Shown piece by piece: positions 1 through 35,676 of a DNA stretch of 35,676 nucleotides. Both the position numbers and the translations under genes were made by a program. The notes under the pieces were generated by a model. That model saw only the letters and a program-made list of their open reading frames with translations, made no database searches and was not told the origin of the DNA. Position 1 is the first letter of the stretch; every line of letters starts with the position of its first letter. This DNA is from a virus, in the IMG/VR virus record IMGVR_UViG_3300031237_000254, positions 1 to 35,676 of that record. One strand, 5' to 3'.

Positions 1-1203
1 ATGCCCAAACTCCCGCGCGAACTGTCTGCGATTGAGGTCTCGAGGTTGAGAGCCGAAGGTGCCCACGCTGTGGGAGGTATTCCTGGCCTGTACCTGCAGG
101 TGCTGGGCGGCTCGCGTGTCTGGGTGCTGCGCTTCATGCTCTCCAAGCGCCGCCGGCGCATGGGCCTGGGTAGCTTCCCGGCCGTGACGCTGGCCCAGGC
201 GCGTGAAAAGGCCCGTGCTGCCCACGCTCAGATTGATCAGGGCATCGACCCTATCCAGGCCAGGCAGAGCCAGGTGCGCGTGGCAGCGGCGGCCATGGCC
301 AAGGCCCTGACGTTCAAGAAGGCCTGCGAGCTGTGCATCGCTGCGCGCGAGGCGGAGTGGAAAAGTTCAAAGCACCGCCAGCAGTGGGAAAACACCCTGG
401 CCACCTACGCTGAGCCGGTGCTGGGCGAGCTCGACGTGGCCGAGATTGACCAAACGCATGTGCTCAAGGTGCTCGATCCAATATGGCGCACCAAGACAGA
501 AACCGCCACCCGCGTGCGCGGGCGCATCGAGCAGGTGCTCGACTGGGCCAAGGCCAGGGGCCACCGGCAGGGCGAGAACCCAGCCCGCTGGCGTGGCCAC
601 CTTGACCACCTGCTGCCCACGCCATCAAAAATAGCCAAGGTGACGCACCATCCTGCCGTTTCGGTGGACGATGCGCCTACGGTGGTTTCCAGAATCCAAG
701 CCGCCGAAGGAACAGGGGCCAAGGCCTTGCTGCTGCAGCTGCTGACAGCGGTGCGATCTGGAGAGGTGCGCGGCGCCACTTGGTCGGAAATTGACCTGGA
801 ACACGGCCTATGGACGATTCCCGCTGATCGCATGAAGGCCGGCCGGGAGCACCAGGTGCCGCTGTCGCGCCAGGCCGTGGCGCTGCTGCGCAGCCTGTAT
901 GTGATCGAGGGGAGTGACCTGGTTTTTCCCTCCACCAGGATGACCATGCTGTCGAATATGAGCCTCACGGCTGTGATGCGCCGCATGAAGCTGGAAGCCG
1001 TCCCGCACGGTTTCCGGTCCACCTTCCGTGATTGGGCCTCCGAGAAGACGCACTACCAAAGCGAAGTGGTGGAAATGGCGCTGGCCCACGCCATCGAAAA
1101 TAAGGTGGAAGCCGCATATCGGCGGGGCACACTGCTGACAAAGCGGGCGCCCCTGATGCAGGACTGGGCCGACTACCTGCTGCCGATGTCGGTGAAGGTC
1201 TGA
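1..1203 (+). CDS. int: Tyrosine-recombinase integrase, P4-type
   Basis: This 400-residue protein should catalyse site-specific integration and excision of the prophage. The N-terminal ~90 residues look like the arm-binding domain of P4-type integrases (YLQVLGGSRVWVLRF, MGLGSFPAVTLAQAR). A core-binding domain follows at about 100-200, then the catalytic domain. Visible catalytic residues are R252 with E255 (TAVRSGEVRG), H336-x-x-R339 (HGFR), H363 (LAHAIENKVE) and the nucleophile Y373 (AAYRRG). The length is normal for the family and all catalytic residues are present, so it looks intact. It is the first gene of the window and its promoter lies outside. Its stop is 3 bp from the stop of the convergent AlpA-like gene. 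By family habit the attachment site should lie just left of position 1, often at a tRNA gene; that is inference. Confidence 0.96.
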   Translation: MPKLPRELSAIEVSRLRAEGAHAVGGIPGLYLQVLGGSRVWVLRFMLSKRRRRMGLGSFPAVTLAQAREKARAAHAQIDQGIDPIQARQSQVRVAAAAMAKALTFKKACELCIAAREAEWKSSKHRQQWENTLATYAEPVLGELDVAEIDQTHVLKVLDPIWRTKTETATRVRGRIEQVLDWAKARGHRQGENPARWRGHLDHLLPTPSKIAKVTHHPAVSVDDAPTVVSRIQAAEGTGAKALLLQLLTAVRSGEVRGATWSEIDLEHGLWTIPADRMKAGREHQVPLSRQAVALLRSLYVIEGSDLVFPSTRMTMLSNMSLTAVMRRMKLEAVPHGFRSTFRDWASEKTHYQSEVVEMALAHAIENKVEAAYRRGTLLTKRAPLMQDWADYLLPMSVKV

Positions 1204-1206
1204 CGC

Positions 1207-1419
1207 CTACTCGCCCCCACTGTCGATTTCATTGGCGTTGGCCTGCGGCCGCGAGTCGAGCCAGGCATGACATTCGCTGGCCAGCCAGCCCACCGCCCGT
1301 ACGCCGAGTTGCTTCGGACGAGGAAAGTCGTCTTCCTTCATCCAACGGCGCAAGGTGGTTTCGGAGATCCCGAAAAGTTCCAGCAGCGTGTTTTTTCGGT
1401 AGATCAGCGCTTTGTTCAC
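1207..1419 (-). CDS. AlpA-like DNA-binding protein, candidate excisionase
   Basis: This 70-residue protein has a single winged-helix/helix-turn-helix of the AlpA/MerR-like type: LLELFGISETTLRRWMKEDDFPRP is followed by a short wing (AVGWLASECHAWLDSRP). AlpA-family proteins next to integrases act as excisionases or activate integrase expression, so a role in excision is likely but inferred. The start is GTG (AAC AAA GCG follow), chosen because a strong GGAGG lies 4 bases upstream and no ATG exists at that place. It converges on the integrase and its promoter would lie in the region shared with the rightward gene at 1522. Confidence 0.85.
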   Translation of the reverse strand: MNKALIYRKNTLLELFGISETTLRRWMKEDDFPRPKQLGVRAVGWLASECHAWLDSRPQANANEIDSGGE

Positions 1420-1467
1420 CGAGCCTCCAAAAATGGGTTTGTGCGAGATTTCTTGACACGGAAATTC

Positions 1468-1509
1468 GTCGTGACGACAGACTTCGATGCGGGGCGACGT
1501 TGCCCCGCA
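1468..1509. promoter_or_regulatory. Palindrome and leader hairpin between AlpA-like gene and 1522 gene
   Basis: The divergent gap holds a TTGACA hexamer (1453-1458), an 11-bp palindrome with GTCG/CGAC arms (1468-1478), and a perfect 8-bp hairpin TGCGGGGC-gacgtt-GCCCCGCA (1488-1509). The hairpin lies immediately before the AGGAAAA ribosome site of the gene at 1522. No good -10 is seen 17 bases after TTGACA. The palindrome is a plausible operator and the hairpin could affect the leader; both roles are inferred. Confidence 0.4.
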
Positions 1510-1521
1510 ACAGGAAAAGTC

Positions 1522-1737
1522 ATGGAAAAACTAGATTTGTTGACCGTTCTTAAGGTCGAAACAGGTATGGCGAATGGGCCTGCAGTAGCTGCATCGTCTA
1601 TCAATGCTGCGCAGCGATGGCTGTTCGAACGCGATGTCGGAGGGCTCTTGTTCGATGACGGAGTCGAAGAGGTGGTTATGCGGATCATCGCGTCCTCCGA
1701 AATCGTCCCGCAGCCCCTTTTCTCACATTGGCTATAA
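1522..1737 (+). CDS. Small hypothetical protein
   Basis: A 71-residue protein I do not recognise. It begins MEKLDLLTVLKVETGMANG and contains an alternating helical segment (AASSINAAQRWLFERDVGGLL). No signal peptide or membrane segment is seen. The ATG at 1522 was chosen because AGGAAAA precedes it by a normal distance and a hairpin at 1488-1509 sits just upstream; an open frame continues to the left but overlaps the divergent AlpA-like gene. It is followed after 38 bp by another small rightward gene, so the two may be one transcript. Base composition is lower in G+C than the late genes, which suggests an accessory origin. Confidence 0.5.
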   Translation: MEKLDLLTVLKVETGMANGPAVAASSINAAQRWLFERDVGGLLFDDGVEEVVMRIIASSEIVPQPLFSHWL

Positions 1738-1775
1738 CAATTGGCTCGTTCAAAAATGGCAAAAGGAATGGCGGG

Positions 1776-2015
1776 ATGACTACCCCTGAAGACAAACTGC
1801 GCATCAACAGCCTATGTGAAAGAATCGAAAGCGCGCACGGCACCGAACGTGTGCGGCAACACCTGAAAGACGGCCGCTTCCAAAACTCCGATGAAGTGCA
1901 TGTGCGCAGTTGGCTTCGCTCCCGCGATCTGCCACGCGCATTTGCAAGGATCATCCCAGGAGTTCTTGCCTTGATTGCCGCTGCTGCTGCCGTCGGATCT
2001 TGTATGAAGGCATAG
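1776..2015 (+). CDS. Small hypothetical protein with C-terminal membrane segment
   Basis: A 79-residue protein of unknown function. The first ~50 residues are charged and helical (LRINSLCERIESAHGTERV, LKDGRF), and residues about 58-76 form one hydrophobic segment (ARIIPGVLALIAAAAAVGS), so it may be a tail-anchored inner-membrane protein. The ATG at 1776 follows AAAAGGAATGGCGGG; an in-frame ATG at 1728 would overlap the end of the previous gene and has no clear ribosome site. It converges with the leftward early operon, whose last stop is 7 bp away. It probably belongs with the gene at 1522. Confidence 0.55.
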   Translation: MTTPEDKLRINSLCERIESAHGTERVRQHLKDGRFQNSDEVHVRSWLRSRDLPRAFARIIPGVLALIAAAAAVGSCMKA

Positions 2016-2022
2016 CTTTTCA

Positions 2023-2277
2023 TCACAGCCCCCCTTTCACCAGCGCCTGGCGCTTGTCCACGCTGGCCTGGCCCTGTGTACGGCCCTCGATGGTGATCGA
2101 GCCGTACACCCGGGGCGCCAGTGGCGCATTTAGGCAGCCCTTGCGGTCCAGAACCCGAGGTGGAGATCCGGGCAGCAAGGCGGGCGGGCGCCCGATGCGG
2201 GGCGCGGCCGGCACAGCAGCGGGCTGATCCACGCCCTTGGGGCGCACCATCTGGAAGGCGTTCAGCACGGCGCTCAT
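2023..2277 (-). CDS. Hypothetical protein, last gene of early operon
   Basis: An 84-residue, proline- and basic-rich protein beginning MSAVLNAFQMVRPKGVDQP. I do not recognise it. No catalytic motif, membrane span or signal peptide is visible; a middle run of prolines (VPAAPRIGRPPALLPGSPP) suggests an extended segment. The start is the ATG at 2277, which overlaps the TGA of the upstream kinase-like gene as ATGA, indicating translational coupling and supporting that it is a real gene. It is the terminal gene of the leftward early operon. Confidence 0.6.
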   Translation of the reverse strand: MSAVLNAFQMVRPKGVDQPAAVPAAPRIGRPPALLPGSPPRVLDRKGCLNAPLAPRVYGSITIEGRTQGQASVDKRQALVKGGL

Positions 2278-2912
2278 ACTGCACAACCTTCCTGCAATGC
2301 ATTCACACACTCCAGCGCTGCATCGGCCAGCGCCTGCAGGCTCCCGTCGTTCAGGATGTCCGCATCGGCCTTGACGCGGTGGTGCTGCTCGCTCACGTGC
2401 ATGGCTGTGTCCTCTGGCAGAGCGGCCAGCTCGGGCCGGTGTACGCGCACCACCTGCACGCCCAGGCGGCGCAGCATGGTCTCTTCCACCGGGTCGCGCA
2501 GGTCCGTGACGACGATGCGATCCCAGCCGCAGCCGATCTGCCGGCCAATCCAGCGCTCCACGATGCGGGCGTAGTAGTCGGGGATAAAGCGGCGTTTGAA
2601 CGACGCCCAGCGCTGCAGCGCCCAGCGCGGGCTGCGCGGCTCGGTCAGGCTGTCGCCGCCGTCCGCCACCCAGCGCATGAACGCCGGGTCACTGCACATG
2701 CCGGCCGCCAGAGCGGGCCGCGGCAATTCTTTGGTGGGGCGGTCGGTCAGCATGCGCATGTCGATGCGCCAGGCCTCGCATACCTCGCGGCGCAGGGCGT
2801 CGGCAAAGGCGATGCGCGCAAAGCCCTGCTGGGGCGCCAGCACGTCGCCAATGCTGTCCTTGCCCGCGCCAGGGCGGCCCGTCAGGGCAATGATGAGAGG
2901 TCTTTTGGTCAT
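2274..2912 (-). CDS. Deoxynucleoside monophosphate kinase-like P-loop protein
   Basis: A 212-residue protein with an N-terminal Walker A loop at residues 12-20 (GRPGAGKDS), followed by IAFADALRREV and, near residue 130, the strand-rich RIVVTDLRDPVEE segment. This pattern is typical of phage dNMP kinases related to T4 gene 1 and of AAA-type nucleoside kinases, which phosphorylate dNMPs to feed phage DNA synthesis. The substrate cannot be read from sequence. An AAAGGA site precedes the ATG at 2912. It sits in the early operon downstream of the primase/helicase, which fits a role in nucleotide supply. Confidence 0.75.
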   Translation of the reverse strand: MTKRPLIIALTGRPGAGKDSIGDVLAPQQGFARIAFADALRREVCEAWRIDMRMLTDRPTKELPRPALAAGMCSDPAFMRWVADGGDSLTEPRSPRWALQRWASFKRRFIPDYYARIVERWIGRQIGCGWDRIVVTDLRDPVEETMLRRLGVQVVRVHRPELAALPEDTAMHVSEQHHRVKADADILNDGSLQALADAALECVNALQEGCAV

Positions 2913-2939
2913 ATCGGTCCTTTAAAAAGAGGCAGGGGG

Positions 2940-3203
2940 TCAGTCGTCGCGGTCGCCAGCGGCGGCACGCTTGTGGTCAAAAAAAAAGGGCGGGGTCAGA
3001 GTCATGGGCCGGCTGACCATGCGGTGCACCGCCGGGCGCTGAGGCGCGCGGGCACGGTGTGTGGCTTCCAGGCGCACTAGGCGCTGGCGCACCGGGTCGG
3101 CCATCACCTGGTCAAAGTCGGCCGGCCACGGCAGGCACGCGGCGCGGTGGCGCATGGCCTCCCAGGCTGCCTGCAGCGCATCGGGGCTGGCCGCCGTGCT
3201 CAC
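2940..3203 (-). CDS. Hypothetical protein
   Basis: An 87-residue protein that I do not recognise. The N-terminal half is helical (ALQAAWEAMRHRAACLPWP), the middle is arginine-rich (RLEATHRARAPQRPAVHRM), and the tail is acidic. Its ATG at 3203 overlaps the stop of the upstream gene by 4 bases (ATGA), typical of coupled small genes in these early operons. A homopolymer run AAAAAAAAA on the + strand near 2980-2990 lies within the gene, a place where sequencing or slippage errors could alter the C-terminus. Confidence 0.55.
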   Translation of the reverse strand: MSTAASPDALQAAWEAMRHRAACLPWPADFDQVMADPVRQRLVRLEATHRARAPQRPAVHRMVSRPMTLTPPFFFDHKRAAAGDRDD

Positions 3204-3418
3204 GCCGCACCCCGCGTGCGTGCCGGCAACTGCACAACGGTCAGCGCGGGCGGCTCCAGCGTCAGCAGCTGCTGGCCCGTGCTGTCCTGGCGCACGGCGG
3301 CCTTGCGCTCGCGCTCGATGCGGGCGAACGTCTTGCGGATGTCGGTTTGTGCCGCATTGCGATACCGAAAGTTCTTGTCGCTCAGCCCCACGGTGGGCTC
3401 GGTGCGTTTGACGGGCAT
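3200..3418 (-). CDS. Hypothetical small basic protein
   Basis: A 72-residue basic protein. The central part (FRYRNAAQTDIRKTFARIERERKAA) is a charged amphipathic helix, followed by a short hydrophobic stretch (LLTLEPPALTVVQLP). No known domain is recognised. A GGAGG site (plus-strand CCTCC at 3425-3429) stands 6 bases before the ATG at 3418. It lies directly downstream of the primase/helicase gene, 21 bp away, and overlaps the next gene by 4 bases, so it belongs to the same leftward transcript. Function unknown; a nucleic-acid-binding accessory role is only a guess from charge. Confidence 0.6.
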   Translation of the reverse strand: MPVKRTEPTVGLSDKNFRYRNAAQTDIRKTFARIERERKAAVRQDSTGQQLLTLEPPALTVVQLPARTRGAA

Positions 3419-3439
3419 GGTCTGGCCTCCTGTAAAAAA

Positions 3440-6247
3440 TCAGGTTTTTCTGCTGTGGGAATGGGGGCGCTCGAAGATCCAGCAGTGCACCGTTTTGGGC
3501 ACCTCGATCCCGGCGTCGTGGCGGGTCTTGATCGCGCTGTTGACCGACTTCACTTCCATGAAGCGACGCGCCTTGCTGGTGCGCAGCACCTTCTTGAGCT
3601 CCGCCATCACGGGGATCTGCTGGCGGTGCGCCGCGGCCTTCTCGACGAACTCGTTCAGGTTCACCGCGAACTGGTCGATGTGGCGGCTGTGGTTCAGCGT
3701 GGGCTTGTCGTTGCGCAGGCCGCTGGCGTACACCACGCCCAGGTTGTCCAGGTAGTCGAAGGCCTCCCAGAACTCTTGCACCAGGGGGTGGTCGGAATTG
3801 ATGGCCTGCTGCCGCTCGCGCGCCATGGTCACCAGTTGCAGCTGCACCTGGTCAAACTGCGCGTCGGAGATCCTGAGCACCTGGCGCAGCGCCGTGGCCA
3901 CCGCCAGCAGCTGGGCGTGGTTCTTGGCGATGCGGGGCTTGTGGATGCCGTCCTGGGCCAGCAGAAACTGGATGTGGGTGTCGGTCTGCTCGGTGATCGC
4001 TTTCATCACCTCGGCCTCGCGCTTGAGGCACGCCAGGATGAAGCCGCTCACCTGCTCGATCTCGACCTTCTCCAGGGCCTTGGCGCTCTCGTAGCTCGCC
4101 GGCGTGAACCCCCTGGTGTCGAAGGTCATGTGGCAGATCCGCTCCATGATGGCCTGGCTGGCCTGCACCGGGTTGTTCTGGCTGATGACGATGGACGCCC
4201 GAAACGGCGGGTCGTAGGTCTCATTGCCGCCGGTCTTCACGCCCGTGGTGCGGATGGGGTTGCCGTTGTAGGCATCCTTGAGCTCGTCCCAGTCGAAGCT
4301 GCGCACATGGGCCACATTGCCGGTCTTGGTCTCCCGGTCGGACTCGATCAGCACGATGGGCAGGTTCGACACCTGGGTGAACGTGCGCAGGCGCCCGGCG
4401 TTGGTGGACTTGCTCGGGTCGAAGCCCTCGTAGTCCCGCCCGAACAGCTTCCACAGGAACTGGATCAGCGTCGTCTTGCCAGAACCCGGCTCGCCCACGA
4501 TCTCCAGAAACGGAAACGACTGGTACTCGGCCCGGATCTGCTCGGCAAACAGGCTGCCAAACCAGTACGCCAGGGCGATGTAGCCCTTTGCGCCAAAGGC
4601 GTTCCACAGGTGATCCACCCAGCCGCGGTCGTAGGCCTCGCGGTCGGTGTTGACCTGCAGGGCGATCGACTTCTGCAGGGTCTTGATCGCCAGCTTGTCG
4701 AAGTCGAAGTAGTCCTCGGCATTGGCCTCGTGGATCTCGCCGCCCCGCACCGCCACCTTTCCCAGGATGTAGGTCTTATGGGATGCGCTGTAGCCAATGA
4801 AATCGACCGTCTGGACGATCTTGATGTTGTCCAGCTGCCGCTGCATCATCCGTTCGAGCTGGGCGCTGCTGCCGCTAAAAATCGCGCCGGCCGCCATGTG
4901 CAGCAGCTGCTTTTTGAACTCGCTGGCCGTGGTCAGCTGCCCGGCGGTGAAGGTGCCCTTGATGTCGCCGCCATCGTGCGGGAACGACACTCGAAAGTAG
5001 TACCAGGCGTCGCCCGTCACATCATGGCGCTGGTAATACAGCGCCTGGGGCAGGCAATTGGCGATGGGCTGCAGCGTCTTGGACGCCAGCAGCGCATCGT
5101 GGATCAGCTTCTCGGCCTGCTCCGGGGTGGTATCGCCCGACTCCAGTGCCTTGTCGATGATGTCCTTGGCCTTGCCATAGCGCTCCAGATCCAGGCTGAA
5201 CCAGAACAGCCGGCTGTCGTGGTGCAGCTCGAAGTCGGTGCGGCCCGTGTGGTGGTAGATCAGCAGCGCCTTGTCCTGCGCGCTGTCGGCCAGTAGCAAT
5301 GCGCCCTGGTAGCGGTAGTCCTTGAGATGTTTTTCCTCTAGGCGACCACGCTGGTGCGCGTCGTTCCAGTCCAGCTTTGCCTTGCCCTGCTGCGGGATCT
5401 GTGCCGCTTCGCACTCCCAGCCCGCTTCACGGGCGCGCTTCGCGTGCTTGACCGTGAATGAGCGGCCCGCCTTGTCGCCATCGAGCGCCCACACCAGCTT
5501 GGGCGCCGCCACCATGCCGCCCTGGCGGGCCAGCAAGGCCTGCAGCTCGGCCAAGGCGTGCTCGGGGTAGTTGTTGCAGCTCATCAGCGCCACGGCCGCA
5601 ATGCCGTGGTGCGCCAGGGCGATGGCGTCAAAAATGCCCTCTACCAGCCACAGCTCGGCGGGCGGCTTGGGCGCATCGGCCGGTGCCGTGGGGTCGGGCC
5701 CGGCGAACGACAGCGAAGGTAGGGACCACCATTGCCCGGCGTAGCTCTTGCCCATGGCAAAGTTGGCCTTCTTCTTGCCAAACCGCCATGGCTTGTCGAT
5801 CAGGCGCTCCCACCACGATTCGCCCACCGGAAAGCGCACGGTCGATGAGCCCGCGCCCCGGCCATTGTCGGCGCGCTGGTCAAAGTAGTGCTCCTGCGTG
5901 AACGTGCCGGCGATCAGCGCCAGGTCAAAGCCGCGCGCCTGTGCCAAGTACGCCTCGGCCGCGGCGTGCGGGTTGCGCTGCTCCACCGGCTTGTCCTGCT
6001 CGGGCACCTGGTAGCGATCGGTCCAGCTCTCGAACAGATCTGGGTATAGCTCCTTGGCGTGAGCCTCATAGCCGCAATTGTTGGCCCGATTGCAGCGCAC
6101 TACCCAAGGGGTGTCTGCGAACGTCCACAGGCTCTTTTTGCTGCAGGACGGGCATCTGCCCTGCTGCAAATGCTTGCCGCTCTTGTTGGGTTTCAGGTCG
6201 AAATCGCGCGTCATGCAGTCCGCGATCTCTTGCGTCAGGTCAGGCAT
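3440..6247 (-). CDS. TOPRIM primase / P-loop helicase replication protein
   Basis: A 935-residue replication protein. An N-terminal zinc-binding site (C32, C35, C52, C58; CPSC and CNRANNC) resembles primase zinc fingers. A TOPRIM catalytic fold follows, with VEGIFDAI at 201-208 and ALDGDKAGR at 253-261 supplying the acidic residues. After a ~300-residue linker comes a helicase-type ATPase with Walker A GEPGSGKTT at 584-592 and a Walker-B-like strand LPIVLIESD at 628-636. It should prime and unwind DNA at the phage origin. P2 itself uses the rolling-circle nuclease gpA, so this is a replaced replication module. The ATG at 6247 overlaps the previous stop by one base (TGATG); open sequence continues upstream but overlaps two coupled genes. 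Confidence 0.88.
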   Translation of the reverse strand: MPDLTQEIADCMTRDFDLKPNKSGKHLQQGRCPSCSKKSLWTFADTPWVVRCNRANNCGYEAHAKELYPDLFESWTDRYQVPEQDKPVEQRNPHAAAEAYLAQARGFDLALIAGTFTQEHYFDQRADNGRGAGSSTVRFPVGESWWERLIDKPWRFGKKKANFAMGKSYAGQWWSLPSLSFAGPDPTAPADAPKPPAELWLVEGIFDAIALAHHGIAAVALMSCNNYPEHALAELQALLARQGGMVAAPKLVWALDGDKAGRSFTVKHAKRAREAGWECEAAQIPQQGKAKLDWNDAHQRGRLEEKHLKDYRYQGALLLADSAQDKALLIYHHTGRTDFELHHDSRLFWFSLDLERYGKAKDIIDKALESGDTTPEQAEKLIHDALLASKTLQPIANCLPQALYYQRHDVTGDAWYYFRVSFPHDGGDIKGTFTAGQLTTASEFKKQLLHMAAGAIFSGSSAQLERMMQRQLDNIKIVQTVDFIGYSASHKTYILGKVAVRGGEIHEANAEDYFDFDKLAIKTLQKSIALQVNTDREAYDRGWVDHLWNAFGAKGYIALAYWFGSLFAEQIRAEYQSFPFLEIVGEPGSGKTTLIQFLWKLFGRDYEGFDPSKSTNAGRLRTFTQVSNLPIVLIESDRETKTGNVAHVRSFDWDELKDAYNGNPIRTTGVKTGGNETYDPPFRASIVISQNNPVQASQAIMERICHMTFDTRGFTPASYESAKALEKVEIEQVSGFILACLKREAEVMKAITEQTDTHIQFLLAQDGIHKPRIAKNHAQLLAVATALRQVLRISDAQFDQVQLQLVTMARERQQAINSDHPLVQEFWEAFDYLDNLGVVYASGLRNDKPTLNHSRHIDQFAVNLNEFVEKAAAHRQQIPVMAELKKVLRTSKARRFMEVKSVNSAIKTRHDAGIEVPKTVHCWIFERPHSHSRKT

Positions 6248-6405
6248 CAGTTGCGCCCCCCGATCACTCGCACGGCGGCGATGTACCAGGCATCGCCGTA
6301 CAGCTGCTCGACCCAGGCCACCGCATGCTGGCGGGTGCGTGCCTGCACGCGCAGGCGCCGGCGCTGGCGGTGGATATCGATGTGGGTAATGCGGTAGCTG
6401 CTCAT
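6247..6405 (-). CDS. Small hypothetical protein upstream of primase
   Basis: A 52-residue protein, strongly basic in the middle (IHRQRRRLRVQARTRQ) and ending in aromatic/hydrophobic residues (LYGDAWYIAAVRVIGGRN). I do not recognise it. Its start at 6405 overlaps the stop of the upstream gene (6402) and its stop TGA shares one base with the primase ATG, so it is translationally coupled on both sides. That arrangement is the main reason to believe it. It may bind nucleic acid, judged by charge only. Confidence 0.6.
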   Translation of the reverse strand: MSSYRITHIDIHRQRRRLRVQARTRQHAVAWVEQLYGDAWYIAAVRVIGGRN

Positions 6406-6758
6406 GACAGCTCCGGCAGAGGTGGCACGGGGTCCAAGTACTCGTGCTTGCATTTGCCCTTGAGGCGCCAGGCGTGCGCCAGGTGCTCAAAGCGCATGCC
6501 CATGTCGTCTACCGAATACACAAGGCCCAGGTGGTAATGCACCTCACCCATGGTCTGGGCGTCCATGCGCAGGATCGTCAAAGCCCGCTCCAGATTGGCG
6601 CTGTCCAAGCGGCCCAACTCGGTCAGAGGGAAAGGAAACCGCGTGCTGTTGTAGAGACCAAGCAGCAGCTTGGCCGCCACGCCCGCACCGCCGTGATCGC
6701 GCTGGGCCATCTGCCAGAAGTGCGCCAAGGCCTGGTAATAGTCGCTGCGGTCAGACAT
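6402..6758 (-). CDS. Hypothetical protein, DUF7673-like
   Basis: A 118-residue protein. The pattern ALAHFWQMAQRDHGGAG, then KLLLGLYNSTRFPFPLTELGRLD, then ALTILRMDA, resembles the small family I know as DUF7673, found in proteobacterial phages and plasmids. No function is known for that family. The protein is helical, without membrane segments or cysteine clusters. Its start overlaps the end of the upstream gene by 8 bases. It is one of several short genes between the Ogr-like activator and the primase in a single leftward early transcript. Confidence 0.65.
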   Translation of the reverse strand: MSDRSDYYQALAHFWQMAQRDHGGAGVAAKLLLGLYNSTRFPFPLTELGRLDSANLERALTILRMDAQTMGEVHYHLGLVYSVDDMGMRFEHLAHAWRLKGKCKHEYLDPVPPLPELS

Positions 6759-7050
6759 TGCTGCCCCCTTCCTTGGGGATGCACCAGGCGCCGTCGATGA
6801 ACTTCGCGCCCAGGCCTATCAATGCCTTCCAGTTGTCGGCGCCTGGCTGATGGGTGTGCAGCTCGGCTCCGGCCCACTTGAGCCAGCGGCGGATGATCTC
6901 GGTGCCCACAGCGGCGGTCAGCATGGAGGCATCCCGGTCACCGTGCGGCGCCGGGTTGGCCTGGGCGATGTGCCACAGCTGGGCCAGGTAGGCGTCCGTG
7001 TAGCCACCCAAGCGATCCGTGTCGATCTCGATCGTGATGGTGGTTTTCAT
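6751..7050 (-). CDS. Hypothetical early protein
   Basis: A 99-residue protein that starts with a short beta-prone acidic segment (MKTTITIEIDTDRLGGY), followed by a helical domain (AYLAQLWHIAQANPA, TEIIRRWLKWAGAELH) and a tryptophan-rich end. I do not recognise the fold. The ATG at 7050 overlaps the stop of the preceding gene by 4 bases (ATGA). The acidic, compact make-up would suit a small DNA-mimic or protein-interaction factor, but nothing in the sequence establishes this. Confidence 0.6.
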   Translation of the reverse strand: MKTTITIEIDTDRLGGYTDAYLAQLWHIAQANPAPHGDRDASMLTAAVGTEIIRRWLKWAGAELHTHQPGADNWKALIGLGAKFIDGAWCIPKEGGSNV

Positions 7051-7373
7051 GCGGCACCGCCTCTCGCTGCCATCACGGCATCCACCTCGCGCACACGCTG
7101 CACTGCCACCTGCAGGTGCTTGATGAGCAGATCAGCGCTCTCGGGCGTCAGGTCCAAATCCAAGCGCAGCGGCTGGCGCACGACCGACAGCAAAACCACC
7201 GCATCGGTCCCTCTTTTTGCATTGCGGTAGCTGAACACCGTCACGGGGGCGGCAGATGCTCGGTCTTCGGCGCTGCGGCACGCAGCGTCGGCCTGATAGA
7301 CGGACGTGCCGTGCTGCTCGAAGTGGTTGCCCTGGGCATCGATACGGGGCCGCTGTTGGGTGGTCTTTGGCAT
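7047..7373 (-). CDS. Hypothetical early protein
   Basis: A 108-residue protein of unknown function. The ATG at 7373 is preceded by AAGGA at a good distance; an upstream in-frame ATG at 7430 lies inside a hairpin and lacks a ribosome site. The N-terminus is polar (MPKTTQQRPRIDAQGNHFEQ), the middle has a beta-like core (VTVFSYRNAKRGTDAVVLLSV), and a C-terminal helix follows (ESADLLIKHLQVAVQRVREVD). It opens the group of small genes in front of the primase, after a 105-bp gap with two hairpins. Confidence 0.6.
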   Translation of the reverse strand: MPKTTQQRPRIDAQGNHFEQHGTSVYQADAACRSAEDRASAAPVTVFSYRNAKRGTDAVVLLSVVRQPLRLDLDLTPESADLLIKHLQVAVQRVREVDAVMAARGGAA

Positions 7374-7407
7374 GGAAATTCCTTTTTTGGGGTGAGCGAA
7401 TCCCGCA

Positions 7408-7473
7408 GTGCCTGAAAACAGGCACCGCAAGCGATGGGGAAAGAGGGAGGGATGCGCGCCTGCAGCGGCGCGC
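7408..7473. promoter_or_regulatory. Two consecutive hairpins between ogr-like gene and next early gene
   Basis: The 105-bp gap between 7373 and 7479 has two perfect 7-bp hairpins: GTGCCTG-aaaa-CAGGCAC (7408-7425) and GCGCGCC-tgcagc-GGCGCGC (7454-7473). Neither is followed by a U-run in the direction of transcription, so they are not ordinary terminators. They could be an RNA-processing or attenuation element that separates expression of the activator from the replication genes; this is inference. Confidence 0.4.
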
Positions 7474-7478
7474 AGTGG

Positions 7479-7877
7479 CTACTCGGGGGGCGGTGGCCGC
7501 GCCTCAAACAGATCGCCGTTCACCGGGCGCGTGTTGCGCGGTGCGTAGTCCGATGGCTGGGCATGGTCCAACGTGGCGCGCACCAGGTCGCGGCGCACAT
7601 GGGTGGAGAGCGGCAGGTTGATGCTCGGGTTCGGCGTGGCGCTGGGCGAAAGCGTGCGCACGATCTCGGTCAGGGCGCTGAAGGTATGCCCGCACTCGGC
7701 ATTGGTGCAGCAATAGGTGGTCTCGCGCGTCAGCACCGTGATCTGCACGCTGGTGCGGATCAGGGCCTGCGCATCGCAGTGCGGGCAATGCAACCGGGTG
7801 CGCTCACGCGGAAGCGAGCGCGGGAAGGTCAGCGCCAAAGCCTTGCGCCTTGGGTCGTTGATGCGTGAACTGCTCAT
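7479..7877 (-). CDS. Ogr/Delta-family zinc-finger late transcription activator
   Basis: A 132-residue protein with cysteines C31, C34, C57 and C62 in the arrangement C-x2-C-x22-C-x4-C that defines the P2 Ogr / P4 Delta family; CPHC and CTNAECGHTF are visible. Members bind upstream of late promoters and recruit RNA polymerase to express capsid, tail and lysis genes. It is longer than P2 Ogr (about 72 residues) by ~30 N-terminal and ~50 C-terminal residues, the latter proline-rich. In P2, ogr follows gene D; here it is in the early operon, coupled to the CII-like gene (ATGA at 7874-7877). The start at 7877 was chosen for that coupling. Candidate binding sites are listed at 20160, 26823 and 32778. 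Confidence 0.85.
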   Translation of the reverse strand: MSSSRINDPRRKALALTFPRSLPRERTRLHCPHCDAQALIRTSVQITVLTRETTYCCTNAECGHTFSALTEIVRTLSPSATPNPSINLPLSTHVRRDLVRATLDHAQPSDYAPRNTRPVNGDLFEARPPPPE

Positions 7878-8212
7878 GCGCGGCCACCCCGCAGCTCCTG
7901 GCTGGTAGTCGGCGCCTCTTGCCGGCTCGGCCCACATTCGCCGCCGCCAGCCCGTGCGCAGTGGCAGTACATGCCCACCTCGCCCAGCGTACCGATCGCC
8001 TCCAGGTACTTGCGGCTGATCAGCACAAAGCCCGCTGCATTGACCAGCGCATCAATCTTGCCAATGGGCACCCCCTGCTGGCCGCTCAGAAACCGGCTGA
8101 CGGAAGGGCCGTCCCATGCCGCCGCGTCCTGGGCGGCGCTGCCCGGCTGGCTCAAGTGCTGGCGCAACACGCGCTCGATCGTGCTGCTGGTGTGAGAGTG
8201 ACGTGAATTCAT
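7874..8212 (-). CDS. CII-like phage transcriptional regulator
   Basis: A 112-residue protein resembling lambda CII-type regulators: residues ~10-65 form a helix-turn-helix domain (STIERVLRQHL, DGPSVSRFLSGQQGVPIGKIDALVNAAGFVLI). The typical recognition segment SVSRFLSG is present. The C-terminal ~40 residues include CHC and C residues (YCHCARAGGGECG), which could be a metal site. The ATG at 8212 lacks a clear Shine-Dalgarno sequence, so the start is the least certain part. It is coupled to the downstream Ogr-like activator. In such phages CII-like proteins influence the lysis-lysogeny choice; here it lies on the lytic side of the switch. Confidence 0.7.
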   Translation of the reverse strand: MNSRHSHTSSTIERVLRQHLSQPGSAAQDAAAWDGPSVSRFLSGQQGVPIGKIDALVNAAGFVLISRKYLEAIGTLGEVGMYCHCARAGGGECGPSRQEAPTTSQELRGGRA

Positions 8213-8357
8213 TGCGTGGACGGGTTGGATGGGGTGGCGCGCACCGCTGCGCAAAACAAATTGCGTGTGGCTGTCCGGGTTGCTGGGCAGCATTGGCGTT
8301 TTTGGAGGTGACGCGATGGGCAAGGTGATCAGGTTTCCGGTGGAGCGGGTTGGGCGC

Positions 8358-8891
8358 TCACAAGCCCGGCAGCTCGGGTTGTTCGACGGTACGGCCAATG
8401 GCGCCCATTTCCGGGCAGGGCATTCCCAGCAGGCGCGACACATAGCGCAGTTGCCCATGCAATGCAGCGCGCATGCCCGCTGTGGTGTGGCCCAGCAGCT
8501 CGCGCAACAGGCTGCGGCGCTCCTTCAAATAGGCCAGGCGCTGCCCGTGGCTCATGTGGCCGATCTGCTGCGGCACCACCCGGCCCTCCAGCACATCCAG
8601 CACCCACTGCCGGAAGGCCTTGGCCTTCTCAGTGCGCGCCAGCATGCCCAGCAAGTAGCAGCCGCGTGGGCTGAACACGCGCACGGGTTGCACGCCGCCA
8701 GCGGTGGGCAGGTCCAGCACCTGGGTCATTTCTTCGGTGAACTCGTCGGCGTTGCGGCCATACAAGTCGGCCAATCTGTCATCGCGGTTGTAGCCCAAGG
8801 CACCCGCAATCTGCGGGCCCCTTAGCCATGCCACGTTGTGGATATCGACCACGTCGAACTCAGTGTTTTCAAAGGTGAGGATGGTGGACAT
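8358..8891 (-). CDS. BRO-N domain phage antirepressor
   Basis: A 177-residue protein whose first ~105 residues are a BRO-N domain: STILTFENTEFDVVDIHNVAWLRG... then IAGALGYN, a region of charged helix, then VRVFSPRGCYLLGMLA and AFRQWVLDVLEG. These are the hallmarks of Bro/antirepressor proteins that bind DNA or phage repressors and favour lytic growth. The C-terminal part is helical (RLAYLKERRSLLRELLG) without a KilA-C or ANT domain I can name. It sits between the RHH gene and the CII-like gene in the early leftward operon, a sensible place for a factor that antagonises the repressor at 9224. Confidence 0.85.
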   Translation of the reverse strand: MSTILTFENTEFDVVDIHNVAWLRGPQIAGALGYNRDDRLADLYGRNADEFTEEMTQVLDLPTAGGVQPVRVFSPRGCYLLGMLARTEKAKAFRQWVLDVLEGRVVPQQIGHMSHGQRLAYLKERRSLLRELLGHTTAGMRAALHGQLRYVSRLLGMPCPEMGAIGRTVEQPELPGL

Positions 8892-8931
8892 GGGTGGTTC
8901 TTTTTCAAATGGTCCAGGGGGGTGGGCGGTA

Positions 8932-9120
8932 TCAGATGGGCAACTGGCCAGTGCGCAGGTAGTGGTTCAGCGCGCGGACAACGATCAGGCGGGCCATGTT
9001 GGCCAGTGGTCGGTCTTCCTTCTCGGCCAGAGCCTTGAAGTCGTTCAATTCCTGCGGGAGGAGACGCAACCCAATGGGCTTCGTCGTCACGACGCCGTGC
9101 GGTGCGCGTTTTCTATTCAT
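8932..9120 (-). CDS. Ribbon-helix-helix (Arc-like) DNA-binding protein
   Basis: A 62-residue protein with the Arc/MetJ-type layout: a short beta strand (KPIGLRLLPQE) followed by two helices (LNDFKALAEKEDRPLANMARLIVVRALNHYL). Such dimers bind operators in tandem. It is the first gene left of the immunity intergenic region and diverges from the repressor, the position held by Cox in P2, so it may control the lytic/lysogenic switch and perhaps excision; the function is inferred. The start at 9120 has only a weak AAAGA site. Length is typical for the fold. Confidence 0.75.
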   Translation of the reverse strand: MNRKRAPHGVVTTKPIGLRLLPQELNDFKALAEKEDRPLANMARLIVVRALNHYLRTGQLPI

Positions 9121-9223
9121 GTCGTTCTTTCATAAGAATTTGCTTGGTGTGTGCTTCGGTTAGCATCGAAGCGCATGTATTTACATAGTTGGCGAATTCT
9201 CTTATGAAAAAACATAGGAGTCA
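9121..9223. promoter_or_regulatory. Immunity-switch operator region with nested inverted repeats
   Basis: The 103-bp gap between the divergent RHH and repressor genes holds nested dyads. The outer half-sites TTTCATAAGAATT (9128-9140) and AATTCTCTTATGAAA (9195-9209) are inverted copies differing by a 2-base insertion. Inside are GCTTCG-N8-CGAAGC (9153-9172) and ATGTA-TT-TACAT (9175-9186). These are natural operator candidates for the repressor and/or the RHH protein. No clear -35/-10 pair is seen for the leftward promoter; a weak TTTTCA-17-TATGTA is the best. Confidence 0.6.
9180..9208 (+). promoter_or_regulatory. Predicted promoter for repressor gene
   Basis: TTTACA (-35, 9180-9185) and TATGAA (-10, 9203-9208) are separated by 17 bp. 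The -35 matches consensus at 5 of 6 positions and the -10 at 4 of 6. Transcription would begin near 9215, directly before the AGGAG ribosome site. The -10 lies within the right outer operator half-site (9195-9209), and the -35 overlaps the ATGTA/TACAT dyad, so binding there would block or tune this promoter (autoregulation inferred). Confidence 0.55.
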
Positions 9224-10078
9224 ATGATATTTATGATTTTCCATAGCATTGGTGACCGCTTACGCTCGGAACGTGAGCGTCTGAAGTTGAGCCAAGCAGA
9301 GCTTGCGGAGGTTGGTGGCGTAAAGCCACTAACGCAACACAGCTATGAAAAAGGTAGCAGTTACCCCAATGCTGACTATTTGGCGAAGGTGAACGATCTG
9401 GGCGTAGATGCCCTCTATGTCGTTACTGGCGAGCGCGCAAGATCTCGTCAGGCGAGTCGCGGAACAGCGGGCGAGATTGAGTCGCTCGTAGTGCTCCAGA
9501 GCCGAGGCATCTACCCAGACGGTGAAGGCGGCGGGCGTGTCTCGTCCGCAGGCTTGGCGCTGCTGCTGGACTACGTACGAGAAAGCAAGGACAACCGCAC
9601 TACCAAGCTCACTGCAAAAGAGCTGCAGAAGGTTTCCAGCTTCGTACCCAAGGATGCACGTGAGTGGCTGCTGCAGCCGGTGGCACTTACGCCCTATCAG
9701 GATGGCAAGGCAAGCTACCTCTTGCTGTTATTCCGGTGCAAAACACCCGTGGCTGTGGTGTGGAAGGTCGGGCCATTTCCAGGGCAGATACCGTCGCGCA
9801 TTGATATCACTACGGATTCCGAACTCCCACTGATGGCGGTAAGTGATGAGGACGACGACGTGCGCTGGCAGCTTGATTTAACGCTCGACGGCGCTCATGA
9901 AACCCTCCTCAAGGGCGTGGAGCTACGGGCCAACCTGATACCAATTGATTTCGCACGCAAACAAATGGCTGTGCAGAAAATCGTAAATGTCCAAGTCGGC
10001 GGCGACGTAGGCCAGTCCATCGCAGGCAATCAGACGAACACCGGTCCGATGTCTTTCAGCGTCGGCAAGCGTAAGTAA
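9224..10078 (+). CDS. XRE-family phage repressor (C/CI-like)
   Basis: A 284-residue repressor. An N-terminal Cro/CI-type helix-turn-helix spans about residues 8-65 (IGDRLRSERERLKLSQAELAEV, then QHSYEKGSSYPNADYLAKV and the VDALYVVTGER end typical of phage repressors). There is no LexA-like Ser-Lys autocleavage motif that I can see; instead the C-terminal half is mixed alpha/beta and ends in GGDVGQSIAGNQTNTGPMSF, a short tail motif also seen in the ORF at 10863. It diverges from the lytic genes and should hold lysogeny. ATG at 9224 is only 3 bases from AGGAG, while ATG at 9233 is 12 bases away, so the start is ambiguous. The next gene begins 15 bp after its stop and is likely co-transcribed. 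Confidence 0.85.
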   Translation: MIFMIFHSIGDRLRSERERLKLSQAELAEVGGVKPLTQHSYEKGSSYPNADYLAKVNDLGVDALYVVTGERARSRQASRGTAGEIESLVVLQSRGIYPDGEGGGRVSSAGLALLLDYVRESKDNRTTKLTAKELQKVSSFVPKDAREWLLQPVALTPYQDGKASYLLLLFRCKTPVAVVWKVGPFPGQIPSRIDITTDSELPLMAVSDEDDDVRWQLDLTLDGAHETLLKGVELRANLIPIDFARKQMAVQKIVNVQVGGDVGQSIAGNQTNTGPMSFSVGKRK

Positions 10079-10092
10079 GCACTGAGTAATAA

Positions 10093-10632
10093 ATGACCGG
10101 CCCAGCCCCAATCACTGCTGCCCATGTTCTGACGTTCTGCGACAGCGTTGCGAAAGGCTCACAGCCTGTGCAGGTGCGGTGCGATCCGGTTCCCGATCAG
10201 GAGTTAGACGATTGCTTTGTGACCGTGGATCAGCAGGTCGCAAGCAGTGGCGGGGCACCCGTTCTGGGCTGGGCGATCTGGGAGGTTCCCGGCGTTTTGA
10301 TAGAGGCGGAGTTCCACGCTGTTTGGCAACAGCCAGAGGGCACGCTGCTGGACATTTCCGCGCGGCCCTTGAACTTTTATTCGATCACTTTCGTTCCAGA
10401 TCCTGGTGCCCGCTACGCAGGCCGGCAGGTCGACAACGTACGAGTGCCTTTGAGCAGTGACCCGCGCGTTCGCCAGTTCATCTATCTATGCCAGAGGCGC
10501 TTTGAGCTTGAGAACACAGGGGCGCTGGCTGACCAGCACGGGCTGGTCGAACTCCCCCCGGGCATTGCGAAGGCGCACAGGTCGGTGATGGACCAGCTTG
10601 CCCGACTGGCCAAGCGTTTGTTTCGCGGGTAG
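10093..10632 (+). CDS. Conserved hypothetical protein co-transcribed with repressor
   Basis: A 179-residue protein without a function I can name. Its most distinctive segment is LGWAIWEVPGVLIEAEFHAVW near residues 60-80, followed by a beta-like stretch (LLDISARP, YSITFVPDP). I have the impression that this GW-IWE / EAE-HAVW signature occurs in uncharacterised bacterial proteins, some linked to SEC-C zinc motifs, but no cysteine cluster is present here. It has no signal peptide or membrane span. It begins 15 bp after the repressor stop, so it should be made in the lysogen, as is usual for cargo genes that change host properties. The start codon has only a weak site (GAGTAATAA). Confidence 0.7.
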   Translation: MTGPAPITAAHVLTFCDSVAKGSQPVQVRCDPVPDQELDDCFVTVDQQVASSGGAPVLGWAIWEVPGVLIEAEFHAVWQQPEGTLLDISARPLNFYSITFVPDPGARYAGRQVDNVRVPLSSDPRVRQFIYLCQRRFELENTGALADQHGLVELPPGIAKAHRSVMDQLARLAKRLFRG

Positions 10633-10862
10633 GAGCATGGCCGCAGAGTTTCCAATGGCAGCGCTTTTCCAGATGAATCGGTTTGCAGGCATGTGCGCCT
10701 CCTTGAATTGCGCTCCATTGTTCGCGGCAGGTGGACGCGGTGCACGCGTTAGCACACGTACGGCGGGCGTGCACATGCTTATGCCGAGCACTGATGCACT
10801 CTTCCTGACGGCGGCGGTGGCGAAACAATTTTTTCTCCACTTAATAGGCCAAGGAACAAAGA

Positions 10863-10994
10863 GTGCAAGGACAGGTGATCGTTCGCCGGGATGCCGGCCA
10901 GGTGATCGCGGGCAATGCCGTGACGCACATAGACCAATTCATATCCACAACAAGCCACGCTGTCTCAGTCGTGGCTTTTTTTTCGGCTGTGTAA
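10863..10994 (+). CDS. Truncated 43-residue ORF with GQVIAGN motif
   Basis: A GTG-start frame preceded by AAGGA (10851-10855) encodes 43 residues. Residues 1-28 (VQGQVIVRRDAGQVIAGN...) resemble the C-terminal tail of the repressor at 9224 (D-x-GQ-x-IAGN-xx-T). From about residue 31 the frame is formed by the terminator hairpin and its T-run (10952-10983), so the original gene, if any, was cut off here. In related phages this GQ-V-GN motif begins or ends small regulatory proteins; that is recollection, not proof. It is either a remnant or a micro-protein. Confidence 0.35.
   Translation: MQGQVIVRRDAGQVIAGNAVTHIDQFISTTSHAVSVVAFFSAV
10952..10983 (+). terminator. Rho-independent terminator
   Basis: A perfect 8-bp stem AAGCCACG (10952-10959) / CGTGGCTT (10970-10977) with a 10-base loop is followed directly by a run of T to 10983 (eight T after the C). 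This is a classical intrinsic terminator for rightward transcripts and would end the repressor-10093 transcript, separating it from the genes at 11178 and 11855. Confidence 0.85.
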
Positions 10995-11152
10995 GCGCCA
11001 CGTTGGCAATTTGTGCCAGCACACCGCCGCCGGTCGTGCAGTCCTGCAGGCACGCCGATCTGGCCTATTCCCCCGGCGCCCTGACGCTGATGGGGCGTGT
11101 AGAAAAGACGTGCACTTTGGTGAATGGCGCGCCCACTTGGGTGCGTGGTTAG
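10976..11152 (+). pseudogene. Remnant of small cysteine protein resembling DUF1496
   Basis: Directly after the terminator stem one frame encodes FFFGCVSATLAICAS-TPPPVVQ followed by CRHADLAYSPGALTLM, then KTCTLVNGAPTWVRG. The C...YSPGA...C...W pattern resembles the short exported proteins of the DUF1496 type, and the hydrophobic stretch before it looks like the second half of a signal peptide. No ATG with a ribosome site is found; the 5' part coincides with the terminator. The likely reading is a decayed gene whose front was lost. Alternative: a real gene with an unusual start further left in the same frame. Confidence 0.35.
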
Positions 11153-11177
11153 TCAACATTTTGGGAGGATCGAACGC

Positions 11178-11801
11178 ATGGACGAATACCAAGGGCAGCC
11201 CAGTGCGGCGCTGCAAAAGCACCAGACTGAGCGCGCGTGTGCACAACTGCTGGGATTGGTCGGCGGAATTACCGCCGACGGGCAACTGCACGATCTTGAG
11301 ATCCAGTTCTTACGCACCTGGCTGGCCGAGAACAAGCAAGCGGCTGAGCATTGGCTTGGTGCCCAATTGTGCGAACAGATCGACCATGTGATGGTCGATG
11401 GCGTCATTACCGACGATGAGCGCGCACAGCTGCTGCAGATCCTGCAGGGCGCTTGCGGCGTGCAGTTCGCAGAAACCGGGGTTGTGACACCCGACACCAT
11501 CAGCAGCTTTCCGGCCGATGAGTGCGAAGTGGTTTTCCAGGGCCGCACCTTTTGCCTCACTGGCAAATTCCACTTCGGTTCACGCGGCGAGTGCGAGGCT
11601 GCCACCGCGGCCTCTGGCGGCACCTGCGCTGATGGCGTGTCGAAGAAGATCCACTACCTCGTTATCGGCTCTGCCGGCGCCACCGCTTCATGGAAGCAGG
11701 CCACCTACGGCAACAAGATCGACACGGCCATGAAGCTGCGGGAGAAGGGGCATCCCGTCTATGTTCTGACCGAAGAATCCTGGCGCGGCGCCCTGATCTG
11801 A
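11178..11801 (+). CDS. TerB-like / BRCT domain protein
   Basis: A 207-residue protein. Residues ~10-95 are helical with two acidic turn motifs, GGITADGQLHDLEIQFLRTWL and MVDGVITDDERAQLLQIL, spaced as in TerB-like domains. Residues ~115-207 form a BRCT domain of the bacterial DNA-ligase type: VVFQGRTFCLTGKFHFGSR, then ATAASGGTCADGVSKKIHYLVIG, then GNKIDTAMKLREKGHPVYVLTEESW. BRCT domains bind DNA ends, phosphates or partner proteins. The start at 11178 follows GGGAGGATCGAACGC. It stands after the terminator and before a membrane protein gene in the cargo segment. Its job is unknown; DNA-end sensing in defence or repair is inference. Confidence 0.8.
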   Translation: MDEYQGQPSAALQKHQTERACAQLLGLVGGITADGQLHDLEIQFLRTWLAENKQAAEHWLGAQLCEQIDHVMVDGVITDDERAQLLQILQGACGVQFAETGVVTPDTISSFPADECEVVFQGRTFCLTGKFHFGSRGECEAATAASGGTCADGVSKKIHYLVIGSAGATASWKQATYGNKIDTAMKLREKGHPVYVLTEESWRGALI

Positions 11802-11854
11802 GCAAACCATAGATTTGACAGAAGCTTCATGTATCGTTTTTTGAGAGGAATATC

Positions 11855-12787
11855 GTGGAAGATGTGATTGAGCAAGACGGCGTTTTCGTATTTCGCACCT
11901 CACACCGAATCGTCTACAACACCAAGCAGCCGGTTCCTATCAAAGAAGTCATCCTTGCGTTGCAAGGGCTTGATGGCCTACTTCGGGCCGTCCCGAAATT
12001 GGTGGAAGGCTTTACTGGCGTTGAAATTGAGCGCGGCGAATTTCATATCCAAAGCCTAGAATCAGGTAGCCTGATCGAGGACATCGCTGTAGCGTTCTTC
12101 TTCAAAGACAAGGCTGGCCTCGATGCCTTTGTCACCAAGATGGGAGCAAACAAAGCCGTGAAGGCAACCGTGATCACTGCAATCATTGCAGCACTTGTGG
12201 CCTACGGGCTTCACTTGGCCACAGCCAAGAATCCAGCGCCCAACATCACTGCAACCAACAACGTGATCATCAACATTGGTGCCGGTGAGGTTGGCATGAC
12301 GCCTGAGGCCTTTACGGCCGTCGTCAAATCTGCGGTGGGCGACAAAAAGGGCGTTGCAGAAAATGCGCTCAAATTCATTGGACCGGCCCGCGCAGACCCC
12401 GGATCATCCGTGACGCTCGATAGCGCTGTGCAGGGTCAGCAGGCAAGCGTTCCGATTGAGATTTCATCCGCAGCGATTGCCGAGGCACCTAAGCGTATTG
12501 AACTGGCATCGAATGAACGCGTGGAAGAGTACAAGTCCGCCAAACTCTATATCCGTGCCACCAATCTTGATAGCAAAAAAATCGGCTGGGCTGGCAAGCT
12601 TGCGAATCGTGATGATCGCCTTCCTATCGAACTGGACCCCGCTGTTTCTGAGGCCGATATTTTTGGGCGAACAGAGGTTGTTGTAGATGCCGCCTTGGTC
12701 TTCAAGGAAAAAGGCAAGTCGCGTGAGCTGAGTCCGGCACGAATTTACGTCAGGAAAGTCATCAAAGACGTGCTGGCCAGTCGGTAG
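11855..12787 (+). CDS. Membrane-anchored protein of unknown function
   Basis: A 310-residue protein starting with GTG after GAGAGGAA. Residues 1-95 form a soluble alpha/beta domain with the phrase VEIERGEFHIQSLESGSLIEDIAVAFFF; similar 'IESGSL' segments occur in uncharacterised proteins of defence islands, as far as I recall. A single membrane helix follows at about 105-122 (VTAIIAALVAYGLHLA type). The remaining ~185 residues are on the other side and are beta-rich (RVEEYKSAKLYIRATNLDSKKIGWAGKL). The codon use and base composition are less GC-rich than the tail genes. A consensus TTGACA at 11815-11820 may be its -35, but no good -10 follows. Could act as an effector or superinfection factor; not established. 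Confidence 0.72.
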   Translation: MEDVIEQDGVFVFRTSHRIVYNTKQPVPIKEVILALQGLDGLLRAVPKLVEGFTGVEIERGEFHIQSLESGSLIEDIAVAFFFKDKAGLDAFVTKMGANKAVKATVITAIIAALVAYGLHLATAKNPAPNITATNNVIINIGAGEVGMTPEAFTAVVKSAVGDKKGVAENALKFIGPARADPGSSVTLDSAVQGQQASVPIEISSAAIAEAPKRIELASNERVEEYKSAKLYIRATNLDSKKIGWAGKLANRDDRLPIELDPAVSEADIFGRTEVVVDAALVFKEKGKSRELSPARIYVRKVIKDVLASR

Positions 12788-12795
12788 AAATCGGC

Positions 12796-13245
12796 TTACG
12801 CCGCCAGCCGCTGCTCTGCTTCCCAGCCCAGGCACGCCAGCGCCACGGTGCGCGGCACGGGCTTTTCACCGCTGCGGTAATAGGCCAGCATGCGGCGCGA
12901 TAGGCCCAGGGCTTCTGCGGCCGCGTCCAGCGTCATGTCGTGGCGTGCCATCCAGTTCCAGATGACTTCGTGTGAATAGCCGCCCGCCTGCTCCACGGCG
13001 CGGGCGCGCAGATTGTCGGCGGCCAACTCCAGGCTGTCGTCTTCGGCCCATGTCACGCTTGCGCCCCATTCGTCCACCTTGGCTTGGGTAAAAACGTCTG
13101 CCTTTGCCAAGCGTTTGAGCGTGGGGTAGCGGGCAATGAGGGGTTTCACGTCCAAGTGCAGCACGGCGCCATCGGCATAGGTCAGTTCCAGGCTGCTGGG
13201 TGGCACGGCGCGCACTGCGGTCAGGGTGAAGTGTTTGGCATTCAT
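12796..13245 (-). CDS. DUF2442 plus XRE helix-turn-helix protein (antitoxin-like)
   Basis: A 149-residue protein with two parts. Residues ~5-80 match DUF2442 (FTLTAVRAVPPSSLELTYADGAVLHLDVKPLI, then VDEWGASVTWAEDDSLELAADNL). Residues ~95-145 are a helix-turn-helix of the Cro/CI type (VIWNWMARHDMTLDAAAEALGLSRRMLAYYRSGEK). Fusion of DUF2442 to a DNA-binding domain is typical of the autoregulating member of DUF4160/DUF2442 pairs, which are suspected toxin-antitoxin modules. The ATG at 13245 is preceded by GGAGCTGAACCC and overlaps the upstream stop as ATGA. It ends 8 bp from the stop of the convergent membrane-protein gene. Confidence 0.85.
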   Translation of the reverse strand: MNAKHFTLTAVRAVPPSSLELTYADGAVLHLDVKPLIARYPTLKRLAKADVFTQAKVDEWGASVTWAEDDSLELAADNLRARAVEQAGGYSHEVIWNWMARHDMTLDAAAEALGLSRRMLAYYRSGEKPVPRTVALACLGWEAEQRLAA

Positions 13246-13472
13246 GGGTTCAGCTCCTTCCATTTGGCGTGCAACAGGGCTTGGTTGGCTGCAGCCCACG
13301 CCAGTGCAGCAGCCAACTCGCGCTTGGCCAGCTGGCCTCTGAGCACAGCAAAACCCGCGATCTCCACCAAAGCTTCGCGCCCATCGTTGAACCGCACATG
13401 AAAATGGGGTGGCAGGTGGTCTGCCGCGTACATGGTGATGGTGCAATCGGTCAGGCGTGCAAGCGTTGGCAT
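13242..13472 (-). CDS. DUF4160 protein (toxin-like partner)
   Basis: A 76-residue DUF4160 protein: TITMYAADHLPPHFHVRFNDGREALVEIAGF contains the family's conserved HxPPHFHV segment, and a helical end follows (AKRELAAALAWAAANQALLHAKW). The biochemical activity of the family is not known to me; genes of this kind are usually paired with DUF2442 genes and behave like type II toxin-antitoxin operons in gene neighbourhood. The start at 13472 has GAGG close by. A promoter with an internal perfect inverted repeat lies directly upstream (13480-13508). It is the first gene of a two-gene operon. Confidence 0.85.
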   Translation of the reverse strand: MPTLARLTDCTITMYAADHLPPHFHVRFNDGREALVEIAGFAVLRGQLAKRELAAALAWAAANQALLHAKWKELNP

Positions 13473-13479
13473 GACCTCT

Positions 13480-13508
13480 AGTTTAGTGCAATGGTTGCAC
13501 TATTGCAA
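13480..13508 (-). promoter_or_regulatory. Promoter with internal operator for DUF4160/DUF2442 operon
   Basis: On the minus strand TTGCAA (-35, plus coordinates 13503-13508) and TAAACT (-10, 13480-13485) are 17 bp apart. The spacer and edges contain a perfect 8-bp dyad TAGTGCAA-TGG-TTGCACTA (13484-13502), and a second overlapping dyad GGTTGCA-ctat-TGCAACC (13493-13510). Binding here by the HTH part of the DUF2442 protein would close the promoter. The predicted start point is within a base or two of the ATG at 13472, so the message may be nearly leaderless. Confidence 0.65.
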
Positions 13509-13514
13509 CCGGGT

Positions 13515-14525
13515 TCAATCTGAATCTGTACCCGATGTCGCGCCTCGTGTCTCCAGCTCCATCCGCGTGGTCAGCCCTTGATCACCCAGGCTGTGCGTGA
13601 CCTTCACCACCAGCCACTCGGTGCCGTCAATCGCGGGCTTGAAGCCAACCACCGTTACCGGCGTTTGCGGCATTAGCTCGGGTCGGCCAAGCGCCAGTGT
13701 CAGCTCGAACGTGGCCTTGCCACGCTCCATGCGCTGCTGCTCTGAGCGCGCTGCAGCCATGGCATCGGCTTCGCTTCCATAGGTGTCTTTCAGGCGCTTT
13801 TCGTCTTCCTCGCTGCCCACCAGCACACTGCGCTTTTCCGCTTGGTTCGGGTCGCTCCAGTAGGCGCGCACGCCGCTGTAGGCCCCGCGCTCGGCACTGT
13901 GGTATCGGTGCTGGTCGCCGGCAGCGCGGGTGATGTGCATGCTGCCCAGCGCGGCGCCGCCGCTGGTCTTGGTGCCGTTGATGGGGAGGAACAGCAGGTG
14001 CCCCTTTTTCACTGTGGCCACCGCGTCGTGCAGCTTGGCCAGGCGGCTCAGAAAGTGCAGGTCGCTCTCGTTGGTCTGGTCGATGTGCTCCACCTTTGTG
14101 GCGGCCAGGGCGCCGTCCACGCGCGGGGCAAGGCCGTGGCGCGCAGCAATTGCTTGCACGATGGTGCCCACGGTGGTGTCGTGCCAGCTCTTTTCGGTGC
14201 GCTGGCGCAGCTTGCGCTTCATGTCGGCGCTGCGCGCCTTGATGCTGATCTGGTCCGGCGCGCCGCTGTGCTCCACCTCGTCCACCTCAAAGCTGCCCTT
14301 GTCCACCAGCGGCTGGCCGCGCCAGCCCAGCTGCAGTTCGATGGTGGCGCCCTTGCGCGGCAGTGCGATCTGGCCGTCGTGGTCGGCCAGGGTCAGCTCC
14401 AGCGTGTCTACCGCGCCCTCGCGCCCCTCCGACAGCGTGAGGTTTTCCAGTCTCGGGTTCACCTTGCCGGTGATGTCCTGGCCGTTGACCACCAGGCGGT
14501 AGTCGGGCGCGGGGTGGCTGCTCAT
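13515..14525 (-). CDS. D: Phage late control protein D (tail baseplate hub)
   Basis: A 336-residue protein like P2 gpD (about 387 residues), the hub protein that caps the tail tube and links it to the spike. Family features are the start (YRLVVNGQDITGKVNPRLENLTLSEG), the ELTLADHDGQIALPRKGATIELQLGW beta segment, WHDTTVGTIVQAIAARHGL and the closing GLTTRMELETRG. It is the last gene of the leftward late tail operon; its ATG at 14525 overlaps the gpU stop by 4 bases. It ends only 5 bp from the DUF4160 promoter elements, which marks the edge between cargo and structural genes. Confidence 0.93.
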   Translation of the reverse strand: MSSHPAPDYRLVVNGQDITGKVNPRLENLTLSEGREGAVDTLELTLADHDGQIALPRKGATIELQLGWRGQPLVDKGSFEVDEVEHSGAPDQISIKARSADMKRKLRQRTEKSWHDTTVGTIVQAIAARHGLAPRVDGALAATKVEHIDQTNESDLHFLSRLAKLHDAVATVKKGHLLFLPINGTKTSGGAALGSMHITRAAGDQHRYHSAERGAYSGVRAYWSDPNQAEKRSVLVGSEEDEKRLKDTYGSEADAMAAARSEQQRMERGKATFELTLALGRPELMPQTPVTVVGFKPAIDGTEWLVVKVTHSLGDQGLTTRMELETRGATSGTDSD

Positions 14526-14959
14526 GCGCCACCCGCCTGAAAGTCGCCCAGCGCGCCCACGTTCACCGCCGCGCCGCTGCGCTGATCGTCCACGCGCTTG
14601 AGCTGCAGGTCGAACTCGATGCGCCGTGCGATGCCGTTGTCCAGGTGCAGCGTGCCGGTCTCGCTCACGCTTTCGATCACGTAGGCGCCAAACACTTCGC
14701 CTGTGCCCGACACCAGCGCCCAGGCCTGGCCGGTGTCGCCCATCGCGCGCAGCTCGGCAATTGATGCCGCGCGGCCCACCAGCTCGGGGCTGAGCACGCC
14801 GCTGAGCGTGATGGTGTCGTCGCCCGGCCCCGCGTACTGGTGCGCAGCGCGCGCGCCCACCCGGCTGCTGCTGGGGTGGCGCCACTGGGTTTGCCGCTTG
14901 AAGTCCTGGTAGGCCAGGGTGGTGAGGCCAAAAACAAATTGGCCCAGTGCCATCAGCAT
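14522..14959 (-). CDS. U: Phage tail protein U
   Basis: A 145-residue homologue of P2 gpU, which terminates the tail tube. Typical features are the opening MLMALGQFVFGLTTLAYQDF, QWRHPSSSRVGARAAHQY, ITLSGVLSPELVG and the GAYVIESVSETGTLHLDNG block with the final RRIEFDLQLKRVDD. The ATG at 14959 is preceded by AGGACCACCCC; a second in-frame ATG follows two codons later (14953). It lies between the tape measure and gpD, the same order as in P2. Confidence 0.93.
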   Translation of the reverse strand: MLMALGQFVFGLTTLAYQDFKRQTQWRHPSSSRVGARAAHQYAGPGDDTITLSGVLSPELVGRAASIAELRAMGDTGQAWALVSGTGEVFGAYVIESVSETGTLHLDNGIARRIEFDLQLKRVDDQRSGAAVNVGALGDFQAGGA

Positions 14960-14970
14960 GGGGTGGTCCT

Positions 14971-17547
14971 TTAATCGATGTCGCCCATGCGGGACAGGCG
15001 GCGCGACTGCTGGCTGCGCTCGCGCCGGTCCAGCTCGGCCGATACGGCGCGGGCAATGGCCTGCGCATCCATGCCCGGCGCGGCGTTGATGGTGATGGTG
15101 TAGGTGTTGCCACCGCTGCCGCCGGGCGCTGCTGCAGCGGACGCGCCCAGCGGTGCGCGGGTGTCCAGCCGCAGCGCTGCGGCGTCTGCCGCCATGGGCA
15201 TGGCCAGGGTGGCTGCCGTGGCCATGCCCAGGGCGGCATTGCGCACCGCGCCCTGGCCACCGGCGATGCCCAGGGCTGCGCCCTCGCTGATCCAGCCGCC
15301 GTATTGCATGAACACCTTGGAGGGCGATGCAATGCCCAGCTTCTCGCGGAACCATGCGCCCACGGCGTCGGCCGCACCCACCACCGCCTCGCGCACGGCG
15401 GCCAGTCGGCTGGTGATGCCGTTCATCAGGCCAGACATCAAATCTGCCCCCGCGCCGAAGAATCGGTCTTTCAGGCCCACCAGGCTTTGCCACAGCGCGG
15501 CGGCGCCGGCGGCCGTGCTGGCCCACCAGGCCGACACCGCGCCTGACAGCTGCTGCCAGATGGCCAGCAACCCGCCCTTGATGCCGTCCCAGTTACGCCA
15601 CACCATGTAGGCGGCCGCGGCCAGCAGGGCGAGCACCGCCACGATGGGGTTGGCGATCAGGAACACCGCCAGCGCGCGCAGTCCGCCAAGCAGCAGCGCC
15701 GCACCGCCGCGCAGGAACGCGAACGCACGGCCTGCCAGGAAGCCCAGCCGGTAGAGAAGGCCCATGACGGGACCTGCGGCCTTGGTGGCCACGTTTGCGG
15801 CCGAGAGCGCCAGGGAATACTTGGCCACCGCATAGCGCAGCAGCAGCAGTGGCGCTGCCACGCCCGCGTAGGCGAGCGCCAGCGCACCCGCACCGATCAC
15901 CAGAGCCGCCAGCACGCCCACCATGCGCAGCGCCCACTTCACCAGCTCGGGGTTCTCGCGCACCCATTCACCCACCGCGCTGGCTACTTCGCCCAGGCTG
16001 TTGGCCAGGCGAACCAGATCGGGGGCAACGGTCGCCCCCATGTCCTTGAGCATGTTGGTGAAGCTGCCCTCTGCGGCCTCGATGGACGCCGACACGGTGC
16101 CCAGCTGCTCATCCACCCGCTTGCGCAGATCGGCCTGCGCCTGCATCTTGGCGTCCACCTCGCGGTAGCCGTCCACGCCCTTGGCCATCAGGGTGTTGAG
16201 CACCTGCAAGGTTTCGGCGTCGTCGCCAAACAGGGCCTTGACCACGCCCACGCGCTGCACGCTGTTGAGTGCCTTGAGCTTGTCGAGCTGGGTGAACATC
16301 TGGTCAATGCCGCCAAACTCGCCCTTGCCGTTGGTGAAGTCCAGCTTGAACCCCGCGCCTGCATCTTGCAGTGCCGCGTTGGCCTTGCCCAGCTTCTTGG
16401 CATCCAGCCCGGCCTGGAAGACTTTGCGAATGGCGTTGCCCGCGGACTCTCCCGCCATGCCGCTTTGGTCCATCATGACCAGCAAGGGGGCCAGTTTGCG
16501 CGCGGCGCCCAGCCCTTTCTCTCCGATCACATCCAGCACGGGCGACATTTTTGTGAAGCCCTGCAGCATGTTGCCGCTGTCCACGCCCAGGTAAAAGCCC
16601 CGCTGAATCAGGTCCGTCAGGCCCATCATGTCGCCCTCGGCGGTTTGCGTGGCGTCCTGCAGCTTGGCCGCGAATTCTGCGGCGGCGGTGACCGGCATGC
16701 GCAGCTGTACGCCCAGGTACGCGGCCGACTCCCCTAGACCGCCCAGAATGGTTTTTGCGCTCATGCCCTGGCGGCGCAGCATGGTCATCATTTCGATGAA
16801 ATCCGCCGTGGTGCCGGGCAGCCGGTCGCCCAGGCGGGTGGCCAGTTCCAGGATCTGCCCGTATTCAGCGGGCACGCCGCCATTGGCCTGCATCATGGAC
16901 GCGCGCAACTGCGTTTGCGCATCCTCGGCGGGCATGAATGCGCCCACCACGGAGCGCAGCGGCGCGGCGATCTTGCTGCCGGCGGCCATGGCGGCGGCGC
17001 CGCCCGCGCCCACCATGCCCACGCGCATCATGTCTTTGCCGTGCTTTTCGTTCAGCTCGGCCAGCTTGCGTTGTTGCCTGGCCAACCCATCGAAGGCGGT
17101 TTTTTGCTGTTTAACAGCAGCAGTTGTTTGCTCAATCTCCCCGCGCAACCGGCTCTGCGCCGCGCTCAGGTTGCCTGTAACGCCCATGGCATTGAGCGCG
17201 CCCCGTGCTTTGATGGCCGCCGCCTTTTGCACTTCCATTGCCTCGGATAGCTTGCGCACCCCCCTTTCTTCGCGCTGGAGCTGCGCGGCCGTGGCGGTGC
17301 CGCTGGCTTTCATGCCTGCCAGCAGGTTCTGTTTTACCTTCAGGGCGTTGTTCAGCCGCGCCAATTCGGCCGCGTGCTTCTGCACGTTGCCCACGGCGGC
17401 CTGCTGTTCGTTCAGTTCCTTGAGCCGGTCGCGGGCGGCCTTGAGGGCGCGGGCAGTATCGCCACTGGCACCGCTGATGCGCTTCATGGGTGCGAGCACC
17501 CGCTCGGCCATGTCCAGCACCACGCGCAGGCGCAGGCTATCGGCCAT
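14971..17547 (-). CDS. T: Tail tape measure protein T
   Basis: An 858-residue tape measure protein, close to P2 gpT (about 815). The N-terminal ~180 residues are coiled-coil (LKELNEQQAAVGNVQKHAAELARLN, QTTAAVKQQKTAFDGLARQQRKLAELNEKHG). The TP901-type core follows (residues ~200-480, e.g. AEDAQTQLRASMMQANG, MLRRQGMSAKTILGGLGE). Hydrophobic segments appear near 560-660 (VLAALVIGAGALALAYAGVAAPLLLL; FLIANPIVAVLALLAAAAYMVW). It sets tail length and probably forms the DNA channel. The start at 17547 (MADSLRLRV) aligns with P2 gpT; ATG at 17559 is possible and adds four residues. Confidence 0.93.
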   Translation of the reverse strand: MADSLRLRVVLDMAERVLAPMKRISGASGDTARALKAARDRLKELNEQQAAVGNVQKHAAELARLNNALKVKQNLLAGMKASGTATAAQLQREERGVRKLSEAMEVQKAAAIKARGALNAMGVTGNLSAAQSRLRGEIEQTTAAVKQQKTAFDGLARQQRKLAELNEKHGKDMMRVGMVGAGGAAAMAAGSKIAAPLRSVVGAFMPAEDAQTQLRASMMQANGGVPAEYGQILELATRLGDRLPGTTADFIEMMTMLRRQGMSAKTILGGLGESAAYLGVQLRMPVTAAAEFAAKLQDATQTAEGDMMGLTDLIQRGFYLGVDSGNMLQGFTKMSPVLDVIGEKGLGAARKLAPLLVMMDQSGMAGESAGNAIRKVFQAGLDAKKLGKANAALQDAGAGFKLDFTNGKGEFGGIDQMFTQLDKLKALNSVQRVGVVKALFGDDAETLQVLNTLMAKGVDGYREVDAKMQAQADLRKRVDEQLGTVSASIEAAEGSFTNMLKDMGATVAPDLVRLANSLGEVASAVGEWVRENPELVKWALRMVGVLAALVIGAGALALAYAGVAAPLLLLRYAVAKYSLALSAANVATKAAGPVMGLLYRLGFLAGRAFAFLRGGAALLLGGLRALAVFLIANPIVAVLALLAAAAYMVWRNWDGIKGGLLAIWQQLSGAVSAWWASTAAGAAALWQSLVGLKDRFFGAGADLMSGLMNGITSRLAAVREAVVGAADAVGAWFREKLGIASPSKVFMQYGGWISEGAALGIAGGQGAVRNAALGMATAATLAMPMAADAAALRLDTRAPLGASAAAAPGGSGGNTYTITINAAPGMDAQAIARAVSAELDRRERSQQSRRLSRMGDID

Positions 17548-17580
17548 GGTGCCCCCCATGGCGGCACAGGGTCAGGCCGC

Positions 17581-17811
17581 TCAGCGGCCGAGCAAATGGC
17601 CGGCGTGCGCGGCGTTGGCGCGGGCCTGCAATGCCTGGGCCTCGACCAACAAGGCCTCTGCCTCGGCCAGCAGGGCCTGTGTCTCTTGCAGGTCGGCCTG
17701 GCTGGGCGACGGTGCCAGCCACGCCAGCAGCCCGATGGGCGCCAGCAGCCACAGCGCCGCCCATACGGCCAAGGCGGCGATCAGCAGGTAGGCGAGGGCG
17801 GTCAAAAGCAT
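17581..17811 (-). CDS. Small membrane protein between E' and T
   Basis: A 76-residue protein with a long N-terminal hydrophobic region (residues ~2-35, TALAYLLIAALAVWAALWLLAPIGLLAWLA), enough for one or two membrane helices, followed by an alanine/glutamate-rich helix with heptad character (LQETQALLAEAEALLVEAQALQARAN). It lies between E' and the tape measure, where P2 has no separate gene. Possible roles are a chaperone for the tape measure or a membrane-acting moron; nothing in the sequence decides this. The ribosome site is weak. Confidence 0.65.
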   Translation of the reverse strand: MLLTALAYLLIAALAVWAALWLLAPIGLLAWLAPSPSQADLQETQALLAEAEALLVEAQALQARANAAHAGHLLGR

Positions 17812-17830
17812 GGTTCATTGTTGCACAGGG

Positions 17831-17947
17831 TCAGTCTTGTGGTTCGTGGCGCATGCGGGCGCGCTCGCGCCACTGCATCATCTCTGGCAGGGTGAAGCCG
17901 GCCATGTCGGCCGGCGTCCATCCAAACACCATGGCCAGGTCGGCCAT
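17831..17947 (-). CDS. E': Tail assembly chaperone part E' (GpE family, frameshift domain)
   Basis: This is the C-terminal part of the E+E' product (MADLAMVFGWTPADMAGFTL... type, 38 residues if started at the internal ATG 17947). The GpE signature DLAMVFGW-P-DM--L-L-E---WRERA is clear. In P2 it is made mainly as an extension of E by -1 frameshifting. Here the -1 frame is open from the slippery site at 17995-18001 to the stop at 17831 and would give a 157-residue fusion. Both products act as chaperones for the tape measure during tail assembly. Confidence 0.88.
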   Translation of the reverse strand: MADLAMVFGWTPADMAGFTLPEMMQWRERARMRHEPQD

Positions 17948-17955
17948 GGCGTCCT

Positions 17956-18303
17956 CTACTCGCTCAGGAAGTCCTTCTTCTGCTCCTTCGTCAGCAAAAA
18001 ACCGACCACCACCGTGCCCAGGTTCACCAAATCGGCAGGGTCCAGGCTGGCCATGTCCTGCTTGTGCAGCATGGGAGCGGTGATGCGCGGCAGCACGGCC
18101 TGCAGGGCGTCCACCTTCATCTGCAGCAGCTCGGCCAGGCTGACGCCGCGCAGCTCGCCTGCCGTGGGCTTGCGCAGGGTTACGCTGGTGATGTGGCTGT
18201 CGCCGCGCTTGATGGGCGTTTCGAGCTGCACGGTGTTGGGGTCTTGCTTGTCCGCCACGTCGGTGGCTTCGGCGGTTGCTGCCAGGTTGTCTTGGGTCTT
18301 CAT
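17956..18303 (-). CDS. E: Tail assembly protein E
   Basis: A 115-residue protein of the P2 gpE / gp41-like tail assembly family (VQLETPIKRGDSHITSVTLRKPTAGELRGVSLAEL; later MASLDPADLVNLGTVVVGFLL). It is the upstream partner of the frameshift pair. Near its end (VVGFLLTKEQ) the codons GGT TTT TTG form the slippery site T-TTT-TTG, at which part of the ribosomes should shift -1 into E'. The zero-frame product ends 13 codons after the slip. Position between FII and T matches P2. Confidence 0.92.
   Translation of the reverse strand: MKTQDNLAATAEATDVADKQDPNTVQLETPIKRGDSHITSVTLRKPTAGELRGVSLAELLQMKVDALQAVLPRITAPMLHKQDMASLDPADLVNLGTVVVGFLLTKEQKKDFLSE
17995..18001 (-). promoter_or_regulatory. Programmed -1 frameshift site, E to E+E'
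   Basis: On the minus strand the heptamer T-TTT-TTG (plus strand CAAAAAA) is in the correct phase of gene E (GGT TTT TTG). P2 uses the same T6G heptamer. After slipping, translation continues in the frame that contains ADEGAEEGLPERVEDA and then the GpE family sequence. The fusion is 103 residues of E plus 54 residues of the -1 frame. Confidence 0.88.
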
Positions 18304-18342
18304 GGTTCAGGTCCGGATGTGTTGGGTCAGGGCGGTCGGAGG

Positions 18343-18852
18343 TCAAATGCCCATGGCAGCGCGCACGCCCGCCAGGCGGTCTTCTCCGCCCACGACTTCG
18401 ATCATGTTCACAAAGTCGATCTCGATCACGGTCGTGCCGTCGATGGCCAGCTTGTAGTAGCTCAGTGCGGTCTTGACCTTGAACTGGGTGGCGTCTCCGG
18501 GCTTGGCGCTGCCGGGGTCGATCTCTTCGTGGCGGCCGCGCACGGTCACTTCGAGCGACTGCACCTCTTCGCTGTCGTCGGCCTGCAGCGCTCCGGCAAA
18601 GCGCAGCAGCACGGCGTCGTGCCGGGCTGCGCCCCATTGCTCGTAGGCGGCGCGGATGTGGCCGGCGGCCGTCCACTCCAGCTCCAGGCCTTCCATTCCC
18701 AGGTCTGTTTTTACCGGGCCGTTCATGCCGCCAGAGCGGTAATCGTCCATCTTGCGCTTGAGCGTGGGCAGCTTGACTTCGGGCACTTCGCCCACGTAGC
18801 TGATGCCGTCGACGAACAGCGCAAAGTTTTTCAGGGTGCGGGGCAATCCCAT
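18343..18852 (-). CDS. FII: Major tail tube protein FII
   Basis: A 169-residue protein of the P2 FII family (about 172 residues in P2), which stacks as hexamers to form the inner tail tube. Family features: MGLPRTLKNFALFVDGISYVG, EVKLPTLKRKMDDYRSGGMNGPV, and the C-terminal KTALSYYKLAIDGTTVIEIDFVNMIEVVGG. Start and length agree well with the family. It lies 35 bp after the sheath gene on the same transcript. No oddities seen. Confidence 0.95.
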   Translation of the reverse strand: MGLPRTLKNFALFVDGISYVGEVPEVKLPTLKRKMDDYRSGGMNGPVKTDLGMEGLELEWTAAGHIRAAYEQWGAARHDAVLLRFAGALQADDSEEVQSLEVTVRGRHEEIDPGSAKPGDATQFKVKTALSYYKLAIDGTTVIEIDFVNMIEVVGGEDRLAGVRAAMGI

Positions 18853-18887
18853 GGTGATTCCTCAGTGTGTTGGGGTGGTGGTGTGGG

Positions 18888-20084
18888 TTATTGGCCAGCG
18901 GCCACGCGCGCGGCGAAGTCGGCGAAGTAGCGGTCGGTGATGCGCTGGCGGAAAGTGAGGTCTTCGATGGGCGGGATGGGCGTGTAGTCGTAGTCGATCA
19001 CCAGCTTTCCCTCTTTCAGCGTGGCGCTCTGGTTGATCTCTTCGTCGTACCAGGCCTGGCCGTCGAGGATGTAGCCGCCCGTCTTGAGCTCACGGAACTT
19101 GGCGTTCACGCCTTCCAGAATGTCCTTGACGATGCTGGGGTGCAGCGGCTTGTCCACGGCCCACATGTGCGCCTCGGCAATGCTGTCGGCCAGCACCTGG
19201 GCGGTGCGCACGGCCGATTCGAAAGAAAACAGCGGTTCGTCCGAGCAGGTGCGCGAGCCCCAGAAGCGGTAGCCGTCGCGGTTGACCAGCGTGGTCACGT
19301 CGGCGGCGTTGAGCAGCCCGGCGTCAGTAGCGGGGTTTTGCAGGTCCCAGTAGATGTCGCGGCTGATGCCGGTAACGCCCTGCACGCCGATGTTGGACAG
19401 CGTCTTGTGCCAGCCGGTGTCCATGTCGATCTTGGCGCGCAGGCCCAGGGCGTAGGCGGTGGCGGGCGCCTCCACGGTGGCGTTGGTCACGGTGTCCCAG
19501 CGCTGGAAGTTGGGGTGTATCACCATCAGCTCGCGCGCGCTGAAGTTGGCGCGGTAGAGCGTGGCGGCCTCCACGGTCTCGGCGCCGTCGGTGCTGGCGT
19601 AGGCGAAGGCGCGCAGCTGCTGGGCAATGGCGGCCAGCGCGGTGGCCACGGGCAGGGTGTCCAGGCCCGGCGCACCCAGGATGCGCGGCTTGACGCCCAG
19701 CTTGGCGGGTGCGGCCAGCAGCGCTTTCATGCCGGTGTACTGGCCGTTGGGCAGCACTTCGCCGATCACGTTGCTGGTGAGGTCTGCGGCCTTGTCTTCG
19801 GGCGTTTCGCCCACGCCGTCCGGCACGCGCACCACCACGATGATGGGGCGGCACTGCTGGCTGATGGCATCGAGCGATGCCGCCAGCGTGCCCGACGTGC
19901 CGGCCTTGCCCAGCGCGGCGAACACGTTGGTGACCAGCACCGGGGTGTCGAACGGGAATGCCGTGGCGTCGGCGTCGGGCGCCGTGGCCACCAAGCCGAT
20001 GATGGCTGTGGAGATGGTGCGGATGGCGCGCACGCCCTCGGTCAGTTCGAGGACGCGGACGCCGTGGTGGTATTCAGTGGCCAT
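18888..20084 (-). CDS. FI: Contractile tail sheath protein FI
   Basis: A 398-residue sheath protein, nearly the same length as P2 gpFI (396). The opening TEYHHGVRVLELTEGVRAIRTISTAIIGLVATAPDAD and the later FWGSRTCSDEPLFSFESAVRTAQVLADSIAEAHMWAVD segment are characteristic of P2-type sheaths. It contracts to drive the tube through the envelope. The start is set at 20084 (MATEYHHG) because it matches the family; an in-frame ATG at 20120 would add 12 unusual residues. A TGT-N13-ACA element 76-94 bp upstream of the start (20160-20178) suggests an Ogr-type late promoter. Confidence 0.95.
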   Translation of the reverse strand: MATEYHHGVRVLELTEGVRAIRTISTAIIGLVATAPDADATAFPFDTPVLVTNVFAALGKAGTSGTLAASLDAISQQCRPIIVVVRVPDGVGETPEDKAADLTSNVIGEVLPNGQYTGMKALLAAPAKLGVKPRILGAPGLDTLPVATALAAIAQQLRAFAYASTDGAETVEAATLYRANFSARELMVIHPNFQRWDTVTNATVEAPATAYALGLRAKIDMDTGWHKTLSNIGVQGVTGISRDIYWDLQNPATDAGLLNAADVTTLVNRDGYRFWGSRTCSDEPLFSFESAVRTAQVLADSIAEAHMWAVDKPLHPSIVKDILEGVNAKFRELKTGGYILDGQAWYDEEINQSATLKEGKLVIDYDYTPIPPIEDLTFRQRITDRYFADFAARVAAGQ

Positions 20085-20159
20085 GAGGGTGCGGTGGTGG
20101 GAGTGGATGAATCCCCCCAAGGGTGCCCGTCCTCATGCGCGCGCGCCAGCGCGGGTGGT

Positions 20160-20178
20160 TGTGGCTGGGTGATCTACA
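20160..20178 (-). promoter_or_regulatory. Candidate Ogr-type activator site upstream of FI
   Basis: Read on the minus strand the 19-mer is TGTAGATCACCCAGCCACA, i.e. TGT-N13-ACA. Its centre (20169) is 85 bp before the FI start; with activator binding around -55, as in P2 late promoters, transcription would begin near 20114, leaving a ~30-base leader. It shares T7, C12, C15 and the end C/G-ACA with the elements at 26823 and 32778. Confidence 0.5.
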
Positions 20179-20796
20179 TCAGACGGCCTGCACAGCAACC
20201 CATTGCGCTGGGTCGAAGGACTGCAGTTCATCCAGGTCCAGCGATTCCAGGGCGGCTTTCATGGCGCGCTGCCCTGCGTGGATATCGAAGCCGCGCAGCA
20301 CGATGGCCGTTTCGTGCGCCGCGTTGAGCATGCGCAGGTCGGCCAGCGACACGGGTACGTCGTTGTTGTCGGCGTCGGTCCAGAAAAAGCCCTCGGGCAG
20401 CGCCGTGAGCGCAACCACAGGCTGCAGGCGCTGGCGCGTCTGCAGGCCGCCGTCCCAGCGGCGTGCAGCGTGCTCGAACACGATGTTTGCGCGCTCCTGG
20501 CTGTCGCGCCAGGCCTCGATGCGCGCATGCGCAGCCGCCTGGGCTTTTTGGCGCCTCAGCGCCTGCGAAGCGGGGTAGGCCACTTCCCCCAGGAGCTGCG
20601 CCGCGGTTGTGTCGCAGGCGGGAATCTCTTCGGCCTGGCCTGGCGCCTGCACGGCGACGAACAGGCCGCTCTCGCGGTAGTCCGCTGGCACGGACCACAC
20701 GCGCACCAGGGCATCCACGGGCACGGGCGGCAACTCGATGGTGTCGGTCGATTCTCCGCGTGTCACCGTCAGGGTCTGGTCTTCAATTTTCAGCAT
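20179..20796 (-). CDS. DUF4376 protein, fibre-associated
   Basis: A 205-residue protein. The second half carries the DUF4376 pattern seen in fibre-assembly-type proteins of P2-like and Mu-like phages: AAHARIEAWRDSQERANIVFEHAARRWDGG, TALPEGFFWTDADNNDVPVSLADLRML, and a helical end. The first ~70 residues form a short beta-rich domain (MLKIEDQTLTVTRGESTDTIEL). It is directly downstream of the fibre gene, as are tail-fibre assembly chaperones, so a chaperone role for the fibre is likely. AAGGA precedes the ATG at 20796; open sequence upstream includes the hairpin at 20817. Confidence 0.8.
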   Translation of the reverse strand: MLKIEDQTLTVTRGESTDTIELPPVPVDALVRVWSVPADYRESGLFVAVQAPGQAEEIPACDTTAAQLLGEVAYPASQALRRQKAQAAAHARIEAWRDSQERANIVFEHAARRWDGGLQTRQRLQPVVALTALPEGFFWTDADNNDVPVSLADLRMLNAAHETAIVLRGFDIHAGQRAMKAALESLDLDELQSFDPAQWVAVQAV

Positions 20797-20816
20797 GGTT
20801 TTTTCCTTGAAATGCA

Positions 20817-20839
20817 CCCCACGCGCTCGGCGCGTGGGG
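20817..20839. repeat. GC-rich hairpin downstream of fibre gene
   Basis: A perfect 10-bp inverted repeat CCCCACGCGC-tcg-GCGCGTGGGG begins 17 bp after the fibre stop codon. There is no U-run after it on the minus strand, so a simple intrinsic terminator is unlikely. GC-rich hairpins at this position are known to assist retrohoming in diversity-generating retroelement targets; here the role is open. It could also weaken read-through to the DUF4376 gene. Confidence 0.6.
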
Positions 20840-20856
20840 CATAAGAACATGGTGCG

Positions 20857-23394
20857 TTACACCTTTGCGAGGCGGCCCCCGATGTCCGGGTTCGCGCCCG
20901 AGGCGGAGCCGCTGACGCGCAGAGAGAACAGCCCGGCGTACGCGCCGTAGCTCCAGTCGCCACCGTGGTAGGCCACGCAATTGGGGCTCTGATAAAAAAT
21001 GTCCCCGGTACTGCCATTGCTGGCCGTTGCATCGCCTGTCGCAGGAATGAACCCGACGCTCATGTCGTGGTTTGCGCCACTGTCGGTGGAAAACGTCACG
21101 GGATAGGTGCTGCTGGCCGGGGCGGTCTGGCCGGTGGTAACCCATGTCTTGTTGCCGTTTTTGTCCCAAATCTTGAACTTGCTGCTGGCATCGGTTTCAA
21201 GGCCATCGACCATTTGCCAGACGTTGCCCCACAGGCCGACGATGCCGCGCCATGTGGCCTGTGCCACTGTGGCGCTGTCGACCGCCAGCGCTGACGATCC
21301 GGAAACGTTGCCCTGGCCGATCAGGGTCTGGCTGTTCGCGCCGCCCATCTCGATCAACGCGAGCAGCTGGATGGCCTGCAGTTGGTAGTAGTTCCAGAGC
21401 CCAAAACCTGTTACCCCAGCGGTGTTGCGTGCTGCGGCGCGCGCTTGCATGGTCGGAAAATCAATGGACACCAGCGGCGTGAGGCCTGCGGCCGACCCGA
21501 GCTTGGCGCCATCTGTCGTGCCCTGGTATTTGCCGACGTAGAACTGGCCGATTGGCGCGCCAGCATTCATGAACGCGGGATGCAAGGCGAATCCGGCCAG
21601 CGGCTGGTCGGACACCATCCAGTAGCGCTTTCCGGCATTCGTCCCGCTGGCGATGGTCCCGGTCTTCACATAGAACGCTGGCACGCGCACCATGGCCTGG
21701 CCGTCGATGGTCACACCGGTGATGCCGCCATAGGTAGCGTGGGCGTTGAAAACCGCGGCGTCTGTAACCTTGTCGGTGCCGTTTTCGTCCACCCGCTTCC
21801 AGGTGCCACTGCCGCCGCCGGTGGCGGCCAGCACGATGCCGATCACGTTGGCGAACTGCAGCTTCGTGGTCACCCTGATCTCGGTTGACCATTCGGACCA
21901 GCCCTTGGCCGCGCCCTGGTGGCGCACGCGCAGGTAATAGACCGACTGGCCGGCCAGCAATTTGCCAGCAGGCACGATAACCGTCAGTTTGTTGGCGGCG
22001 TCGGTGCCACTGTCCCACACCGGCGCGGTGTAGTTGCCTGCTGCGGTGCGGATTTGCCACTGGCTGGCAGAGTGGGTGTCTGCGCCGCCGACCACGGTGA
22101 AAGCGCTCGATGACAGCGTGGGCTGCTCTGGCACATCGACTGCGTTGTCGGCCGGCCCGGTGAGCGCAGGCGCCGCGACGTAGACGAATGATGCGGCGGT
22201 CGCAAAGCTGGTCACTGCGGACCAATCGGACCACAGACCCGCCATATCCTTGACGCGGCCGCGCAGATAGTAGGTGGTGCCTGCAACCAGCGTTGCGGCC
22301 GGCACGGTGTAGCTCAGCCCGGCGGGCTTTTCGCCCGAGTCGTGCAAGACGTTGGCGAACGCGGCGGCCGTTGCCAGCTGGAACTGGACGCCCGCCTGTG
22401 CCACACCGGTCGGGCTGCTGTAGCTGGCCAGCGCCAGGGTGGGGCGCTCCATCAGGCCGGCGGCAGCGTTGACTGGCGCGCTGATGGCGGGCGTTGCTGG
22501 GCGTTGTTCCGGATTCAAGTAGCCCCCGAGACCGGTGTTTTGCCCCAGTGCAACGATGTGCCGGATATCGACCGGTTCCCCTGCCACTTCAACGCGCAAA
22601 TAACCATCGCCGCGCATTGGCAATGCGAATTCATAGTCGGCCATGCCGGCGGGAATGTCACCGCCCTGGCGGCGGTGGGACCAGCCGCATTCCTTCCACG
22701 TTGGCTGGTAGGCGTCGCGGTAGTAAAGCCGGGTATCGGCGGCGTTCAGGCTGCGGCGAATGACCACGGCGCCGCCCTCGATGTCGGTTCCGATGCTGAT
22801 CTGGCGCGATAGCCACATGTCGCCCTGGCGTCCATTGGCGCGGCCCGGACTGGCAATGGTCAGGCTGGAGCGCGACAGGCTGGCATCGCCGGACCAGTTG
22901 CGCGCCAGGTTGGCGGCCAGGCGCAGGCGGTTGACAGACAGCACCGCAGCGACCAGCACCATTTCGGCACCGTTGGCGTCGGCCAGGATGTAGTGCTCTC
23001 CCGCGCGCACCGATGCGGTGCTGGCGATATCGATGGAGTCATCCCCGCCGACGCCGCTGACGATGGCAACCGGCACGAAATCGACAAGGGTGTAGCCGGC
23101 GGTGAATAGCTCGAACGACACAGCGTTGCCGCGATACAGCCAGTCAAGGCCTACAGCGGTTTGCACCGCAACGGAACTGGTGGCCTCGATGCCGCTGACG
23201 CGCTCGCCCATGTCGTCGAGCTCCTCGGTCAGGCGGGCGTCTACGCCCTTGATCGCCGCGTCAAGAAAGGCGTCGTTGTCGAGCAGCGTCTGGTGGGTCG
23301 GGTTCCAGGTGTCCGGGTGTGCGACCGAGTTGACGGTAAGGGCCGGCAGCGTGGTGGTGAATGCCGGGTTCGCGGATGGCGTGAGTTGGGACAT
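20857..23394 (-). CDS. Tail fibre / receptor-binding protein with C-type-lectin-like end
   Basis: An 845-residue distal tail protein. The N-terminus (~1-110) has attachment and coiled segments (AFLDAAIKGVDARLTEELDDMGERVSGIEA). The middle holds two fibronectin-like repeats (about 300-400 and 415-505; AGTTYYLRGRVKDMAGLWSDWS and AGQSVYYLRVRHQGAAKGWSEWS). The last ~320 residues form a formylglycine-enzyme/C-type-lectin-type domain: VRVPAFYVKTGT, WRGIVGLWGNVWQMVDGL, then NCVAYHGGDWSYGAYAGLF and the end IGGRLAKV. This is the fold of diversity-generating retroelement targets such as phage Mtd and TvpA-type proteins. It should determine host receptor choice. It occupies the H position of P2, with an unrelated body. 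No reverse transcriptase is seen in the window. Confidence 0.85.
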   Translation of the reverse strand: MSQLTPSANPAFTTTLPALTVNSVAHPDTWNPTHQTLLDNDAFLDAAIKGVDARLTEELDDMGERVSGIEATSSVAVQTAVGLDWLYRGNAVSFELFTAGYTLVDFVPVAIVSGVGGDDSIDIASTASVRAGEHYILADANGAEMVLVAAVLSVNRLRLAANLARNWSGDASLSRSSLTIASPGRANGRQGDMWLSRQISIGTDIEGGAVVIRRSLNAADTRLYYRDAYQPTWKECGWSHRRQGGDIPAGMADYEFALPMRGDGYLRVEVAGEPVDIRHIVALGQNTGLGGYLNPEQRPATPAISAPVNAAAGLMERPTLALASYSSPTGVAQAGVQFQLATAAAFANVLHDSGEKPAGLSYTVPAATLVAGTTYYLRGRVKDMAGLWSDWSAVTSFATAASFVYVAAPALTGPADNAVDVPEQPTLSSSAFTVVGGADTHSASQWQIRTAAGNYTAPVWDSGTDAANKLTVIVPAGKLLAGQSVYYLRVRHQGAAKGWSEWSTEIRVTTKLQFANVIGIVLAATGGGSGTWKRVDENGTDKVTDAAVFNAHATYGGITGVTIDGQAMVRVPAFYVKTGTIASGTNAGKRYWMVSDQPLAGFALHPAFMNAGAPIGQFYVGKYQGTTDGAKLGSAAGLTPLVSIDFPTMQARAAARNTAGVTGFGLWNYYQLQAIQLLALIEMGGANSQTLIGQGNVSGSSALAVDSATVAQATWRGIVGLWGNVWQMVDGLETDASSKFKIWDKNGNKTWVTTGQTAPASSTYPVTFSTDSGANHDMSVGFIPATGDATASNGSTGDIFYQSPNCVAYHGGDWSYGAYAGLFSLRVSGSASGANPDIGGRLAKV
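20860..20970 (-). other. Variable-region-like 3' end of fibre gene
   Basis: The last ~37 codons match the layout of retroelement-diversified variable regions: GGDW-S-Y-G-A-Y-AG-F--L, a polar run, and IG-RLA. At the places where family templates carry AAC, the codons here are GAC, AGC, TAC, TAC, CGC, GTC and AGC, all NNC, as expected if A's of AAC had been replaced. High GC bias alone also favours C in third position, so this is suggestive only. Confidence 0.45.
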
Positions 23395-23412
23395 GGGCGG
23401 TGGTTCCTTGGG

Positions 23413-23775
23413 TCAATATTCAAAAATGAGCGAAAGCTCGAACTCGGTGTCGGGCTCGAACTCCTTTGGGGCCAGCACACGGCGGCCCATCAGCGTGCCG
23501 TCGGCGCAAAACACGCCGACTTCGCGCAGTACGTTCGCACCAGCGGCTGCGCCAGTCAGGACGGCAGAGACGTTCAGCTCTGGGCCGGTAACGCTGTTGC
23601 TGGTGGGCACGCGCACGAACTCGGTCTGCAGGGCGGCGTCGGTTTCTGGGGCGTAGGGCCGGTTCCCGCTGCCGAATGCCATGAACGCGGCGCGCGGCAG
23701 CGCGGTGCCATTGGCAGCGGCGAGCGCGACCCGGTTGCGGTACGCGTGGGTTACGGCAATTGCTTGTTGTGCCAT
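23413..23775 (-). CDS. Tail collar/fibre N-terminal-like protein (gpH N-term type)
   Basis: A 120-residue protein resembling the N-terminal ~150 residues of P2 gpH-type fibres (tail-collar family): AIAVTHAYRNRVALAAANGTALPRAAFMAFGSGN, then LNVSAVLTGAAAGANVLREVGVFCADGTLMGRRVLAPKEFEPDTEFELSLIFEY. In P2 this part anchors the fibre to gpI/baseplate; here it is a separate short gene followed by the large fibre. It may act as an adaptor. AAAGGAG precedes the ATG at 23775, which shares one base with the gpI stop (TGATG). Confidence 0.8.
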   Translation of the reverse strand: MAQQAIAVTHAYRNRVALAAANGTALPRAAFMAFGSGNRPYAPETDAALQTEFVRVPTSNSVTGPELNVSAVLTGAAAGANVLREVGVFCADGTLMGRRVLAPKEFEPDTEFELSLIFEY

Positions 23776-24896
23776 CAGATCAACTCCTTTGTTGTTATGC
23801 CGTTGCGGCGGGTGGTCAGCGTCCCGCCGAACCACAGCCCGGCGCGGCCGATATCGCCGCCGAGTGGCCAGGTGCCGTCCAGGCGCGGCAGAGCGATGCG
23901 TTCTAGCTCAGCGCTGGCCAGGGTGATGCCTGCGCCCAGCATCCAGCCGCCGCCCAGGGTGGCCTCGGACAGCCGGGTGCGGCCGTCGAGCCGGGCGAAC
24001 GCGCCACCGAGCCGCGTGACGCTGGCGCGCTGCCCGCCCATCGCGGCGCGCACGCGCTGGCGGGTGCGGGTGCGCAAGGCCATTGCGCCGTGGTTGAGTG
24101 GAATGCCGACCGGCGCGGTGCCGCGCAGGCTGTGCGCGCCGTCGAGCGGCCAGCCGGCCAGCGCCAGTGGCGCATCGTCGCCGTCGATCAGCCAGCAGCC
24201 GTCCAGCGTCAGGCGGTTGTGGGCGCTGAGTCGGCGGCAGCGGTCGAGCCGGGCGCGGGCGCGGCCGGCGTAGCCGACCAGGCGGATGCGGGCGTCGAAA
24301 TTGGCGCGGGCGCCGGTGATGAGAGAAACCAGGTGCGAGCGGGCTGGTGCGTAGCGCTCCGCCGTCGCGCGGATGCGCCGCTGCTGCGCGCGGGTCCACT
24401 CGCCATCTGCCACGTTGAGGCGAATGGCGTATTCGGCCCAGTGGTTGAGCGCAGAGCGCCGCACCAGCTGGCTCGCGCCGTCGCCCGGTGGTGGGTTGAG
24501 GCTGGCTGCACCGTCAATTTGCCAGTCCCCATCGAGTACCAGCCCGCCCGCTGCCACCCATGCGTCGTGGTAGGCGCGTTGCTCGACCAGTTCCAGCACG
24601 GGGTAGCCGATGGAGGCAAGCGCGGTCTTGACGGCCCATGGTGTGCCTTTTTTGCGGTGCAGGGAGATTGATTCTTGCACCACCGCACGCTTTTGCGCTT
24701 CGGTCCAGGCTTCGCTCCATTCGTCCACGCTCAGGGCCCAGGCCAGCCAGGGCAGCAGTTGCACGGGGCAGCGCTGCGCGTCCCAGAGCAGGGCCAGCAC
24801 TTCCGGCGTGTGGGGCAGGGCGGCCGCGTTGGCCAGGCTGGCTTCGAGCCGGGTCTGGTTGGGCGGCAGCAGTGGGCTGCGGATGCGCTCAGACAT
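23775..24896 (-). CDS. I: Baseplate/tail protein I with long C-terminal extension
   Basis: A 373-residue protein. Residues ~1-175 are gpI: LLPPNQTRLEASLANAAALPHTPEVL, LLPWLAWALSVDEWSEAWTEAQKRAVVQ, HRKKGTPWAVKTALASIGYPV. P2 gpI is only about 176 residues, so ~200 residues are additional. The extension carries repeated short motifs around LDG-W-IDG/LGG (LVLDGDWQIDG, LTLDGCWLIDG, GWPLDGAHSLRG, LPRLDGTWPLGG), suggesting a repeating beta structure. gpI joins baseplate to fibre; the extension may be an extra fibre-binding or surface domain. Overlaps J by 8 bases and the next gene by one. Confidence 0.9.
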   Translation of the reverse strand: MSERIRSPLLPPNQTRLEASLANAAALPHTPEVLALLWDAQRCPVQLLPWLAWALSVDEWSEAWTEAQKRAVVQESISLHRKKGTPWAVKTALASIGYPVLELVEQRAYHDAWVAAGGLVLDGDWQIDGAASLNPPPGDGASQLVRRSALNHWAEYAIRLNVADGEWTRAQQRRIRATAERYAPARSHLVSLITGARANFDARIRLVGYAGRARARLDRCRRLSAHNRLTLDGCWLIDGDDAPLALAGWPLDGAHSLRGTAPVGIPLNHGAMALRTRTRQRVRAAMGGQRASVTRLGGAFARLDGRTRLSEATLGGGWMLGAGITLASAELERIALPRLDGTWPLGGDIGRAGLWFGGTLTTRRNGITTKELI

Positions 24897-25737
24897 CGGT
24901 GGCGCCCAAGGCGATCTGCACGCCGGTGCAGTGGGCGGCCTGGTTCGGCGCGATCACGATGTCGGCCAGTGGGCTGGCCAGCGCCACCTTTTGCACGCCG
25001 GGCTGGTGCAGGCAGGCGTACAGGCCGCTGAGCGTGATGTCGTGGCCCAGCTGCTTGTGCTCGGTGATGTAGCGCGCCAGCGCCTCCTGTGCGGCCAGCA
25101 GCAGGGGGCCGGCGGCCGGTCCGGGGTAAATGCTGAGCGTGGCCTGCACCTGGTAGGGCACGACGCTGGCGGGCACTACCAGCACGGTGTCGGACAAGGG
25201 GCGTACATCGTCGGCAGACAGGCGGGCCTGCACGCCGTCGATCAGGTCCTGGCCGGGTGTGCCGTCGCCTTCGGTGCTGAGCACCGTGACGCGCACCGTG
25301 CCGGGTGTCGGGCTGTCCACGCCGGCGTCCTTGACCTGCACGGAGCTGCTGAGCGCGTGGAAGACGTAGCTGGCCGCGCTGCCAGCCACGGTCTCGCCCT
25401 CCAGGGCCATCTGGGCGCGCCGGCGCAGGCGCTCGTCGCTTTCGCCGTCCAGGCGCTGCACGGCCAGCAGGGCGGCCAGGTGGTCGAGGTCGGTGCCGTC
25501 CGCATAGGCCAGCATGCAGGCGCGGGCGGCGTCGTTGATGCGGGCCTGCATGTTCACGTGCTCATAGGCCACGATCTGCAGCACCTTGTTGATGGGTTCG
25601 CTCTCCAGGGCGAGCACTTCGGCCAGCTCTGGCAGGTCCGCCAGCACCAGGGCCTGCAGCCGGGCCAGCTCGGCCTCGAAGTCGAGCGGCAGCACGACGT
25701 TGGGGGCGGGCAGCTGGCTCAGGTCGATGCTGCTCAT
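24889..25737 (-). CDS. J: Baseplate assembly protein J
   Basis: A 282-residue baseplate protein of the P2 gpJ / Mu gp47 type (P2 about 302). Features: IDLSQLPAPNVVLPLDFEAELARLQALVLADLPEL, the INDAARACMLAYADGTDLDHLAALLAV helix, RRRAQMALEGETVAGSAASYVFHAL and the final beta-strands. It forms the baseplate wedge with W and I. The ATG at 25737 overlaps the W stop by 4 bases (ATGA). Open sequence extends far upstream in the same frame but only as antisense/other-frame shadow of W and V. Confidence 0.94.
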   Translation of the reverse strand: MSSIDLSQLPAPNVVLPLDFEAELARLQALVLADLPELAEVLALESEPINKVLQIVAYEHVNMQARINDAARACMLAYADGTDLDHLAALLAVQRLDGESDERLRRRAQMALEGETVAGSAASYVFHALSSSVQVKDAGVDSPTPGTVRVTVLSTEGDGTPGQDLIDGVQARLSADDVRPLSDTVLVVPASVVPYQVQATLSIYPGPAAGPLLLAAQEALARYITEHKQLGHDITLSGLYACLHQPGVQKVALASPLADIVIAPNQAAHCTGVQIALGATDV

Positions 25738-26078
25738 ACGGCGCCCCGCAGTGCCAGCGCGGCCGAGAGGCCCACGGTCTGGCCGGTGGGCACGAATTCG
25801 CCGGTCAGCTCCAGCGTGACCTGACCCGCAGCCGGGCCGCTGGCCAGCTGCACGCGTGTCACGCGCAGGCGCGGCTCCCAGCGCATGAGCGCGCTGGCGG
25901 TGGCGGCGTACATGCGCAGGCGTGTGAGCGCGTTGTCGGGCTGGTCGACCAGATCGGGCAGCAGGCTGCCGTAGGTGCGGCGCGCGATGCGTGTGCCCAG
26001 CGGGGTGGTGAGGATGTCGGCCACCGACTGTTTGAGGTGCTGCATGCCGTCGATGGCCTGCCCTGTGGTGCGGTTCAT
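25734..26078 (-). CDS. W: Baseplate protein W (gp25-like)
   Basis: A 114-residue protein, as P2 gpW (115), of the gp25-like wedge family. Diagnostic is LKQSVADILTTPLGTRIARRTYGSLLPDLVDQP followed by the RLRMYAATASALMRWEPRLRV segment. It nucleates sheath assembly at the baseplate. It is coupled by 4-base overlaps with V upstream and J downstream. No anomalies seen. Confidence 0.95.
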   Translation of the reverse strand: MNRTTGQAIDGMQHLKQSVADILTTPLGTRIARRTYGSLLPDLVDQPDNALTRLRMYAATASALMRWEPRLRVTRVQLASGPAAGQVTLELTGEFVPTGQTVGLSAALALRGAV

Positions 26079-26776
26079 CGCGGCGCCCCCGTGGTGCCGC
26101 CGCTGTCGCCCGGGTGCGTGTGCGTGCTGCCGATGTTGATGCCGTCGTGCGTGATGCTGCCGCCCTCCATGGCCAGGCCGCCGCTGATGACGTTGCCACC
26201 GCCGCCGCCCGCCCGCCCGGACAGGCCGGCCTGGTAGCTCAGCAGGCCTTGCACGGTGACTTTACCGATAAAGGTGGATTGCGGGCTCTCCACCGTGAGC
26301 TGCGGTGTCTCCAGCGTGGTGCCGGAGGGCGTGAGGTGTAGCCGGGTGCCGCCCACGATCAAGGTGATGGCTTGCGCAACGTCGATGGTGAGCGTGGCGG
26401 TGGCGCGGTCGTGCTCCAGGTAGTCGGTCTCGGACCAGTCGGTGCGGTCGGTGGTCTCGCTGTCGCTGCCCTGGGGCATGGCGTCGCTGTAGATGCCGGG
26501 CAGGGCAATGGCGCTTTGCAGGTCGCCGCCGGGGGCGATCAGCAGGCATTGTTCGCCCACGGCCGGCGCGCTCCAGCGGCGGCCCTTGGCCGCGCCGCCG
26601 GCGCGCAGGGCCATCCAGGGCACCCAGGCGGTCAGCAGCTCGCCGGTGCGCACGCGGCAGCGCGCAGGCCTGCCCGTGCGGACCTGGGCAACCACGCCCA
26701 GGCGGGCGATATTTTCCAGGCGGCGCAGGATTTCAATGGGCTGCTGTGCGGGGTCTGCAAAGGTGTCGGCGGGCAT
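26075..26776 (-). CDS. V: Baseplate spike protein V
   Basis: A 233-residue membrane-piercing spike (P2 gpV about 211). An OB-fold domain (residues ~20-100) is followed by a beta-helix stem (LTIDVAQAITLIVGGTRLHLTPSGTTLETPQLTVESP) and a tip with HTHPGDSGGTTGAP; the HxH motif near the end is the iron-binding site described for P2-type spikes. It is the first gene of the V-W-J-I block. The start at 26776 (MPADTF) fits the family; a longer frame from 26842 adds 22 residues that overlap the candidate late activator site at 26823. The ribosome site is not clear. Confidence 0.92.
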   Translation of the reverse strand: MPADTFADPAQQPIEILRRLENIARLGVVAQVRTGRPARCRVRTGELLTAWVPWMALRAGGAAKGRRWSAPAVGEQCLLIAPGGDLQSAIALPGIYSDAMPQGSDSETTDRTDWSETDYLEHDRATATLTIDVAQAITLIVGGTRLHLTPSGTTLETPQLTVESPQSTFIGKVTVQGLLSYQAGLSGRAGGGGGNVISGGLAMEGGSITHDGINIGSTHTHPGDSGGTTGAPR

Positions 26777-26822
26777 GCATGCATGGTGCCCAGCCGCTCG
26801 CGCGATGGCCAGTGGCTGCTGC

Positions 26823-26841
26823 TGTGGGCGCAGCAAACACA
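26823..26841 (-). promoter_or_regulatory. Candidate Ogr-type activator site upstream of V
   Basis: Read on the minus strand the 19-mer is TGTGTTTGCTGCGCCCACA (TGT-N13-ACA). The centre is 56 bp before the V start at 26776, so a promoter with the site near -55 would begin almost at the start codon; this spacing is tighter than expected and weakens the case. P2 also has a late promoter at V. Shared positions with the sites at 20160 and 32778 support it. Confidence 0.4.
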
Positions 26842-26857
26842 TTCCAAGGCCTTGATT

Positions 26858-27310
26858 TCAGGTGCGCGCGAGGTGGTCGAGGATGCGGCCCTGCAGCTTT
26901 TCTTCGAATTCCGCAGTGATGCCCAGCAGCGGGCGGGCGGGGTAGTCGTACTCGGGGCCGCCGGGCTTTACCCGGTCGCGCAGGCCGAAGTGGTGCACGC
27001 GCGCAATGCGCTCGGCGCGGCCGATGAACTGCACCACGGCCTCTTGGGGCGAGCCGCTGGCCTTGAGGTATTTTGCCCGGCCCAGGCGGGTGAACAGCGG
27101 CGCGCTGCGCAGTTTGCCGCGTGCGCTGCGCGTGCTGGCCTTGCGCGGCGCCCACGGCTGGCCGTCTGGCCCTGCCTGGGTGCGCATGCGCTGGGTGTTT
27201 TCCTGGCGCAGATCGCGTGCGATCTCGCGGGCCAGCTGCCGCTGCTCGCGCGGCTGCAGCTGGTGCAGCAGCGGCGCCATCCAGTCGCTCAGGCGGTCGA
27301 GATCGTCCAT
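26858..27310 (-). CDS. S: Tail completion protein S (virion morphogenesis)
   Basis: A 150-residue protein, exactly the usual length of P2 gpS. Features: LSDWMAPLLHQLQPREQRQLAREIARDLR, MRTQAGPDGQPWAPRK, KLRSAPLFTRLGRAKYLK, and RIARVHHFGLRDRVKPGGPEYDYPARPLLGI. It is needed to finish the tail. It starts 3 bp after the gpR stop. After its stop (26858) there is an 81-bp gap before V that holds the candidate activator site. Confidence 0.93.
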   Translation of the reverse strand: MDDLDRLSDWMAPLLHQLQPREQRQLAREIARDLRQENTQRMRTQAGPDGQPWAPRKASTRSARGKLRSAPLFTRLGRAKYLKASGSPQEAVVQFIGRAERIARVHHFGLRDRVKPGGPEYDYPARPLLGITAEFEEKLQGRILDHLART

Positions 27311-27313
27311 GGC

Positions 27314-27901
27314 TTAGCCCGCGATGGCCGGCGGGCGCGGGTCGTGAGCCCACTCGGCCAACATTTCATCGTGCAGCCAGAAAGACCAGTGCTCGCGCGC
27401 GCCGCCGCCGCTGGCGGCCGGGTCGTTGGGGTCGGCCGGGTCGAGCGGGTCGTAGGGCGGCGGCACGCGGCCGGCCGAGGTGTGCAGCAGCACGCTGGGC
27501 GGCTCGGCAACGTGCACCAGGTTCAGGCCGCCCGGCGTGCCTTCGCGCGGCCGAGCCAGTACGCGTTCGGTCAGGTCGATTTCTAGCACCAGGTCCATGG
27601 TGGTGGTGCTCAGGTGCTCGGCCTCGAAGCGCATGGACTTAGCGCGCTTTTCCGGGTTATCGAGCAGATCGGGCTGGTGGGTGCGCAGCCAGATCAGCAG
27701 CGGGGCCATGGCGGCATCGGCGTGGCCGGCATAGTCGAGCAGCAGCAGGCGCAGCGTGTAGCGGTACTCGAAAGACAGCGACTGCGTGAGCGTGCTGTGC
27801 AGGCCCCCGCCGGTGATGAACACCACCAGCTTCTCGGGGTCGCGGCGCAGCTGCGGCAGGGCGGCCGTGAGGTGTTCGCGCAGGCTAGCGGGCTTGAGCA
27901 T
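27314..27901 (-). CDS. R: Tail completion protein R
   Basis: A 195-residue protein like P2 gpR (about 155): MLKPASLREHLTAALPQLRRDPEKLVVFITGG, FEYRYTLRLLLLDYAGHADAAMAPLLIWLRTHQPDLL, and FEAEHLSTTTMDLVLEIDLTERVL. The extra ~40 residues are a proline/aspartate-rich C-terminus (VPPPYDPLDPADPNDPAASGGGA), likely flexible. gpR and gpS complete the head-proximal end of the tail. Its start lies inside the 3' end of the inner spanin gene (17-base overlap). Confidence 0.92.
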   Translation of the reverse strand: MLKPASLREHLTAALPQLRRDPEKLVVFITGGGLHSTLTQSLSFEYRYTLRLLLLDYAGHADAAMAPLLIWLRTHQPDLLDNPEKRAKSMRFEAEHLSTTTMDLVLEIDLTERVLARPREGTPGGLNLVHVAEPPSVLLHTSAGRVPPPYDPLDPADPNDPAASGGGAREHWSFWLHDEMLAEWAHDPRPPAIAG

Positions 27902-28433
27902 GGGCGGCCTCGGCGTTCAAGGTAGCGCGGTCGCTGTCGTGGGTGCGTTCGCAGGCGAGGCCGCGGGAGCGGGCGTCGTCAGCGACTGCCGCCAGCGCTC
28001 CCGCTCTGTCGTCAGCGCGTCGCTGCAGGTCGGCCAGCAGATCGAGGGCGCCGGTGTCTGGCGCGCACTGGCCGGCAGCGGCGGCAGCGATGGCGCGGGC
28101 ACGGTGCTGGGTGATGTAGTCGGCAAGCTCGCGCTGCAGCCGCTGGCCAGCAAAGCGAGCGCGATCAGCGCCGGCAGCAGCAGCGGCAAGGGCAATCCGG
28201 GCTTCGCCGTCGATCCTGTCATGGTCTTCACGCAGTTTCCTTTCTGTTTTGCGGTGGGCTTCGGACTGCTGGCGCGCCAGGCGCTCGGCCTTGGCCCGCT
28301 CGGTGGCCAGCGTGGTGGTGGCTTCGCCCGCTTCCTTGTTGGCATCGGCCAGGCGCTGGGTCTGCACCAGCAGGCCGACAGCGAGCGCCAGTGCGGCGAG
28401 CTGCCGGCCGACGGTTTTCAGTCCAGTCAGCAT
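27885..28433 (-). CDS. Inner-membrane spanin (Rz/LysB-like)
   Basis: A 182-residue i-spanin. Residues ~8-24 form an N-terminal membrane anchor (RQLAALALAVGLLVQT), followed by a long charged coiled-coil in the periplasm (ERAKAERLARQQSEAHRKTERKLREDHDR, then FAGQRLQRELADYITQHRARA). With the outer-membrane spanin encoded inside it, it fuses the two membranes in the last step of lysis. The start at 28433 is 4 bases downstream of the stop TGA region of the small membrane gene. It belongs to the cassette holin-lysozyme-small protein-spanins. Confidence 0.85.
   Translation of the reverse strand: MLTGLKTVGRQLAALALAVGLLVQTQRLADANKEAGEATTTLATERAKAERLARQQSEAHRKTERKLREDHDRIDGEARIALAAAAAGADRARFAGQRLQRELADYITQHRARAIAAAAAGQCAPDTGALDLLADLQRRADDRAGALAAVADDARSRGLACERTHDSDRATLNAEAAHAQAR
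27917..28231 (-). CDS. Outer-membrane spanin lipoprotein (Rz1-like), nested gene
   Basis: A 104-residue lipoprotein encoded in another frame inside the Rz-like gene. Starting from GTG at 28231, which has AAGGAAA at the right distance, the protein begins (M)KTMTGSTAKPG, followed by a hydrophobic core and the lipobox LASGC (Cys32 becomes the lipidated residue). The mature part is proline-rich (LPTTSPSTVPAPSLPPLP), as is usual for Rz1. An ATG at 28222 is an alternative start without a good ribosome site. It pairs with the inner spanin across the periplasm. Confidence 0.85.
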   Translation of the reverse strand: MKTMTGSTAKPGLPLPLLLPALIALALLASGCSASLPTTSPSTVPAPSLPPLPASARQTPAPSICWPTCSDALTTERERWRQSLTTPAPAASPANAPTTATALP

Positions 28434-28434
28434 G

Positions 28435-28554
28435 TCAGCACATCCCGTGGGGGTGGCCCGTGCACAAGGTGAAATAGGTCACCAGGGCGGCGGCGATCAG
28501 GAGCATGGTGACGGCCAGGGCAACGATGGCCAGCACTTTGAACGCGCGTTTCAT
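28435..28554 (-). CDS. 39-residue membrane protein in lysis cassette
   Basis: A 39-residue protein: MKRAFKVL, one long hydrophobic helix (AIVALAVTMLLIAAALVTYFTL) and a short tail CTGHPHGMC. The start at 28554 overlaps the lysozyme stop as ATGA and the gene ends 1 bp before the inner spanin start codon, so it is firmly built into the lysis operon. It may be an antiholin, a second holin or a LysA/LysB-type timing factor; sequence alone cannot tell. The two cysteines and HPH in the tail are unusual for so small a protein. Confidence 0.7.
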   Translation of the reverse strand: MKRAFKVLAIVALAVTMLLIAAALVTYFTLCTGHPHGMC

Positions 28555-29072
28555 GTCTGAGCCCCCATGCACGCTGCATAGCGCTTGAGCTGCCGGGTCC
28601 AGACGCCGCCGCACACCTTGTTGCCCGGCGTCGAGCAGTCGAACCCGGCCGAGAACCTGTAGCGCAGCAGGGCGTTGCACGCGGCCGCGTAGTCGCCCGC
28701 AAGCAAGTGGCGGCGCATGCTGGATCCGTGCCAGTTGCCATAGCCGAACTGGCCCGTGAAGTCCACGTACTGGTCGAACTCGACGGGGTAGAGCTTCACG
28801 TCAGGCAGCGACGCGGCTACGCGCTTTTCGTCCTGGCGCATGAGGCTGCGCGCGAGGATCTCGGCGCGCTCGGGCGTGATGGTGTCGCCCATCTTCACGC
28901 GGGTGCCGTCTTCATAGCGGGTGGAGCCATGGCCGAGGGTGGGCACGTCGCCCTTGGTCGGTATCACGGCCTGCGCGGTGAAGCCTTCGCTGGCCTGCCA
29001 TGCGCCGAAGCCAGCGGCGGACACGGTGAGCGCGGCCACGGCCACGCGGGCGATCTGCTGCCGGATGGTCAT
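28551..29072 (-). CDS. Endolysin, GH24 lysozyme, probable SAR type
   Basis: A 173-residue lysozyme that cleaves the peptidoglycan glycan chain. The N-terminal segment RVAVAALTVSAAGFGAWQASEG is weakly hydrophobic and Gly/Ala/Ser-rich, as in signal-anchor-release endolysins that leave the membrane once the holin collapses the potential. The catalytic glutamate is E29 (ASEGF), followed by GDVPTLGHGST, the GH24 D/T region in the variant common in betaproteobacterial phages. The rest (GDTITPERAEILARSLMRQDE, FDQYVDFTGQFGYGN) fits the family. Coupled to holin and small membrane gene by 4-base overlaps. Confidence 0.9.
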   Translation of the reverse strand: MTIRQQIARVAVAALTVSAAGFGAWQASEGFTAQAVIPTKGDVPTLGHGSTRYEDGTRVKMGDTITPERAEILARSLMRQDEKRVAASLPDVKLYPVEFDQYVDFTGQFGYGNWHGSSMRRHLLAGDYAAACNALLRYRFSAGFDCSTPGNKVCGGVWTRQLKRYAACMGAQT

Positions 29073-29290
29073 TCGGCCTCTCCTTCGCCGGCTTGTGCGC
29101 GCCGCTCCGCGCGGGTCGCGCGGCGTTCTTTTCGCAGCAGGACGATGGCCTGCAGCACGATGTAGAGCACCGTGGCGATGCCCACAACGTGGTTGATGGT
29201 GATGCCCTGAACAGCCGCGCCAACGGCAACGGCAAGCGGTGGAGAGGCCTTGGCAGTCTCCGCCGCAACATCTTGAAAAAGTCGCGTCAT
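29069..29290 (-). CDS. Phage holin
   Basis: A 73-residue protein with two hydrophobic segments (residues ~18-31, PLAVAVGAAVQGIT, and ~34-52, HVVGIATVLYIVLQAIVLL) and a strongly charged C-terminus (RKERRATRAERRAQAGEGEAE). Size, topology and position directly before the lysozyme gene with an ATGA overlap identify it as the holin or pinholin that triggers lysis. With a SAR lysozyme, a pinholin is expected. It follows gpX after 4 bp. Confidence 0.85.
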   Translation of the reverse strand: MTRLFQDVAAETAKASPPLAVAVGAAVQGITINHVVGIATVLYIVLQAIVLLRKERRATRAERRAQAGEGEAE

Positions 29291-29294
29291 ATCA

Positions 29295-29498
29295 TCAGTC
29301 CCACAGCTGCAGGGTGGGTCGGGTCGTTGGGATGGGGGTGGCGGGCAAAGTCACCAACGTTCCGGATGGCAAGACCGGCCCGAGGGCGGCGAGGCCTGGA
29401 TTGATGTCGAGCATGGCCTCGACCACCGCCTCGGTGCGGCCCAGGTGGCGCCAGCACAGCTGGTCCACGGTGTCGCCCTGCTGGCTGCGCACCTGCAT
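29295..29498 (-). CDS. X: Tail protein X (LysM-like)
   Basis: A 67-residue protein of the same length as P2 gpX. MQVRSQQGDTVDQLCWRHLGRTEAVVEAMLDINPGLAALGPVLP has the LysM-like form of the family and the end TLQLWD is typical. It is needed for tail formation. The ATG at 29498 shares one base with the gpL stop (TGATG). No oddities. Confidence 0.94.
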   Translation of the reverse strand: MQVRSQQGDTVDQLCWRHLGRTEAVVEAMLDINPGLAALGPVLPSGTLVTLPATPIPTTRPTLQLWD

Positions 29499-29983
29499 CA
29501 GATCAGCTCCACGGTGCTGCGGCGGATGCCCAGCAGGTCGGAGATGGCCCAGCGCTGATTGCGCCGGTGCTCTTCCAAATGCACGGCCAGGCCTTCGAGC
29601 ACGCGCCCTTCTTTGCCCGCGCCGGCGGGCAGCGTGTCCAGGTTGCGGTAGGCCTCAGCCAGGTCGGCCTGCAGGCAGGCATGCACGGCGCGCCGGTAGC
29701 GCAGCACCTGGGCGCTTTCACCGCCGGCCATGGGCGCAGGAACTTCGGCCAGGCTGTCGTAGCCCCAGCGGCTCTGCTGTTCCAGTCGGTATTGCTCCAG
29801 CTCGGCGTTGACGCTGAGCATGGCGTCCTTGAGGGCCGGCAGCAGCCGCGCTGTGGTGATGGTGCCGTCAAGGCGGCAGGCATCGCGCACAGCTGCGGGG
29901 TCCATCTCTGGGAACCAGGGGGCATTGCTGACCGCTGGTTCTACAGCGGCAACAGGCGGGCGGGCGGTGGCGACAAAGGACAT
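29498..29983 (-). CDS. L: Head completion/stabilisation protein L
   Basis: A 161-residue protein like P2 gpL (about 169), which closes the filled head and forms the joint to the tail. Features: WFPEMDPAAVRDACRLDGTITTARLLPALKDAMLSVN, YRRAVHACLQADLAEAYRNLDTLPAG, and WAISDLLGIRRSTVELI at the end. It starts after a 104-bp gap that holds a GC-rich dyad (30013-30065). The gene order M-L-X is that of P2. Confidence 0.94.
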   Translation of the reverse strand: MSFVATARPPVAAVEPAVSNAPWFPEMDPAAVRDACRLDGTITTARLLPALKDAMLSVNAELEQYRLEQQSRWGYDSLAEVPAPMAGGESAQVLRYRRAVHACLQADLAEAYRNLDTLPAGAGKEGRVLEGLAVHLEEHRRNQRWAISDLLGIRRSTVELI

Positions 29984-30012
29984 GGCGGGGCTGGGGTGTT
30001 AGGTGGCGGTGG

Positions 30013-30065
30013 TCGGGGGCCTTGCAGCTGTCTGGCCGGTGGGCCTTGGGCTGCGCGGCCCCCGA
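30013..30065. repeat. GC-rich dyad in M-L intergenic gap
   Basis: Within the gene-free 104 bp between L (29983) and M (30088) a 9-bp perfect inverted repeat TCGGGGGCC (30013-30021) / GGCCCCCGA (30057-30065) is extended outward by GGCGG/CCGCC with small mismatches, enclosing 35 GC-rich bases that can pair internally. There is no U-run. It may be a processing or attenuation structure in the late transcript. Confidence 0.4.
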
Positions 30066-30087
30066 GCCGCCAGGGTGCGGGGTACGC

Positions 30088-30792
30088 TCAGTCGGAGCCA
30101 GGAAACGCGGCTTTCAGGCGGCGTTCCAGGCGTTCCATGTCTTTTTTCACGCCCACCTTGTCGAACAGTTCGTGGGCGCGCTGCAGGTGGTCCATTGCCA
30201 GGCGGGCCTTGGATTCGTCCAGCGTGGTGATGTCTGGTTCGTGCGTGGGCGTCTTGCCCATGAGCGCGTAGCCGATGGCCTTGTGCAGCTTGGCCCGCGC
30301 CTGGTCGGGCGCGTCGCGCTCGGCCGTGAGGCTGGCCACATCGGCCAGCACGCGCAGGGCTTCGTCGCCCAGCAGCTTGCCGGCCAGTGCTGCGGTGCTG
30401 GTTTCGTCGATCAGCAGCGTGGCCACGTCGCGGTTGTACTGGTCTGGCAGGGCCAGACCATGCTGCAGCGCATAGGCGGCGATCTCCTGAGCGCGCGCCC
30501 AGGAGCCCACGTCCAGGTGCCACACCATGACGCTGGTGAGCACCAGGTCCTGGCCGCCCTGGCCGCCTTCGAGCGCGCCGGTGATGTAGTCGTCGTACTC
30601 ACCCACGAAGGCGCGCTTGGCCTCGATCTTGCGTTCGATGGACTGAATGTTTTTGAGGGTGCGGCGGTGCTCGTACAGCTGCGCGAGCATCAGCTCATAC
30701 GCGCTGCCCTTGACTTCATCACCGGGCGGCGCGGCCTTGGCCGCCAGTTCGGCCAGGACGCGCATCTGGTGGCGGCGTGCGGGTGTCAGCAT
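30088..30792 (-). CDS. M: Terminase small/endonuclease subunit M
   Basis: A 234-residue homologue of P2 gpM (about 247), the small terminase subunit that recognises and cuts cos. Typical: MLTPARRHQMRVLAELAAKA, YELMLAQLYEHRRTLKNIQSIERKIEAKRAFVGEYDDYI, and HLDVGSWARAQEIAAYALQHGLALPDQYNRDVATLLIDE. The C-terminal helical region ends in MERLERRLKAAFPGSD. The start at 30792 follows the capsid gene by 14 bp. It works with the large subunit P encoded divergently at 32813. Confidence 0.94.
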   Translation of the reverse strand: MLTPARRHQMRVLAELAAKAAPPGDEVKGSAYELMLAQLYEHRRTLKNIQSIERKIEAKRAFVGEYDDYITGALEGGQGGQDLVLTSVMVWHLDVGSWARAQEIAAYALQHGLALPDQYNRDVATLLIDETSTAALAGKLLGDEALRVLADVASLTAERDAPDQARAKLHKAIGYALMGKTPTHEPDITTLDESKARLAMDHLQRAHELFDKVGVKKDMERLERRLKAAFPGSD

Positions 30793-30806
30793 GGTGGTGC
30801 AGGCCC

Positions 30807-31808
30807 TTACGCCACTTCGATGTTTTCGACCAGGGCGGAGAGGCCATAGTTTTCCACCACATAGGCGTCGTTCGAGCTTTCGTAGTTCTCGATGCGATCG
30901 CGCTTGGGGTTGTCTTCCATGCGGCGGCGGCGGGCGCCTTCTTGCCAGTAGATAGACAGGTTGTCGTAGGTGGTGATCAGCAGGGCGTTGTCGGGGAAGA
31001 ATGGCACCGTGGCCGCCTGCAGGCCGCCGACGCGCTTTTGGCTGATGACGATGTCGGCGGCCAGGGTTTCGGCGGGCGCCTGGTTGACGTTGACCAGCGG
31101 GAAGTATTTGTCGTCCAGCAGGTTGCGGCCCAGCATGCAAACGAGGTTGGGGTTGTTGTGGAACCAGGGGTCCAGCAGCCGGATGGCATCGAACACCAGG
31201 GCATCGAGGTTCTTGTAGTCGCCGGCGGCGCCCACCGCGACTTTCCCGGCGGTGGCGCCTTGGGCCATGACGCGCGCAGGGGCTTCTTCGCGCATGTGCT
31301 GCAGCCAGCCCTTGTTCACGTCCTGCAGCAGCGGGTTGGCCACGATGTCGGTGTTCGCGGCCACGCTGGTGCCGTTGAAGCCGATCATCATGCGGTCCAG
31401 GGCCTGGCGGGCAATGATCTGGTTGCGCACGCGGATCTGGAAGTCCTTGAACTTGGCCCAGGCGTCCAGCGTGGCGTAGTTGATGTGCGTGTCGAAGTTG
31501 GTCTTCTCGCACTTGTAGCCGTTGCCTTCGAGCGTGTGCAGGTCGCGGGTCTGGCGGTCGGCGTTGGTGGTGTTGGTGCGGCTGGCCGCCGGGCCGCTCA
31601 CGCCCATGCCCAGCTTTTCGCCGGACTGCTCGACCACGGAGACGATGTTGATGGATTTCAGGAAGTCGCTGCTCTCCTGGATCTTGTTTTCCAGCGTCTG
31701 CTGGACGCTGGGTGCCACGGTGAAGGCGGCCGCGGCGCTGCCCACGCCGTTGAGTTGGGCCAGGTGGGACAGCAGGGCGGTATAGGCAAGGCGGGTGTCG
31801 TTACGCAT
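30807..31808 (-). CDS. N: Major capsid protein N
   Basis: A 333-residue capsid protein of the P2 gpN family (P2 about 357), with an HK97-like fold. Features: MRNDTRLAYTALLSHLAQLNGV, FTVAPSVQQTLENKIQESSDFLKSIN, GVSGPAASRTNTTNADRQTRDLHTL, HNNPNLVCMLGRNLLDDKYFPLVN, and the C-terminal YESSNDAYVVENYGL. In P2 the precursor is cleaved after the ~31st residue by gpO; the equivalent segment (TVAPSVQQTLENK) is present. It lies between O and M as expected. Confidence 0.96.
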   Translation of the reverse strand: MRNDTRLAYTALLSHLAQLNGVGSAAAAFTVAPSVQQTLENKIQESSDFLKSINIVSVVEQSGEKLGMGVSGPAASRTNTTNADRQTRDLHTLEGNGYKCEKTNFDTHINYATLDAWAKFKDFQIRVRNQIIARQALDRMMIGFNGTSVAANTDIVANPLLQDVNKGWLQHMREEAPARVMAQGATAGKVAVGAAGDYKNLDALVFDAIRLLDPWFHNNPNLVCMLGRNLLDDKYFPLVNVNQAPAETLAADIVISQKRVGGLQAATVPFFPDNALLITTYDNLSIYWQEGARRRRMEDNPKRDRIENYESSNDAYVVENYGLSALVENIEVA

Positions 31809-31856
31809 GAAAAAATGCTCCGGGGGTAGTTGCGGTGTTTTGTGGGTGCGGGCGGG

Positions 31857-32684
31857 TCAGCAGTCGGTCTGCAGGGCGCCCTTGCCGCCGGTGGCGGGCG
31901 GGCGCTGGCTGTGGTTGCCGGCGGTGGTGCCTTCGAGCGTCTTCACCAGGTCGGTGTGGGCTGTCTGCAGGGCCGTGAAGTCCTTGGACAGCTTGGCGTG
32001 GTCTTGGGCCAGGTTGTCATGCGCCTGGGCCTGCTGGGTGGCCAGTTCGCCGAACTTCTCGAAGGCGCCCAGCACTTCGGCAAAGCGGGCGTCGTCGTTC
32101 TTGCCTTTGGTGCTGAACTTGTCCACCACGGTCTTCAGGCTGGCGGTGAACTTGGCGGCCAGGCCGCTCTCGTCCTGCGCGTCGTCAAAAGAGAGATCCA
32201 CCGCGATGGCTTCGCTGAACAGGGCGGCCGGGTCGCTCTTGCGGCCGGCAAACGGGCTGGCGGCAGGCTTTTGCTGGGCGAAGGTGAGCACGTCGGTGCC
32301 CAGGCTGGCCGGGCTGTCGGTGACGGCCAGGCCGGTGAGGTAGGCTTCGCCCGTGTCGCTGAACTGCGGGTGCACTTCGATGCTGGTGTAGATCTTCTGC
32401 TTGGCCTTGTTCATGGCCACCAGCTCTGGCAGGGGTTCGATCTGCGCGAACAGGGCCAGTTTGCCGTCTTCGACTTCGCGGGATTCGACCGCCAGCACGT
32501 CGCCGTAGGCCTTGAAGGAGCTGTCGGGCAAGACGCCGCGGTAGTGCTCCAGCCATATGCGGGCGCCGTACTTCTTGGGGTCGAAGTTCTTGGCCATCTG
32601 CTCGATCCAGATGCGCTCGATCTGGCGACCGTCGGTGGTGGCGCCTTCGGTGGCGACGCGGAAAAAATTGGATTTGGTTGCCAT
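31857..32684 (-). CDS. O: Capsid scaffold and maturation protease O
   Basis: A 275-residue scaffold/protease (P2 gpO about 284). The N-terminal half is the serine-protease domain; D18 (TTDGRQIER), H47 (WLEHYRG) and S101 (IYTSIEVHP) correspond to the Asp-His-Ser triad reported for P2 gpO. The C-terminal half is helical scaffold (AKFTASLKTVVDKFSTKGKNDD, LATQQAQAHDNLAQDHAKLSKDF). It shapes the head and cleaves N, itself and Q-associated proteins. It is the first gene of the leftward late operon. A TGT-N13-ACA element lies 94-112 bp upstream. Confidence 0.95.
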   Translation of the reverse strand: MATKSNFFRVATEGATTDGRQIERIWIEQMAKNFDPKKYGARIWLEHYRGVLPDSSFKAYGDVLAVESREVEDGKLALFAQIEPLPELVAMNKAKQKIYTSIEVHPQFSDTGEAYLTGLAVTDSPASLGTDVLTFAQQKPAASPFAGRKSDPAALFSEAIAVDLSFDDAQDESGLAAKFTASLKTVVDKFSTKGKNDDARFAEVLGAFEKFGELATQQAQAHDNLAQDHAKLSKDFTALQTAHTDLVKTLEGTTAGNHSQRPPATGGKGALQTDC

Positions 32685-32777
32685 GGTGCGTGATGTCCTG
32701 CGGGTTGTGTGCGGTGCTGTGGTTGCGGGTAGCCGCCATGGTCACGCCGCCAGGCGAGCCTTTCAACGCTTGCCGGC

Positions 32778-32796
32778 TGTCGCTGACACAGGCACA
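32778..32796. promoter_or_regulatory. Candidate Ogr-type activator site between O and P
   Basis: The element TGTCGCTGACACAGGCACA (TGT-N13-ACA) lies in the divergent O-P region, where P2 has late promoters. Toward O, a site at about -55 predicts a start near 32732 and a ~48-base leader, which fits well. Toward P, the predicted start (~32842) would be after the ATG at 32813 but before an in-frame ATG at 32855, so P may use another site or the later start. Confidence 0.5.
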
Positions 32797-32812
32797 GCGG
32801 AAAGGTGCCGCC

Positions 32813-34648
32813 ATGGGGTTCCTCGCGCGCGCGTGCGCCCACAAACTCGCCGGCATGACCACCGCTGCGCTTGCAAAAAACCTGCCTTTTTCGACCGTGC
32901 CCGGTGAAGGAATAGCCGCGGACAAGCGCCGTGCGGCGCGGCACCTGTACTGGCAGGGGTGGCGCATTTCTTCCATTGCGGAGTACATCGAGGAGCCACG
33001 GTCCACAGTGCAGGGCTGGAAGGATGCCGAGGAGTGGGACAAGGCGCAGCCGGCCCAGCGCGTGGAGGCAGCGCTCGAAACGCGCCTGGTGCAGCTGGTG
33101 ATGAAGGATGGCAAGACCGGCGGCGAATTCAAGGAAATCGACCTGTTGGGCCGCCAGATTGAGCGCCTAGCGCGCGTGCAGAAGTACGGAGAGACCGGCA
33201 AGGAAGCCGACCTGAACCCGGCCATCGAGCGGCGCAACGACAGGCCCAAAAAGAAGCCGTCACGCAATCACTTCGATGAAGAGATGCACGAGAAGCTGCT
33301 CGATGTGTTCCGCGATTCGCTGTTCGACTACCAGAAGGCCTGGTATCGCAACAGCCAGGAACGCACGCGGATGATTCTCAAGTCCCGCCAGATCGGCGCC
33401 ACCTGGTACTTCGCCCGCGAGGCCCTGGCCGACGCCATCGCCACGGGGCGCAACCAGATTTTCCTGTCCGCGTCCAAGGCCCAGGCGCACATCTTCAAGC
33501 AGTACATCATCCAGTTCGCCAGCGAGGCCTGCGGCATCGAGCTGGCGGGCGATCCCATCGTGCTGAGCAATGGGGCGCACATCTACTTTTTGGGCACGAA
33601 CGCGCGCACGGCCCAGGGCTACCACGGCAACTTCTATTTCGACGAGTTCTTCTGGACGCACAAGTTCGAGGAACTGAACAAGGTGGCCAGCGGCATGGCC
33701 ATGCACAAGCAGTGGCGCAAGACCTACTTCAGCACGCCCAGCAGCCTGCAGCACCAGGCCTACGCGCTGTGGAGCGGGGACCGCTTCAACAAGCGGCGCC
33801 CGAAGGCCGAGCGCATTGCGCTGGATCTGTCGCACGACCGCCTGGCCGGTGGCTTTACGGGCGAGGACAAGATCTGGCGCCAGATCGTCAACATCATCGA
33901 CGCGCAGCGCGGCGGCTGCGATCTGTTCGACATCGATGAGCTGCGCACGGAGTACAGCCCGGACGAGTTCGAGAACCTGCTGATGTGCGGGTTCATCGAC
34001 GACACCTACAGCGTGTTTCCGCTCTCACAGCTGCAGTCCTGCATGGTGGACAGCTGGGAGGCCTGGGACGATGTGAAGCCGTTCATGACCCGCCCCTACG
34101 GCTACCGGCCGGTGTGGGTGGGCTACGACCCGGCGCTGTCGGGCGACTCGGCCGGCTGCGTGGTGCTGGCACCGCCCACCACGCCCGGCGGCAAGTTCCG
34201 CGTGCTGCATCACCGGCAGTTCAAGGGGATGGATTTCGAGGCCCAGGCGGAGGCGATCAAGACGATCACGGAACAGTACAACGTGGCGTACATCGGCATC
34301 GACACCACGGGCATGGGGCAGGGCGTGTACCAGCTGGTCAAGGGCTTCTTTCCGGCCACCACGGCGTTCAACTATTCGCCCGAGGTGAAGACGCGCCTGG
34401 TACTCAAGGCGCAGAACGTGATCAGCAAGGGCCGGCTGGAGTTCGACGCCGGCGCGGTGGATCTGGCTCAGTCCTTCATGGCCATCAAAAAAACGATGAC
34501 GGCCAGCGGGCGCCACGCCACCTATGACGCCGGGCGCAGCAGCGAAACAGGCCACGCGGATCTGGCGTGGGCCTGCATGCACGCGCTGGCCAATGAGCCC
34601 TTGGAAGGCGCCAGCGTGGCGAATCAATCAATTGTGGAGATGTCCTGA
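32813..34648 (+). CDS. P: Terminase large subunit P (ATPase)
   Basis: The ATPase that packages DNA into the head; 611 residues from ATG 32813 (P2 gpP about 590). Near residue 40 is an HTH (RRAARHLYWQGWRISSIAEYIEEPRSTVQGWK). The ATPase has SRQIGATW at 191-198 (Walker-A equivalent of this family) and NFYFDEFFW at 273-281 (Walker B). The nuclease-like domain has VGYDPALSGDSAG at 436-448 and later IGIDTTGMG. The start at 32813 was chosen because GGAAAGG precedes it; ATG 32855 (MTTAALAK, 597 residues) lacks a ribosome site but is closer to P2 in length. It shares one base with gpQ (TGATG). Confidence 0.95.
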   Translation: MGFLARACAHKLAGMTTAALAKNLPFSTVPGEGIAADKRRAARHLYWQGWRISSIAEYIEEPRSTVQGWKDAEEWDKAQPAQRVEAALETRLVQLVMKDGKTGGEFKEIDLLGRQIERLARVQKYGETGKEADLNPAIERRNDRPKKKPSRNHFDEEMHEKLLDVFRDSLFDYQKAWYRNSQERTRMILKSRQIGATWYFAREALADAIATGRNQIFLSASKAQAHIFKQYIIQFASEACGIELAGDPIVLSNGAHIYFLGTNARTAQGYHGNFYFDEFFWTHKFEELNKVASGMAMHKQWRKTYFSTPSSLQHQAYALWSGDRFNKRRPKAERIALDLSHDRLAGGFTGEDKIWRQIVNIIDAQRGGCDLFDIDELRTEYSPDEFENLLMCGFIDDTYSVFPLSQLQSCMVDSWEAWDDVKPFMTRPYGYRPVWVGYDPALSGDSAGCVVLAPPTTPGGKFRVLHHRQFKGMDFEAQAEAIKTITEQYNVAYIGIDTTGMGQGVYQLVKGFFPATTAFNYSPEVKTRLVLKAQNVISKGRLEFDAGAVDLAQSFMAIKKTMTASGRHATYDAGRSSETGHADLAWACMHALANEPLEGASVANQSIVEMS

Positions 34649-35676
34649 TGGAACCGAACACTACCGCCCTGGCTGACGCCGGGGCCCCCGACAGCGACCG
34701 CATGGAGGCCTTCACCTTCGGAGATCCGGTCCCGGTGATGGATGGCCGCGAAATGATGGACTACATCGAGACCTGGCTGAACGGCAAGTGGTACGAGCCG
34801 CCCATCAGCTGGGAAGGCCTGGCGCGGTCGTTCCGCGCCAGCACGCACCACAGCTCGGCCCTGTACTTCAAGCGCAACGTGCTGGCCAGCACCTTCATCC
34901 CGCACAAGCTGCTGGACCGCTCCACGTTCAGCCGCTGGGCGCTGGACTTTCTGACGTTCGGCAATGCCTACCTGGAGCGCCGGCCAAACATGCTGGGTGC
35001 CAATCTTGCGCTGGACCACAGCCTGGCCAAGTACGTGCGCCGGGGGGAGGATCTGGACAACTACTTCTACGTGCATGGGTTCAAGACCGAGCACGAATTC
35101 AAGAAGGGCAGCGTGTTCCACCTGATGGAGGCCGACATCAACCAGGAGGTGTATGGCTTGCCCGAGTACCTGGCCACGCTGCAGGCCGCCTGGCTGAACG
35201 AATCGGCCACCCTGTTCCGGCGCAAGTACTTCAACAACGGGAGCCACGCCGGTTTCATCATGTACATCACCGACCCGGCACAGCAGCAGGGCGACGTGGA
35301 CGCGATCCGCGAGGCCCTCAAAAGCAGCAAGGGGCCGGGCAACTTCCGCAACCTGTTTATGTACAGCCCAAACGGGAAGAAGGACGGCATCCAGATCATC
35401 CCCGTGGGCGAGGTCACGGCCAAGGATGACTTCATTAACATCAAGAACGTGAGCCGCGACGATGTGTTGGCCGCCCATCGAATCCCGCCGCAGCTGATGG
35501 GCATCGTGCCCAGCAACACCGGCGGCTTCGGTGCCATCCTGCCCGCCGCCCAGGTGTTCGCCCGCAACGAGATCGAACCGCTGCAGGCCCGCTTCAGGGA
35601 GCTCAACGACTGGCTGGGCCAGGAGGTGGTGAGGTTTGAGAAATATGCCGTGGAAGATGTTCCCTTGAAAGAATAA
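34648..35676 (+). CDS. Q: Portal protein Q
   Basis: A 342-residue portal (P2 gpQ 344), complete in the window. Features: AFTFGDPVPVMDGREMMDYIETWLNGKWYEPPISWEGLA, HHSSALYFKRNVLASTFIPHKLL, LDFLTFGNAYLERRPN, EVYGLPEYLATLQAAWLNESATLFRRKYFNNGSHAGFIMYITD and RVPPQLMGIVP-type AAHRIPPQLMGIVPSNTGGFGAI. It forms the dodecameric vertex for DNA entry and exit. In P2 cos lies just beyond this gene, so the phage cos site should lie right of 35676. Confidence 0.96.
   Translation: MEPNTTALADAGAPDSDRMEAFTFGDPVPVMDGREMMDYIETWLNGKWYEPPISWEGLARSFRASTHHSSALYFKRNVLASTFIPHKLLDRSTFSRWALDFLTFGNAYLERRPNMLGANLALDHSLAKYVRRGEDLDNYFYVHGFKTEHEFKKGSVFHLMEADINQEVYGLPEYLATLQAAWLNESATLFRRKYFNNGSHAGFIMYITDPAQQQGDVDAIREALKSSKGPGNFRNLFMYSPNGKKDGIQIIPVGEVTAKDDFINIKNVSRDDVLAAHRIPPQLMGIVPSNTGGFGAILPAAQVFARNEIEPLQARFRELNDWLGQEVVRFEKYAVEDVPLKE

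Follow-up and report, generated by a model that had tools for sequence, protein, structure and literature searches.

The diversity-generating retroelement (DGR) of Bordetella phage BPP-1 comprises mtd, avd, a template repeat (TR) and the reverse transcriptase (RT) gene brt, and its variable repeat (VR) lies at the 3' end of a gene encoding a lectin-fold fibre tip. In this phage, the IMH and the hairpin alone can turn a gene on a second replicon into a target, provided that avd, RT and TR are supplied from a donor plasmid (PMC3240598). Partial DGRs of Nanoarchaeota are target-only, and it was left open whether they are fossils or are diversified remotely (PMC4372165). In gut prophages, second VRs have been found far from the RT cassette (PMC12629997). 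DGR surveys begin from the reverse transcriptase, so RT-less targets are invisible to them, and one large survey itself states that remote targets would be missed (PMC8144416).

The target analysed here is carried by a prophage, IMG/VR virus record IMGVR_UViG_3300031237_000254, whose full 35,676 bases we call the window. Like BPP-1, it has a lectin-fold fibre tip, a VR at the 3' end of the gene, an IMH-like end and a GC-rich hairpin shortly past the stop codon. Unlike the BPP-1 DGR, the record is without avd, TR and RT. The gene order is P2-like, as in Burkholderia phage FLC5 (Table 1). As the record starts exactly with the integrase ATG and ends with the portal stop codon, the prophage has been trimmed at gene borders. 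Between a repressor-like gene and the tail operon lies an apparent accessory region (11124-12787), with genes for a BRCT-domain protein (11124-11801) and for a protein of 310 aa that has no Pfam match.

Table 1. Features of the window that bear on the fibre and its variable repeat.
Feature	Position	Strand	Basis or remark
Integrase	1..1203	+	At record edge
Tail sheath FI	18888..20084	-	96% identical to backbone sibling L256/L130
Gap from stop of tfa to sheath ATG	20085..20178	-	Site of avd-TR-RT in DGR-bearing relatives
Tail fibre assembly gene (tfa, DUF4376)	20179..20796	-	PF14301 E=2.8e-14; phrog_1141
GC-rich hairpin/cruciform element, 10-bp stem, 3-nt loop CGA	20817..20839	-	17 nt after fibre stop
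Tail fibre, 845 aa	20857..23394	-	ORF; phrog_5302 tail protein E=1e-33
Fibre C-terminal ~282 aa, predicted C-type-lectin/FGE-like DGR variable-protein domain	20860-21705	-	AlphaFold2 pLDDT 96.6; TaqVP 5vf4 Z=27.1
Variable repeat (VR), last ~108 coding nt of fibre	20860..20967	-	A-site-only differences from L040; codon alignment with relatives' TRs
Conserved VR 3' end ATCGGGGGCCGCCTCGCAAAGGTG, IMH-like	20860..20883	-	VR/TR alignments; IMH label by analogy with BPP-1 (PMC3240598)
Portal Q	34648..35676	+	Stop is the last base of the record; gene order matches phage FLC5

The nearest fibre to that of the window belongs to locus L040 (83% amino acid identity). Over the last 105 coding bases, 17 of the 25 template-A sites distinguish the two genes, and the other 80 positions are identical (Fisher p=6.6e-14). 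Relative to L040, variation in the window VR is thus confined to template adenines. The fibre DNA flanking the VR differs at 19.8% of sites. Not one of the 35 third codon positions in the VR has changed, against 103 of 247 in the flank (p=5.6e-8), and 12 of the 35 residues in the VR are different. Together, the A-site-only differences and the unchanged third positions show that both fibre ends were recently overwritten from the same template, so that both VRs are copies of one TR that is seen in neither sequence. By this sequence comparison, the C-terminus of the window fibre is an authentic DGR variable region.

The L040 contig stops shortly past its assembly gene, which is 76% identical to the tfa of the window. 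Its final 147 bases encode the N-terminus of an Avd, up to 77% identical to the Avds of relatives with a DGR in cis. Since this N-terminus directly follows tfa, a canonical cassette starts there in L040, and from its Avd we infer that L040 also has a TR and an RT. Had L040 been cassette-less as well, this would have favoured supply in trans strongly; the Avd encoded at the end of its contig rules this reading out.

The window VR can be aligned codon by codon with the TRs of relatives. All its template-A codons are NNC, each AAC of the templates corresponding to an NNC. The AAC-derived codons read GAC, TAC, TAC, CGC, AGC, GGC, GGC, AAC and GAC, and two further A-changes convert TAT to TCT and ACG to CCG. 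With N at the variable sites, the skeleton of the VR is GGTGGCNNCTGGNGCNNCGGCGCGNNCGCCGGGCTGTTCTNTCTGNNCGTCNNCNNCTCCGCC. The VR ends in GCAAAGGTG, at the place where the TRs of relatives end in GCAAACGAY. In analogy to BPP-1, this 3' end, which is different from the IMH* of the TR, would function as an IMH. The hairpin that follows is perfect over its 10-bp stem; of 200 shuffled sequences, one reaches an equally good fold, and 0.5% of shuffles give a strict DGR-type hairpin. Compared with L040 it carries one compensatory pair (A-T to G-C), and of 48 distinct fibres that have a TR in cis, 45 keep a similar element. Its 3-nt CGA loop differs from the 4-nt GRNA loop of phage DGRs (PMC3240598). 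Within the fibre family, the loop is often a 3-nt CGA or CAA with flanking GC pairs, and other members have a GRNA loop. Judged from the sequence, all cis-signals of the window (VR, IMH-like end and hairpin) are intact.

For the C-terminal domain of the fibre, an AlphaFold2 model was computed from an alignment of 67 related domains (mean pLDDT 96.6). Among solved structures, the model comes closest to the Thermus aquaticus DGR variable protein TaqVP (5vf4; Z 27.1 over 242 residues, 2.3 A), followed by Treponema TvpA (Z 15.6) and Bordetella Mtd (Z ~14), with formylglycine-generating enzymes (FGEs) ranking close behind Mtd. The fibre C-terminus is therefore predicted to adopt the C-type-lectin variable-protein fold of DGR targets. 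TaqVP differs from the fibre tip in being only 26% identical and in not being a phage fibre fused to Ig-like repeats.

These results bear out most of what the original prediction had said of the fibre. The motifs that it quoted for a DGR-type variable region at the end of the 845-residue protein are all present, the lectin/formylglycine-enzyme fold that it assigned agrees with TaqVP as the top match and FGEs close by, and the GC-rich hairpin that it placed 17 bp after the stop is the perfect stem at 20817-20839. Its list of seven template codons holds in that all are NNC, but two of them (the first AGC and GTC) correspond to non-AAC codons in the TRs of relatives.

Scans of IMG/VR and GTDB genomes yielded more than 100 related loci. 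In 60 of 107, a cis TR follows at most about 2.2 kb downstream, differing from the VR, per 70 nt, at 0-2 non-A and 3-11 A positions of the template. This frequent TR in cis, with differences mainly at A, marks the window's fibre family as a genuine DGR target family. Dozens of pairs of cis-DGR relatives repeat the A-site-only pattern, and in several of them 9-11 of the 25 A sites differ even though the flanks are identical or almost so. Uniform, synonymous-type variation and no TR in any genome carrying the fibre had been named as the outcome that would speak against the prediction; instead, variation was found only at template-A sites, and TRs in dozens of relatives. The gene order in L050/G015 is fibre, tfa, avd, TR, RT and sheath FI, and the TR sits between tfa and FI in the P2-like DGR relatives L050, L051 and L055.

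Other relatives have no cassette. Behind the fibres of L010, L052, L067, L076, L083, L092 and L114 the sheath gene comes next, and both TR and hairpin are absent; orphaning of fibres is thus recurrent. The pair L067/L081, which has neither RT nor TR, breaks the A-site pattern (3/25 A versus 11/80 non-A sites). L058/L059 represents a second cassette-less P2-like phage, which has retained the hairpin and has no RT in its 40-kb record. Its VR is freshly templated (third positions 0/35 versus 76/247, relative to L049). Near-identical TR-less phages from different records carry identical VRs (L058/L059, L052-54 and L060/L062). In a tree of the fibre domain, TR-bearing and cassette-less members are mixed within the window's clade, so this tree gives neither a date for the loss nor the direction and number of losses.

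The scans also revealed stand-alone proteins of ~330-390 aa with the same lectin domain and a VR (L021 9659-10837, L024, L028, L031, L032, L034 and L036). Each shares a contig with a DGR 27-65 kb away, from whose TR it departs at no more than one non-A site. The protein in L021 (Gulbenkiania) comes after MuA/MuB-like genes. These proteins are probably a second type of DGR target, distinct from the fibre and encoded close to the early or integrase region. In three genomes, tandem RVT_1 genes lie about 1.7 kb apart (G011:C7:11553-13874, G013:C43:199107-201430 and G012:C95:6914-9235), perhaps as dual-RT DGRs.

In the window itself, no RVT_1 match was found in six frames of the 35.7-kb record, no bAvd by a search that does find it in the record of L050, and no TR or near-repeat of the fibre end on either strand. 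This agrees with the original prediction, and none of the components of a complete DGR (RT, TR and Avd) is present within the record. No remnant of avd, TR or RT was seen in the tfa-sheath gap, and no second target protein in the window. The VR skeleton pattern occurs elsewhere in IMG/VR only in the VR of L040 itself and in no TR; with 2 mismatches allowed, it was absent from 401 genomes in a single beta-proteobacterial family and from 6 in a second one. The TRs of all fetched relatives were rejected as direct template of the window, the best having 4 non-A mismatches in 70 nt. Annotated phage records gave no DNA match to the window and three distant protein matches.

The sheath gene adjoins the tfa of the window across a gap of less than 100 bp. 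The closest backbone sibling found is L256/L130, in which the tail tube is 93% and the lysis and tail genes are 91-94% identical, and many modules match at 87-89% in DNA. This similarity breaks off at the start codon of the sheath gene and is restored at ~24.7 kb, near which the far junction of a fibre-module exchange can be placed only roughly. As L256/L130 carries an unrelated module with ORFs of 279, 254 and 163 aa in this interval, the fibre module of the window looks exchanged. No match to RT or Avd was found within the fetched stretch of L256/L130. In the sheath, 64 of 399 third positions (16%) differ between the window and L130; the 95% bound for the 0/35 third positions of the VR is 8.2%, half of this. 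The last templating hence looks younger than the split between the window and L130. Deletion of the cassette in situ is as compatible with these data as module exchange, and the relative timing fits both.

Taken together, we propose, as a moderately probable explanation, that the fibre module was recently separated from its cassette by exchange or deletion and that its variant is now frozen. Until recently, mutagenic retrohoming would have rewritten the fibre C-terminus from a TR, the avd-TR-RT cassette of which lies directly after tfa in sibling phages such as L040. Fibre and tfa may then have moved by module exchange onto a backbone without a DGR in that interval, or the cassette may have been deleted. 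A crossover near the tfa-sheath gap would carry the target in and leave the cassette behind. Because fibre and tfa are now apart from the cassette, the current variant is probably frozen; because every cis-signal is intact, a matching DGR that enters the cell could rediversify it. However, the perfect hairpin and the lack of any non-A mutation relative to L040 are also compatible with a target that is still served, the record is trimmed, and the exchange or deletion itself is seen in no sequence. The original prediction offered either supply in trans or loss followed by freezing. We favour the second branch, with module exchange as a refinement, and its core reading of a DGR variable region without machinery is supported by the comparison with relatives.

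If the fibre were instead a live target, a DGR in another prophage or at another locus of the host would act on it in trans. We regard this as somewhat unlikely. The intact cis-signals, perfect hairpin and fresh VR of the window would fit it, as would the fresh VR and hairpin of cassette-less L058/L059. In BPP-1, the machinery need not share a replicon with its target: with avd, RT and TR on a donor plasmid, a gene on a different replicon was retargeted (PMC3240598). On seven contigs of relatives (L011/L021, L009/L028, L015/L024, L022/L031, L016/L032, L012/L034 and L029/L036), a second target 27-65 kb from the DGR shows at most one non-A mismatch to its TR, alongside 5-12 A-site changes. However, these targets may share a prophage with their DGR and thus need not be cross-element cases, no TR with the window skeleton was found in IMG/VR or in the 401 and 6 genomes, and near-identical cassette-less phages show no VR variation. 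It is a further, unlikely possibility that phages with a machinery-less DGR target persist as cheaters, which keep their cis-signals intact and rely on the DGRs of unrelated prophages in the same cell to diversify their fibres in trans.

Alternatively, the same prophage could hold a DGR in a part that trimming removed, such as DNA past the portal gene. In favour of this, the cuts of the record fall on gene borders, ~1.9 kb follow Q in phage FLC5, and a retron-type RT is located just after Q in the P2-like phage KS5 (PMC3091744). The position of the TR between tfa and FI in L050, L051 and L055, and of avd likewise after tfa in L040, argues against this, and we consider it quite improbable. Ordinary diversifying selection on a lectin-like tip, with a DGR likeness only in the fold, could draw on the fact that this fold is common to non-DGR FGE-like proteins. 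Here, however, the window and L040 disagree in 12 of 35 residues without a single third-position change, and all differences fall on template-A sites. Such selection is exceedingly improbable, and the third-position test rules out chance resemblance along with it.

The case of the window suggests that a fibre module can become parted from the element that diversifies it. A phage may then keep a past variant without the means for more, unless another DGR of the cell serves it. Among known DGR phages, the closest counterparts are the P2-like L048, L050, L051 and L055 (IMG/VR), which have a full-length homologous fibre with the same type of VR skeleton; L050, L051 and L055 also share the P2-like order, with a sheath ~62% identical. 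In all four, the TR lies between tfa and sheath, where the window has a gap of <100 bp, and avd and RT, shown in L050 and L048, are absent from the window record. The distal VRs of gut prophages differ from that of the window in sharing a phage genome with their RT (PMC12629997). The partial DGRs of Nanoarchaeota resemble it in having a target gene, VR and cis-elements without an RT (PMC4372165). Unlike them, the window has an avd-bearing sibling and a backbone sibling, so that its orphaning can be reconstructed and relatively dated. Within the open-licence literature, what is new here is a phage case in which two such siblings show what parted from what, together with a sequence test that separates fresh from decayed orphans. 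This simple test, which combines third codon positions, template-A sites and the hairpin, sorts freshly templated orphans (the window and L058/L059) from decayed ones (L067, L081 and others).
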